In this document: positions 1-64,000 of the stretch, piece by piece
Position numbering within the stretch: the first letter of the stretch is position 1
Layout of the letters: every line of letters begins with the position of its first letter
Program-made: the position numbers and the translations under genes
Notes under the pieces: generated by a model
What the model was told of the DNA's origin: nothing
The model's database searches: none
What the model saw: the letters and a program-made list of their open reading frames with translations, nothing else
Origin: Auricularia sp. M13
Taxonomy: Eukaryota; Basidiomycota; Agaricomycetes; Auriculariales; Auriculariaceae
Length of the DNA: 64,000 bases
Assembly (NCBI GenBank): GCA_037042915.1
Contig: CM073194.1
Coordinates: forward strand, 3,286,001-3,350,000
Direction of reading: 5' to 3'

Positions 1-597
1 CCCTGGGCCACAGCGCAGCGCCGGTGCCCGCGCTCTCCGCCTCCGTCGGCGCGTGTTGTTGTTGTGTTTTTTATCTGCCACTACTGTCCCGCTTGGTCGT
101 TCTCCCCTTGCTGCTCCGCAACGCTCTTTCCGTCTGGTTGACTTCTCTTTTTTTGATCTTTGTTCGTTTCTTTTCTTTTCTGCCCCAAACGCCGTACCTC
201 GCAAGCTTGCTCGCTCACCTCCCCTCGCTGCTGCCCGTCCAAATCCTCTGGTAATTTGATGTGAAAATAGGTACGGTTAGTCCTGTATACAGACCCGACC
301 GCTCTCTCGTCCTATCCTTCCGGTGGCCTGCTCGGCGTCAGCTGACAGGTGTGTTTTTGCATCCATAACGGCGATATCGGCAGCATATTCAATACTCGCC
401 CGGTGATTGGAGTCCATCGCCGTGGCAGTCAGCTCACTCGCGTCGGCGGGGCACCTCCACCTCAGGCCTTACGGGCGGCTTCTTCATAAGGCACACTCGC
501 AGGAGTGGATGTCTGTACGAATGATAGTAACTTTCCATGTATATTTTCAACAAGCTGTTGATCTTCATAACCAACGCCACACCGATCTCAAGAAACT
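1..597. other. Intergenic, no supported gene
   Basis: No gene is supported here. A short hydrophobic open frame on the plus strand runs in from the window edge (to about 254). It is pyrimidine-rich and has no recognisable domain, so it could be the end of an upstream gene or a 3' UTR. The region lies just downstream of the minus-strand sedolisin that ends at 598. Confidence 0.5.
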
Positions 598-2828
598 CTA
601 CACTCCTGCTGCTGCCGCGAGTGCGTCGAAGATTGGGGTTCCAAGCCCAGTCACCTGGTAGAATTTCAGTTACAACTCGATACCGTGGCGGGAATCGGCA
701 CTCACAGGATCCCAACCAGTGAGCGCAGGGAAGCCGTCCGTGTTGCTGCAAAAACGCGCAGTCAACTTCTGCTAGGCGCAAGATGGACTCGGAAACGAAT
801 CACATACCAGCCGGGGTTGCTGCCCGTCGTGATGTCCGTGAAAGCCTGCGGGTTGGCGTACAGGAACGGGTTCAAGAAGCCCAATGAGTCCATGCCGGCG
901 GCGATGCGGCGGTCGTTAATAAGGCCGATGATGCTCGCAAAGATGGGCGACGAGCAGGACGTGCCACCCACGAGGCCGGACAGCCCGGCGTTCACGATGA
1001 GCACGTTGTTGCCCATCGCCGCGATGTCCGGGATCCCGCGCCCGGTGCGGTTGAACAGCCCCGCGTTGAGGTCTCCGATCTTCGATTATATGATGGGCAT
1101 CAGCAGTGCACCTAAGTAGGAGACATTGAGACTGACTTGTGCGAGATATGCTGCGACGGCATCGGCCTGGTAGTCCGCCGTGGGGAAGACGTTGGAGAAA
1201 CCGCCCGAGGAAAAGTCGGCTGAGGTTTCTGGGATGTTCTCCGTCGCGCCTACAGTGGTGATGCTACCATTTAAATTAGCATCATCACAGCTCAATATCA
1301 TATGCAAGATACGAATACGCACAACGGGCAACCACTTGGGAAGGTGGGAACGAACGTCGTGCAGGCGTCGTTGCGCGAGCCAGCCACACCGCCGTCACCC
1401 GATGCGAAGAAGATCGATGTCCCCCGCGCTCCCAGAGCTGCATATGCAGTGCACAGCGTCCTTCGTCCAGATTAGCTTCCCAACACCACCAGATTCACAA
1501 TCGCATACTGAGAAAGAGCCGGAGAGATATCGCCCTCATTCGCGCCGAACGATGTCGTTAGTACTTGCGGAGGAGCATCCTCCGCAAGCAAAGCGTTGAT
1601 GATGTCAAGGAATCCGGAGAGGTCGCCGTCCTTGGTGTTTTCGCCGACAGAGATAAACGTCACAGGTACATTCGTCGCGACGCCGACAGTATATTGAGTG
1701 TCCAGGTCCTGCAAGATCATCAACGTTCGGAATCGCGACACGTGACTTGGGAGTCCTCACGGCCTCGATGCCAGCGAAGAGGAAGAACTGAGGGTTGACG
1801 CCACCATCGACGGATTGATCTGTGAATGTCCCATTCCTGATGTCTGGACGGTTGGCTCTGAGGAATGACTGAGAACCGTATGAGTGATCGACATGGCTGC
1901 AATTTGACGCGGGACTGTCTCACGCGTAGATCGTCCCTGTTGGCAAATTGCTCGATGAAGCCTTGCATAACTCCGTAAGTAGGGAGAACTCGAGGCAAAT
2001 TATAGGCGTTTACCAGACACGCCAATTCCGTTCGACCTTTGGGTTGCAGGAGTTGCAGGAATACCATAAAGCGCTTGCAAACACGTCGGCGTAATTTGAG
2101 TGGCGCAGCCAGCGGGGACATTCTGCCTCTTGCTGAGAGCATTGTCCTGGATTACCTCGAACTTAGGTACAGAGGCCGGCGCCCAGAATCTACAGTACAA
2201 GTGAGCTCGTCAGCAATTTTGCACAGTATGACAGATGTATTGACGCACGACACGCCAGGGAAGAGCACCGAAACATGCTCGCGCAAGTCGGTGGGCAGCG
2301 AATATTCCAGCGTGCGCACGCCCCGTGACCCGCCCGTGTGTTGGAAGAGTGAGAACTCGGCATCGAAGAGGTCATTGGCCTTGCTGACGGGAATCGTGAA
2401 CTCGAGCCAGTCGCCGGCGGGCGAGACGGCGTGGGCGGCTATGCCGTTCTCGGCGAGGAACGCGTTGACGGCTGCGAGGCTCTCGTCCTTGGGCCGCAAG
2501 AAGCTCTCGACCTGCGCCGTCGCGTCAGACAGTATCCAAGGCACAGTTGGGATCCCAGGCGGAGACTCACCTCAGCCTTCGAGAGATGCTTGGTCCAGTC
2601 GGGGCTGGCGGGATCGCTGACGCGCATGAGATTCGTGATGAGACTATCGGGATCGTTCTGCTTGACGGCAAGACGCAGCGTGAGCTGGGTGTCCGGGTGG
2701 GCGACACCAAGGCGCGAGAAGCCACTTGGGGGTGCGGCCTTGCGCTCGTGCACGCTCATGGCGCGCTTTGCGGGCGAGGCCCATGCGGCCGCGATCAGAC
2801 ACGCAACGACCACTGTGCGGAAGGCCAT
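598..2828 (-). CDS. Sedolisin (S53 family, tripeptidyl-peptidase-like), copy 1
   Basis: This is a secreted serine-carboxyl peptidase of the sedolisin/kumamolisin family, which is active at acid pH and made as a zymogen. It opens with a signal peptide (MAFRTVVVACLIAAAWAS). The pro-domain follows, with the MSVHER motif that all three copies in this window share in variant form. A Pro-kumamolisin block comes next (GDWLEFTIPVSKAN). The catalytic Glu/Asp pair is in GIEA/DLDTQYTVGV, split by an intron near 1740. The nucleophile Ser is in GGTSCSSP (around 980). The C-terminal calcium-site segment reads DITTGSNPG, then GWDP and VTGLGTP, and ends in AAAAGV. At least seven short introns can be placed with GT and AG ends, among them one near 1045-1110 and two in the last 200 nt. 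No frameshift was seen. A TATA-like box lies about 30-40 nt upstream of the ATG. Copies 2 and 3 lie 29-34 kb away on the same strand. Confidence 0.88.
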
Positions 2829-2856
2829 TGCTGCTGACGGAGACCAGTCGCACGCG

Positions 2857-2866
2857 ACTTTATGTA
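2857..2866 (-). promoter_or_regulatory. TATA-like box of sedolisin 1
   Basis: TACATAAAGT on the minus strand, about 30-40 nt upstream of the sedolisin 1 start codon. The other two sedolisins have TATA boxes at similar distances. Confidence 0.45.
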
Positions 2867-4439
2867 GCGTGCGCCGTGCATTACATTAGCCTGAGAACAC
2901 CATCGTGGCACGAAGCGGTTCCGCGAAACGGAGCGTCGGCACGAGAGAGAGGAAGGCGGGCGGAAGCTGCGGCAGGTTCTTCGGACGGCAGAAGCTTGAG
3001 GAATGCGTTGCGGGAGAATTCATCTGCTCAGGACGAAGGGTCACGACCGAGTTTGTCCGACCCTGATAATCTTGCGAAGCGTCCGCAGAACTCGAGCTGT
3101 ACGTCGAGCGCGAGCCCTGGACTGATCGTTAGGGCGTCGTTTGACCCGATCCCTGGTAATTCAGCTAAAACGACAAAGCGCGAGGATATGATACGCGCTG
3201 GGGACCTGACGTCAAATTCAGCCGCGCACTTGGGTGGTGTCTCTGGAAGTTGAAAGCGGCGACGGTACCTGATGGCCAGATATGAAGACGGAAGTGCGTC
3301 ACTCCAAGCAAGCAAGGGTGCCATGATAGGGTCGGTGGACCATATGCCGGTTGGTTGAATCGATGAGGACAGGCTAACAAGGACTGTTGGCAACCTTTAC
3401 CCTGCATCACTGAGTACCGAAGTTATAGAGCCGACCAAGCCTTCCGCGTTTTGGAAAGGAGGCGCTGTATAGTGTACCAGCTGAGGAACTGCCAGCATAG
3501 TTGCTAGGGGTGGTTGCGCGAGCTGTACTGACAAGATTCCTTTGATAGTTATCCACGCGTCGAATTATTTCACGTCTGTATCGACGAGGAAACATGCACG
3601 TTCTGACCGCAGAGCGAGTTAGATGGCTGATTGTCAAGCGCCAAAAATTCTAAAAGACAAGGAGGGTTCCGTTGTCGGAAATTTCCGCACCTCCTCGTTC
3701 CTCTTTCCAGTTGCCGTCTCTGGATTTCGTTCCCCCAATTCTTGCGCCACTTCCACGCGTTCAAAGGAGCCCCTGCTTCCGGTGATGCTAGCCGAGTCCT
3801 ATGACCCACCGTTTTCACGTCCAATCTCTGCGCCACCATCAGCTTCAAAATCGCTACGGCGTCACAGCTTGGTGGCGCGCGAATAACAGCAACGCGACGA
3901 ATTATGCCGGACGTTTATCGATGTCAGATGACATCGGTCTTGAATTTGCAGGCCATGCGCAAGGCTGGGCGTAATACATGTTGCTATCCTTCCGAGTCGG
4001 ATCTGTCTCTACTCGTTCCTGGATAACCAGTGTACCTCTTGACTGGATCTCAGGCCCCTCAAATTGAGCCTACGTTCTCTTCTTGCATTTTCGAAGCCTC
4101 AACGGCCACAACTACCTCCTAGCTGGCGTGTACCACCAAAGATATTCTCTCGGGCGTTCCAGTTACAGACAAAGCAAGTCTGGAAATTCGTGTTGTCCGA
4201 CCAGAATGTCAATGTTTAAACGACATAGAGGTAAATTCGATGTTTTATCATGGGTTTCAAGCATTCCCCAGCGCAACTGCTCGGCCCCAAAATGGCCGAG
4301 CGCCACCATTTCGAACACCGTGTTTTTCATCTGCTTCTCACGTTGCTTCATCCCCGTACCAAGTCCTGGCTTACTTGCATGAGCTGGCGCTGCGCGCGGG
4401 GTCACGCGACGCATGTCCAGCTATTCCGAACCAAAAATC
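2867..4439. other. Intergenic, no supported gene
   Basis: About 1.6 kb between the sedolisin promoter and the repeat element. Open frames of 60-120 codons exist on both strands, but none shows a domain, a signal peptide or convincing splice continuation. Nothing else was seen. Confidence 0.5.
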
Positions 4440-5140
4440 TGTTTCCTCACGTTCCATTTCCCATCCCACACGTTGACTTTCCCTTCCTGCACGATCTTTG
4501 TAATTACCCTTCCTACACGTCTCTACAAACCCTTCCCACACAATCTTTATGCCTTCCTGCACGTGCAGTATGCCTTCCTACACGTCCATTATTACCCTTC
4601 CCACACGCTCCAATAACCCTTCTAACACGCTCCAATAACCCTTCTAACACGTCCTTATAACCCTTCCTACACGCTGGTATTACCCTTCTTACACGTCCTT
4701 ATAACCCTTCCTGCACGTTCTAGTATCCCTTCCTGCACGCTCCCAGGGAGAACTCTAGTACACATCAAAGGAGTGCTCCAAAAATTCTGAAAACTGGATG
4801 ACAAATATTTAGAATTCAGATAAAAAATAATGGAATACTTATTAGGACCCTGGGTGCTGTGCATGATTTGATATCGAGTTTACTTTCCTTTTCAGGTGGG
4901 TGCGAGTGATGCTGAACTCTACAGCACCAGAAACAGACTGCCAAAATTTCCGGTTATATATTCATAAATCACCATAATACAAATAAAAAATACCTGGCCA
5001 GTTTGCGGAGTTCAATCGCATTTCCAAATCTGGTAACAAATGCTGTTCGAGCTCGCACTACAGCCTACATGGCACAACCATCCTTGAGTGTAAAAATACT
5101 GTTATATTGCAACTCATTCATGGGCATTGCCGGAAAGAGG
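4440..5140 (+). repeat. Left terminal inverted repeat
   Basis: This pairs with 8248-8948. The inner part, from about 4560 to 5136, is nearly identical to its partner. Two differences near 5092 and 5122 are transitions. The outermost ~100 nt keep the repeat-unit character and spacing but differ in sequence. Confidence 0.85.
4458..4745 (+). repeat. Subterminal tandem array, ~22-bp unit (left, 13 units)
   Basis: Thirteen copies of a core close to CCCTTCCTACACG, one every 20-24 nt. They are joined by AT-richer linkers such as TCCTTATAA and CTCCAATAA. The roughly two-helical-turn spacing would place every core on one face of the DNA. This is what an array of protein-binding sites at a transposon end would look like (inference). 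Confidence 0.8.
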
Positions 5141-6001
5141 GAGCACGGAAGAAGGGGATGTGAAAGGAATGTAGAATGATTTGAAATGACGGCATGACAA
5201 GTAAGGACAGAATATATATATATATGTTAGAGAACATACTGCTGACATAGGAAAAAAATAAACACTGCACAGACTCTTGAACTTTCTGAACATTTGGTCA
5301 AACCTCAGCTGCCCAATGGGGTAGTTGGACTGCCAGTACAGCTGGACTAATTACTCCACTTGGGGAGTATAAACTTTCTGAACTCATAATTGCTATGCTT
5401 TGAAATGACACGGGTACAGTCAATGGGGATAACCAGAAGCAAGCAAATTCAAAGGGAGTCAAGAGAGTTAAGGTGGGGATGTGAACGAAGAAATGATATC
5501 ACTCTTTGACACTTCATGGGTAAAGTCTATGACTGTGTGTAAACACAACAATGATTGATAACATCGGGGGATTCGGAGGAAATGGGAGAGGAGCAGTGTG
5601 TGATTGCAAAAGTTGAGACCATGCACCAAATGAGGGAGATTGTGTGTGACTCAAGGAGACGTCACGGTGTACTGCATACACCACCGACCAGGGGGCATAG
5701 CCAACCAGGAAGGCTACTCAGGAGGGGAAGGTTGTGCACATAACAGACCAGATCCAACCTAGGGTACACAGCTCGACGATAGCCGGTAACTATGGCGGGT
5801 CCAGAGGCAAAGGAAGCGCAGCCACAACACCCTACAGAACGGACCGAGGTGCGGAATAGAAGGGGGAAAGATACAGGAGGTGACCAAGGGCAAAGACACA
5901 AATAGAAGGACACTGAGGTGCCGTGGCAACGCGAGGGGACAGCAACAAAGCGAATGAAAGTGGAAACACCAAAGGTGGCGACAAAAGGAAGGTGAAGGGA
6001 A

Positions 6002-6772
6002 TGTTACGGCTCATTCGTTTTTCGCTCCTATTGCTGTTGGGCTTCTCAGACCTCACTCGCGCCAATGTCATTCGGACAGAGTCATCAGACCAAGACCCGC
6101 CGGCGCATGCGCGGCCCTGGCCTGCGGTCAGCGGTCCGGCTGGTTCCGGACCCCCTTTTTATACCTCGTGTTGTCCGCTCTTTGTACGCTAGATTCAAGC
6201 TGGTTTGCCCACTGCTGATACATCTCGTCCTTTTTCCCCCACACCACAGAGCGTCCGTTCGGCGAGTATCCTCGGTCACCGTAACAGGGAATTGTTGCGG
6301 TCTTCGTCGGGTCCCTCCTCCCCCGCTGTTTCATTTTGCCGTCCCGTGGCCCTCGCACCTCGTCCGGGCGCCCAAACTCCTTGTGCCCGGCCCCGCGGCC
6401 CTTTCGTCGGCGCGTCCCAGCGGTCTCTCCGCTCGGCGAGTACCTCGGTCTCTTCCCAGGAGAAGGGTAATACGACGGGATGTTTCTGGTTTGGTTGGGC
6501 TCTATTTATCCCGGGTTTCCTGTCTCGCCGACGACGCCCCGGCGGTCTCTTTCGGCCTGATCTGTGGTGCCCGCGTGGCAACCGGTCGGTGGCGCAATTG
6601 GTCCGCGGGCCCCCTCGGCCTTGCTTCCGTAGTATATATATCTGGGCCGTCGCCCCTCTTGTACCTTAGGTTTGGTCTGGTCTATCATACCGCTTATCCG
6701 CGCCTCCCTCTCCCTACTCATCCCTTCCCCTCGAGCGTCGTCTCGGAGAGTGATATAGCAGTCACCGTGACA
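6002..6772 (+). mobile_element. Candidate solo LTR nested in the TIR element
   Basis: A 771-bp block begins TGTTACGG and ends CCGTGACA, an 8-bp terminal inverted repeat with one mismatch and the TG...CA ends of an LTR. It is flanked on both sides by GGAA, a possible 4-bp target-site duplication. The block is GC- and pyrimidine-rich, unlike the purine-rich DNA around it. It contains a TATA-like run near 6635 (GTATATATATC). No gag-pol frame lies beside it, so it is best read as a solo LTR left by recombination. The orientation is inferred from the TATA run only. Confidence 0.6.
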
Positions 6773-7985
6773 GGAATCATACTAAACTAGAGTCCATGCC
6801 TATGGAAGTATTGGGCGGGTATCTGGGAAGGGCCGAGAAGGAGGAGTGCAGCAGCAGCTGTGCAGCGAATGGCCAAGACCAAGGAATGCACGGACCGGTC
6901 AAGATCCACCATTGGGGTACTCCAAGCAAAGGGTCTGACTGACTAGGAGTGCAGTGGGCACTGCGCAGACCAAGACCGAGGCTGGTGCCAAAGGCCAATA
7001 GCAGGCATGCACAGTCGACGGCCCGAACGGCGGCAGGAGCACGCTGATGGTGCTGGGATGCACTGGCGTGGCAATGAGAGAGGGGCGACGTCTGGTGAGC
7101 AGCTCCGAAGGGCATTGCTGGAGCATGTTGACCAAGGTCCAGGGTCTGAGCACGTAGCGGTGGCGGGAATTGAGGACAGCAAGCAAGGACTGAGCATCGA
7201 TAAAACAATGTGAAAGTGGCGTGGGCGAAGAACATTGCTGTGAACTGCAACATGACTCATTCAGTGATTTGTTATCAGCACCTGTGTGTTTGCAAACACG
7301 TCACAAACTGAAATTGTGGACCATATCATGGCCTGGGTCTAGGGAATCCAACCTATCAACCATCCCTGAGCATATGCACCCTGAGCAACTGGGGACATGC
7401 AGAACACGAAAGCTCATACTAGGGAAACCCAGTCATCGTGATTGCATCAAGCTATCCCACAGTCCATTGTGTCATCAAAACAGCAGATACAACCACAGCA
7501 CTCACATAGACAATTGGCTGGCTTTCTTGGAGCAATAAGCTGAGTCACTAGCTCTCAAGAACGATTCTCATTGGCTCATGAACACAAATTGCACAACCCT
7601 TGTGCAATCACAGCTTGTATGTGACTTCCGTGCACTCTTCCTATTGCATGGACATTTCTGGTACAGCTCAGAATGGGATCTTTGTTGGCTAGGCATTCTG
7701 CTGTATAATTGGTAGTTAGGTAGTTTTCCCCCAGCAAAGTGGCTCACAAGCATCCAGCTTACCAGTGGTACAGTTTCCGGAGCTCAGTTCTTGTCCTCGC
7801 ACTTGTCCTCCATTCTAGTTTGTACCAAACCAAAATCTCAGTTTCCCCCAGCCATCTCCGTTGGCTTCAAATCCAGTTCCTCCCGCTCCCCTGGTGCATG
7901 GTCCCGACTCTCATGGTTCCATACTATCCATTCCCTCTCCACGATGTCATTTCCTCGCAATCTGTGTTACATGTGTTTACCGTGT

Positions 7986-8385
7986 TCATGCAGTCATAGA
8001 CTTCCCCTGTGCAGGCACAAAGGTAAAGCATACACCTGCTTCACTTACCTCCTCTCCCACACAATCCATAGTTGCTAACACCTCAGATACGAACTTGGGT
8101 TCTGTCTTGTCTCCATAACTCACTTTCAGGGTTTTGATCACACACTCAAAGCCCCTTTCCCTCAACATCTCCACCTCGCTTCTCTCATGTATTGGGTATA
8201 CTCAACCCACCTACCGTTTTGTCTGCAGCTCCTATGTAGTCCTGCTTACTCTCTCTGGCAATGCTCATGAATGAGTTGCAATATAACAGTATTTTTGCAC
8301 TCAAGGATGGTTGTGCCATGTAGGCTGTAGTGCGAGCTCGAACAGCATTTGTTACCAGATTTGGAAATGCGATTGAACTCCGCAA
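7986..8385 (-). other. Possible coding remnant inside the TIR element
   Basis: Two consecutive minus-strand open frames (8385-8185, then 8174-7986) have protein-like composition, for example RERGFECVIKTLKV. Both are short, and the link between them is not a clear intron. No domain was recognised. The first frame overlaps the inner edge of the right TIR, and a diverged version of its beginning lies at the left inner edge near 5030-5160. Confidence 0.25.
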
Positions 8386-8948
8386 ACTGGCCAGGTATTT
8401 TTTATTTGTATTATGGTGATTTATGAATATATAACCGGAAATTTTGGCAGTCTGTTTCTGGTGCTGTAGAGTTCAGCATCACTCGCACCCACCTGAAAAG
8501 GAAAGTAAACTCGATATCAAATCATGCACAGCACCCAGGGTCCTAATAAGTATTCCATTATTTTTTATCTGAATTCTAAATATTTGTCATCCAGTTTTCA
8601 GAATTTTTGGAGCACTCCTTTGATGTGTACTAGAGTTCTCCCTGGGAGCGTGCAGGAAGGGATACTAGAACGTGCAGGAAGGGTTATAAGGACGTGTAAG
8701 AAGGGTAATACCAGCGTGTAGGAAGGGTTATAAGGACGTGTTAGAAGGGTTATTGGAGCGTGTTAGAAGGGTTATTGGAGCGTGTGGGAAGGGTAATAAT
8801 GGACGTGTAGGAAGGCATACTGCACGTGCAGGAAGGCATAAAGATCGTGCAGGAAGGGATAAAGATCGTGCAGGAAGGGTGACTGGAGACGTGTGAGATG
8901 GGTAATTGGCCACCGTGTGGGAAGGGAAGATGAACGTGCACAAACCTA
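8248..8948 (-). repeat. Right terminal inverted repeat
   Basis: Reverse complement of 4440-5140. It contains the mirror array (8644-8935), again with about 13 CGTGTAGGAAGGG-type cores at 20-24-nt spacing. The two arrays match most closely toward the inside and differ in the last four or five units. Confidence 0.85.
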
Positions 8949-9869
8949 TCTTGCATTCCGAACGGCTGTTGTTGCCCGCGTGCGATTTGTCGCGAGACGG
9001 CCGACATTGGCGGCACCCTGAGGCTTGATACGCGTGTCTCGCCTTTGCATCACGCTATGGCTGTGGTAGCGACTTGTTCTCAGTGTCATTCGAGGGGCTG
9101 GATCTGTCTGCCTTCGGCGATCTGACCTGATACAGACCAAATGTTATTTTTCTTGCGAGACGGCTACCATTGACCAGGTCCCGGTGCGACCGTCGGCGAT
9201 TCGCAACATCTTGACCCTCTGGACCTGTCTGTGTCGCTGGGCGCTGAACCTCCTGGCTTCTTGTGCCATTTCATAGGGACTAACTGCGACGATGATCACA
9301 CTGCGTGAGTCTGACCGGGCTGGCGTAAACATCTAAAGCATTGTTGGTGCGGTCTCATTTTACTGCAGGAACATGGTTTTCACTTATAGTATATTTCGCA
9401 GACCCGGCGAAACCATTCCCGGTGAAATCTGCCAATTTGTTTCCTTGTTTGTCGCCGTGTGCCCGCTGAACATTTCCCAACAGACTCCGTGATGGTTCCT
9501 GGAAATATTCGCCAGGCACACTGCTTTCCGGGGCCGCTATATGATTTTTGGTCGTTTCGCCAGGCGTGCAGGCGTGCACAAGCAGGCTCGAAGCTATTCC
9601 GACAAACATCCCTGCATAGGGCGTGCAAGCGGTCAATGATAGGTCGGGCGATCATTAATATGGGAAGCGGTGCGCAGGCGGTGCACATCAGGCATCCCAT
9701 TCGGATCCTGTAGGTAACTGTAAGGGGAGTCGGAGTTTGCGCCTGCTAGCTTTTGGCTCGCCTTGCTTCGCCAGCTGTCCGCCCAGCAAAGGACGCCGCG
9801 CCCGCCGCCGCCCGTCGGCCCTCACACTCGTTGCCCAATACGCTCATTTGATAAATTGGCTGAAAGGAC
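8949..9869. other. Intergenic, no supported gene
   Basis: About 0.9 kb between the TIR element and the DUF7729 gene. Open frames at 9355-9700 on both strands carry no recognisable domain. The last ~150 nt presumably hold the promoter of the next gene. Confidence 0.5.
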
Positions 9870-11279
9870 ATGTTTACCCCTCCGCCGTCCCCTCTTCCCC
9901 GCGGCATGGCTGGCGCAGCGTCGATGCTGGAGCTGCCCAGCCCGGACTCCACGCAGGATGACAACTTTCTCCTCCCGCCGCCCGCCTCGTCCCCGCGCTC
10001 GCCGTCCCGCGCATCGTTCTTTTCTTCGTCGCCCTCGTCTTCGTCAGCGCCGGCCTCATCAAGCTCGTCCCCGTCGCATCATCATCACGACCACACGCCC
10101 TTCCGACATGCAATAGACCACAACGACAGATTGAAGGTGCCCCTTGCGCTCGCGTCACCTGCCGCCCTGCTCGCACAGCGCGGGATAGTCAAAAGCAGCA
10201 CAACGGCGAAGAAGGCGCAAGGGCGGCGACTGCGCATTCTCGCGTTCGTCGTGCCCGTCGTGCTCATTGCGCTGACGCTGCTCTCGCAACGTCTGCAGTG
10301 GCGGCACCGCACTCCCGCCGCGGCGTCGTTATGGAAGCGCGCGCCTGGCCCTGGTGACGACAGTTCGAGCAGCAGCGGCACGTCAACGACCACGGATCTC
10401 GCCTCGTTGTCGACTTCCGACGCCGCTCCCACGCCGACGGACACCGGTGGCATGCCCAAAGCGCCGGCTGATGATGCAGACGTGCCCATCCCGACGCCCT
10501 TCCCCCAGCCGTTCGACACCAGCCTCAGCAGCAATTTCACCACCACCGCCTGCTATGATTTCTTCTCCACCTTCACGCAGAGCCGCGCCTTCCGCTCCTG
10601 TCGCTCTTTCGGTCTTCTCTTTGCCAATTCGCGCGAGTTTTTCCAGGTGCGTCACTGCGTGAGAAAATCTTTGCATCTCTTGTTCGGCTGACACGGGATG
10701 GGGCGGGGCTAGGCAACATCTAATCTGTCGTCGATGAACGAAATCGTGTGGGGGACGTGCCACACGCGGACAGAGCGCAAGACATGCGAGGACACCATGA
10801 CGAACCTCGCGACGCAGCTCAAGCAGGTGGCGTGTAAGGAGGACCTGCGCGCCGGCAACGCGCTGGCAGTCGCCGCGCTGGTCGGGTTCAGCAACTACGC
10901 GCTGTACCGCGACGCGGCGTGCATCGTCAACCCGCGGAGCGGCGCGTACTGCTACCTAGAGGCGCTCGCGGCGGCGGCGCCGAGCGACGTGTACATGTAC
11001 TCGCTGCCGCTCGGCGTCAACTACCCCGCGGGCACGCAGCCGTCGTGCAGCAAGTGCGCGCAGGCCGTCATGAGCGTCATGCGCCAGTATGCGGGCAACG
11101 CCACACTGCCTGTCAGTCAGACGTACGCCGAGGTGCAGAACAAGACCGAGGCGTCCTGTGGCGCTGAATACGCACTGCCCGCCGTGCCCACCAGTGCTGC
11201 CGTCGCGGGCGCGGGAGCCCGTTTCCTCGGTGCCTGTGCCGCTGCCGCTGCTGCAGTTTCTTTATTATTGGCGTTGTAG
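9870..11279 (+). CDS. DUF7729-like membrane/GPI protein
   Basis: Two exons (9870-10646 and 10713-11279) encode 447 residues; the intron has GTGCGT and AG ends. The first ~115 residues are Ser/Pro-rich and low in complexity, with a short His run. A basic stretch and a single membrane segment follow (about residues 122-139, ILAFVVPVVLIALTLL). A Ser/Thr-rich linker leads to a Cys-containing ectodomain that starts TTACYDFFSTF and includes SNLSSMNEIVWGTC, PLGVNYPAGTQPSC and CSKCAQAVMSVM. The C-terminus is hydrophobic after small residues, like a GPI-attachment signal, which is unusual together with an N-terminal membrane anchor. The ectodomain resembles the basidiomycete family I know as DUF7729, whose function is unknown. 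The exon structure is convincing; the family name is from memory. Confidence 0.8.
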
Positions 11280-11913
11280 CCGCTTTCGCTGTTCACTGGA
11301 GGGAGGGTTTCGCTTTGACGTTCGCGGTTTGCATTACCGGTTTTCTCGGTGTTCAGGGTTGCCAGCGCAGGTTGGTCGTTTGTTCTACAGTATTTTGTGT
11401 TCCGTGTGAGTTATTGCAGTTGAGGACGTTTGTACGCTTTTATCTGCTATGGCTATGCCCCATCATCCCGCATCGATATCCCCTCATCCATACACATGGT
11501 CCCCGCACTTGCTGTCGTACCATAATTCCACTGCATTGACATTCCTGACCAGCGGCATCTGCCCGGCACCGACTGAGAAATTCCGCTGCGTCTGTGCAGT
11601 GCGGGCGCTGTGCGCAGCAGCTTTCATTCCTTCATGCAAGTGCCTACGAGCCTATTCGTGTGCCACCGGAAGCAGTTACGCGGCTTGGCTACCGTAACCG
11701 ACCGTACAGGACGCGACCTGCGCCGGTCTCAGTCGGACTGAGGCCCTGAACCCGCCACCCTTCCGGCTTCCAGTTCATAAGGCTTCGACTGGGCGCTGCG
11801 CAGAGCTGGCCTCTGACATTTCCGCTTATTTCGCTTTTAACTTCGCGGCTTGCACTACCCCCAAACGATCCTTGACAACGAACGACTCTTTGGGATAACT
11901 CCCCGACCGTACA
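11280..11913. other. Intergenic between DUF7729 and DUF1769 genes
   Basis: About 0.6 kb between two plus-strand genes. It should hold the 3' UTR of the first and the promoter of the second. No RNA gene, repeat or convincing reading frame was seen. Confidence 0.5.
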
Positions 11914-12862
11914 ATGCCTCGTCTGCGCGTACTCGCAGGACCCTCCGTCGACCGGTTGACAGTGATCAGCGCCAACGACGGCGTCGCTCACCCCCTTGTG
12001 GGCAGCTACTTTGAGGGCCAGGTCGCTGTGTTCATTCGTGACGAAGAACGGCCGCACGAGATGTCGACAAAGGCGCAGAAATATTTCGATCGCAAGGAGA
12101 GGAAGGGTGTTACCTGGAGTATCCAGGTGCAAGGTGCGCGCGCTCTTTTGGCTCTCAAATTCCATGTACGACGACGGCCTGACGATGCCCAGGTCGCTTT
12201 CTGCAGACGTATTCAGCAGATGACGTCCTGTTCGGAAACACTTTCGAGCGCCCACTGAAGCTGCCCTGGGGCTCTGGTGCCGCGCTCAAGTTCATGCAGT
12301 GAGCAACGCGTTCATTCTGCGTTCTGGGCATTTTCTCACGCCATAGCATTTGACGATGGCACTCAGCCTCGTCGACCCGTCGCTCGATCACGATCTGGGC
12401 GGCCAAAAGCCATGGGCGCTCTCCCCCCTCGTCAGCACCATGCCCTACCTCGCGCACCAGCCCCTGGCGATCGCACCGCCCACCTCATCGTCCGACACAT
12501 TGACAGACGCCTCGTGGCCCGCCTTCCCGCCGCGCGCGCCGCTCGTCGAGTCCTGCCACACGCTCACCCGGAGCCCTAGCGCCACCTGCAAGCGCCGCGC
12601 GCACTTTGCGAGCCGCGCGCACCGGCAGGCGACGGCGCTGGGCCCGGGCGACCTGCTCTCCGCGGACTTCTGCTACGGCTTCCTGAGCTTCCCGAGCCTG
12701 ACGCTGCGCCTGCCGTGCGGGATCGGCTTCGACTGCATGAAGTACTGGGACGGGCAGCCCGTCACGTTCGTCTGCTGCGAGCGCGCCCGCGCGGGCAGGG
12801 GCCCCGGCCGCACGTTTTGGTGTGTGCGGTTCGAGGTCGTGGATGACGATTCGGAGGAGTGA
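11914..12862 (+). CDS. DUF1769 family protein (UPF0590-like), copy 1
   Basis: Three exons (11914-12133, 12217-12298, 12367-12862) encode 265 residues. The protein starts MPRLRVLAGPS. Later blocks are DDVLFGNTFERPLKLPWGSG, KPWALSPL, DLLSADFCYGFLSFPSLTL and YWDGQPVTFVC. These match the fungal DUF1769 family, whose members keep an FGNxFDxPLxLPWG block and a YWxGQPxxxVC block. The biochemical role is unknown; it looks soluble, with no signal peptide or membrane segment. The splice choice is supported by alignment to copy 2 at 30319-31295, which has its introns at the same places. Copy 2 has a longer acidic tail that this copy lacks. Confidence 0.82.
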
Positions 12863-13017
12863 TGCATTGTGGGCGGACGATGATCACGAGGACAATGGAT
12901 GTATCGGTACAGGGACAGCCGCGATATCCTACTTGACAACTTGTCATCTCCAGGGCCATGTCGAATTGTGCTTTGCTCTCGCAGGGAAACTTCAGCAAGT
13001 TTCTGATCTGAAGCATG

Positions 13018-15434
13018 TTACACGCCGAGTTGGGCAACGGGCGGCTGGACCGTCTCCGTATGATGCGCAGTTGCTTCGTGGTGCTGCTTTTCGTCGAGGC
13101 TGGACGAGTCCCTTTCGGCGCGTGGTTGAATCTGGGCGAGGACGCCCGGTCCGTCGAATATCGCAGCCGTCTCCTCGAGCGTGTGCTATCCAACAACTCG
13201 TTAGCACCAGCTAAGCTAGAGAAACACAAATTGCATACATTGCGTGTTTCGACGATAAAGAACCACATGAACACGAGTTCGAATGCGAGCCACGCGACGT
13301 AGACCAGGTAATACTTCCACTGTAGCCTGTCCCCATCGTCAGAAATGCCCAAGCTTTATAGTGTGACACGTACGCAGACAACGCGATTGGGTTGATGTAT
13401 TGGTTGAAAATCAGGGAAAGGGAGATGGCGAAGGAGAAGATCGTGAAACCCTGCAAGGATGCATCGTTAACAATGGGAAGGTTCAGTCTACCACTGGCTC
13501 TAAAGAAGCTCACCTTGGCGCGTAGTTGGTAAGGAAGAATTTCCACCGTGTACGAGACGATGAGCGGACTGTACGCGATGTCGTATGCAGCGTAGTAGAG
13601 GACTACAGGAACAGCAAGCAAGGTTAATTTGGGTGTGCCAGGCACAGATATTTTCAGCAAGGTGATGCGACGCACAGATGAACGCAATGACGCCATGAGC
13701 TGCCGCTGGTTTGAAAGTATTTGCGTACACAGCGGACAGGGCCGTCTGGCATGAGAAGAAGACCAGCATGCCGGCCGTTGACAGGAGGAACAGCGGTCTC
13801 CGGCCAACGCGGTCACAGAGACCCGCCCCGAGCAGCGCGAAGAAGAGGTTCCATATTTGCAAAATCCCGTTGATGAGATTCTGGATGGCCACGCTGGTGA
13901 CTGTCACCGGCGGTAAGTAATAAATCATTAGGGCAGTGAAGTGCATGAGCTACGTACTGCCGATGGTTTCGAAGACTGCGAAAGTGTGAGACTCGCTAAG
14001 GATAGCTCGAAGGTGCACGGAAGCTCTCTCACCTTTGTTCAAGTAGTAGCTCACTAGACCGTTTCCGGACCATTGACTGAAGAACGCAAGGGCGACGAAG
14101 ATGCGCATGCGTTTCCTGTTGCCCGCGGTACGTATGAATGCACTCCATCCGACGTTCTGGTTGATTTCAGCGTCGGTGTTGATGGCGGTGACAATCTCGT
14201 TGTGCTCGAACTCGACGAGAGGGTCGTCCCTGTGAGTTCATCATGTCATTCATCCGAAGGGCGTCAAAGAAGAACGGGGGAGTAAGACTAACTCATTGCC
14301 TTCGGCGTGATAGTACGCGAGGACCCTACGCGCTTCGGCCGGGCGCCCCTGTCCAATGAGCCAACGGGGGGATTCCGGAATAAAATATATGCAAAGGAGC
14401 TGGAGGACGGACGCGAGGCCTTGCATGGCCGACGGAATTCGCCACGACCAGCTCGAGCCTTTCATCCGGAAGGTACCAAAAGTCTTGGTCACGTGAACGG
14501 CTTCAGTTCACGTGACGGAAGTAATTGCGGGGAACCGTGCTTCTTACCGTCCATGCAGCCCTATATGCAGGGTAAGTACTGGATATCTAGACAATGAGAC
14601 TGCTTACACGATGGCGCCTGTATACCACAGCGAGTTGTAGGCCGACGTGAGCTTCGCACGGTGGGTCGGATACGCAATCTCGGTAATTAGCAGTGGGGCA
14701 GCTGTCCGTCTCCTTCAGCTCCTTTACCCCGCACTGCATCCGCTGCTGCGCTCACCATTGGTCGCGAAAGTTAATCCGAATCCGACTTTATACCACGGTT
14801 CAGTTGGCGCCTAGCCCTGAGGAATACGATCACGCACGGAGGAAACGCGCCCCGATGAACATTCCCACGCTTTGCGACGCAGTCTGGAGGTTGGTCAGTA
14901 TGGTGTACGCTCATTTAATATAAAGCGAACCTGTAATACAGTCCCGATAATCATAAGTATGCTCCCCACGAGGATTCCGGCGCGGCGTCCGAGCCTGTCC
15001 GTAACATATGGTGCGAAGGGAAGACCCGCAAGCCCTCCTATATTCTGAATCGCACCGAGGAGCCCAAGCTTCGATCCCGTAGGGTGGTTGAAAGCTGTTT
15101 CCCACTGATCCAGAGTTTGCAGGCCGTCTAGAACGCATCAGTCGCCAGGGCCGCCTTTGCTACTCGATGCGCACTCATCATGCTTCCTGAGGGCAAGGAT
15201 GAGATGACTATTCATGTGAGGATGGAAACCGACCGTCAAATCCATTCGTGTAAGACGTTATAAGCAGAACAAATATCCAAACATTCAGAGCGACCAGCCC
15301 TTCGCATCGTCAGATGCTTCGAGACCGTGCAGATGAAGGAGAGGCGTACTCCTTCGTCTGTACCAAGGCGTAGGGTCAACTAGGTCATTGTAGTTCGGGA
15401 CCGGCGGGCCACTCAGTGCAACGGGCGGCGACAT
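13018..15434 (-). CDS. MFS sugar transporter (lactose-permease-like), copy A, with apparent frameshift
   Basis: Plasma-membrane sugar/H+ symporter of the fungal lactose-permease group. Visible motifs are TSYTNGFDG in the first membrane segment, DRLGRRAG in loop 2-3, PESPRWLI, FSQWSGNGLVSYYLN, CDRVGRRPLFLL and a final VETRN-HTLEETAAIFDG. The 12-nt micro-exon encoding SMMN lies at about 15175-15186, and a 13-nt micro-exon at 14548-14560 helps encode VAAWT. The start (15434, MSPPVALSG) aligns with copy B. The frame breaks near 15298-15300: the alignment needs one more base in a G-run (minus strand) to reach GLVALNVW, and the unshifted frame stops at once. This is either a recent disabling mutation or a sequence error. 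A TATA box lies ~55-65 nt upstream (15488-15499). Confidence 0.75.
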
Positions 15435-15991
15435 GCTGGTTGGAGGTGAGAGCGGAACAGCGGAATCGGTCTCTCTCTACCCCACAAGCTTATATCCGCG
15501 ACAAACCGTGTGGCGCCCCTGGGCGGCTCGCCTCATACAGACTACAGCCTTCTAGATTGCCGCGGACTATCAACGGCTGTGGAAGGATGCCCTTCTACTG
15601 CAGCCAGTTGTGCTGACGTGAATCGTGTCTCCATGGGCAATCAGGTAACTCCTTGGTTATTTGCCACTGCAACTCGTACAGTAAGAACCCGTCCCTTTGG
15701 GTTGTGCATATATTCTCATCGGAAAATATGAGACAAAATATCGCTCATAAAGACGTTATCCTGCCTGAAGGTTTGTCCGGTGAACGCCCACATGACAGCG
15801 GGAGGCATAGGGAAACAGCACGCTCATGTGGTATCATCTATTTTGGTCTACAATGGATGGAATGAGAGCCAATGATAAGACAAGGATGACCGAGTGGTCC
15901 ATGTATGCAAAGTCCGAACCCCGAAGATGAAGCGGTAGCAGCGACCCACAATCCCGCAGAAGCGACCGCAAAGGTGACGGGGACGGACGTC
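15435..15991. other. Intergenic between tandem transporters
   Basis: About 560 nt hold the promoter of copy A (TATA-like GATATAAGC on the minus strand at 15488-15499) and the 3' region of copy B. No further gene was seen. Confidence 0.5.
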
Positions 15992-18394
15992 TCACGCCAG
16001 CATGCTGGAAGGGACCACCTTCTCCTTTTGCTCCTCGTCGTCGACTTTCTCCAAGCTCGCCGAGTCGCGCCCTTCGTCTGGCTCTGGCTGCACGTGCGCC
16101 ACGGCGGCTGGCCCATCGAACAGAGCCGCCGTCTCCTCCAGACTCCGCTGTCGTCGGGTAAGTCAGAGCCGCTCGGAGAATTGAAGCTGTGAACTGACGT
16201 TGCGCGTCTCAATGACGAAAAGGTACATGAAGACGAGCTCGAAGGCAAGCCACGCCACATAGACAAGGTAATACTTCCACTTGAGGCTATCATGGCGTAT
16301 GAGTGTACTCCCGCGGGCGGTGACGATGAACGGACTGTTTTAATGCGATCGGGTTGACATATCTGCAAGGAATCAGCTAGGATATACCCTAGTTATCGCA
16401 AGACGTACTGGTTGAATATGAGGGAGATGAAAACCGCGAGGGAAGAGAGGGTATAGCCCTGCGAGGATGTCACGTGAGTATCAACAGCGATGAGATCGGG
16501 TACCAACCTTAGCACGGAGTTGATACGGCAGGATCTCGACCGTATACGACACCAGGAGCGGACTGTACGCGATATCATACGCGGCGTAATACAAGACTGA
16601 CAGTGCGTTAGGATGAGTTGAGGTTGGTTTGTGAGGTGACGCACATATAAAGGCAACCACACCGTACGCAACAGCATTACTAGCCGATTGCGCATATACC
16701 GCGGAGAGTGCAGTCTGGCACGAGAAGAAGATGAGCATGAAAACTGTAGACCCCAGGATCAAGGGGCGTCTGCCAGCGATGTCGCACAAAGAGGCAGCGA
16801 CCAGAGCGACTGCCAGATTCCACATTTGAAGCAAGGCGTTGATGAGATTTTGCGTAGAAACGCTGGTAACTATTGCGCAGAATTGTCAGTTGCATACGAT
16901 GGCGTTTGCCTCGGGTACGCACTGCCAATCGTCAGGAATACTACCATAGGGCGTCAGTCGATCGTGATCAATTATCGGCGAGATGACATGCCTTGGTTGA
17001 GATAGTAACTGACAAGCCCGTTGCCAGACCACTGAGAAAATACAGCGAAGGCCAAGATGATGCGAAGGCGACGTCTGTTGCCGGGCGTCCGCAGGAAAGC
17101 CATCCAACCAATGTTGTGTGTGGCTTCTTCGTCCGCTTTGATTGCCGCGACGATTTCCTTGTGCTCGAAGTCTACGAGCGGGTCATATCTTGGCAAGAAT
17201 TAGTATGGTGCGTATGGGTACGAGACCAACTCACTCGTTGCTATCTGCGTGGTAATACGCTAGCACTTTGCGCGCCTCGACTTGACGGCCCTTGCTGATG
17301 AGCCAACGCGGGGACTCCGGGATGGCTAGTATGCAGAAAATCTGAATGACAGACGCGAGGCCTTGCATGGCGCTAGGAATGCGCCATGACCAGCTCGATC
17401 CAACGATGCGGAAGGTACCAAACGTCTACAAAGGAATCAGATCATACGCCGCGTCCTGGCTGAGGTGAGGACGGAGTCTTACGGTCCATGCGGCCCTGGA
17501 AGATAACGATTGTGAGATTGAGTATGGGAAGCATGCATATGCCACGTACACCACTGATCCCGAGTACCAGAGGGAGTTGTAAGCGGAAGTCAAACGAGCA
17601 CGTTGGCTGGGATAGGCGATCTCCGAGACCAGCAACGGAGCAGCTGCACGGCAGTCGCATTAGCCGGTGTAGAGGTCAGCGAGTTATCGCCTACCGTTCG
17701 AAGCGAAGGACAGGCCGAAACCAACTATGCAAAGGCGGCATGTCAGCTTCTGACCCTATGGGAAGAGATTGACTTACGGAGAAAACGTGCGCCGATGAAC
17801 ATCCCTACGCTCTGAGAAGCCGTCTGCATTTGAATGAAGTTTAATTCGAGGTCTGAAGGCGAGGCACAGCGGAAGACGCGCCTGCAGAACGGTCCCAATG
17901 ATCATGACTGTCGACCCAAACGCAATTCCTGCGCGGCGCCCATACCCATCGGTGACATATGGCGCGAACGGGAGACCGGCGAGGGAGCCGATGCTCTGAA
18001 TCGCTCCCAGAAGACCGAGCTTGGAGCCAGACGGATAGTTGAAGGCGGCCTTCCACTGCTCGAGCGTTTGCAGACCGTCTGTGGCTCGATTAGTAGAGTC
18101 CGTGCATTTGGCAGCTGCACTTGCTCATCATGCTCCCTGCGAAGTATCAGCAGTGTCAAACAAACGACCCGTGAGACGGTGGCGGTACGAACCATCGAAA
18201 CCGTTGGTATAGGATGTCATAAGCAGAACGAAGATCCAAGTGTTGAGCAGCACGAGCCCTGTGGCAGCTGTCAGGAATTGGCGCGGGTGCGAAAACCAGC
18301 TGCACGCACGCTTCCGCCTATACCATGGCGTCGGATCGAGGAGATGCTGGTAACCCGGGGCGGCGCTGTCCTGGATGATTGCAATGGGAGCCAT
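15992..18394 (-). CDS. MFS sugar transporter (lactose-permease-like), copy B
   Basis: Tandem paralogue of copy A, and apparently intact. It starts MAPIAIIQDSAAPGY, with LLDPTPWYRRK in the cytosolic N-terminus. Transport motifs are TSYTNGFDG, TDGYGRRAG, PESPRWLI, FLRTPGNRRR, FSQWSGNGLVSYYLN, CDIAGRRPLIL and IAYSPLLVSYTVEILPYQLR. The end is ...EETAALFDG plus an acidic/basic cytosolic tail finishing PSSMLA. It shares the micro-exons of copy A: 12 nt at about 18125-18136 and 13 nt at 17483-17495. Two introns appear to use GC donors (GCAAGT after the first micro-exon; GCGCGT after GTVLQ near 17880), and copy A has GT at the same two places. A TATA box lies ~55-65 nt upstream of the ATG (18447-18457). 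The substrate is not determined; lactose, cellobiose or hexose is plausible. Confidence 0.85.
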
Positions 18395-18942
18395 AGTGCA
18401 ATCGCGAGACAGAAAGCAGGGAAATACTACGAGGCTTTGCAGCGAGCCTATATACTCAATCCCAGCTGGCACTGCCGGAAGCTCTGGAGCGACAGCTCAT
18501 ACTGTCGGGTACAGTTGCTGAGAATTGTCTGTAGTCGCACAGAAGGTGGTCCGGACCTGTGGAACCGATGACACCAATGAGAATTGAGCGCTGGGAGCTG
18601 GCAGCGGGAAGTCACTGACGGGGGTCGACGACATGGCTAGAGCAGAAAGACGTGTCAGGCTAGAAAGTGGTCGACTAAGTGTATTACGACTGCGAGCAAC
18701 ACGAATCGGCGATTGTGACGGCCCCGCCAGGGGGTCAACCTTTTCCCAACGCCTATAGATGATGACGTCGGGACCCAGGATTAGAGCTTCGTATACAGCA
18801 CGGAAAATTATGGCGAAAGAGGACGGGTGCCCAAGAATGGTTTTGAGGCGCATTCGCGAAGGCGTCGAACTGGAAGGAAGCGGTGCGTGCGGGTAGCGGA
18901 GCGGAGTCGACGCGCGAGGGATTCTTCCGAGTGACGCGCAGG
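18395..18942. other. Intergenic; 3' of an F-box gene and promoter of transporter B
   Basis: The minus-strand open frame at 18497-18961 starts inside the end of the upstream F-box gene and has no recognisable domain, so it is not called. The TATA box of transporter B is at 18447-18457. Confidence 0.45.
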
Positions 18943-20208
18943 TTATGGCTCTATCTCGCACATTCGGTCAAACCGAAAGGCGACGCCGCTCTTTTGACAG
19001 ACGTCCCGTAGCTGGCACAGCGCCTCAACGGGCGGATTGTGTACGGGATGGGATGGATACGTCTCGATCGACAGGCACCGCAGCTTCGGATACGCGGTTT
19101 TGGATTGCGAGATGATGGTGGCAATATCCTCCAGGTCAGCAGCAGCGTAGAACCTTGGCACGGACGCAGTACCGTCCTCGCGCGCGGTCCAAGACGCCAG
19201 CGCCAGACCAATGCTCTGGAGTCGGGGATGTCCGGAATATGGAAGCAGGAGCTCGCCGTAACCGTGGTCTGACCGAACCTCGCCTAATGTAACTTGCTGC
19301 AAATCGCTGCAGTTCAGCACGGCGTCTTGGAAAGCACCGAGGTAATTCCTGCTAATCGAACCAGAACTGAAGAAGTGGAAAGACCTGAGGGACCTGGCTA
19401 CAGGGGTGAGTCCTTCGATGACAGAAGGCACGGAATCCCCAAAGACACCGTATATCCACAACGTATGAAGGGTTTCGCCAGAGTTGTGGAGGAGCCACGG
19501 GTAGCTCCGGAATTTAATGCCGCGCGCATCGCTCACCGCCAAGGTCTCCAGAGAGAACGCTGGAGGAGGTATATCCGCGATATCGCAGGCTGTGTTGGCT
19601 ATATCGCCGAACGCGAGCTCTTTGAGTCCGGGCAACATGCGTAGCATGTAGCAAAATTCGCGGAATGGCAACATCTTCCTCGGATCACGGGCGTACCCAA
19701 GGCGAAACCGCGTGATACTCTCGAACTGAGGCGTCGTAGGTGGGGCGGAGAAGAAGGCCTCGAAGTCGCCGTTCCATTCGAGAACGTTGAGTTGCTGCAA
19801 CGTGTTGCATTGAGCCAGAACCTCGAGCAACACAGAAGCCTGGACGCCATTTGTGCAGGGCGGTGAGTCTGTACATCGGTGTCGACATTCGTCACAGCCG
19901 CGGAAGTCGCCAAGGGAGAGCTCGCGGACGAGCAGACAACGACGATTTGTGCCGAGTGCAGCCGTCAGGGTCGCTCGTGTTGGGCGCGCTACGTCGAGGA
20001 CCCTGATGTTATAGTCCGATGCCACCCTGGACCAAACGGTGCAAACCAGCGCGCAAGAGCGCAGGTTTCTGGCCGCGTCGGAATCACGGGATGAGGTGGA
20101 GAGTAGCGCTGGATGACAAAATGGCCACAGTTGACGCGAATTTTGCGCACTGGGCAGCGCCAGATGTTTGAATATCAGGTACACGACGTCCTCGGGGAGA
20201 TGAGCCAT
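18943..20208 (-). CDS. F-box protein, single exon
   Basis: A 421-residue uninterrupted frame. It begins MAHLPEDVVYLIFKHLALPS and continues LRSCALVCTVWSRVASDYNIR, a standard F-box (substrate-receptor subunit of SCF ubiquitin ligases, binding SKP1). The rest, with short leucine-rich stretches such as NVLEWNGDFEAFF, LPGLKELAFGDI and LRCLSIETYPS, resembles the degenerate LRR-like C-terminal part of basidiomycete F-box proteins. A Cys cluster at about residues 104-118 (CDECRHRC...C) is notable but short. The target is unknown. Its start is the first ATG in frame and coincides with the F-box. Confidence 0.85.
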   Translation of the reverse strand: MAHLPEDVVYLIFKHLALPSAQNSRQLWPFCHPALLSTSSRDSDAARNLRSCALVCTVWSRVASDYNIRVLDVARPTRATLTAALGTNRRCLLVRELSLGDFRGCDECRHRCTDSPPCTNGVQASVLLEVLAQCNTLQQLNVLEWNGDFEAFFSAPPTTPQFESITRFRLGYARDPRKMLPFREFCYMLRMLPGLKELAFGDIANTACDIADIPPPAFSLETLAVSDARGIKFRSYPWLLHNSGETLHTLWIYGVFGDSVPSVIEGLTPVARSLRSFHFFSSGSISRNYLGAFQDAVLNCSDLQQVTLGEVRSDHGYGELLLPYSGHPRLQSIGLALASWTAREDGTASVPRFYAAADLEDIATIISQSKTAYPKLRCLSIETYPSHPVHNPPVEALCQLRDVCQKSGVAFRFDRMCEIEP

Positions 20209-20651
20209 CGTACAGCGTACGTCGGTGCCACTGTCTGCCTGGTAAAGCGGATGAAAAAGTTTGAGTTTACGGACCGGTCCCGGTTTACAAGTTCATGAAA
20301 TATTCCCGAACAGTAAACTATGAGCACTAAGACCCCCAATGGCATATCATTCTCAATTGGACTGGGCTAAGAAATCAATATAATCTCTACGGGGCGCGCG
20401 GTTCACGTGATAAGAGCCAACGATAAATCCGGGACAGCGCAGGACAGCGCGCGCATTTGCCACTCGTCTTGCAATCTGGCTATTTGTAACCAGCAAGAAT
20501 GCCATCGCAGCAGCATGCATCGACCCAGCTTTTCGCCGCTGCGCTGACAACAGGCGGTACTGGTGACCGAGGCGCGTTGGTGTCTCGGGGACCTCTCCAG
20601 CGAGACCAGGATATTTGACCTGATACCCAGACGATGTGACGGATCGAAAGC
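20209..20651. other. Intergenic
   Basis: This contains the 3' side of DPH3 and the upstream region of the F-box gene. Only short frames are present; nothing was recognised. Confidence 0.5.
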
Positions 20652-21009
20652 TTAATGCTCCTTGTCAGAAGAAGACTCCTTGTCAGACTCTTCCTCCACA
20701 TCGCTCTTGTAATCCTCGAAGTCGAGCTGAGCAAATAATCAGCTTCAATCGCATAGCAGAACAGCAGGCATACGGGATCATAAATGACGCGGATAACGAG
20801 ACTGCAGCTCGGACAGGTGGCAATGTCCTCATAATCGGCAAGCTGCCGCTTGGTGATCTCGAAACGGTCGCCGCAGGGACACGGGTAGTGATATACACCT
20901 TTCGCGGCGTCCCATGTCATGTCTTCGATCTCAATTTCATCATAATACGCCCCCTACAACGTACTGCGTGAGCTAAAGTCGACTGCAGGACGACTGGATT
21001 ACTCACCAT
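20652..21009 (-). CDS. DPH3: Diphthamide biosynthesis protein 3 (CSL zinc-finger)
   Basis: An 85-residue protein. DPH3 (Kti11) is the small iron/zinc-binding electron donor for Dph1-Dph2 in the first step of diphthamide synthesis on elongation factor 2, and it also supports Elongator-dependent tRNA wobble modification. The diagnostic CSL finger is complete: [10 protein letters not shown], then [14 protein letters not shown]. Exons are 21007-21009, 20774-20953 and 20652-20726. The first coding exon is only the ATG, followed by GTGAGT. The second begins [15 protein letters not shown], which fits the usual N-terminus. The last exon ([18 protein letters not shown]...) is acidic. A start at the internal Met (20920) would lose the conserved [10 protein letters not shown] block. 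The gene is divergent from the acyl-CoA synthetase, with 124 nt between the start codons. Confidence 0.93.
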
Positions 21010-21133
21010 CGATGTTGAGGTGCAAGAGTGCTCGGGCGGATCCTGACTCCGCCACGGACATGCCGGCGTGAAATGACCGAGCGCCCGTCTGCCGGTCCAA
21101 ACCGGGATCGTCACTCAAGCCGCAACCGCAACG
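21010..21133. promoter_or_regulatory. Short divergent promoter, DPH3 / acyl-CoA synthetase
   Basis: Only 124 nt separate the two start codons, so both promoters and 5' UTRs must overlap or be very short. No TATA box is obvious. Confidence 0.5.
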
Positions 21134-23892
21134 ATGATCCTGAGGCCTTTGCTGTCACGAGCCACCCGCAGAGGCGGTGTCAGAACCCTGCTTACACAGT
21201 CGTATGTAACTGGGCCCAAAGTGCCACCCTTACTCTCGAAAACGCTGCCGGAATACTTTCGAGATGACATGCTCGACCGTTACGCCGACCAACCAGCCCT
21301 GGTCAGCAAGCACGAGAAGTCTGGGGTTCATAACACACCCTGGAGGCAGCAGAGTAGCTCGGAAGACTTGTATTGGAACTTCGCCGAATTCGACGCGCAC
21401 ATTGAGGCCCTCGCGAAAGGGCTAACGAACATGGGCATTCAGAAGGGGGACCGCGTTGGCGTAGTCCTGGGGAACTCAAGGTGCGCAAGAAACATTGGTA
21501 CTCTAGTATCGAGACTCACTCAGAGATGGGCAGTCCGTATGCCATCCTCCAGTGGGCTTGTGCGCGGGTCGGGGCGATCATCGTCACTATAAACCCTGCT
21601 TACAAAACGCACGAACTGGTACGAGATCAACAATCTCCCAGTCCTTTCTTCCACTGACTAGCCTCCACAAGCTGGCAATGTTGAATCTCGTCACCATAAA
21701 GGCATTGTTCGTTGTCCCCCGGCTGCGAAGTTCACACTACACGGCGGCCCTCGTGGATGCTTTGCCGGCGCTCGGTTCCAGTAAACCCAACGAGATTGAG
21801 GATCCAGCGCTTCCTTCGCTTAGGTCACTTGTGCTCGTTGACAACACCAGTGATTCGGCTGTCTACGCGGCTGAGAAGGCGCGCGTTCCAAGTGCAATCG
21901 ACTTCCGGGACGTCCTGCATTGGAACGCACCTACTCTCCAAACGCCTCGATTACACAAAGACGACATTATAAACTTACAGTTTACAAGGTTACCAGTAGT
22001 CACCACATTCCCGCGGCGTTTTCTCTTCTGATATCCTTTCTTCAGCGGCACAACAGGGCTCCCGAAGGCTGTTTCCGTATGTGCTTTTGGTTTATGGGAT
22101 ATTTAGCTATTCCGACATTCTGTGCAGCTCACCCATGAGAACCTGTTGAACAACGGCCGGAGCATCGGGGCGTGCATGCGGATAGGTCCTGGGGATAAAT
22201 TATGTGAGTTCATAACTTATCACATATGATTAAACGCCTACTAATGCGCCCTAGGCAACGTTCCGCCCCTCTTTCACTGTTTTGATATGTCGCTTCTATT
22301 CTCTCTCGTGGAACGCACAACTTGACAGCTGATTTTAGTCTGTACGTCTCGTCTTAGGTATGAACGGGTTGCCCACCGAACCTGGTTCGGAGTCGAGGAA
22401 GTGCTCACCCGCACGCAGGTAACCTCGCAGCATGGACGCACGGCGCGTGCATCGTCTACGCCGCTGAGACATACGACCCGAAAGCGACCCTACGCACTCT
22501 CGTTGAAGAACAATGCGTCGCGGTTCACGGCGTGCCGACGCATTTTCTCGGCCTCCTCGACGAGTTGGAGAAGATGCCGAAGGATACACAGGCGAAGCTC
22601 TCCCGGCTCAGGTTCGAGTCGAACCTCTTCTCAGTTTGTACTGATTCCCTTCACTGAACGCTGAATATTAGGACTGGCATTGCAGCGGGCTCTCCCATTC
22701 CGATCGAACTAATGAGGCAGTTGATCGAGAAGCTTAACCTGGTGGATTTGTCCATCGCCTACGGAATGAGTACGTTCGCCAGTGCGATTCGTTTCTGGCC
22801 GCGCTTGACTGAATGCGGGCCTTTATCTCAGCGGAAACAAGGTACGTCATAGACATTGTTGCATGGCTTGGGGCTCAGTTGGCCATGGGTAGTCCTGTGA
22901 CGTTCCAGACAACGCCAGACGATCCTTTGATTAAGCGTGTCGAGACGGTGGGAAAGATTCAGCCGCATGCCAAGGCTAAGATCATTGGCGAAGACGGCAA
23001 AGTGCTGCCTATAGGTTCGGCTTGCTTACTGCCATAAAACAAGCTTACCTGAGAATTCGTTCATAGGTCAACCCGGCGAACTCTGCGTCTCGGGCTACAT
23101 GTTGTTTAAAGGGTACGCAACTCATGAACTTTATGGTACATACCTTGCTCCATTGCTAAAGGCTGGTAGATACTGGGAGGACCCTGAGCACACGGCTGCA
23201 GTAATGTACCCAGATGAGGACGACCCCGAAACACTCTGGATGCATACGGGAGATGTCGGTGTCATGGATGAAGAGGGATATTTACGGAGTATGTCGTTTA
23301 TTCTCGGCGGCCGTCTTGCGAGTCGTCCTGACAACTTTTCGCTGCCTGATAGTCGTCGGCAGGATCAAGGTGAAGATTGACATCGCCAGTATCCCAATGC
23401 TGACCTCCTCTCTAGGACGTTATTATACGAGGCGGAGAGGTCAGTCTGTCTTCAACAACAGTCGGATTCGTTGATGTCGTGCTCACTACTGTTACGGTCG
23501 TATTCAGAATCTCTTCCCGGTCAGGATTGAGAACGTGATCGGGGAGCACCCCGACGTCCACGAAGTCGCAGTGGTTTCAGTTCCCGATAAGAAGTATGGA
23601 GAAGTCGTTGGCGCGTGGGTCCGCCTGCGTCGCGGGGCGGAACATCACGTGACAGGCAAAGTCCTGCGCAAGTGGGTGGCGGAGAGGATGAATCCTCAGG
23701 TAAGTTTTGAATTACGCCTACTTCCGCCCCGAATTTAGCTTATGCTCTTACTACCAGAATGCTCCTGCGTGGATCTGGTTTTTAGGTGACGACGAGTTTT
23801 TGCCCAAGACTGCGAGCGGCAAAGTCCAAAAGACTATTTTGCGCGAGTGGAGCAAAGAGAAAGCCTCTCAAGGTGTTGGAAGCGTTGCATAA
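21134..23892 (+). CDS. Acyl-CoA synthetase, ACSF2-like (AMP-forming)
   Basis: Multi-exon member of the ANL/AMP-binding superfamily, which activates a fatty acid to acyl-AMP and then acyl-CoA. The N-terminus MILRPLLSRATRRGG is basic and hydrophobic like a mitochondrial presequence. Blocks in order: NFAEFDAHIEALAKGL and GIQKGDRVGVVLGN; SPYAILQWACARVGAI after an intron; the P-loop SGTTGLPKAVS near 22045; HENLLNNGRSIG; VPPLFHCF; VHGVPTHFLGLLDEL; KLNLVDLSIAYGM; QPGELCVSGYMLFKG; TLWMHTGDVGVMDEEGY; VVGRIK; NLFPVRIENVI; and the catalytic lysine region FLPKTASGKVQKTILRE. No peroxisomal tripeptide is present at the end (GVGSVA). At least ten short introns occur. The motif set and the length (about 600 residues) fit ACSF2-type medium-chain synthetases. 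Substrate length is inference. Confidence 0.85.
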
Positions 23893-24413
23893 TGATATAT
23901 ACCTTGCCTGAACACGAAGGACTCTGAGATTGTCTGTGTGCCGCTTTTAGTGAGAAAGGTGTGAGAAAGCCCGGCTTCGTGACCTACCATCCAAGTCACG
24001 GATGAGACTATCAATTGGGCGATTGCGCCCTCAAAACTGTGCCTCTGAGCGCCGTCTAAGGCACCAGATTCCCGTGGAGCGCTTGTTGGGCGGCTCGTAG
24101 CGACCTCATGTGTTTGCGATTGTTTATCCTCCCTCCAACCTTTGCAGCACCTTCTTCCGTTTTAACGTCACTGGCAGGTGGCACTTGCCCAGTGCCCAAG
24201 ACCGCTTCTCAGGTCAGTCCACCGTACCTGCGTCTAGACATTGCTCGCATTTTCGCACTCGTTACGCGCTTTCTGCGCGTGGCACCGAGGCCGTGCCACC
24301 GCACTATTGTGCACGGTGCACCAAAGCCGGGTTTTATCTGCCTTTTTCTCTTGTGGTTCAAACCCCGATAACTGAACTTGCTGTCTTCCAGGACGTTTCG
24401 TAGACTTTGAGCA
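23893..24413. other. Intergenic
   Basis: About 0.5 kb between the acyl-CoA synthetase stop and the J-domain gene. It includes the 5' region of the latter; no gene was recognised. Confidence 0.5.
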
Positions 24414-25827
24414 ATGTTCGGCCACACTGGCGATGTAATAGCGCGTCTGGTCGCCTGGACCTTTCTGCCCGACTTCATAACCCGCCAACTCGTCAAGTTC
24501 CTTTACCGTGGCCAGGCAGGCCCAGCAGCCTACCGCCGGACACTTGCCCTCGTAATAGCCGCGTACCTGGCCTACAATATCTTCCAAGCATCGGTGTCGA
24601 CGCCGCCCAACCTGTACCAGATTCTGGGTGTACCAACCTCGGCGGACGAGGGCCAGCTGAAGACGGCCTTCCGCAACTTTGCACGAAGGAATCATCCCGA
24701 CCGTGCAGGACCCAAGGCTGAACCGTTGTTTATAATGGTTCGGGACGCGTACGACGGCCTCAAGCATCCGGTCAAGCGATTCGCGTACGATAGGTGACCT
24801 GCGCCTGCCCTAAGGATTAACGAAATGCTCATTCTTATTCGAAGGTTTGGTCCTGATATCTTCAAGTGGGACAATTGCGCCACGCCGCGAGACTACGTTA
24901 ATTCGGGCTTGCTCGCATCGTGCGGGTTCTACATCGGCTCGACGTTCTTCATGATGGTCTTCTGGCTCTTCAGCGCGCCAGACTCGGGCTCATACGTACG
25001 CCATAACTTTTCTTCAATGTCGCTGCTGTTCTGACATCTTTTTAGTGGCGCTACGTGCTGTTCTTCGGCCTACTCGTGAGCGAGCTCGCATTGGTTCTTG
25101 CTCCATCGCACGGCGCGACGTCAGGCATCCTCGGCTCGCTGTTCCCTCACCGCGTGCCGTACCAACACGTGCTCTACCTCCACCAACTTTTCCTGTCCGT
25201 GTCCATCGCAATCTCGCGCATTGTCCCCGCGCTCGCGCCCGATATCGACCCGTCCGGCGCCAGCAACGCGCCACTGGATCCGCAAGCCCTCGCGGAGCTG
25301 ACCGAGAAGGTCGCGGGTTTTGCGCGCAGCGTCGAGGTTGAAAGTATGTTCTGTTCAGCTTCCTTGGCTCGTCTCTGCTGACGCGGCATGCAGCGTACCG
25401 GATGATGCTCGCCGACCTGCGCGTGCTGCACGTTGCGGCTGGAAAAATCGACCCGTCCCAGGACTTCAGCCCCGCGTCGCTCAACGACGGCCTTCTGGCG
25501 ACGCTGCAACGCAGTCTCGAGGAGCTCATCATCGACCGCTCGCTCCGCTCGCACCCGCTGCTGAAGCAGCAGTGGGAGGCGGCTGTTGCGCGCCATCGCG
25601 AGGCGGAAGGGGATGAGGAGGATGAAGTGGACGTTGGGGACGTGACGGAGCAGCTGCCCAGTCCGCCAAGCAGCGAGCAGCCGGAGAGCCCGAGCCCGCG
25701 CTTCAAACAGGCGCCCAGGTTTGAGGCCGGCGCGTTCAACCTGAAGGGCGAGCTGCAGAGTAGCCTTGGGCTGAAATTTCCTGGGACGCCTGGTGCCAGG
25801 CTGAGAGGGCGGTCGACGAGCGTATGA
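24414..25827 (+). CDS. Membrane-anchored J-domain (DnaJ/Hsp40) protein
   Basis: Four exons encode about 430 residues. An N-terminal region (MFGHTGDVIARLVAWTFLPD) and a first membrane segment (about residues 43-58) precede a J domain, NLYQILGVPTSADEGQLKTA... The catalytic HPD tripeptide is in RRNHPDRAG (about residues 94-96). After the first intron comes FGPDIFKWDNCATPRDYV, then two or more membrane segments (GFYIGSTFFMMVFWLF; YVLFFGLLVSELALVLAP; HQLFLSVSIAI). The tail is soluble, with an acidic EGDEEDEVDVGD stretch. J proteins stimulate Hsp70 ATPase; a membrane position suggests recruitment of Hsp70 to the ER or mitochondrial membrane (inference). The arrangement matches a conserved fungal J-protein type, but no standard symbol is claimed. 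Confidence 0.83.
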
Positions 25828-26256
25828 GCTTGTTCTGGAAGTGTACTGTAGATCCTGTGCTGTTGCATTCGCTGTCAAACTGCTCTTTTGTCTTCCCTTG
25901 AAGCCTTCGCCTATAGAACATGTGGTGTCGGTTTCAGTAGGTTGCGCGCGAGTTGGAGTTGGCAAATCACAGACGTCCCAATGAGAGTCACGGAGCTTCT
26001 CAAACGAAGATACCAGTTGGACGCTTGGAATCTCTTGCGGCTCGTTTATGCATCCCGAAAGCATCGCCTCATTGCATAGCCATGAGCTCATTGAGAACAG
26101 TCGGAAACTTGCACGCCCAGGTGCTGCGCGCTGTGTATCCGGAAGCATATATGACCAATCATGTTCGCGTCAGCACCAAGAGGATCGTCCGTGGCGAAGG
26201 ATTCACGTCGTTTAAAGGTGTGCGGGGTTCGTCCCTGCACTCCGCAATATCGCCTC
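25828..26256. other. Intergenic
   Basis: About 0.4 kb between the J-domain gene and the 7-TM gene. Nothing recognised. Confidence 0.5.
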
Positions 26257-27352
26257 ATGTCGTCCTCATCGTCGTCCTCAGGTAGCCTGCTCACGAGCAT
26301 TATTGGCAGGAAACCTGATTTGGCTCCGGTATGTCTCTATTCACGCGGTGAGCTTGCAAGCTCATCTCAAATATCACTGGCAGAGTATCTTGTTCACCAT
26401 TCTCTATACACTCGTAATTCCTCTGGGCATATGGCGCTTCGTGAACCGCGAGTCGAGGACGGGAACCCTCGTAAGGCCGCTGCTGTTCTGTGTCATCCGA
26501 GTCGCGACCTTCATCGTGCGCGCTATCATGGCGCAGGGGAACCACTCAATCGGTATAATTGGTGAGAGCCCTGTCTCCCTCATTGTGGGCCGTACGCTGA
26601 AGGCGTGGCAGTCACGGAGATGGTCATGTTCGCTGCGGCGGCGGTTCTTATTATCGAGCCCCTCATTAGCCTGTCCCAGAAGCTGCTCGAAAGCAGCGTT
26701 CCATATGATGGGCCGACTGTCGATGAGAATGGAAAGAAGCTCAAACGTAGAGACCGCGTCGGCTGGCTTGCAACCATCCTGGACCTTGCGCTCCTCGCGT
26801 CCTTGGTCCTTGCGATCTATAGTGCCTCCATAACGAGCAAAGCGTTCAAGAACCCCGACACCGCTCGCACAGTCTTGCGTCTGAGACGAGGATCGGCCAT
26901 CATCTTTGTTGGTATGTTTCGTTTCCTTTGCCAGTGAGCCCAGAAAGATATTCACGCAGCTCAGTGGTCGTGGGTCTGCTCATCGCGGCGCTTGGTTATT
27001 ATCACTTCTTCAAACGCGTCCTCAACTCGAGAAGCACCTACTTCCTTCTGATGGTCGGGTTCCTCAACATGATCACTTGCGCATTACGCCTGGCCCAGGC
27101 TTACCAGACGGCCGGGGCGTCCACCATAGTTGCATTTTGGCTGGCCCAGGCCACACCGGAACTGTGAGCTTTCGCCATCTCAATGTTAAATCAAACATTC
27201 TTACACAGTGGTTGCTCAGGCTCCTTGCGATCGCGTACTTCTCTGTCAACCTCAACACCTTGGTGCCGGAGAAGCCGCCGCAGGCGTTGGAGATGCGGTC
27301 GATGGAATCCATAGATACTCGAGCAGAGGGGCGAGGGCAGCCAGCCGCATGA
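26257..27352 (+). CDS. Seven-TM fungal membrane protein (DUF7702-like), copy 1
   Basis: The protein begins with a Ser run (MSSSSSSSGSLLTSIIG) and RKPDLAP, then an intron. Seven membrane segments can be read: SILFTILYTLVIPLGIW, LVRPLLFCVIRVATFIV, MVMFAAAAVLIIEPLIS, LALLASLVLAIYSAS, VVVGLLIAALGYYHFF, STYFLLMVGFLNMITCA and LLRLLAIAYFSVNL. Between TM3 and TM4 is a conserved loop with VPYDGP and RRDRVGWLA. The topology and blocks resemble the fungal family listed as DUF7702; its function is unknown. Five or six exons have short introns. Copy 2 (42065-43191) shares the exon plan and every block, with clear divergence, so the pair is not recent. Confidence 0.75.
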
Positions 27353-27527
27353 TATTGGATGATTAGCATACATACGACTAATACTATTCGGAGGATATCT
27401 TTCTTTCACAATTTCTTGTGTAAATCTATTATGACCTACAACGAACGCCGGCGCCAAGCCGTCGCGGTTGACATTGATCCCGAAGCTCCTTGCCTTCACC
27501 CGCTGACGCTTTCTTTTCTTTGGCCTC

Positions 27528-28829
27528 ATGCCATTGGGCTTTCCGCGCATTCGTATTCGACGCGCCAAAGAGACCGTCAAAGGTGGAGGCGCTTCCATAG
27601 CCAGCAGCCTTCCGCCCGAAATCCTCCTCAGCATTTTCGAGCACCTGCGTCGTGTGCCACCATCATGGACCGAAATCATGATGCTCGTTCTCCCGGAGCC
27701 TGTTCCTGCGCACGTTATGGATTTCTGGGACGACATGCGCGCCGTGCGCCTCGTATGTAGACGCTGGCACGAATGTGCGGCAGCCGTCTTGCGCGCTCGG
27801 GCGGATTTCTACACTACCAAGCATCTTCACCGCTATTGTCGTTCGCTGGAGAATAATCCAACATTGATCACATCTGTTAAATCTGTACGCATGCCAGATG
27901 ATCTAGAGGACGCTCGACCGCCCCTTCATCCTCTACGGCGGCTTCTACGACTCTCATGCTTGCCGGTGGGTGCTACACCACCGCAAAAACCAACCCTGGA
28001 CCGCTCTATGGCCGATATTCTGAAGCAGGCTACGAATGCCACGGAGTTCATCCTCTCTGGAAGCCATGTCATGGATGCCTTCGACCTTTGCGCGGACCGT
28101 ATCGAGCGCCTTCAGCTACGCGCCAGCAACCGACAAACTGCTCATATATTCGATCCACCGGCCTCTCCCATAATAGGCCCTGAACTTTCCCGGGCTTCTC
28201 GCGTTACCCACCTGTCCTTGCATGGGCTGGTTATCACCACTACGCACGACCTAGCATTTCCGGCTTTGCGGCACCTCTGTTTGAGCTTATCCCGCGTTCC
28301 CGTCGGGTGGCTTGCGAATACGCTGTCGCTGTCACCACTAGTAGATGTTGTCTGGCTTGAAGGCTCGTTCATCGGCCCTCATACGCAAACCGGCGCTTGG
28401 AACCCAAACGAAGTCGAACCCGCCGCAAGGCGGCTGAAGGAGCTGCGCACGGACTGGTCTCTGCGGCAGCTCGGTCCCACGGGCTTCAGGTTCCTCACCA
28501 ATCTCACTTTTCTCGAAATCTCCCAGGCGTGCGTTAGCAATCTGCCAGAGAATGTGCCTCAGTTACCGTTGCCGCCTAATGTCCGGACCCTCGTGCTGTC
28601 GCTGCGAAAGCTTTACGCAGTCAGTAGGCGCATGGTTCTTGACTCAGTCGGTGATATTCGGCGGCGGGTGCCTGGGTGGAAACTGGACCAGATGCCTCTG
28701 TTGGAGAATCTAGTCCTGAGTGGCGACGCTGTGAACACTGCGGGGCTAAGGCATTGGGCCATGGCCTCGGTCATGCTGCAGGATCTATGCGCCGGCGTCG
28801 GTGTTAAGTTGAGAGTCGATGTCTTGTGA
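27528..28829 (+). CDS. F-box protein, single exon
   Basis: A 433-residue uninterrupted frame with a basic N-terminus, then the F-box SLPPEILLSIFEHLRRVPP...MRAVRLVCRRWHECAA. It is followed by an irregular leucine-rich part (for example RVTHLSLHGLVITT, LRHLCLSLSRVP, NLTFLEISQACVSNL, LENLVLSGDAVNTAGL). It is a predicted SCF substrate receptor; the target is unknown. It is not obviously a copy of the F-box gene at 18943-20208, and shares only the general family plan. Confidence 0.85.
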   Translation: MPLGFPRIRIRRAKETVKGGGASIASSLPPEILLSIFEHLRRVPPSWTEIMMLVLPEPVPAHVMDFWDDMRAVRLVCRRWHECAAAVLRARADFYTTKHLHRYCRSLENNPTLITSVKSVRMPDDLEDARPPLHPLRRLLRLSCLPVGATPPQKPTLDRSMADILKQATNATEFILSGSHVMDAFDLCADRIERLQLRASNRQTAHIFDPPASPIIGPELSRASRVTHLSLHGLVITTTHDLAFPALRHLCLSLSRVPVGWLANTLSLSPLVDVVWLEGSFIGPHTQTGAWNPNEVEPAARRLKELRTDWSLRQLGPTGFRFLTNLTFLEISQACVSNLPENVPQLPLPPNVRTLVLSLRKLYAVSRRMVLDSVGDIRRRVPGWKLDQMPLLENLVLSGDAVNTAGLRHWAMASVMLQDLCAGVGVKLRVDVL

Positions 28830-29484
28830 GTGCGTTTGCAATTTCCAAGTGCATTGATGCTAATTGGTTATGAAGTATACTTCGGCTTCGACGCTCGAGG
28901 CCCTCGCGCCGTTAGCCGCGCTACGGCGACTACGAGTGACCATAAGCCATGTGTCTCTCGCGGCGCCGCGGGCTCGATTTTGCGCTGTTTGGTACTCTCG
29001 GCTTCGTCAGACCGTCCCGCTGTGCCTAATTTTGCGCGGCTTCCTCACTTCCCCTGCGTTGAACTTGCTGCATCTTCGACGTCTGCACCTGTACTTGTAT
29101 GTATGTAGCTCCTTCCATCGTAAGTACATGTTCGAGGGAGCGCACACGTGGTTCAACGTCACGCGGATTGGCGCAGCGCGTCGTTAGGATCATGATCTGC
29201 ATCTGCCAAGCCCGTGAAGGCGTCAGCACACGTACATATTTTTGGACATCTCGTTTCGCCAAAAGCTTATTGAATGGACGGCCTTTCATATGAACTGCTC
29301 CGCCGCCTGGTCTCAGTAATGAGCGCAACGAGAAAATCCTAGTCGACTGGCATTATTTGCTCTGCAATCGTCGAAGCCCGTTCTCGCCGGCCGCATTGCC
29401 ATCCAATCCCCGCACAAAGCGCCCCTCCTCGCGTAATTCCATTCAACAGTTGCATGCGCGTGATCGCCAAGACGGAGCGCAGCG
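28830..29484. other. Intergenic
   Basis: Plus-strand frames at 28830-29187 carry leucine-rich, F-box-tail-like stretches (for example LAALRRLRVTIS) and could be decayed sequence from a neighbouring F-box gene. They lack a convincing start, domain or splice link, so they are not called. Confidence 0.4.
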
Positions 29485-29493
29485 CTTATAAAC
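29485..29493 (+). promoter_or_regulatory. TATA box of the DUF1349 gene
   Basis: CTTATAAAC lies about 65-70 nt upstream of the ATG at 29556 and downstream of a possible earlier in-frame ATG (29454). It therefore supports the later, signal-peptide-bearing start. Confidence 0.5.
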
Positions 29494-29555
29494 TGCAATG
29501 CTCAACATTCCTTGAAGATTTCACCGAGAAATTCCCCGAGTCGCTCATCCGGAAA

Positions 29556-30250
29556 ATGTACTTCTCGCGCGTCCTCGTCTCAGCTCTTACGTGCTTCGGC
29601 ATCGCCCTCGCCAGCGCGGATGTACGTCTCATTACGCTACGCTGCGATACTAAAACTCATCGAACAACTCTCAGTCGAAGACCGCGACGGACCTGCAGTC
29701 GCTCTCTCAGTCTGGCAAAGGCTTCACCCTCTCGACGCGCGCGGTGACCGACCTGTGGCGCAAGCCGCCGGCAATCGACTCGACGAACGCGCCGCACAAA
29801 ACGATCCCTGTCCGTCTCTCCAAGTTCAAGCGCGTGCAGGTGACCATCTCCGCGAACTGGACGCGTCAGTATGACCAGGGCGGGCTCGTCATCCTCGCGC
29901 CGTCCGGCGGCTCGAAGTTCTGGATCAAGGCCGGCATCGAGTTCTTCAACGGCAAGCCGTGCGTGTCGTGCGTGTCCACCGACGCGTGGTCCGACTGGAG
30001 CGTCGTGCCCGACATCGTCAAGAACAACAAGATCACCATCGAGTTCGCCCCGGCCGAGGGCAGCCTTTGGCTCTACGTCGTCGACGGTAATAAGCGCACT
30101 CCCATGCGCGAGGTGACCTGGTTCTTGACGAAGGAGCCCGAGGTGATCGCCGACATTGGCGTGTACACCGCCCGCCCAACCGCAGTGGATGGCGACGACT
30201 CCGAACTGGTTGTGCACTTCGAGAAGTTCGAGCTGGACGCGGCGCATTAA
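29556..30250 (+). CDS. Secreted DUF1349 (concanavalin-A-like) protein
   Basis: Two exons (29556-29621 and 29675-30250) encode 213 residues. The first is almost exactly a signal peptide (MYFSRVLVSALTCFGIALASAD). The mature part has the DUF1349 beta-sandwich blocks: TDLWRKPP near its start, VQVTISANWTRQYDQGGLVI, WIKAGIEFFNGKPCVSCV, DAWSDWSVVP, then GSLWLYVVDGNKRTPMRE and IADIGVYTARPT. Related proteins include yeast REE1-type 'regulation of enolase' proteins, which are usually cytosolic; the signal peptide here suggests an extracellular, perhaps glycan-binding role (inference). A frame-compatible ATG at 29454 would bury the signal peptide and lies upstream of the TATA box, so 29556 was chosen. 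Confidence 0.83.
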
Positions 30251-30318
30251 GCAGTGTGGTCTAAGCAAAGGGATCATGGACAGTAACCAGTAATGAATAC
30301 TTTGTGGGACGCGCGGTC

Positions 30319-31295
30319 TCAGTCAATCTCGTCTACGTCGTTGCCAGCTGGTGGGAACTTCTCGCTTCCGTCCTCGGTAGCACCCTCCGCCACTTCCTCA
30401 ACGTCTTCCTCGCCGTCTGAATCTTCGTCGAGTTCGAATGAGACACACCAGAAGACTCGTCCAGGACCAGGCACACCACCCTCGTTTGTTGAGAGGGGCT
30501 CGCAGCAAACAAAACGGACAGGCTGCCCATCCCAATATTTCTTGCAATCGAAAGACAGACCGCCAGGTAGCTGTAGCGTGAGGGAAGGGAAGCTGAGAAA
30601 CCCATAGCAGAAGTCGGCTGTGAGGAGGTCGTCTTGACCGAGCGTCGTGGCTACGTCCTGCCGGGCAAAGAATGCTCGGCGCTTCGATGCATCGGGAGGT
30701 GCTCCGAGGCTTTCGCAGTCTTCGGCGAGAGGGGAACTCGGCGGAAATTGCGGCCAAGAGGACGAGGTCGAGCTGGATTCTAGGCGATCATGCTTCAGGT
30801 GAGGCATGGTGCAGACAAAGGGAGACAGCGCCCAGGGCTTTTCTGCTGCAAGATCCTGTTCAAGCGTTGGATCCACGAAGCTGAACGTACACGATGTGTT
30901 CAGCTGGAGAGAAGCGATATCATGCGTTGAACGACTGACTGCATAAACTTGAGCACGGCGCTTGTACCCCAGGGCAGCTGTAACGGCCTGTCGAAAGTGT
31001 TCCCAAACAACACAGTGTCTGCCGCGCGAGGCTGTAGGAAACGTCCTATGGCGAATCAGAGCCAAGAATCATGAAATATTATCGAAATACCTTGGACTTG
31101 GATGCTCCATGTCACCCCGGCTCGTTGAGGAGACTGGAAATACGATGGTACATCCGCTTGGCCTTCATACTTCAAGAAGACTGCCACCCGGCCTTCAAAA
31201 ACATCGGATGCCACAGAATACGCGTTGCCGTCGTTGGCTGAGATCTCTTTGAGCTGTTCAATGGATGGCCCAGCAAGCACACGGAGACGAGGCAT
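30319..31295 (-). CDS. DUF1769 family protein (UPF0590-like), copy 2
   Basis: Three exons (31091-31295, 30940-31045, 30319-30880) encode about 290 residues. The start MPRLRVLAGPS is the same as in copy 1; an upstream in-frame Met at 31310 adds five residues. Conserved blocks include GVTWSIQVQ, DTVLFGNTFDRPLQLPWG, KPWALSPF, DLLTADFCYGFLSFPS and KYWDGQPVRFVCC. The C-terminus carries an acidic tail (DEDSDGEEDVEEVAE) that copy 1 lacks. The acceptor of intron 1 is ambiguous: a later AG at about 31028 would bring it closer to copy 1. It lies ~540 nt downstream of sedolisin 2 on the same strand. The family has no known function. Confidence 0.84.
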
Positions 31296-31837
31296 GTTGT
31301 GGTGCTTCAAGTTGTTGGATGGAGAAGAGCAGTCGTCGGCTCGAGGCGGAAGTCGGGCGAGGGACGGCGCGTGACGTCACAGCATCGTTGAAGATCTAAT
31401 CTCAACGAGATCGCAACTGCCTTACAAGTTACTAGGAGGCCGAGTTCATTTGCGACTCCGATGCCGCCACGCAACTGCATGAATCCGCCATACTTTGTTG
31501 TCGCTGCCAAGCTCACGTCAAGGGTGAAAAATAGCGCTTATATGAAAGTAATGCGTGCAGTGCAGCACCAACGAAGGCTTGCCGCATGCCATCAGAGCAG
31601 CACTTGTATGTTTTGCACGGCCAAGGCTGACGCTTTTGCATAATGCCATATGGCAGCTTCCAGCCCGTAATCGACAGGCGAGGCTGCGGCCATGTTTCCG
31701 AAATGGCATTCACAGTGACGGAAGCCGTGCAGGCTCAGTAGCCAGGCGCTGCGGCGGAGTACTAGCTACAAGCACTGATAAGCTGTAATAAATTTCTGAC
31801 ACCATCTTTGGCGATCCGAGGCGATAACACGAGACTA
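31296..31837. other. Intergenic between DUF1769 copy 2 and sedolisin 2
   Basis: About 540 nt holding the promoter of the DUF1769 gene and the 3' end of sedolisin 2. Nothing else was recognised. Confidence 0.5.
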
Positions 31838-34009
31838 TCAATGATGCCTATGTTTACCGACACCCGCTGCAGCCGCCAGGGCTTCGAAAATTGGAGTTCC
31901 CAACCCAGTGACCTATGTGGCGTCAACTCTCCGTAGCGCTCATGGAGATCACAAACTCACAGGGTCCCATCCTTTGAGGGCAGGGAAGCCGTCAGTCCCT
32001 AAAAACGACGGTCAGGGATTATGATACTCTCCAACAAAGCGGGACGAACCGCATCCAGGATTACTGCCAGTAGTAATGTCCTTGAAAGCATGCCCGTTCG
32101 CATAGAGGAACGGGTTGAGGAATCCCAGAGGGCGCTTCTTCTTTTGCGCGCGGCGGTCGTTAATCAGTGCTATGATGCTAGCAAAAATGGGCGAGCTGCA
32201 GGACGTCCCGGCAACGAGGCCCTCTATTTCGTCCCAGACGATGAGCACGTTATCCCCCATGGCCGCGACGTCGGGGAACGCGCGTCCTGTAGTGTTGTAG
32301 AGCCCGGTGTAAAGACTGCCGATTTGACCGCGATACTTGCCCACGGCACCCTTTTGATACCACGGCTGGCGGAAGATGTTGGAGAATCCGCCGGACGAGA
32401 AGTCTTCAATCGGATGTCAATTGCAGGGTATATGAGAGCTTGGCAGACCTTACCAGCCGATGTCTCTGGGATGCCGGTAGTTGCTCCGACGGATGTGACG
32501 CTGGCGCAGAGCATTTGAGGTTGAGAAGCAGCCAGATCGAATGGACTCACAATGGGCAGCCTGACGGGAATGTGGGGGCGAATGTGGTGCAGAACTCGCC
32601 TTGAATGCCAGCGACACCTCCATCGCCCGACGCGAATAGGATTGAAGTACCACGCAGTCCAAGTGCAGCATATGCGATGCATAGAGAACTGCACACAATC
32701 AGCCACAAGCGTTCGCTCAAGGGTCACTACTGACTTTCCCAGATCCGGGGTGATCACCTCCTCGTCAAAGCCGTAGCTCGTCGTCAACACCTGCGGCTGG
32801 TTACGCTCGCCCAGGAGGAAGTAGATAATGTCCAGGAAGCCAGAGACATCGTCTTGGTTTTCTTCTCCGACGGAGATAAACGTAGTCGGGACATTTGTAG
32901 CAATGCCGATAGTGTACTGGATGTCCAAGTTCTGCCAACAATCGTTCAGCATCCCTGCGTCAGCGCTGAAACAGTAACAGGCACACCGCTTCGATGCCAG
33001 CCTCGTCGCGATCCTGCAGGTTTACTCCGCCGTCAATCAGCTGCGTTTTGAATGTGGCGTTCGCGATGTCAGGTCGCTGCTCGGTGAGGAATTGCTACAA
33101 AAGCCGCATCAGATGTATTGATGTATTGAGAAAGTTCAGCTCGGAGTGTTACATACGTGGAGGTCCTCCTGGTTTGCGTACTGCTCAATGAAGCCTAACG
33201 ACAGTGTGAATGACGTGCGCGCTTCACACACGACGCGTGACGTACCAGACACAGCGAGCGCGTTCTTCTTGTTCTTGGCAGGTGTGCTCGGAATGTCGTA
33301 TAATTTCTGAAGACATTTAGGTGTGATAACAGTAGCACAATCAGGGTCATCCTGGCGTTTGTTAAGGGTGACCGCGTCACGTCGCGCCTTCACAGGGGTG
33401 AACTTCGGGGTGGATGACGGGCTCCAGAACGACGCTCCCGGGAACAAAACCTGGATGCTCGATTGCAGCGCTTCCGGGACCGAGTACTGTAGCGTGCGAA
33501 CACCCGTAGTCTTGCTCTGCTGATGCTGGAATACAGTGAAATCCGCGTTGAAGACTTCGTTTGCCTTGGAGACGGGCACGGTGAACTCAATCCAGTCACC
33601 TGCAGGAGAGACAGGTTTTGCGCTAATGCCATTGTCGGACAGCCAGGCGTTCACAGCGGACAGAGTGTCGGGGTTGGGTGCCATGAACGCATCAACCTAT
33701 GCAAACGTGAGCCAATTAGCCGGCCCGCTCAACGCGGATGCCACGGACCTCCTCGTTCGACAGATGGTTGCCATAATCGGCGCTAGCTGGATCGCTGACG
33801 CGGTACAGCGCGTCGACGAGGCCGTCCGTGTCGTGCTGCTTCAGCGCAAGACGAAGTGTGAGCGGCGTACGTCCATCGGCTTTGCTGACAGCGGTGAATC
33901 CTGTCGGGGCGCGGGCTCTACGCTCGTGCACTCGCATGGCACGCTTCGACGCAGCGGACAGCGCGCCATCGGCGAAGACGAGAGCAAGAACAGCGGCACT
34001 GAAGAGCAT
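31838..34009 (-). CDS. Sedolisin (S53 family), copy 2
   Basis: Secreted acid serine-carboxyl peptidase. Signal peptide MLFSAAVLALVFADGALSAA, then KRAMRVHERR at the start of the pro-domain. Pro-kumamolisin blocks are GDWIEFTVPVSKANEVFNAD and LFPGASFWSP. A basic/diacidic segment (LNKRQDDPDC) probably marks zymogen processing before ITPKCLQKLYDIP, the start of the mature enzyme. Catalytic blocks are NLDIQYTIGIA, TTSYGFDEE and GTSCSSP. The C-terminal DITTGSNPGCG, GWDP and VTGLGTPIFEALAAAAGV follow, with a short extra tail (GKHRHH). About ten introns occur; one near the C-terminus seems to use the weak donor GTTCGT. A TATA box (34048-34057) is ~40-50 nt upstream. Confidence 0.87.
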
Positions 34010-34766
34010 CGTTGTCCTTGGTGCTGGTCCATCATGGTTGACTGCCAGATTTTATAGCGGGCCGGCAGGATTTGCGCAGGCCGTGTCTGCCAGGGCGCGG
34101 ATTGAGCGCAGACGCGCAGAACAATGCGACCGCGTGCTGCCTTCGCACAGATACCAGGAATCGTCAGGACCCGCGTCCGGGTTCGCGCTTCTGCACGCCA
34201 TCCGCGTCCTGTAGAAATTCGCGCGTCCGGTTGTGGCGTCCGTCAGAAGGGAGAGCTTTCACCTGAGGATCCACCGCCATTTGGCAGCGCGGTTGTTCTC
34301 GACCCTTGACGCGCCCAGAACTACTGTATGCGCGGGCTTCGAGCATCGATTGCTTGTGGTTCGTAAGAGATTCTACCCTGAGGAGGGCTCCGAGCTTAAA
34401 CGTGCGGTCGAGGTGAAAGGCGAGACAGGACCATCAAGCTAGTCGCCAGCTACAGTATCCCCCCGAAGGAGCAGCCCCTCGAATGCCAAGCAGCCAACAA
34501 TCGGACACGCGCCATGCCGGGCACAGCTGCCAGTGGCACGCAATCGAGCATGCAAAGACGGGGTTTTGTAGGCGTCAAGTTGGACAGCGTGATGATGGAA
34601 AGGTTCTGACCGGTCTCGGAGAATGCCATACTGAGCGATACAGTATGTACTGAGCGTGCAAATCCTTTCAGATGGCCGTCGTTGTTTTCTTGCAATGTTT
34701 ACTGAAACAAAGTCTCTCTCATTCAACTCTCACAGCAAAATATGTACGAGAATGGTATCAATCGAT
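34010..34766. promoter_or_regulatory. Intergenic with TATA box of sedolisin 2
   Basis: CTATAAAATC on the minus strand at 34048-34057 is the probable core promoter of sedolisin 2. The remainder, downstream of sedolisin 3's neighbour, holds no recognised gene. Confidence 0.45.
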
Positions 34767-36926
34767 CTAGACGCCAGCAGCGGCAGCGAGCGCGTCGAAG
34801 ATGGGTGTGCCCAGACCCGTAACCTATCGCAGAGTTTTGTATCAGAACAAGGGCTGATTCTCATACAGTAGAATTCAATACGTACCGGGTCCCAACCAGA
34901 GCGGGCGGGGAAGCCGTTGGTGCCTGTGGCTCAGATTCAGTACAACTGCCAAGTCTCGCGAAACCCGCGGTAGATCTACACGCACCACAGCCAGGGTTGC
35001 TCCCCGTTGTAATATCAGTGAATGCCTGGGGGTTGGCGTACAAGAACGGGTTCAAGAACCCAAGCGGTGCCAGGCCAGCCGCCGCGCGGCGGTCATTGAT
35101 GAGCGCAATGACGCTCGCGAATATTGGTGAGCTGCAGGACGTGCCGCCCACAGTGCCCGTCTGGCTCTGCCATGTGATCAGGACGTTCTCGCCGTAGGCC
35201 GCGACGTCTGGGTACCCGCGTCCGGTCGCGTTGTAAAGCCCAGAGTTGAGCGTGCCGATCTGTCCCAGGTAGTCGCTGACAGCGGCGGCCTGGTAGTCGG
35301 GCGTCCCAAACACGTTGGAGAAGCCGCCAGACGACAGATCCCAGGCGGTCTCTGGAACGCCAGTCGTTGCTCCGACGGTGGTGATGCTGATATGTGCGGT
35401 TATGCGAGGAAGAATTGTATGAACGACTGGTGCTTACAAGGGGCATCCCGAAGGGAAAGTTGGCACGAACTTCGAGCAAGCATTATTCCTGGAACCGGCA
35501 ACGCCACCGTCGCCAGTTGCGAAAAGGATGGAAGTTCCCTTCGCGCCGAGAGCGGCGTAGGTGTTGCACAGAGCCCTGTTGGCCAGGCAATTAATATCGC
35601 TGAAACATGCAGGCTGGAGTACCGTGACGTACTGAGAAGCAGCCGGAGAAAGCGAAACCTCGTTCGAGCCATAGCTCGTCGTGAGGACCTGAGGTTGGCC
35701 GTCCTCGTTCAAGAGGAAGTTGATGATGTCCATGAACCCGAAGACGTCGTCGTTCTGGTCATCTCCGACAGAGATGAACGTCGTTGGAACACCAGTTGCC
35801 ACACCGACGGTATACTGGATATCCAGGTTCTGCGAATGGTATGTTAGCATTACCCGCGGAATGAAGAACGGAGGGACGCACCGCCTCGATACCAGCCTGG
35901 CTAAGGGTCTGGGGGTTCTGACCACCGTCGATGAGCTGCGTGGCAAAGGTCGCGTTTGCGATGTCGGGGCGATTGACACGGAGGAATTGCTAAGCCCACA
36001 AATGTGAGCACGTGACTGGGGCGTCCGGACGTGGTTAACTCAGAACTCACCGTCAAATCGGCCTGATTCGCGTACTGATCAATGAAACCTGGAACCAAGC
36101 GTATCAATGTGGCGCCGAGGAGTCCAAAAGACAAAACAGACCGGATACCGCTAGCCCATTCGACGCCTGAGTGGCCGGCGTCGCCGGGATACCGTAAATT
36201 GCCTGAAGGCACTTCGGCGTGATGGTGGACGAGCACGACGACGGAATGCCCTGGCGCTTCTCAAGGTCATCTTCGACAACGTTTTGCTGGCCGCGGATGC
36301 GCTCAAACTTGGGGACCTGCGCCGGCGACCAGAACGAAACACCAGGGAAAAGAACCTGGATGTTCTTCTCAAGCTCCGTGGGTACGGAGTACTGCAGCGT
36401 GCGGATACCCTGCGTGCCGGTGCTCGTATGCTTGAAGACAGTGAAGTCTGCATCGAAGAGCTCGTTCGCCTTCGAGACTGGGAGCTGGAACTCGATCCAG
36501 TCACCCGCGGGAGACGCAGGCTTGGCCGCAATGCCATTCTCACTGAGCCACTCGTTGACTGCAGTGAGCGTTTCCGGTGTTGGCGCCATGAAGGCGTTGA
36601 TCTATACGGACAATTCAGCGGCGGAATATGGCAAACGCGACGAGGGTATGACGGACCTCCTCCTTAGAGAGGTGCTTGCCGTAGTCAGCGCTCTTCGGGT
36701 CGCTGACGCGGTACAGAGCCTTGATCAACCCGTCGATGTCGCGCTGCTTGAGCGCGAGGCGCATCGTGAGCGAGGTTTCCGCCTTGGCCTTGGCCACGCG
36801 CGCGAAGCCCGCCGGAGCGGCGGTCTTGCGCTCGTGCACGGTCATCTTGGGGCGCACGGCGGCCGCATTGGCGCATGCGGCGACAGCGATCGCGAAGACG
36901 AGAGAGCGGAGGGACACCGAGAACAT
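34767..36926 (-). CDS. Sedolisin (S53 family), copy 3
   Basis: Tandem neighbour of copy 2, and the cleanest of the three. Signal peptide MFSVSLRSLVFAIAVAACANAA, then KMTVHERK. Pro-domain blocks are GDWIEFQLPVSKANELFDAD and VLFPGVSFWSPAQVP. A processing segment EDDLEKRQGIPSSC precedes ITPKCLQAIYGIPATP. Catalytic Glu/Asp are in the ANLDIQYTVGVATGVP region (near 35800), the oxyanion-side block is TTSYGSNE, and the nucleophile Ser is in GGTSCSSP (near 35140). Calcium-site blocks are DITTGSNPGCG, GWDP and VTGLGTPIFDALAAAAGV. Short GT-AG introns interrupt at the same places as in copies 1 and 2. A TATA box (36964-36976) lies ~40-50 nt upstream. It probably digests external protein under acid conditions, as known for fungal sedolisins; substrate preference (endo- or tripeptidyl-) cannot be read from sequence alone. 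Confidence 0.9.
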
Positions 36927-36963
36927 GGCTGCTGACGCTGCAGGCCCCTGGCGACGAGTTCCA

Positions 36964-36976
36964 GCTCTTTATAAGG
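36964..36976 (-). promoter_or_regulatory. TATA box of sedolisin 3
   Basis: CCTTATAAAGAGC on the minus strand, about 40-50 nt upstream of the start codon at 36926. Confidence 0.55.
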
Positions 36977-38205
36977 TCGTGCAAAGCGATATGATATGCA
37001 TAATCATGTCGCTTAGAAGCCCACTGACCGGCCGGAAGTGCGGCAGCGTCTGACAAGGAAGTGAAGGCTGCGCCGGTGCTTCTATCTGGTGTTGCCCACG
37101 CGATTGCGCTCAGCGGTCTGAGCGGGGTACTGTATCCGTTGCGGCCACAGCGGATACGGTGTTTGGCCGAAAGGAGTATCCCAGGATGCTGGCGCACAAG
37201 GGCATATCCCGCGACTGCCCCGCGACCCTGACTAGCGATGCGAGCTTCGAGTATACCCCAGAAGCGAAGACCCTCTGGAAGAGCTGTTTTTAGAATTCGT
37301 TTGCACATGACGAATCTTTGTGGGCGAGGAGTCCGAACGAAGATCCTGACCGTTCCACATGGGTGCTGTGCGGCAGCTTGGGGTACCGGTGCCAAGCATA
37401 TCGCAGGAGGAAGCGGCACTCCCGTGGCGTAAATATAAAGCGTAAGATTGCTGAGTCGAAGCGAGTGACTGGAACGGTGATTAGGATTTGCTCAATCCAG
37501 TAGATGCTGTCGACGTCGGCAAAGGGTCTGTGCGCCTAGGCTCGTCTTAGCAGCCAGAGACTCGTAGGAAGAAGCTCGGACGGTGTCTTCACTGTCAACT
37601 GCTGCCGTAAACGGTAATGATACGCTGACAGCAGGTGGCACGTTGAAGAATTTGATGCAGGAAGCCGCAAGTGAGCATCGCACTGGCATCGCATCGCACA
37701 CGGCATGGTCGTCAATGCCCGCAAAGCCCTCCAAAACCCTCGGTCGTTGCGGGGCAAGAGTGGTGACTAAGCTATGGCGTTCGTGAAGCCTTTAGGACGC
37801 CACGACGAGGTTCTGAGTAAGCTTGACACGCTTTCAACTCCGCTCCGTCGCTCATTCATACCTCCGATCTCGCTTTCCTCAGACGGACCCAGCCCTGTGC
37901 CGGCACAGCAACCTCGATACATCAATTCAAATCATTGGATATTTCGGTAATACACTGCAGATACGTATGCCCGCGGGAGGTAACCCCTATATCATCCGTG
38001 CCACGCAGAATACCTATGAGTACCCTCACAGTCCCTGGTAGTTATGTGTATAGGCGTAGACCTCCCGGTTTCTTCTCATATGAGACTACTCCAGAGACCT
38101 GGAATGCTCATATTTATCAGTGAATTGCAGTCTGCCTATTAAGTAACCGTATCAAGGACGGTATTGGTTGCAGTAAAAAATTGTGACACTAATCCATGAT
38201 TTTAC
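36977..38205. other. Intergenic, 1.2 kb without a gene
   Basis: No open frame longer than about 80 codons here has a recognisable domain. The right end carries an A-run (plus strand, near 38175) that would serve as the T-tract terminator of the tRNA-Tyr gene. Confidence 0.5.
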
Positions 38206-38295
38206 TCCGATCACCCTGGGTCGAACAGGGGACCCTTAGATTCCAGCGCAGGTTAAGTTTACAGTCTAATGCTCTACCAACTGAGCTATGATCGG
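38206..38295 (-). tRNA. tRNA-Tyr (GTA) with intron
   Basis: Acceptor arms CCGATCA and TGATCGG pair over seven bases. The D arm is GCTC-AGTTGGTA-GAGC. The anticodon stem TTAGA/TCTAA encloses a loop with anticodon GTA, interrupted one base after the anticodon by an intron of about 16-17 nt (the usual place for eukaryotic tRNA introns, and standard for tRNA-Tyr). The T arm CCCTG-TTCGACC-CAGGG is perfect. The discriminator base is A. A run of T on the coding strand about 25-30 nt downstream (38175-38180) fits RNA polymerase III termination. Confidence 0.93.
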
Positions 38296-38668
38296 CTTGG
38301 AGAGCGTGTCCAGTTGGTTTATATCGATGATCGATAGTTGATGTTGATGGATCATCAACGGTACAAGTGGGAAGTAATGTATGACGAGGAAAGGCGTGCA
38401 AATCTCCTACCAAAACTTCAAGCTGTAATTTTGTCTTCATTATCCATGCAGGGGATGTATGCCCGGGTATCACCGTAACACGCTTCGAACTCCGCTTTCT
38501 CGTCACGCTTCTTCCTGATCTTTGAGTCCAACACGCAGCTGCCAGATAGCTGAAGCTGTTGCATATTGTGAACATTGAATACATGTGATATCATGGTACA
38601 GTACATTGAGCTGCCTCCTGACAATGTGACTAAGTCGCATTTTCCACGCGCACATTGCCCGGGGAGTA
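38296..38668. other. Intergenic
   Basis: About 370 nt between the tRNA and the VWA-Vint gene, both on the minus strand. Nothing recognised. Confidence 0.45.
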
Positions 38669-41038
38669 TCAGACTCTCAGCGCTACGGGTAAATAGACCG
38701 TCTCGTGGTGAGCGACAGCCTTGTCATCCGACGCAAGGAATCTGTCGACCCTGCCATCAACCCCGCATCCGACGCCAACACAATTCACGACGACGGAATC
38801 TTCGTCAATACCAGACAGGTGGACGAGAGCGCGTGTAACACGATCATAGTCGGCAAAGAACGCGTGTGCTAGGATACCGCTCGACACGCCATGCCCGAGC
38901 GCGATTACGTCGACACCGTTGGTGGTGACCGCGTGGGCATCAGCGTCGCCATCCTGACGCTCCAGCAAGAGCGAGTAGACCGCGTCACAGGGAAGGAGCT
39001 GAGCATCTGCTACGTTCGCGGGGAATACCCAGTCCCTAGTATGGGCTAGGCGGACAGGATGCCAGGGTGTGACGAGGAGTCCGCCGGAAAGCGCACAAAG
39101 CAGCGCGCGTCCGCCGTGCATCTCCGTCCGCACAATTGCAACAACAGCCCTGGGGCCCGCAGCCGTGGTCACACAATCACCCCGTGCGAGCTGGTCAATA
39201 CGGACGGTGCGTCCGCTAGCCAGTATGACCGTGCACGAGCCGGCGACGCACGGTCCCGAGCGCGAGTTCATCGAGCTCATGCTGGATACCACGCGGCCAG
39301 AGGACGCGCCGCCGTAGGTCTTGCGCGTGGGCTTCGGTGCTGGCAGCTCGTCGAACGCCTTGTCCAGCGCGTCGCGTTCGGCGCAGAAGAGCGGCGAGTC
39401 GGCGCCGTAGATCAGCTGTCCCTCGTCCTTGAAGTTCACGCAATGTTGCCGCTGGTGCGCGCGGGCCAGAGAGCGCAGATAGTGCCTTCCCCAACGCTTG
39501 TAATAGGTCCTGCAGACTATTGTGAGCAACGGCCAATTGGCTAATCAGAGGAAACCCGCACTCGTTCTCAAGCGCAAGTACAACTTGGCCCTCGATATCC
39601 TGGACGAGGGCCAGCGCATTCTTGTGGTTCGCCAGGTCCGGATCGCCACGGACGGCCTGCGCGATCTGCCTGAGCGCCTCGATGTGTGGTGCGCTGGGTA
39701 AGGAGGAGGACGCCTTGAGCAGGATGGACACGACTTCTAAGCGATGAGCGTGGTATTTGACGGCCGCGCGGGCAGCAGAATCGGTCGCCGGAAGCGTACT
39801 GGCACGCAAGGTCGCTGGCGTCGTGTCCGTCCACGCTGTAAAGCGTGCAGTGACCGACAGCTGCGGGTCCGTAGTGCGCACGACGATGTCGCGCGTCTGG
39901 CCGTACATGAGGTCGCCGAGGTCGACCTTGACGCCCCAGCTCGTCTTGATGTGCTCCAGGTTACCCAGAACGGTGACTTCAGCCCCCTCGGGCACTTCGA
40001 TGTCCAGTGTCGATGTAGGGGCATAGGTCGCGAGTGCGTTGGCAACAGCATGCACGAAGACGGTCCCAACCATCCCAGAGTCGGGAATGAAGCAGTACTG
40101 GCCGCCACCAGTCGCTGCGAGCTGCAGGAGGAGCTGCGAGTCGAGGCTATACCCAAAGCCGAAGGTGTTGATGGTGAACGTAGCAGGGTGGGCGTCCAGG
40201 TATGCCTTGAAAGCGCCGAGTTCACCCTTGGGCGGGTGCGTGTTCGGCATGCCGTCGGTCAGCAGGAATATGCTCGCCACGCGGTGCGGGTCGGCTGGAG
40301 CAGGCGCTGCAGCCTTTCCTTTGGGGTCCGAGCCCGTTCCGCGCGATACCTCGTCGACCTCTTCCGTCTTTGCTTTTGAGCCGAGGCCACTGAGCATGCG
40401 CGATATGCCCGACTTCTCCTTCTTCGTGTTGCGAGCCCTAGCAGTAAAGCGATTCCGCTCCACAAGCCCGTGTAGCAAGTCCATTCCGATCTTCAGCCCG
40501 TCCCAGAGGTTGGTGCTGCCGAGAGGGGCCAAATCCTGGATGGTTTTCTCCATGAAATGCTTGCCCTGCTTGTCCATGAAGGTGAGGTCGGCGTACACAC
40601 TGGCGTTGTCGGTGAACGCGACAACAGCCATGCGGTCCTGCGGGCCCAGAGTCGCCATGATAGTGCGCATGGCATGCCGGACGACGTCCAGGATGCTGAG
40701 TTGGGTTTCTGTCTGCTGTCCTACACAATGCAAGGAATGTGAGACAACCTAACTCACGCAGCAGCGACCAAATCCTTACCAGACTCATCGGGCATGGTAG
40801 CAGCGGTGTCCATGCTTCCAGAGACATCGATAACGCAGACTATGTCGGCCGGGGCGCGGTCGGCCTTCTTTTCTGCCAGTGGCTGGAGCGGCGGTGTGAT
40901 TGAGATGAGCACGTCGCCACCCTTTTCGGCTGAGATCACCGAGAGCTTGACATCGTGTGGCTGGTTCGACGCTGCATCGTATGAGGGCAGACCCTGGCCG
41001 GTCGTCTCGTCAAAGGATGGGGGCAAGTCCGCGGTCAT
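38669..41038 (-). CDS. VWA-Vwaint-Vint protein (von Willebrand A plus Hint autoprocessing domain)
   Basis: Three exons (40780-41038, 39556-40720, 38669-39509) encode 754 residues. The VWA domain has the metal-binding MIDAS motif DVSGSM (about residues 71-76), then DRMAVVAFT and LLTDGMPN. A beta-rich middle (GQTRDIVVRT) and the Vwaint helical part follow, with RWGRHYLRSLARAHQRQ and CVNFKD after the second intron. The C-terminal Hint module ('Vint') starts at about Cys562 (SGP-CVAGSCTVIL), with ARGD and the block-B TPWH (about residues 622-625), and continues to ALGHG and LAHAFF. Hint modules cleave their own backbone at the first Cys, as in inteins and Hedgehog. The typical intein C-terminal His-Asn is not evident, so cleavage or ligation to a nucleophile is more likely than splicing (inference). 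No signal peptide, so probably intracellular. The 46-nt intron at 39510-39555 is needed to join the frames. Confidence 0.88.
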
Positions 41039-42064
41039 TGTAGCGGGTGAAGGGGTCGTTGCTGAGTCTTCCGGCGTAATACTAATAATGGCCTTCTTAA
41101 GTAGCTGCTTTCGAGTTGACTCGGCCTCATGCCAGGCACAATGCTAAGCATAATGCGGTGCCGATTCTGGGCGTCGCGAAGGTGAGTGCGAGAAGGCAGT
41201 GCTCCGCAGGGTGGCAAGGCAAGTCAGACTCGGAAGCAAATTCTTGAATGTCGGTCAAAGAGCGACTAATTTATTATTAGGGGATAGGATAGTGTCCAGA
41301 ACCGACTGATTATATTATTAAGAGGCAATATCATCGGGCTGAACGCTGCTGTCACGTGGCCATTTGCAAGGCATGTACCCTTCTTCGGCTGTTTCAATGG
41401 TCGAAGCGCTGACAGTCTACTGCAGTGTTCAAATGAGGACGCGCCGCCTCCCAATATCATGCAAGCTGCCCTGAGAGGCATCGATTTTTCGAAGACAACA
41501 CTCCACCCTTTAACGGCCTGAAATAAGCTGTGCAGGTGTCTTTGCCACCTTCGGATGGTTGTACTTTGTACAACTTTCTTACGCTACCAGCAGACTATCC
41601 ATCCGTGGAGATTTTACAGGCGCCTCGTGAGCTTCCATTTTGCACAGCTTGGACGAAACGCCGAGTGTTTTGCACGCTCTGCCGAGGATCCTTGTACAGC
41701 ATTGCCGTTGCAGTCACAGTCGTAAGTAAGTTAGCATCGATGCGACTAGCCTTGCAATCGCCATTTCTCAGAATGGATTCTCGAGTGTCAGGGTCAGGCG
41801 CAGCTGCCTTTTCCTCAGTTCTTACTACGCAATCATTATCGACCGTTCAGAGTTGGATCGTACACGGCGACTTGTCTATATGATGGAAGCGCCGGAGCGG
41901 TACAAGCGTTTATGGACGGAATTGTTATTCCCTTCCAAAAATAGTGAGTCTATCGTCCGCAGCGATCAGGAATAGCTGCCGATTTGGCAGTGAACGGCGT
42001 GCTATAAATCTTGGAATGGTGTAGGTATTAAGCGCTGCAAAAACACCACGCCCCAACATCTACA
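41039..42064. other. Intergenic, 1 kb without a gene
   Basis: The region is AT-richer than its neighbours. It is the shared upstream region of the minus-strand VWA-Vint gene and the plus-strand 7-TM gene. Small frames are present, none recognised. Confidence 0.5.
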
Positions 42065-43191
42065 ATGTCGAATTCAACCACAGGAAGTCCCACGAGCAGC
42101 GGCCAACTTCCCAGCTCCTTGGTAGGCATCATTGCCACCAAGCCTGACTTGGCACCTGTGAGTGCAAGAGCTGTCTTCCGCCGTTTCATTAAGCAAAGTT
42201 TCAGTCCATAGTCTTCATTATTTTGTTCATGCTCCTCGCCCCATTGGCAATTTGGCGATTCGTCTCGCCCAAGACGCGCTCGCTGGTGCTCATCCGGCCT
42301 GGCCTTCTCATCCTCGTCCGCATTGGAACCTACATTGTGCGCGCTATCGAAGCGAACGGGAATTATTCAGTGGGAATTATCGGTATGTAAACGGCCGTCC
42401 CATGTCGTCCTCCTCGCGCTTGGACTCACAAACCAAATCCGCCATCTACAGCCGCGGAATCGGTGCTTTTGACAGTCGGCGTGGTCTTCCTCATCGAGCC
42501 GCTCATCTCTCTCACGACCAAAGTCCTTGAGACGCACGTCCCGTACGATGGACCCATCACCCATGACCGCAAGGGGCGTCTGCGGCGCAAGGACGAGGTT
42601 GGGTGGCTCGCGCGCGGGTTGAAGATCATGCTCATCGCTGTCATCGCGATATCGATATACTCGGCGTCGAACACCGGCGACGCGTTTACTGATCCCGACA
42701 CTGCGAAGACAATTGCCTCAATGCGGAAGATTACTGCTATCCTTCTCGTCGGTGAGTCGTGCTCTCGCGGGCCGAACGGTCGTCCTCATGCTGCCGTAGC
42801 TGTCTGCGCCGTTGTTGTGGTCGGAATCACCTACTTCCAATTCCTGCATCCTCTCCCCAAGAGGACGGTATACTTCATCCTAATGATCGCTTTGCTGTTG
42901 CTAGTTGGCACGGCATACCGCCTCGCATCCGCGCTGCACGACGCCGGGGCGAACAATAAGGTCGCATTCTGGCTGGCGCAGGCTTTGACTGAATGGTGAG
43001 CACAACGCTCCAACACACGCGGAGAGACCTGATTACTGACCTGAAAGCTAAGGCTGGTGACTCTGGCTTTCTTTGGTGTCGACATCAACCTGCTAGTCCC
43101 GCCTACGCCGCCGGCCCAACAATCTCTTTCGTCACAGGAGCTTGCACATATGCAAGCTTACGGGGCCCCAAATGGCCCCGCATCACGATAG
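42065..43191 (+). CDS. Seven-TM fungal membrane protein (DUF7702-like), copy 2
   Basis: Paralogue of the gene at 26257-27352, with the same exon plan. It begins MSNSTTGSPTSSGQ and TKPDLAP before the first intron. Membrane segments include SIVFIILFMLLAPLAIW, LIRPGLLILVRIGTYIV, VLLTVGVVFLIEPLIS, IMLIAVIAISIYSAS, AVCAVVVVGITYFQFL, YFILMIALLLLVGTAYR and LVTLAFFGVDINLLV. The loop signature VPYDGP...RRKDEVGWLA is kept. The last exon needs an acceptor that gives EW-LVTLAFFG and ends ...NGPASR. It is an unknown transporter, receptor or scaffold; nothing in the sequence decides this. Confidence 0.75.
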
Positions 43192-44140
43192 AGACAGTAT
43201 GGCTTGCATGTACATTTAGGCATTCTTCTTGAGACGTATTGCGTGTTTCCTCTGGTGCTCTAGAAACGCAACTTTATCATCCGCTAATAGAATTTAGGAA
43301 AGGGTGTCTGACCGATGCGCCATGACTTCGGGAGCGGAGAGCTCAATGTCGCATACGTCCTGCTCCGAGTTCGGCGTCTCTTGAAACCGTCAGGAAAGGC
43401 TCGCAATCTGAAGAGGGAGGCCTGAATCCCAGTCATGTCAGCAGTCCGTTACAGGCTACCTGTCACAATTGTCGAAGGGCGCAACAGCACTCAGAGCAAG
43501 TGCCCGGCTGACAGCTCACCTCAGGCCCCAGGGGTGTCTGCCAATGCCGTGCGCAATTGGAGACGAAGCAGAAAAGAATCATATGCGTTTCGACTCAGAG
43601 AGGCCGCAGGTGGCTTTTCCTTCGAACGATTGTCTCCGAACGTAAAATATGCGAAGGAGACTTCAGGTGGCTGGTTCCCCGTAGTCCTCGTTCTCGCGGT
43701 TTGTGGCCACGTCGAGCTAGCAAACTTCGTATAACTCCAAGTCCACGCGCAGTCTTGCACCGTGCCGTATATCAATGTCAGCATTTCAGGCCACTCTGGT
43801 CTGTCGAAATTCGTCCCATAGTATCGTTCCAGCATAGCCATTTTGTCAGCCGCCCATGAGCCGGTTAATGGCAGTACTTTCTGCCGTCTTCAGCAGTCTG
43901 GATAGGAGCGAAGCAGCAACCATGGATGTCCAGAAGGCAGGCTCCCCTTACTGCGTGTGGCGGGTCCCGCTTACGCGCCGATAAGGCGAAGGTGTGATGT
44001 GCAGTGTAGTGCAACCGAAAGGGCCATAGAGTACAGAAGTGCAAGACAGCAAAACCTGGAGTTTAGTGCTCAGTCAGTGCCGACCAGTAGCAGTGAAGCG
44101 AAAGGAATGCATACCATCATTATAATACCGGCGCTACTGC
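43192..44140. other. Intergenic, about 0.95 kb
   Basis: A minus-strand open frame at 43521-43841 (106 codons) is protein-like in places (for example ERYYGTNFDRPEWPEML). It has no domain I recognise and no clear exon partner, so it is left uncalled. Confidence 0.4.
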
Positions 44141-44744
44141 CTACTCGAGCCGCTCCAGCTCTTCAAGTCGCGATAGGATGACCTCCTTGCTCGTCTCCTC
44201 TACTTCGCCCGCGAGGAAAAGCTCGTCGAGAATGGCGTAGACCTTGTAGAAGTGGAAGACCAAGTCGAGCTCGCAGACGTTCTCGAAGAAAGAATCGAGG
44301 ACCTCGACGAAGAGGTGGATCGCCTCCAGGTACGCCAGCTCGTTGTCGTTCGCATCGACGCACAGACAGAAGTAAAGCCCAGCGTAGCGGCGGTAAATGA
44401 CTTTGTAGTTCCGAAACTGCGCAGACAGGCTCGTTCAGCTACTCAACGAGTGAACGAGCCAGCAGACAGACTTCGACAAAGTTACTCTGGTATTTCTGGT
44501 CGCGCGCTGCTACCAGCCTGTGCACTTCACCGCGTATGCGGACCTATAGCGCGTTGCTCTGAGCACAGAGCGCACTATACGGCGGGTGGCTGGCAGACCT
44601 TCTCGTCATCGTCGAATGCCGTGTACCATTTCGAGAGGCGCGTCTTGCCCTGGCGGTTCTAAGTAACAAAGTCATCAGCTGGCGTACATTTTAACGCAGG
44701 CAGGAGTGCGCTACACGCACCTGCACTAGGATGAACCGAATCAT
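44141..44744 (-). CDS. APS2: AP-2 complex subunit sigma (clathrin adaptor)
   Basis: Four exons (44721-44744, 44599-44658, 44472-44543, 44141-44416) encode 143 residues, the standard size. It is the small subunit of the AP-2 adaptor, which links cargo to clathrin at the plasma membrane; sigma with alpha binds dileucine signals. The sequence is strongly conserved: MIRFILVQ / [12 protein letters not shown] / [21 protein letters not shown] / [20 protein letters not shown], then [34 protein letters not shown], and [20 protein letters not shown]. The first exon is only eight codons. Exon 3 is a 24-codon piece between two short introns and appears in no single long reading frame; it was recovered by family knowledge, and all four exons keep phase. 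Confidence 0.95.
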
Positions 44745-44979
44745 GGTGTGAGGTGAGCGGCGGAGATTGCGGCGGCATTGGGCCGTGACCTGCTTCGACG
44801 CAATTCGAGTCAGGCGCGTCCCATCTTCTATTGTCCTGCTGTTATACTGCTCAGGTTTTCGTATACGTCGTATGTTCATGACCTCGCCCGCCGCTATCCT
44901 ATTGTTGTGAATGATCTCTCAAGTAATGTTAATAAAAATTTTGCAAATATACACATAAATCATTTTAGGGGGTTGTTTT

Positions 44980-44996
44980 ATATATATATATATATT
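44980..44996. repeat. (TA)n microsatellite
   Basis: A pure TA dinucleotide run of about eight units, in AT-rich DNA between AP-2 sigma and the F-box pseudogene. Confidence 0.7.
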
Positions 44997-45029
44997 CGAT
45001 ACTGGAAGTTCGTGCTTTGAGTCGCACGA

Positions 45030-45785
45030 ATGGATCACGCTGCTCTGGAGCGAAGACCGGGAGCAACACGGTTCAGGGTCCGCCATCCAGCACTTGATCT
45101 CATGTCCCTCTCCAGCACGGCGCTTGCAGCGCATCTTCGAGCCGAGTCTGCTGCTTTGGAGGACACGCTATTGCACCTACGCAGCGTGCGCGATGCCCGA
45201 GCTGAAGCAGACCATCGTTCGCGCGTCGCGCAGCAACAAGCGGACGATCTGGCAATTCAGCAAAGTCAGCTCGCGGCTCGCCTACAAACCTTCCTGGAAG
45301 GCGTGCATGCTGCACGCGCGGCCTACATGAATTAACTGCTTTGTCTTTCCCGAACGACGTGCTGCGCTGTATTTTCGACACCCCCGTCGACGCGCCCGAC
45401 GACCGGCGGACATTCGGCGAAGGATTGTACAGCCGCGACCATCTCAGTGTGCCGTCTGTGCTTGCTACTGTGTGCTCTCGATGGCGCACAATTGCGCTGA
45501 GCTGCCCTGAGCTCTGGACCTATATCGGCATGTCCTGTCCGCGCGCCGCAGCCAGATCGCGTGGAACTGCTGCTCAAGCGGTCTTACCGGTGCACCCTCG
45601 ATATTGTCTTCGATGATACATGGACGGACGACAAGACGTTAGAAATGGACCCACTGTTCGAGAAATGTGCAACTGCCTTATCACGACATTCTGGTCGGTG
45701 GCGGGAACTGGAGCTGTCTCACCTATGGAAGATGTACCGCTATTTTGGATGCTCTCCGCGGTCCACTTTCTGCTCTCGCCTGTGA
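45030..45785 (+). pseudogene. F-box gene remnant with frame breaks
   Basis: Three plus-strand segments together resemble a basidiomycete F-box protein but lie in different frames. The first is an alpha-helical/coiled-coil N-terminal part (45030-45330, QQQADDLAIQQSQLAARLQ). The second is an F-box, LSFPNDVLRCIFD, with SVLATVCSRWRTIALSCPELW (45341-45540). The third is PDRVELLLKRSYRCTLDIVFD (from about 45552). No GT-AG intron of plausible length joins them: the first joint has a stop plus a 2-nt offset and the second a 1-nt offset. The frame then stops at 45783-45785, well short of the usual length. It therefore looks like a decayed gene. An assembly error at both joints is less likely but possible. 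Confidence 0.6.
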
Positions 45786-46017
45786 AGACTGGTAATTCAA
45801 TCGTGGGCGTAAACGTGACACGGTTTGCTGATTAGGGTCTCTCATGGAAGCCCGCGTTCAGAGCGACTGTCAAAGGCGGAAGATTGTCTCCCTGTAACGC
45901 CCGCTCTCTCCTTGCCGCTGACTGATAGTTATCCAGTTCTTGCTTACCCGGGAACTAGGATAGACTTGCGCGGCATTTGAGATTGTAACAAGACTTGTTC
46001 GGATTTGCAATAAAACA

Positions 46018-46090
46018 TTACCCCAGCTCAGAATCGAACTAATGACATGGTTACAACAATCGGGCAACTTAACCACTGGACCAATAATCC
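46018..46090 (-). other. tRNA-derived sequence (SINE head or tRNA pseudogene)
   Basis: On the minus strand an A box (TGGTCCAGTGG, 46073-46083) and a B box (GTTCGATTC, 46031-46039) stand 44 nt apart, exactly as in a tRNA gene. The acceptor arms do not pair and the anticodon stem is poor, so this is not a working tRNA. It could be the pol III promoter of a SINE or a dead tRNA copy. Confidence 0.5.
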
Positions 46091-46800
46091 TTTGGTATGG
46101 GTAGTTCGCGACTTAGCCCAATGCCGTCGCATCTGCTCGATTGTACAGTCTCAACCCGAAAACCCAACTCCGGATCTCGAGCCGGCCGAGGACACGCGTC
46201 TGCGTTCGGAAACGGGACGCGCGTCCTTCGAGCTGCGGATAGCTCGGGACCGAGGGAGTCGAGGCTGCCGGCGCGGCGCGTATACCCCGGCCGCGGGTCA
46301 GCGCGCCGCCGCAGTCGTTATCCTGCCGTCGGTACCGAATATCCCGCCTCTCTAGAGTGCGGGATATGACGAGTACGCCCGGCAGGAGCTATCCCGAGTC
46401 ATAGAATGACCGGGATAATTGTGGAGCCCGAGTCAGAGCACAATCCATGACTCTACCTGTATTTTTAGTATAAATATCTGTATTCTAGGACTCTGAGCTC
46501 CTCAGTCTGCTTAACAGAGGCAATTCCCATTCATCCCTGAGTGAGAAAAGGCCCAAGCAGCTCTCAAGACTTTGTCTAAAGGCCCAAAACCATCGGTGAG
46601 TAATGATTATATTGACTTTCACTATTCACTCATGGCCGCTTGGCCTTACACTCCCCGAGGAGCAAGCTCAGGTCCGCGCGTACGATGCGTGCCCGATGCT
46701 GTCAGCCTCCACAATAACCCTGCGCTCCTTGCATAGACCCGAGCCGCAACCCTGCCGAACCGCACCTCAGGGCATGTCAAAGATGCGAAAAATTAGAGTG
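46091..46800. other. Unexplained spacer between pseudogenes
   Basis: A GC-rich block (about 46140-46330) is followed by an AT-richer stretch with a TATA-like AGTATAAATATC near 46468. The latter could be a fragment of an LTR, but no ends or duplicated flanks were found. No gene is supported. Confidence 0.35.
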
Positions 46801-46802
46801 CC

Positions 46803-47193
46803 TTAGGAGGTGAATTCATGGAATATTGCAGCATAGTGCGGACCAGGAATTATCTTCCGAACATCGGGGCCGAGTCTTGCTGCAGCATCGCGGATGCCTT
46901 GTTTCCAAGCGCTACTCGATGAATGTCCGCACAAGACGCTGCGCAAAGACTTGTACATGCGTGCGGGGTGCAAACCGTCGAGCGGATGAGCGTGCGTGCA
47001 CATTTGAGCACGTTACGCAGGCTTAGGATATAGTCCTGCTGTCGAAGCGATGCACCTCCGGAACGACAGACGCGGGGAGTGGCAAGCTTTTACGACGCGG
47101 CTCAGTGAACTCTGGCTCTGGCAGCCAAGTCGGTTCCAAATTTGGTCGCACCTCGGACAAGACGGCTCTACCGCATCCTTTGCGTTTAGCCAT
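46803..47193 (-). pseudogene. Truncated F-box pseudogene, relative of 52518-55191
   Basis: The first exon reads MAKRKGCGRAVLS...TEPRRKSLPLPASVVPE. It aligns with the start of the intact F-box gene (MAKRRGRPPKRR...TEPRRTSLPVPADVVLE) and is followed by GTGCATC, the same donor context. The second exon would be HPLDGLHPARMYKSLRSVLC...SSSAWKQGIRD...PHYAAIFHEF, matching HPLDVLHLARTCKALRDVL...SSITAWKQAFRN...PHYAAMFYEF. The splice acceptor that reads CAG in the intact gene reads CAA here. The frame stops after HEFTS, and none of the remaining ~600 residues follow. The AT-hook of the intact copy is also lost. It lies in inverted orientation to its relative, 5 kb away. Confidence 0.8.
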
Positions 47194-47508
47194 CGTGGGC
47201 CGTAACGCGTAACGGGTAAGATCTGAACATAAGTTTTGGTCTACCTTGGACAGGCGCTTTAAGCAGACTGAGTCGGCCCTCCACAAGTTCTAACATTTCC
47301 TCAGACGTCCCGCGTATTATGATAACCTGCTGCAGTCCAAAGCACTTTCCATGTCCGTCTGAGATGTCACAACATACAGAGTCAAGGATAGTTCCCAAGA
47401 GGCCGGTGATTGACATTGTTGATCGGCACTGCTTCGGAAAGCAGCGCGCCTTGGCCTCCTCTTACTACCTTCAATTCTGCGCCGCCGCTTCGCTCCTTGC
47501 TCACTCTC

Positions 47509-50041
47509 ATGGCGGCCGAACCCAACCCATACTTCGAACCGTATCTTCGTTCTGCAACGCCTACGAAACAATTCAACGGCAACTACGAGACGCCTTACCC
47601 ATCGTATCCCAGCCCGCAGCAGTACCCACCACAACCGCCCTACACGCCTGGCGCGTCTGTATCTCAGTTCAATATACACACGCCCAACGAGGGCGGGCCT
47701 TTGCTCAATCACCAGCCGCAGCACCCTTACGGCGCTTATGTCGGCCACCGCCCCCACACGCCGAGCGCAGGCAGCATCAGGCTCGACCCCGCAGCCGGCG
47801 ATCCTAACATAGGCCCGCTGTGGTCAGAGAAACTCGTTACACCCACCACCAAGTCGCGCAAGAAACGCTGGCGGGTCATCGCGATCATCTGCGGCATTAT
47901 AATCCTCGTGATCATTATTGCCGTCGTCGTTGCCGTCACCAAGAAAAAGGGCGGCAACTCCGACGACGACGAGGACGGTACCTCTAGCTCTCAGAATGGG
48001 GGCAATGGTGGAAAGGGCGGTGTTCTCCTCGCCGGCGGCGACAAGTCCATGATCACGCTTGAAGATGGCTCGCAGATTCAGTACAACAACTCGTTCGGCG
48101 GCACCTGGCTCTGGGACCCGTCCGACCCATTCAACGGTGGCAAGGCCAACGACTGGACACCTGCCATTAACGAGTCTTGGTCTTGGGGCAAAGACCAAAT
48201 CCGTGGGTGAGTTCGGGCTCGGCGATTGGCACGGCGCCCAGCGCTGATGCCACAACTTCAGTGTCAACCTTGGCGGCTGGCTTGTCCTTGAGCCGTTCAT
48301 CACGCCTGCGATATTCGAGAAATATTCATCGGCCCACGTTGTTGATGAATACACGCTGCACACCGCACTCAAGGCTGACAGCTCGCCCGATGGCGGCGTC
48401 AAACTACTCGAGGACCACTACAAGACATTCATTGTGAGTACATTACAATCTCGTTTGTCCACCTTATACCTCTTAGACCGAACGCGACTTTGCTGAAATC
48501 GCCGGCGCGGGCCTCAACTGGGTCCGAATCCCTCTCGCATTCTGGGCAATCGAGACGTACGAAGACGAGCCGTTCATCGAGCGCGAGTCCTGGAAGTTAG
48601 TGCATCACCCCCAGCAACGGACAGCTCACTGACAGCCTGCGACAACCGCAGATACTTCCTGAAGGCGATACAATGGGCGCGCAAGTACGGCCTTCGCATC
48701 AACCTCGATCTGCACGCCGTGCCTGGCTCCCAGAACGGCTGGAACCACTCTGGGCGCCTTCTGCGCAGCGGAAACTGGCTCAAATCCGTCATGGGTGTCG
48801 CCAACGCGCAGCGCACGTTGTCCTACATCCGAGTCCTCACGCAGTTCATCTCCCAGCCTCAGTACGCGAACGTCGTACCTATGTTTGGCATCGTCAACGA
48901 ACCGTACACGATCGGCAATGGGCCTCTCGAGGATTTGTGAGTGCCAGAGGTCGTGGTCGCGTAGCCGCCAGAGCTGACCCTTCTGCCAGCTATCTGGAGG
49001 CGTACAACATAATTCGCGGCATCACCGGCGTGGGCAAAGGTCCCGTCATCTCCATCTTCGATGAGCGGCCGACGTTGCCCGCGTTCGCGAGTGCCAAGTT
49101 CCTTGCTGGTGCAGACCGTATTGCGCTGGATATCCACCCTTACTTTGCGTTCGGAGAGGCCGTCCAGGCGACGCCCGAGAGCTTCGTCGCTGGTGCGTGC
49201 TCGAGCTACTCGCCGGGCGTGAACAGGACCTGGAACAACTTTGGCATCATCGCTGCGGGCGAGTGGTCGCTTGCGATCAACGACTGCGGCAAGTGGGTCG
49301 CGCAGACGGCAACGACCAAATTCGAGACCAAGTTCGGTGCCGGCGCATGTGCAGTATGGGATAACTACGCGAGCTGGACGGACGATGTGAAGACTGGCCT
49401 GACGGCGCTGTGGCGTGCGCAGGCGGACGCTCTCGGGGTAAGCTTCCTTTAGACCGCACATACGCGACTCGGGGCTAAAGCTATCGTTTCAGGACTGGTT
49501 CTTCTGGACTTGGAAGTGCGTATTCAGCCTGCATGTGCGGGCGCCCCGCTGATTGCTCCTTCGTCATAGGATTGGCCCGTCGATGTTGACGAACAAGATA
49601 GAGGCGCCGTTCTGGTCCTACCAGCTTGGCCTCGAGGGCGGCTGGATTCCAAAGGATCCGCGATCCGCTGTGGGCGCGTGCGCAGAGGCTGGCACGCCCG
49701 AGACGATACCACGCCCCAAACCCGAGGCAATGCCGCCGTATCAAGTTGGTCTTGCGGCGGCGGCTGCGCCGACGAGCACCGCAGGCCTTGTCTGGCCTCC
49801 CGCGTCGCTCATTGACCAGCGCGATGCAGCGGTGCTCCCGCAGTACACGCCCACCGGCACGATCGTCACACTTCCGGGCCCTACGTTCACGGACCCGGCG
49901 AACCCGCAGAAGACGCTTGACGCGGGCTCTGGCTGGTTCAACTCGCAAGACACAGCAGGCATGTACGTCCCTATCTCGGGATGCACATATCCCGATGCTT
50001 GGGCTGCCGCGGGATTACCTGTCCCTGCGAAGTGCCCATAG
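47509..50041 (+). CDS. Membrane-anchored exo-beta-1,3-glucanase (GH5)
   Basis: Type II membrane protein. The cytosolic N-terminus (~120 residues) is rich in Pro, Tyr and Gln. A membrane anchor (about residues 123-143, VIAIICGIIILVIIIAVVV) follows a KSRKKR stop-transfer, then a Gly/Ser/Asp linker. The GH5 catalytic domain starts at SFGGTWLWDPSDPF, with VNLGGWLVLEPFITP after intron 1. It continues LNWVRIPLAFWAI, LDLHAVPGSQNGW, the acid/base Glu in FGIVNEPYT, IDIHPYF-like LDIHPYFAFGE and the nucleophile Glu in GEWSLAIND. FFWTWK and SYQLGLEGGWIPKDP follow. Six or seven exons. A C-terminal extension of ~100 residues ends in SGCTYPDAWAAAGLP. Known relatives (exgD type) remodel cell-wall beta-1,3-glucan. 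The in-frame Met at 47410 would add 33 residues; 47509 fits the family better. Confidence 0.9.
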
Positions 50042-50516
50042 TTGCATTCAGGCCGCAGTGCGGTGACGGGGAGGCGGCCACCTTAATTCTGCACCTCGTT
50101 TGATGGCACCAGTTGCGCCGCACAGCTGCAACGTGGCTTCTTGCACCCCGTCACCTTGGGACTTTGTAGATTCGGTTACGACGACAGGATTGATGGATGG
50201 ATGACCGGGAGCTCTGACCTTTTACTTGCTTAGTATCTCATATTTTCTTGCTCTGCGTTGACTTTCATGTGCACCTATTTATCCTGTTTTATGTTCAACC
50301 CCGATCGCTAATCCTGCTGTTACTTGTTATTGTATGCTCTTGCCTGGCCAACACTGACTTGAGGCATTGTCAATGGCAATGGTTCCGGCGTCTAATGGCT
50401 GTTTTGTTATCGGAAGACCGGCCCCGGATGAATAGGTCCTTTCCCGCTTCTACCACTCGCTGTCCAGTGCCTCGTGAATGGCACGCCCCCGCTGCTAGCT
50501 CTTAACCCGCATTCCA
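50042..50516. other. Intergenic
   Basis: 3' region of the glucanase and 5' region of the next F-box gene. Nothing recognised. Confidence 0.5.
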
Positions 50517-52189
50517 ATGTCTTTCCAGCGCTCCCCTCATATCGTTCAAGGCCGCTCATATAATTCTTTCGACGGCTCACGACCACGACAAGGCTATGGA
50601 GCGCCGTCTCACGTTGAGGCTGGCGACATAGGACTGCTTCCGGCGCCGTCGGATGACCCCCCAGATGCAGTCGACATTATCGATGAGGACGTGGCTGAGC
50701 TCCAGCGCCAGATAGAGCGTCTGCAGCTACGAAAATGTCTTGTGCTTGCGCAGCGCGCACCTGTGCGTCGTGTGCCGCCCGAGGTGAGCTCTAAGCCAAC
50801 CACAAGTGAAATTTCCCAGTCGACTGACGACTATGACCACAGTTATTATCTCGGATATTCGAATTGGGTTCCAGGGCCGACGTTCACTTTGCGTCTACCG
50901 TCTGTGCCGTATCCACTCTTTGGCAGTCTGTGGCTATGGCATCTCCAGCTGTTTGGGCCAACGTGTGTCTTGGGCCGGAATGGGGTCTTGGACCCGAAGC
51001 TTTTCTTCGCAAGGTTTCCGTCTGTCTTCAGCGTTCGCAGCAAAGTCCCCTGCTCGTCGACATCGATCTGTACTATGTTGACAGCGTCGAACGAGCGCAC
51101 GACTTGCTAGCGACTATCGCACCTCACATGTCCCGCTGCTTTTCGCTATCGGTCTGCGTCCCACAGCCCGAATGGATGGAGCTCGTCGTCGAGCATTTCG
51201 GCGGCCAGTTGGCCCCGAGAATGGAGGCGATGGCCCTCAGATTCCGACCGAGCACACCCTGGGGTGCATCCTACCCGCAGGCCACCATCTTCGAGGGTGA
51301 ACTGCCCACCTTAACATCACTGACTCTGGAAGGACTGCCGCTCACCATCCTGAGGGCCGGTTTGCCCGGTCTCCGATCGCTAGAGTACAAACAGTTCGAA
51401 GAGCTGTACGCCTATCCGCAAAACGCCGCGTCCACGACGCCGCTGGCGGATCTGCTCGGCCTTCTCGAAACGAGCCCGACGCTCGAGGAACTCAAGATCG
51501 AGTTCTGCAACTTCTCCATCGACGAGGCCGATCTGGCGTTCGACCCCGACCGGCCGCGCGTCCAGCTGCCGGCGCTGCATAGCCTGACCTGTGCGCACAT
51601 TGATGCCGGATACGTGACGCTGTTCATGGAATCGGTCGATGCGCCCAATCTGCGCCGGCTGTCGCTCCGGTGCGACTCGATCCGGCAGGTCCAGGACGTG
51701 TATTGGGTCCCGAAGGCGCCCATGCACAACATCCGCGCGCTCGAGCTCGAGGGCTTCCGGCTCATGGATGGCAGCGCTCTCGTCGCGTTCCTCCGCCTGC
51801 TGCACCACATGCCGCTGCTCACGTCGCTCAGCATCCTCTCGCCGTACTCGACGCAGAGCACCGGCCAGTTCTTCGACGTCATGGCGCTGCGCACGCGCAC
51901 AGGCGGCTGGCTCTGCCCGCGCCTCGTCGACGTCAGTATCACCAACTGCCATGGCCTCGTCGGGCTCGAGATGCTACATCTCGCCCGCGCCAGGGCCAAC
52001 GCCACAGGCTTCCCGCCTGTCGCACCGCTGCGCAGGGTCGCGATACGGAACTGCCCGAACTTCGACGTCAGCCTCATCGACGAGCTGCACGATGCCGTGC
52101 CCGTCGTCATCTTCGCCCCGCCGCCGTCGCTCCCTGCCATCGTGCCACCAAGTCCCATGCAGTGGAGCCAGCCTGTGTTTTTCAGTTAG
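50517..52189 (+). CDS. F-box protein with leucine-rich tail
   Basis: Two exons (50517-50783 and 50843-52189) encode 537 residues. The N-terminus contains an acidic, alpha-helical piece (DVAELQRQIERLQLRK, likely coiled coil). The F-box is split by the intron: RRVPPE | LLSRIFELGSRADVHFASTVC, followed by AVSTLWQSVAMASPAVWANV. The rest is a leucine-rich ladder (LTSLTLEGLPLTIL, PTLEELKIEFCNFS, NIRALELEGFRLMDG, LTSLSILSPYSTQ, LVDVSITNCHGLVGLE, LRRVAIRNCPNFD) that would form a curved LRR-type recognition surface. The splice choice joins the F-box exactly and keeps phase. Opposite-strand frames at 51380-52158 are GC-driven shadows. Confidence 0.87.
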
Positions 52190-52517
52190 CTTCGCCCGCT
52201 TGTGCTATGCTCAGAATCTACTCTTGTAAAATATAAGCCACTGGACCCCGGGCTCTACCCAGGTCAATGTTGGACATGGTATGCCCAGGTACAGATCCGC
52301 GGTGGTTGTACTATTAATTTCCTCTCGGTGCATTGTCTAGCGAACTCTGGTGTATATATGTTGTGACCAGTGATGGACGTTTCGTGTGCGGGGCAGGCAA
52401 TGAAGAGAGCAACGAGATATATTTTCGCCACAGACTGAGACTGAGCGCGCGGACCGACACAAGTCCGCTATAGGCGGTCCGCGTCAAACCAAAAAACTCG
52501 CCTACAACCCACGAACT
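52190..52517. other. Intergenic
   Basis: About 330 nt between two plus-strand F-box genes. Nothing recognised. Confidence 0.45.
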
Positions 52518-55191
52518 ATGGCAAAACGCAGAGGACGCCCTCCCAAAAGGCGCCAGATATCAGAACCCACTTCGACATCCGATATAGAGCCAACGTCTAC
52601 TGAACCGCGTCGTACAAGCCTACCAGTCCCAGCAGACGTTGTTCTGGAGGTGCATCAAGTGGACAGCTGCTCCCGGTCTGCCTGACATACAGCACTCAGA
52701 TTTGCAGGCATTCACATCCGCTGGACGTATTGCATCTGGCAAGAACGTGCAAAGCCTTGCGCGACGTCCTGCGCGACCGCTCGTCTATTACAGCCTGGAA
52801 GCAGGCGTTTCGCAATACAGGGCTACCTCCGTGTCCAGACGACATTGCCGCACCGCATTATGCTGCTATGTTCTACGAATTCATCTGTGATGTACGAATC
52901 TCCCAGCTTATCCCGTGCCGTGCTGAACGCGGTTTCCACATGATTGCTTCATAGCGCTGCGGTACCAGTCGATGCAAAAAGGCGCGGAGGGATGTCCACT
53001 GGGACCTGCGCGCTCGTCTTTGCGTCAAATGTGTTAGGAAATTGTGTGTGCATCTCTCTATAATATTTTTGCTGGTCTCACATATCGCCCAAAGCCTGGT
53101 CAGCGTGCCGAAACAGTGTCCTGGTCTGCCCGTGGACAGCCGGTTACAAGACCTGGTGCCGACGTCACATCTGGAGCCTTGTAAGCTTCCCCTTTCTTTC
53201 ACATGTTGACCCATAGCTCCCGCCAGCGTTTGGAAGGACATTCGAACCAATACTGCGAAAAACTATGGATGAAATTCAGTCCTTGGTCGGTTCTGAACTG
53301 GCCGCCTACGTGAACAAGATGAAAGATAAACTCTCAACTATCTACGATGTAAGCAAGCAAATCGTCTCTCAGAAGCCGAAGATCGCTTACGGGGATAGCA
53401 TTCGCGCGTCGCTGAGCAATGGGACGAGGAAGAAACGACGAAGCTTATCAACGATGAAGATATCGCAATACGGCAGGCCACGTAAGGATAAGAGCATGTG
53501 CCGCCCTATTGCGTCCGAGAAACTAACATCTCTGTATGCAGAGTGCTCTCCCGTCTTCAGAATGAAGGATGGGGCGAGCAGTTGGACATTTATCGCGACA
53601 AAGTGCTCAGCCATCCCTTGGTGAACCAATCCAAACAGTTATTCGACGATGGTGAGACAGTCCATCGATCCCAGACTCTTGAAGCTATCTCACATGACGA
53701 TCATGATAGACTGGGAAATTTACAAGCAGCGGATCAGGGAAGACGCCAAAGCGGAGTGGACGGCCGCACACGAAGCCAGGCTTCTCAAGCGCAGGAAGCA
53801 AGCCCGCTACCGACGATGGGTCCTAGCCATGGAAGTTTTGGACGACTTCGAAGATGATGAGGCTTATTCCGACGGACAGGTCTGGCCGGATGGCAATGAT
53901 TTGCGTCGGATGCCTGAGCTGCAGCCTATGCTAAATGGTGTGGAACCCACCGAGGCTGATGCGACTGCCCTACTCGCTGACAGCGACTCATCAAGCTTCC
54001 CGAAATCTGCTGATGCCCGTGTCTACTCGATGACCGTTGAAATAGCGGTGCCAGTGACACTCATGACGCTTACCAGCGACTCCACGGAGAACTTCATTTT
54101 GCAGTCCTCCGACAGGGACGACGACGACGATGACGATGACGATGGTTACGACGACGAATATGACCGTGACGACTACCTCGAAAGAATGCAGTCAGACAGC
54201 GAAGAATCGATCTTGCCGCCTCGTTCCGCAGCTGCCTATGATTACCTGGCGGATTCCTCGAGTTCCGACTCTGACTCTGAACAAGGCGGTTCGGCCTCAT
54301 CTAATGACGAGGACTTGCCTGCCATCTCAGACTCAATGACTCGTCTGTTCTCGTCGGCTCTCACGACCTGGCGCCAGCGTATCAGCCTTCAGTTATTCAG
54401 ATCCATTCCCAGGAGAACTGTACGAGCTCTTGTAGGCGACATCGATACGTCTTCCGACGCCGCGAAGATTGCTTTCTTGTCACGCGCTGCGACAGTCTTC
54501 GAATGTCGAGGGCAGCCAGAAATCCACGACAGCTGGGCGTGCTGCGGAGCCAGCCACACCGGATACCCGAAGCCATTATTTAGCGGGCCGCTACTGTTCT
54601 ACCCCGATGCCCTCAAGCACCGCCTGGTCTGCGCGCTGCCAGAATTGGAGCGGATGGAACACTTCGAGGCGAGGACGAAGTACCATGAATTCGACAATCA
54701 GGTAGACCTGCGCATAGCCTGGTCTCCGAGCTTGCTGGTGCTTTCGAAGGATGCATCAAAATTCATGCAAGTTCTCGTGCAGGCGTCCGGTCTCGACCAC
54801 CGCACTGCAACGCAGCGCGATTTAGACGAGGTTGACGCAAGGTTCGTATGCAAAACGTGTGTGGATACAGCCGGCGTGCCAGCCCCGGGCCCCACTGGCA
54901 AGAACGCGGTGCAAGTGCATAACTGGCTCTCCTGTGTGAGTCTTTGCTTTTCCTCGAGCAATTATCGTGTTGAAGCGTCACTGACGCGTCTTTTCTTTTA
55001 TGCTGTAGCTTCATGATACCTTTTCGAGGGACGGTCACTGTGGACGCCATCATCCAGCTTGCTTTGTGCGTCTCACCAACGTCGGCGCAGAAGCGCGCGC
55101 TCGAGAGATCGCTCCCCGCAAAGATGACCATGAACCTTTGAACGCGCCGTTCTCCGAACTTGGTTTCTCGCGGGAGTCTCTGTTCAGCTAA
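52518..55191 (+). CDS. F-box protein with AT-hook, CxxC pairs and acidic run
   Basis: Multi-exon gene. The N-terminus KRRGRPPKRR is a textbook AT-hook (RGRP core, minor-groove binding). The F-box spans an intron: LPVPADVVLE | ICRHSHPLDVLHLARTCKALR, with SSITAWKQAFRNTGLPPCPDD and PHYAAMFYEFICD. A possible zinc-binding pair follows (RCGTSRC, CVKC). Further exons give GRTFEPILRKTMDEIQ, RVAEQWDEEETTKL and QLDIYRDKVLSHP. The large last part (53649 on) has SHMTIMIDWEIYKQRIRED, a nine-Asp run (~54120), Ser/Asp-rich stretches and a Cys-containing C-terminal part (FVCKTCVD) that ends GFSRESLFS after one more intron. About seven introns. The F-box implies an SCF receptor; the AT-hook suggests it may act on chromatin (inference). 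A broken relative is at 46803-47193. Exon joints between 53000 and 53700 are less certain than the rest. Confidence 0.78.
54116..54148 (+). repeat. GAC/GAT trinucleotide tract (poly-Asp)
   Basis: A run of GAC/GAT codons inside the F-box gene encodes nine consecutive Asp. Codon mixing suggests it is selected or old rather than a fresh slippage repeat. Confidence 0.6.
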
Positions 55192-55777
55192 ATGGAGCGG
55201 ACGTCCTTATACAGTATCTTGAATTATTTTGATCATAAATGAACTTCACCCGTCACCGCGTATGCAACACAACCAAGATTCAATGTCAATCAAGCAGCGA
55301 TCATGAGTTAATGCTGGACAGACGGAGACAAAACGCGCGGGATCTGCCGGTCACGTGCTTCGGCACACGCCACGCCGAATGCTTGGACCCCGACCAAGGA
55401 CGTGTCTTATTTCCGTACCGTGCCAGACGTCCCAGTGGAGCAGAGTCATAAAACACGAAGCTGCGTTTACGTCGGCCAGCCCGCGGCCCCGCATGGGTCG
55501 TCAAGGCGGGTTCGCAGCAGTCGTGATGTCCTGCGTGGTGGGTCGACTCCCGACTCCCGAACGTGGTCCAGGACGCTTCGCACACGCGGGCTGTGCTCGA
55601 TAGGAAGAGTTTTTGTATACGTCAACACGTGTACACCAATCCAAGCTGCGAACTGGGATGATTGGGAGCGACGGGGCCAGCAGGGTATAAGAGGGCGGCG
55701 CGGGCGCGCTGCGTCTTAGTTCCCCACTCTGCGCCCCACCAACTGTGGTCATCTTCCATCTTTCAGCTCTCGCCACT
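55192..55777. other. Intergenic with TATA box of the next gene
   Basis: About 0.6 kb. A TATA box (GGTATAAGAG, near 55686) stands ~90 nt upstream of the start at 55778. The antisense frame at 55501-56040 is judged a shadow of the next gene. Confidence 0.5.
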
Positions 55778-56476
55778 ATGTCCACTCCCGAATCCTTCGT
55801 CGCCGTGCCTGCAACAGCATCCGCAGCTCCCTCTGCGGATGGCGCTCCTCCTGCCACTGATCCCTTGGCCGACTTTCCGGAGGATGTCTTCACCCGTTTC
55901 AATAGAGAATGCTTCGTCGTGCGCACCACGCCCAAGCTCGACACCGTCGACCCGCTCAAGGTCACTGCCGAGGACCTCATCTTTGACCTTGACGTCGACG
56001 GGTATCCCGTCTTGAACCTCCTCGACACTATGTTCAACAACGGCTACTCGGGCCCTATCTTCGTCTGCCCCAAGGCCCTGTTCAACAGGCCGGGCACCCT
56101 CATCGATATGCGCCCTCGTGCGCGCAACGGCGCGAAGAAGACCGGCTCGACGCCCTTCGAGCATGCCTGCGACCTCCTCAGCAAGCACCGCGTTCCGGAC
56201 TCGCGTCATCTTGACGAGAACGGACAGTGGCCTCGCCTGCGCCCGGCGAAGGCTGTTACTGCGGGCGACGTCGAGGAAGTCTGGCTCCAGCCTTGCGCCG
56301 GGGTCAAGCGTATGTTCCTCCTCGGATGGGCTTTGGAGAACCCCCGCGATGGAAACAGGCGTTGGTTTTTCCGCAATCCCGACCTGGAGTGCCTCCGCGA
56401 CTGGGTGCCTGAGAAGGTTGCTCTGCCCTCGTCCTTGCCCGTGCCTCAGACAGGAGGCATGCAACTCTTTGTGTAA
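55778..56476 (+). CDS. Unrecognised single-exon protein
   Basis: An uninterrupted frame of 232 residues. It starts MSTPESFVAVPA with an Ala/Pro-rich N-terminus, then a compact region (LADFPEDVFTRFNRECFVVRTT, EDLIFDLDVDGYPVLNLLD, GVKRMFLLGWALENP, WFFRNPDLECLRDWVPE). There is no signal peptide or membrane segment. A well-placed TATA box upstream and a consistent GC3 bias support a real gene. I do not recognise the family. An in-frame Met at 55745 is possible but lies closer to the expected transcription start. Confidence 0.6.
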   Translation: MSTPESFVAVPATASAAPSADGAPPATDPLADFPEDVFTRFNRECFVVRTTPKLDTVDPLKVTAEDLIFDLDVDGYPVLNLLDTMFNNGYSGPIFVCPKALFNRPGTLIDMRPRARNGAKKTGSTPFEHACDLLSKHRVPDSRHLDENGQWPRLRPAKAVTAGDVEEVWLQPCAGVKRMFLLGWALENPRDGNRRWFFRNPDLECLRDWVPEKVALPSSLPVPQTGGMQLFV

Positions 56477-56988
56477 TGCCTGTGAGTTGTCCCACCGCCA
56501 TGGAGGTTGGGGGATTGCTTACCCGTTCTCTGCAGTAGTCCCCTCGACCTTATGACAACCGAACTCATTCAGGCACATGCCTATGCTCATTCCCCTTGCC
56601 TCATCTCTCTTTCCTGTGTCTCGTTTCACATACACATTACGAACTCACCTGCTTTCTCAACGTTTCGTCCATTAGGATTTGTGAATGATCATCATGTCGT
56701 AGGTGTAGTCTTGCCCAGAAAAAAATACTAGCTGTATGATAGACTCGCTCTTACCATCATTCCGAGCATGCGAATGCAAAAATTTGTCTCGATTCCGTGC
56801 TGCGGCGCTGCCGTATGCGCAGCGAAGCACAGGTGGTAACCCGTGGGCCAGTATCCTCGGGTGGCAAACGGTCAAGCGCCCGTTACGGCACGGCGGTTCC
56901 GCATCGCGTCTTGACGCGCATCGGTGATAGAAAGAAAGGCTTGACTCGGACGTTCACTGAGCCCGCTTCGCTCTTGCCATTTTCCACG
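56477..56988. other. Intergenic
   Basis: About 0.5 kb between the unrecognised gene and the ABC transporter; an AAAAAATA stretch near 56720 may be part of 3' processing. Nothing else. Confidence 0.45.
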
Positions 56989-59900
56989 ATGCCGCGCTAC
57001 CAGCTCGCGCTGGCGGTGACTCTGCTGGTTACTGCACTGATTAGTGCAGTAGTTATCTACTTGTACCAGCCCGCCACTGGCAAAATCGCGCTCTTCCAGG
57101 ACGACGATGAGGCACTGGAACCCGAACTGGCTGGCGAAAAGGACCCATTCGATGTCACCAAACCCGAAGATATAATAGATGGCACGCCGCTCAACGAAGA
57201 GGCCTTCTGGCAGCAGGTTCGTTTGTAATCTTAGAAATTCAAAGCGACCCATTAATATATTTTGGAAATTCATTCAGATGCGTCTTAGGAAAATTGCAGT
57301 CGTCGCGATTCTCGCGCTGAATTTCGTGCTGCTTGCCATTGCGTTTGGATGGTCTCTGGCAGCTGGCGAAGTGTCGCGGAACGACGTGCTGGCGCTGGGA
57401 TTCAGGCTCACATTCGCGTTGTATCTCTTCGGGCTGGCATTGCGATGGGTTAACCAATCCACTGTCGAGGAGCACTGGCCGACAACGGTTCATCTGTCTG
57501 CGTTGACGGGCACAGAAGCCTTTCTACTCACTGTTACCGCCATTCTGCCCGACACACCTTCGCCAGCGACTATGATCCTATATTTCCTCGGACACGAGTA
57601 CCCGGGAGCCTTGAAAGGCCTCTGGTACGCGTCTTACGCGCTCATCCTGATTACGTTCGCCATTTGTTCGACCGTGCCCCGAGGACCTCTCCTGCACTTC
57701 CCGAGCGAGCTGATATATTCGGAGAAGACGCTCGCCACATCGACAACACATGTTCCAGATAACGTCTGTGGGCTTCCAAGTATGTTTATCACCTTTAGAC
57801 CGACTGCACGTACTGAATGTTTTTGTAGGCGGCTCGGTTTGGGATGTTCTGCTGTTTTCGTACACGACCAAGGTGGTCTGGCTCGGATACACGGCAGAGT
57901 CGCTCGAGATCGGCGACCTGCCCATCGTGCCGGCCGACATGCGAAGCACGACGATCTACCTGAACATCCGCAACGCCCTCAAGCGCATTAAGCTGCCCGG
58001 AAACTGGCGCCCGGCAGTGGGAAGCGGCTGGACGCTCCTCTACCGGCTGATGGTCGTCAACGCGGGCATGCTCGTCCTCGAGTTCGTCCTGGCGGCCGTG
58101 TCCGCCGTGCTCTTCTACGCGCCCGCGTTCTTCCTGCAGCGTCTCGTCCGCTTCATGGAGGTCACCAAGCCCGGCGACGACCGCAGCTGGGGCTGGTTCT
58201 ATTGCGGCGGCCTCTTCGCCTCGAACGCCATCACGTACCTGATCACGGGCCAGTTGTGGTCGATCTCGACGACGACGCTGCAGGCGCGGATGCGCGCGCA
58301 GATGAACACCCTGCTTTTCGCAAAGACCCTCGTGCGCAAGGACGTCGCGTCTTCGTCTGGTAGTTCGGGCTCCAGCTCTGCGGGCACCACGCGGCCAGGC
58401 ACACCGACCAGCCCGGCCAGCCCTACGGCCGACACTCAGGCCAAAGACGATAAGGATAAAGACAAGGACAAGGACAAGGAAGACGACGACTTCCACAGCA
58501 AGCAGCAGGTCATGACGCTCATGACTACTGACGTCGACCGCGTCGGCCAGCTCGCGTGGTACCTGTTCCCGCTCGTCGACTCGCCCATCGAGCTCGCCAT
58601 CGGCACCTTGTTCTTATACAAGATGCTCGGCAGCTCGGCTTTCGTTGGTCTTGCCGTCACCTGCTGTACGCCTGTCCGTCCCTCGTAGTGCTCTTCTCCG
58701 CTCATGTTGTGTTTGCAGTGTTCTTGCCCGTAAACCACTATGCCAGCAAGGTCGTGGTAGTCGCGCAGGATAATCTGATGAAAACTCGCGACGAGCGTGT
58801 TGCTCTGATGAACGAGGCGGGTCGAGAACAGTGGGCCGCTTTCAACATTTTCTGACTCTTCTGCAGATTTTAGGCGGTATTCGAATGCTCAAGGTTAGTG
58901 CCCTCGGCGTCGACGTCGTAGACGTCACTGACAATGTTGATCATAGTTTATGGCCTGGGAACGCAACTTCGAAAAGCGCGTCATGGCCGTGCGAGACAAG
59001 GAGCTCAAATATCAGAGGCTAAACTATATCATTGAGGTATGGTTTTACGTATTTTGAGCCATCGCTGTCTTCCTGACAAACCTCTTCAGACCGCTTTCAA
59101 TGCCATCTGGCAAGTTGGCCTTCTCCGCGTCAAGGATGTGCAACAGAGCTAACTGTGCGTGTGCAGGAACGGCTCTCCACTTTTCGTCACGTTGGTGTCC
59201 TTCTGGCATTACGCTGTATGGCGCGGTGTGCCACTTACGCCCTCGGTTGCGTTTACTTCTGTGAGTCACTTCCGTCACTTGAGGAGCATGCTTCCATGCC
59301 GACTGATTGCCATTGCCTGCAGATTTCCGGTACGCTACAACTTGCATTTTAATGATACTTGCTCACACTGTAACCATTGCTTCCAGTCTTCAACGAAATG
59401 AGGCAAGTGGGCCGCAATATATGTGACCCTCGCGCTGCTGACTACGATGCAGATTCGCACTTAACGCCCTGCCGGAGACTTTCATCAACATCCTGCAGTC
59501 GCTCGTCTCTGCGCGCCGCATCGAGAAGTACATGAACCTCGCCGAAGTCTCGCCCGTCCCGCCTCTGGGCGAACAAGAACTCGCCATCGTGCTGAATTCA
59601 GCCACGATCACCTGGCCGCAGGAGCGCGGCGGATCTGCGACTCCCTCGGTTTCGTCGACCCCGGCCAAGAAGTTCGTTCTGCTGGACCTGAACCTGCGCT
59701 TCCCTGTGGGCGAACTGTCGCTCGTCTGCGGCAAGCTTGGGAGTGGGAAGACGCTCTTGCTTCAGGGTACGCCGAATAATTTTTTTTCTTGCCGGTGTGC
59801 TATCATTGCTCACGAGTATCGTCGTTTTGAAGCTCTTCTTGGCGAAGCGGACGTGCTCGCGGGTCAGCTGCTCTGCCCGCGCTCGCCGCCGGACTTCATT

Positions 59901-62900
59901 GCTTCGTTTGGAGGCGCTGGTGCGGTTGTCAGCGAGAGCGAATGGATTGTGCCCGGTGTTTGCGCATACGTGCCGCAGGTTTCGTGGTTGCAGAATGCGA
60001 CTATCAGAGGTAGGCGAGTTAGACTGCCAGCATGGGTCTGTCTGATGCTCGCCCAGAAAATATTCTGTTTCACCTGCCGTACAACGAGGTTCGTTACCAG
60101 CGGACGCTGGAGGCCTGTGCGCTCGTTGCGGACATGAAGATCCTTGAAGACGGCGACCAGAGTGAAATAGGCGAGCGTGGTGTCAACTTGTCTGGTGGCC
60201 AGAAGGCGCGAGGTATGACTGGCCCTCGCCAGCGAATTCATCCTGCTAACAAGGCTTGCAGTGTCGCTTGCGCGCGCTGTGTACTCACGTGCCTCCATCC
60301 TTCTTCTTGACGATGTGCTGTCTGCTGGTATGCTTGCACTGTGACGGTGACTTTATTGGCTCATATGGTGTAGTTGACGCACACACCGCCGACCATTTGT
60401 TCGAGCAATGCATCAAGGGAGACATCATGAAGGGCAGGACGGTCATCCTCGTCTCCCACCACGTGCAGCTCTGCACCAACGGTGCATCGTACGTTGTCGC
60501 CCTCGACAATGGCCGTCTCGCGTACGAAGGGCCCTGCTCGGAGTTCGTCGGGTCGGCTGTTATGACTGGTCTCGTGCAATCGGCCAATGTTCCGGGACCG
60601 GGAGAACAAGAAAAGGCCGAAGAGGACAACGTCGAAGCTCTCGCCGAGGAAACCGCCGCAAACGAGGCCGATTCTGCGGAGGGCAGCGACACAGCCGTAC
60701 AGCCGTCAGAACCTGACGCCGCTCCTGCAGCGCCTCCGAAGGAACGGCGCGCACCTAGGAAATTCATCGAGGAAGAAAAGCGCGCTGTTGGTCGTATCGG
60801 CAATGCGGTGTGGAAGACCTACATCCTTGCTTGCGGTGGCAAGGGTTTCTGGACGTTGTTCATCGCAAGCATGGTGCTCGCCGCCCTTGTTCCGGTTTTC
60901 GAAAATGGTTGGATTAGGGTCTGGTCGAATTCGGTTCAGAACGGCTCGACAAGAACCCCTGGATGGTACATTTCCGTCTATGCCTCTGTAAGTCAATTCG
61001 TTTCGTGGCATGATGTGGTCTGCTGACCGAGCTTTAGATTACAGTCTCCGGCCTCTTGTTGTCAACATGGCGGTGGTTTGTCCTCTGTGAGTTTGAAAAA
61101 TGTGCTGCACCACTGTCTGACGCCCTTGCTTAGATTACGGATCGCTTGAGGCGTCGCGTGTTCTCTACCAGCGTGAGTGAAAATGATACCGTTTGGAATT
61201 GCTCATAATCCGCACCAGGTCTGCTCGAACGCGTACTCTTTGCGAAAATTCGCTTCCACGATACCATCAATCGTGGTCGACTGCTGAACCGTTTCGGAAA
61301 GGATTTCGAGGGCATCGACAGCAGCCTGAGTGACAATTTCGGTCGCAGCATCATCAAGTGAGCCGTCGCTGTGATGCCCAGGGCAACTTCGCTGACTTCG
61401 CTTGCTTCTCTTAGCGCACTCTCGGTAACGACAACGTTGTGTTCTGTCACCTATGTCGGAGGTCTGCCATTCGGCGTAGCCGCAGGATTGATTGGAACGG
61501 TCTACTGGAACGGTGCGTTCTGGTGTCATAAACGTATCAGCTACTCTGACGTTCCCAATTATAGTGGCTAGGATATACGGACAAACGTCTCGAGATATGC
61601 GTCGCCTAGGTCTGCAGCACGATTTTTCATATTTAACGCGCTGTGTTGACTGGTTGTAGATTCTGTTACTCGCTCGCCGTTATATTCCATATACGGCGAA
61701 ACCATTTCAGGTGCGTTAGCCTTGCTCTTCCTTTCGCCTGCTCATCTCGCGTTAGGCGTTGCGGTCATTAGGGCTTTCGGCGCTGGCTCGAAGTTCTTAC
61801 GCGACATGCTGCGCTGCGTCGATACTGTGCGTCGAGATTTTATGACTGTCGGTGTTGTCGCTGATTTATTTATTAGAACATGAACCCATACTTCTGGATG
61901 TGGTAAGTCCGACTGGCGCATCGTCCTGGTCATGTCAATCTCACCACTACTGCAGGTCCGTCAATCGTTGGCTTTCTGCGCGATTCAACCTTCTGTCGAG
62001 CGTGGTGGTTGGCGTCACTGGAGTAACCACCATGCTGACTCCAGGCGTTGACGCTGCCCTTGCTGGTTTCGCACTTGCATTTGCGTCCACGATCACCGGT
62101 GATGTACGCAATGCAGCTTCTCGTTCTTGCATCTGGCTGACCATCCTACCAGCTGCTCTTCCTGGTTCGACGTTTCGTGGGGCTTGAGCAGAGCATGGTT
62201 CGTGTGTTTCCAGCGGTATGAAAACGAGCTCACTTTAATTGAAGGTTGCCGTGGAACGTGTCAAGGAGTTCTCCGAGATAGAGCAGGAGCCGCCGGAGTT
62301 CATCTATCCTCGCCCCGCGAAGTCCTGGCCAGCGGAAGGTGCCATCGCTGTGCAAGACCTCAGCATTCGCTACGCGGTATGTGTCCGTCACATAGGTTAT
62401 ACACATGCTTACTTGATCGTCGTCCAGGCGGATCTGCCCAACGTGCTGCACCGTCTGAACTTCGAGATCTACCCGGGTGAAAAAGTCGGCGTTCTGGGGC
62501 GCACAGGCTCCGGCAAGAGCACACTCGCGCTATCATTCTTCCGCTTCGTCGAACCCAGCGAGGGTCGGATATTGATTGACGGCGTCGACATCTCGTCTAT
62601 CGGCTTGACAGACCTCAGAAGTCGTCTTACCATTATCCCTCGTGAGTAGGATTATTGGATATGACAAATGATTGGCTAAGCCAACAACACCAGAGGATCC
62701 TACGATTTTGAGTGGAACGCTGCGCTCGACGCTGGATGTTTTCGAGGAATATCAGGATGCGGAAATCGTGAGTCTGGATGCTTGCTCTGCCCGCGCTTAC
62801 TCACTACTTTCATCGATTAGTTCGAGGCGCTTCGCCGCGTTCATTTGATACCCGCAGAAGACACGCCAGAGGAGGAGGCGGGCACTATCAATGCGAATGT

Positions 62901-63588
62901 CTTCCGCAATCTCGACTCTCCAGTGAGCGAAGGCGGCGAAAACTTCTCGGCAGGGTGCGTGACTTACCCTTGTCCAATTATTTGTACTGACAATTCTTTA
63001 GCGAGAAGCAGCTGATATGGTGAGCTGAGCGAAGCACAGCTTGCGACTGGATCAACGATTGACACGTCTTGTAGCATGGCTCGCGCAATATTGAAGCGCA
63101 CAAAGGTTCTGTTTATGGACGAGGTGTGCGGGTCAGATACTCGTTTAGTAGCATCGAATTCACCATGCGCAGGCGACTGCCAGCGTCGACTACGCAACGG
63201 ATGAACTAATCAGCAAGACGATAAGAGAGTGAGTGGGTGTGGGCGACCTGAAGCACGAAGCTAACGTCGCGTTCAGGGAGTTCGCCGAGAGTACCATCAT
63301 CACTATCGCGCACAGATTGCGCACTGTCGTAGACTACAGCAGAGTAAGTAGTTTCGATTGCACAAGGCTCTTGCAGTGGCTAAATTCGGCGTAGGTGATG
63401 TTGTTAGAAAATGGGTAAATATCGTTTCTTCACTTCGACATTTCGCTTATCAGTGTTGCAGTCGCGTCGTAGAATTCGACCGCCCGGCTGCCTTGCTGTC
63501 AGACCCCACGAGCAAGTTCTACAGCTTATGCAAGGCGGCCGGGAAGGATGAGTTCCAGGTTCTCAAACGGATGGCAGGGGCTGCATGA
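56989..63588 (+). CDS. ABCC-type (MRP/YOR1-like) full ABC transporter
   Basis: Full-length exporter, about 1,500 residues, in some 25-30 exons. An N-terminal membrane region ([21 protein letters not shown] and following, TMD0-like) precedes TMD1. A Ser/Thr-Gly linker with a Lys-Asp run ([11 protein letters not shown]) is inserted there. NBD1 has Walker A GKLGSGKT (~59740), the Q-loop region [12 protein letters not shown], signature NLSGGQKAR, and Walker [15 protein letters not shown] with Asp at the catalytic Glu position. A charged linker (60600-60780) leads to TMD2. NBD2 has Walker [10 protein letters not shown] (~62500), signature NFSAGEKQL, Walker [18 protein letters not shown] split by an intron, and the H-loop IITIAHRLR. 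The degenerate NBD1 Glu and the FSxGEKQ-type NBD2 signature are family traits. Very short exons occur near the signature (63001-63020). It probably exports drugs, conjugates or lipids from the cell or vacuole; the substrate is unknown. Confidence 0.88.
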
Positions 63589-64000
63589 ACATGTTACGTC
63601 CTGCACACATTGTATACTTGTTGGATGCATAGATCTCTCACGCTAAACAATCCACATGAACTGCCAGTCATGGCACGGTGATGCTTCCACTTAGTACACT
63701 ACTCCATGTGTGTCCATGAAGGTCACTGTTGCACGCCATGGCTCGTCAACAAATTTCAAGTATGGCCATGAGGTGCTTGGTTCTCTTCTTCGCGTCCCTA
63801 CTGCATGCCAGCATTCTCGATGTCCGCACAGGCCAGCTGAGGTTCATTTGCGGTTCCGTGTACAGATTCAGAATCGCCGAGCCCAAACTCGAATATCGAA
63901 TGGTTCGCCCCTCAACCGCCAGGTCTCTTGAGCATTCTCCCGTCCTCATTGATTGGTATGAATGATGCAAGGCCATGGATGAGAGCAAATTTGTGACGAC
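63589..64000. other. 3' flank to window edge
   Basis: Open frames at 63710-63965 are short and in two overlapping phases. No domain was recognised. A gene starting here and running out of the window cannot be excluded. Confidence 0.4.

Follow-up and report, generated by a model that had tools for sequence, protein, structure and literature searches.

The window, a 64,000-nucleotide stretch of DNA (C2:3286001-3350000), contains a 4,523-bp element that is bounded by 9-bp target-site duplications and has long inverted arms carrying tandem arrays of a unit of ~22 bp. The genome searched comprised 52.1 Mb in 14 contigs; its size, its short introns, and the types of element in it suggest a fungus. 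The features of the locus are as follows.

4423..4431, no strand: left 9-bp target-site duplication ATTCCGAAC (flank comparison)
4432..8954, no strand: non-autonomous element, 4523 bp (tips and flanks compared over 12 copies)
4432..4501, + strand: A-end block, the outer 70 nt, with tip CAAAAATCTGTTTCCTCACG and units 1-2 (fixed differences from B)
4461..4739, + strand: A-arm array, 13 units CCTTCYNRCACG (pattern count)
4543..5090, running on to ~5145, + strand: inner A arm, homogenized zone (exact complement of 8298-8845)
5146..8242, no strand: interior without transposase; parts common to other non-autonomous copies
6002..6286, no strand: nested repeat reading as a solo LTR (TGTTACGG...CCGTAACA), GGGAA on either side by eye
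6293..6772, no strand: nested repeat reading as a second solo LTR (TGTTGCGG...CCGTGACA), GGAAT on either side by eye
8298..8845, arm start ~8243, - strand: inner B arm (exact complement of 4543-5090)
8649..8925, - strand: B-arm array, 13 units (pattern count)
8885..8954, - strand: B-end block, the outer 70 nt, with tip GCAAGATAGGTTTGTGCACG and units 1-2
8955..8963, no strand: right 9-bp target-site duplication ATTCCGAAC (flank comparison)

Results

The element and its interior

An earlier interpretation made from the letters alone (the sequence-only reading) described a transposon with inverted repeats of ~700 bp and 13 + 13 units, which pattern counts, arms, and flanks confirm. Its ends had been placed at 4440 and 8948; the 9-bp duplications set them at 4432 and 8954. 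The inverted arms at 4530-5145 and 8243-8858 (616 nt) are 99% complementary, and the proposed pairing of position x with 13388-x holds there at 607 of 616 positions. It does not extend to 4432-4530, where an offset of 13386 fits better, yet the match is poor (54/99). The stretch 4667-4864, reported as identical between the arms, is identical, but the true exact run is longer, covering 548 nt.

The longest reading frame within the element, 241 aa at 6065-6790 (bacterial code), overlaps dispersed repeats. The first nested repeat also occurs in two copies on contig C10, at other positions, and the second has at least 33 near-full-length matches elsewhere in the genome. For the interior of the element, where a Pack-MULE would have a captured host gene fragment, the matches among the 40 of 372 candidates that were scored were family copies and dispersed repeats. 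The element was correctly said to encode no transposase: used as a genome query, the family transposase matched four loci, none of them within the window.

Copies and empty sites

There are 12 full copies in the genome, each with one A end and one B end, and no A/A or B/B copy is found among them. Perfect 9-bp target duplications, with sequences that differ between sites, flank all 12, so the clean duplications proposed as a check on the sequence-only reading are present at every full copy. The A and B tips each have 12 exact genome matches and four more at 2 to 3 mismatches, including a degenerate A end on contig C8; a backward control for this search gave 0 matches for A and 2 for B. The non-autonomous copies are unlike one another in interior content.

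A search of the genome with the joined flanks of all 12 copies recovered two paralogous empty sites. The site corresponding to the copy at C1:9413688 lies at C1:9327006-9327210 (92%) and contains the target once, with 2 mismatches in 9 bp. The site corresponding to the copy at C4:4430102 lies at C4:4420533-4420746 (80%) and has an exact single target with small gaps adjoining it. Joined flanks of the other 10 copies gave no junction-crossing match in the genome. The family moves by transposition with a 9-bp staggered duplication, a length within the range of the Mutator-like element (MULE) superfamily (9 bp; 8 to 11) in 12 of 12 copies and in a relative on contig C4 that is described below.

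The family transposase query found no match in the 12-kb copy at C10:3209572-3221530 or in the 31.6-kb copy at C2:2011024-2042608. The size of the latter comes from nested inserts, mainly a Helitron-like element of ~26 kb, and we therefore no longer regard it as a giant copy carrying cargo.

Transposase-bearing copies and the C4 relative

Three copies of 8.1 kb (C3:1990517, C3:4239774, and C11:3163551), each with its own duplication, have tips identical to those of the window element and encode a MULE-like transposase. They are candidates for the autonomous partner that the sequence-only reading expected elsewhere, in the form it had suggested looking for, a long copy with a transposase between the same terminal inverted repeats (TIRs). 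Aligned over 8136 columns, the three show 0 substitutions. Any two of them differ by 8 to 12 gap columns, of which roughly half at least fall within single-base runs, and single-base gaps break the frame at different places in each.

The MULE-like domain of these copies (PF10551) scored 20.5 bits (E 6.8e-4), below the Pfam cut-off of 27.6. A SWIM finger, a frequent component of MULE transposases, scored 22.4 bits on its own exon (cut-off 19.6) and 19.3 in a longer query. An Ulp1-type protease domain, absent from the window copy, scored 49.9 bits (cut-off 20.7), and this region matches SENP1 (E 2.3e-10). The MULE-like, SWIM, and downstream Ulp1 exons all lie on one strand; linker pieces of the putative long protein have no Pfam match. 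By eye, we picked out what we take to be the D, D, and E motifs of a MULE-type DDE transposase.

The four loci matched by the transposase query are the three 8.1-kb copies and C4:4332813-4334733. A genome search for the MULE family (PF10551) found six other places and none of the 8.1-kb copies; at one of the six, C1:8709270 (L060), a 10-kb stretch showed neither a long inverted repeat nor a tandem array. We set aside KDZ-, hAT-, and Starship-like origins on the 9-bp duplications and the MULE and SWIM matches rather than by profiles of their own.

The relative on C4 has the same plan as the window family. It is 11,184 bp long, with its own target duplication, GAATGCGAG, and the tips GCAAGATCGG and GCAAAAATGG. 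Its transposase pieces have 49 to 69% identity to the family transposase, and its MULE, SWIM, and Ulp1 matches are all below cut-offs. The inverted arms (931 nt, 97.6% alike) start 56 and 79 nt from the tips, and the outer blocks are end-specific here too.

Two zones within the arms

In the 24 arms compared, A and B never share a state at 31 columns, and 31 of 31 lie within columns 1 to 70. The likeness of A and B arms over their outer 115 columns is 65% (64.9% within a copy and 64.3% between copies). From these differences, we read the outer blocks as marking a left end and a right end that are putatively distinct. In 4 of the 12 B arms, columns 1 to 70 include a gap roughly one unit long.

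Farther in, the arms of one copy resemble each other. Over columns 116 to 700 of a nine-copy group, own arms were 99.6% alike, versus 97.2% (sd 0.37) for random pairings, none of which reached the own-arm value in 20000 trials, and in 8 of 9 copies, whichever of the two arms was the starting point, the own arm was the best partner. With the ragged inner edge included (to column 784), the values were 98.0% and 96.4%, and the own arm was the best partner in only 5/9 and 3/9. Variants confined to two of the 18 arms were found in both arms of one copy in 29 of 29 cases (inner arm, 544 of 585 columns used), whereas in the outer 115 columns this was so in only 2 of 6. The copy at C1:8.17M is an exception: its own arms are 97.6% alike and closer to other copies. 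Between the window group and the 8.1-kb group, likeness was 90.7% (A) and 70.0% (B) in columns 66 to 115, 97.2% (A) and 91.8% (B) in columns 116 to 300, and 53 to 66% in columns 421 to 720.

The inner arms are thus concerted within copies, which points strongly to conversion or some equivalent process. The sequence-only reading had offered youth or conversion as reasons for the likeness, and it is the second that the own-arm comparison and the paired variants favor. The principal alternative for the likeness of the arms is copying at the birth of each non-autonomous copy: an aborted repair would have given one arm the sequence of its partner, and the two would only have decayed since. The interiors of the non-autonomous copies differ, as if the copies had been made separately, and the inner arms are 100% alike in three copies, both of which suit a single event at birth. 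Repeated events are better suited by the partial likeness in the C1:8.17M copy and by the single zone boundary throughout the copies, with that of the C4 relative at 56/79 nt; neither point is decisive, and we regard copying at birth as rather unlikely.

Unit arrays

At ≤1 mismatch, the window copy contains 13 units on the + strand and another 13 on the - strand. Matches in the window as a whole number 31, compared with a mean of 4.94 in 100 shuffles (sd 2.26, largest 12). Spacing in the window copy is 21 to 26 nt, mostly 22. Across the 12 copies each arm has 11 to 13 tandem units, the arrangement of Foldback-type TIRs.

The arrays are in register with the tips. The first unit stands at nt 30 from the tip in 26 of 26 arms, those of the C4 relative included, and array length between arms of the same type varies by 21, 22, or 45 nt, that is, by whole units; two arms are interrupted by nested inserts. 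From nt 77, B-pattern units start at 77, 98, 119, 140, 163, 185, and onward, a series repeated in the B-type arm of the C4 relative. The A-type arm of that relative is offset by one unit and has no exact match to the A pattern of the 12-copy family, and the pattern used found no unit in the C4 arms between nt 30 and nt 77 or 99. With this pattern, which admitted either form, all 298 units of the 12 copies have CAC at unit positions 9 to 11, and all 28 C4 units have GAAAC at positions 7 to 11.

The sequence-only reading had suggested cooperative binding along one DNA face, and the single face is not supported at 10.5 bp/turn: a 22-nt step there turns each unit by ~34 degrees relative to the last, and the B units span more than one full circle. 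Four of them (nt 77 to 140) share a face, and the inner seven do so only near 11 bp/turn.

From their arrangement, we infer that the units may be binding sites of an element protein. The main rival to transposase binding is that the arrays would serve mainly for the docking of an anti-silencing protein encoded by the element, perhaps via the Ulp1-bearing part, comparable to VANC in the Arabidopsis VANDAL elements. These are likewise MULEs with arrays of short motifs, and VANC proteins are reported to bind short tandem-repeat motifs that change together between related elements (PMC5735166); some VANC genes are reported to contain Ulp1 (PMC13317346). Here, too, the whole unit core changes together from the window family to the C4 relative, and the 8.1-kb copies encode an Ulp1 domain. 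However, VANDAL motifs, including VANC21 sites, are also described in introns and intergenic parts (PMC5735166), whereas units here are confined to terminal arrays at a fixed register, save one further 1-mismatch match at each of the three 8.1-kb loci. The constant first unit and the whole-unit length changes also point to the tip, and we consider anti-silencing docking improbable as the main role of the arrays.

Discussion

Twelve copies, 9-bp duplications, empty sites, and transposase-bearing copies together identify the window element as a non-autonomous Mutator/Foldback-type transposon with candidate helpers. We put the probability at about 0.85 that it is a non-autonomous MULE whose ends are of the composite Foldback type and whose movement probably depends on the transposase of the 8.1-kb copies acting in trans. 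Because the arms of the window copy differ from those of the 8.1-kb copies by ~16 to 19%, mobilization in trans can only be inferred.

We postulate, tentatively, a cut-and-paste transposon whose left and right ends are not interchangeable. The zinc-finger transposase, perhaps with the Ulp1 part, would recognize the ~22-bp units of the array as a series of binding sites at a fixed register from the tip, and the outer blocks would give polarity by telling left from right. Conversion or gap repair inside the element may homogenize the inner arms, clearing them repeatedly of differences; where it reached the tips, A/A or B/B copies would result that could not move. The 8.1-kb copies would supply transposase in trans to the non-autonomous ones. 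If this is correct, the copies alone show where along the arm the two ends need to remain different.

Nothing was found in favor of a local inverted duplication of host DNA, which the sequence-only reading would have recognized by a pair unique in the genome and a lack of empty sites in related strains. It is refuted beyond reasonable doubt by 12 copies at different sites with different 9-bp duplications and by the paralogous empty sites of two of these copies.

This compact family of 12 copies with intact duplications and candidate helpers offers a natural map of end function, separating what is fixed between ends from what is homogenized and from what varies only by whole units. Because the C4 family of the same genome differs in its unit core and has a diverged transposase, it allows a direct test of which protein goes with which site.

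MULEs, Foldback-type TIRs, unlike tips, and Ulp1 are each already known. A listing-level literature search did not find their combination with two-zone arms of ~700 bp. MULE transposases with Ulp1 are in print for plants (PMC2528002, PMC13317346); searched by title and start of abstract, the literature gave no fungal case, although one may still be in print.

The closest known systems are Tm1 and Muta1. Tm1, a Mutator/Foldback family of root-knot nematodes, is reported to have a MULE transposase, 9-bp duplications, composite TIRs of tandem units, and unlike terminal motifs, A1 and A2, at its two ends (PMC3169594). The window family likewise has unlike terminal motifs, tandem units, and a 9-bp duplication. 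In the Tm1 report, the end-specific motif is 7 bp and the units are 13 to 15 bp, compared with ~70 nt and ~22 nt here, and the published unit consensus differs by eye from ours. TIRs within a Tm1 element average 93.15% identity, whereas our inner arms are mostly >99% alike; Tm1 copies are mostly small. The arms here are ~700 nt, and the 8.1-kb copies encode an Ulp1 domain. One A2/A2 copy of Tm1 is described as lacking a duplication (PMC3169594). Muta1 and its relatives, MULEs of Aedes aegypti, share 8- to 9-bp duplications, long TIRs, subterminal tandem repeats, and non-autonomous copies with varied interiors; the Muta1 TIRs are 145 bp with 9 copies of a 12-bp repeat, and the part of the source drawn on here describes no end-specific block (PMC5225508).

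Other systems share single aspects. Galileo, of the Drosophila P superfamily, has long, internally repetitive TIRs that are 98 to 100% alike within a copy, for which recombination and conversion were proposed, but its transposase is of the P-element type, unlike the MULE-like one here (PMC3573991). The Ulp1-bearing plant MULEs, including the KI-MULEs, join a MULE transposase and Ulp1 in one element, as here, but the Arabidopsis KI-MULEs are described as having no TIRs and Ulp1 in reverse orientation to mudrA (PMC2528002, PMC13317346), in contrast to the long TIRs and single coding strand of the 8.1-kb copies. MULEs with tandem TIRs are also in print (PMC3310237), and a MULE survey lists TIRs of 22 to 220 bp in those rows of its table where fungi are named (PMC6446971).

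Insertions nested in family copies

Two adjoining repeats that read as solo LTRs lie within the window element, each with its own 5-bp duplication:

Window 6002-6286, repeat reading as a solo LTR
Window 6293-6772, repeat reading as a solo LTR

Inserts with CAAGGGG-type ends were found in two other family copies, each within the copy's unit array and close to the same unit. Read by eye, they are flanked by 8-bp duplications, GGGATACT on C10 and TCTAGTAT on C7:

C10:3209572-3221530 (copy L026-L027), insert of ~6 kb
C7:3735761-3741396 (copy L025), insert of 419 bp

A nested Helitron-like element of ~26 kb with domain matches to Helitron_like_N (99.6 bits), PIF1 (73.3 bits), and DUF6570 lies in a 31.6-kb family copy (L029-L032, C2:2011024-2042608). 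It also contains numerous additional reading frames, some of which appear similar by eye. A second insert in this copy measures ~0.9 kb and has inverted ends of 29 nt.

Candidate helper copies and genomic distribution

No differences other than gaps separate the three 8.1-kb copies with a MULE-like transposase (L033, L034, and L035), and roughly half of these gaps, or more, fall in short single-base runs. These gap differences may be assembly errors. Besides the family copies, the genome has six MULE-domain places; the one examined (L060, C1:8704500-8714499) had neither a long inverted repeat nor a tandem array in the 10 kb scanned.

None of the 12 family copies is near a low-coordinate contig end, and half (6 of 12) lie within 136 kb of a high-coordinate end, on contigs C1, C3, C4, C7, and C11.
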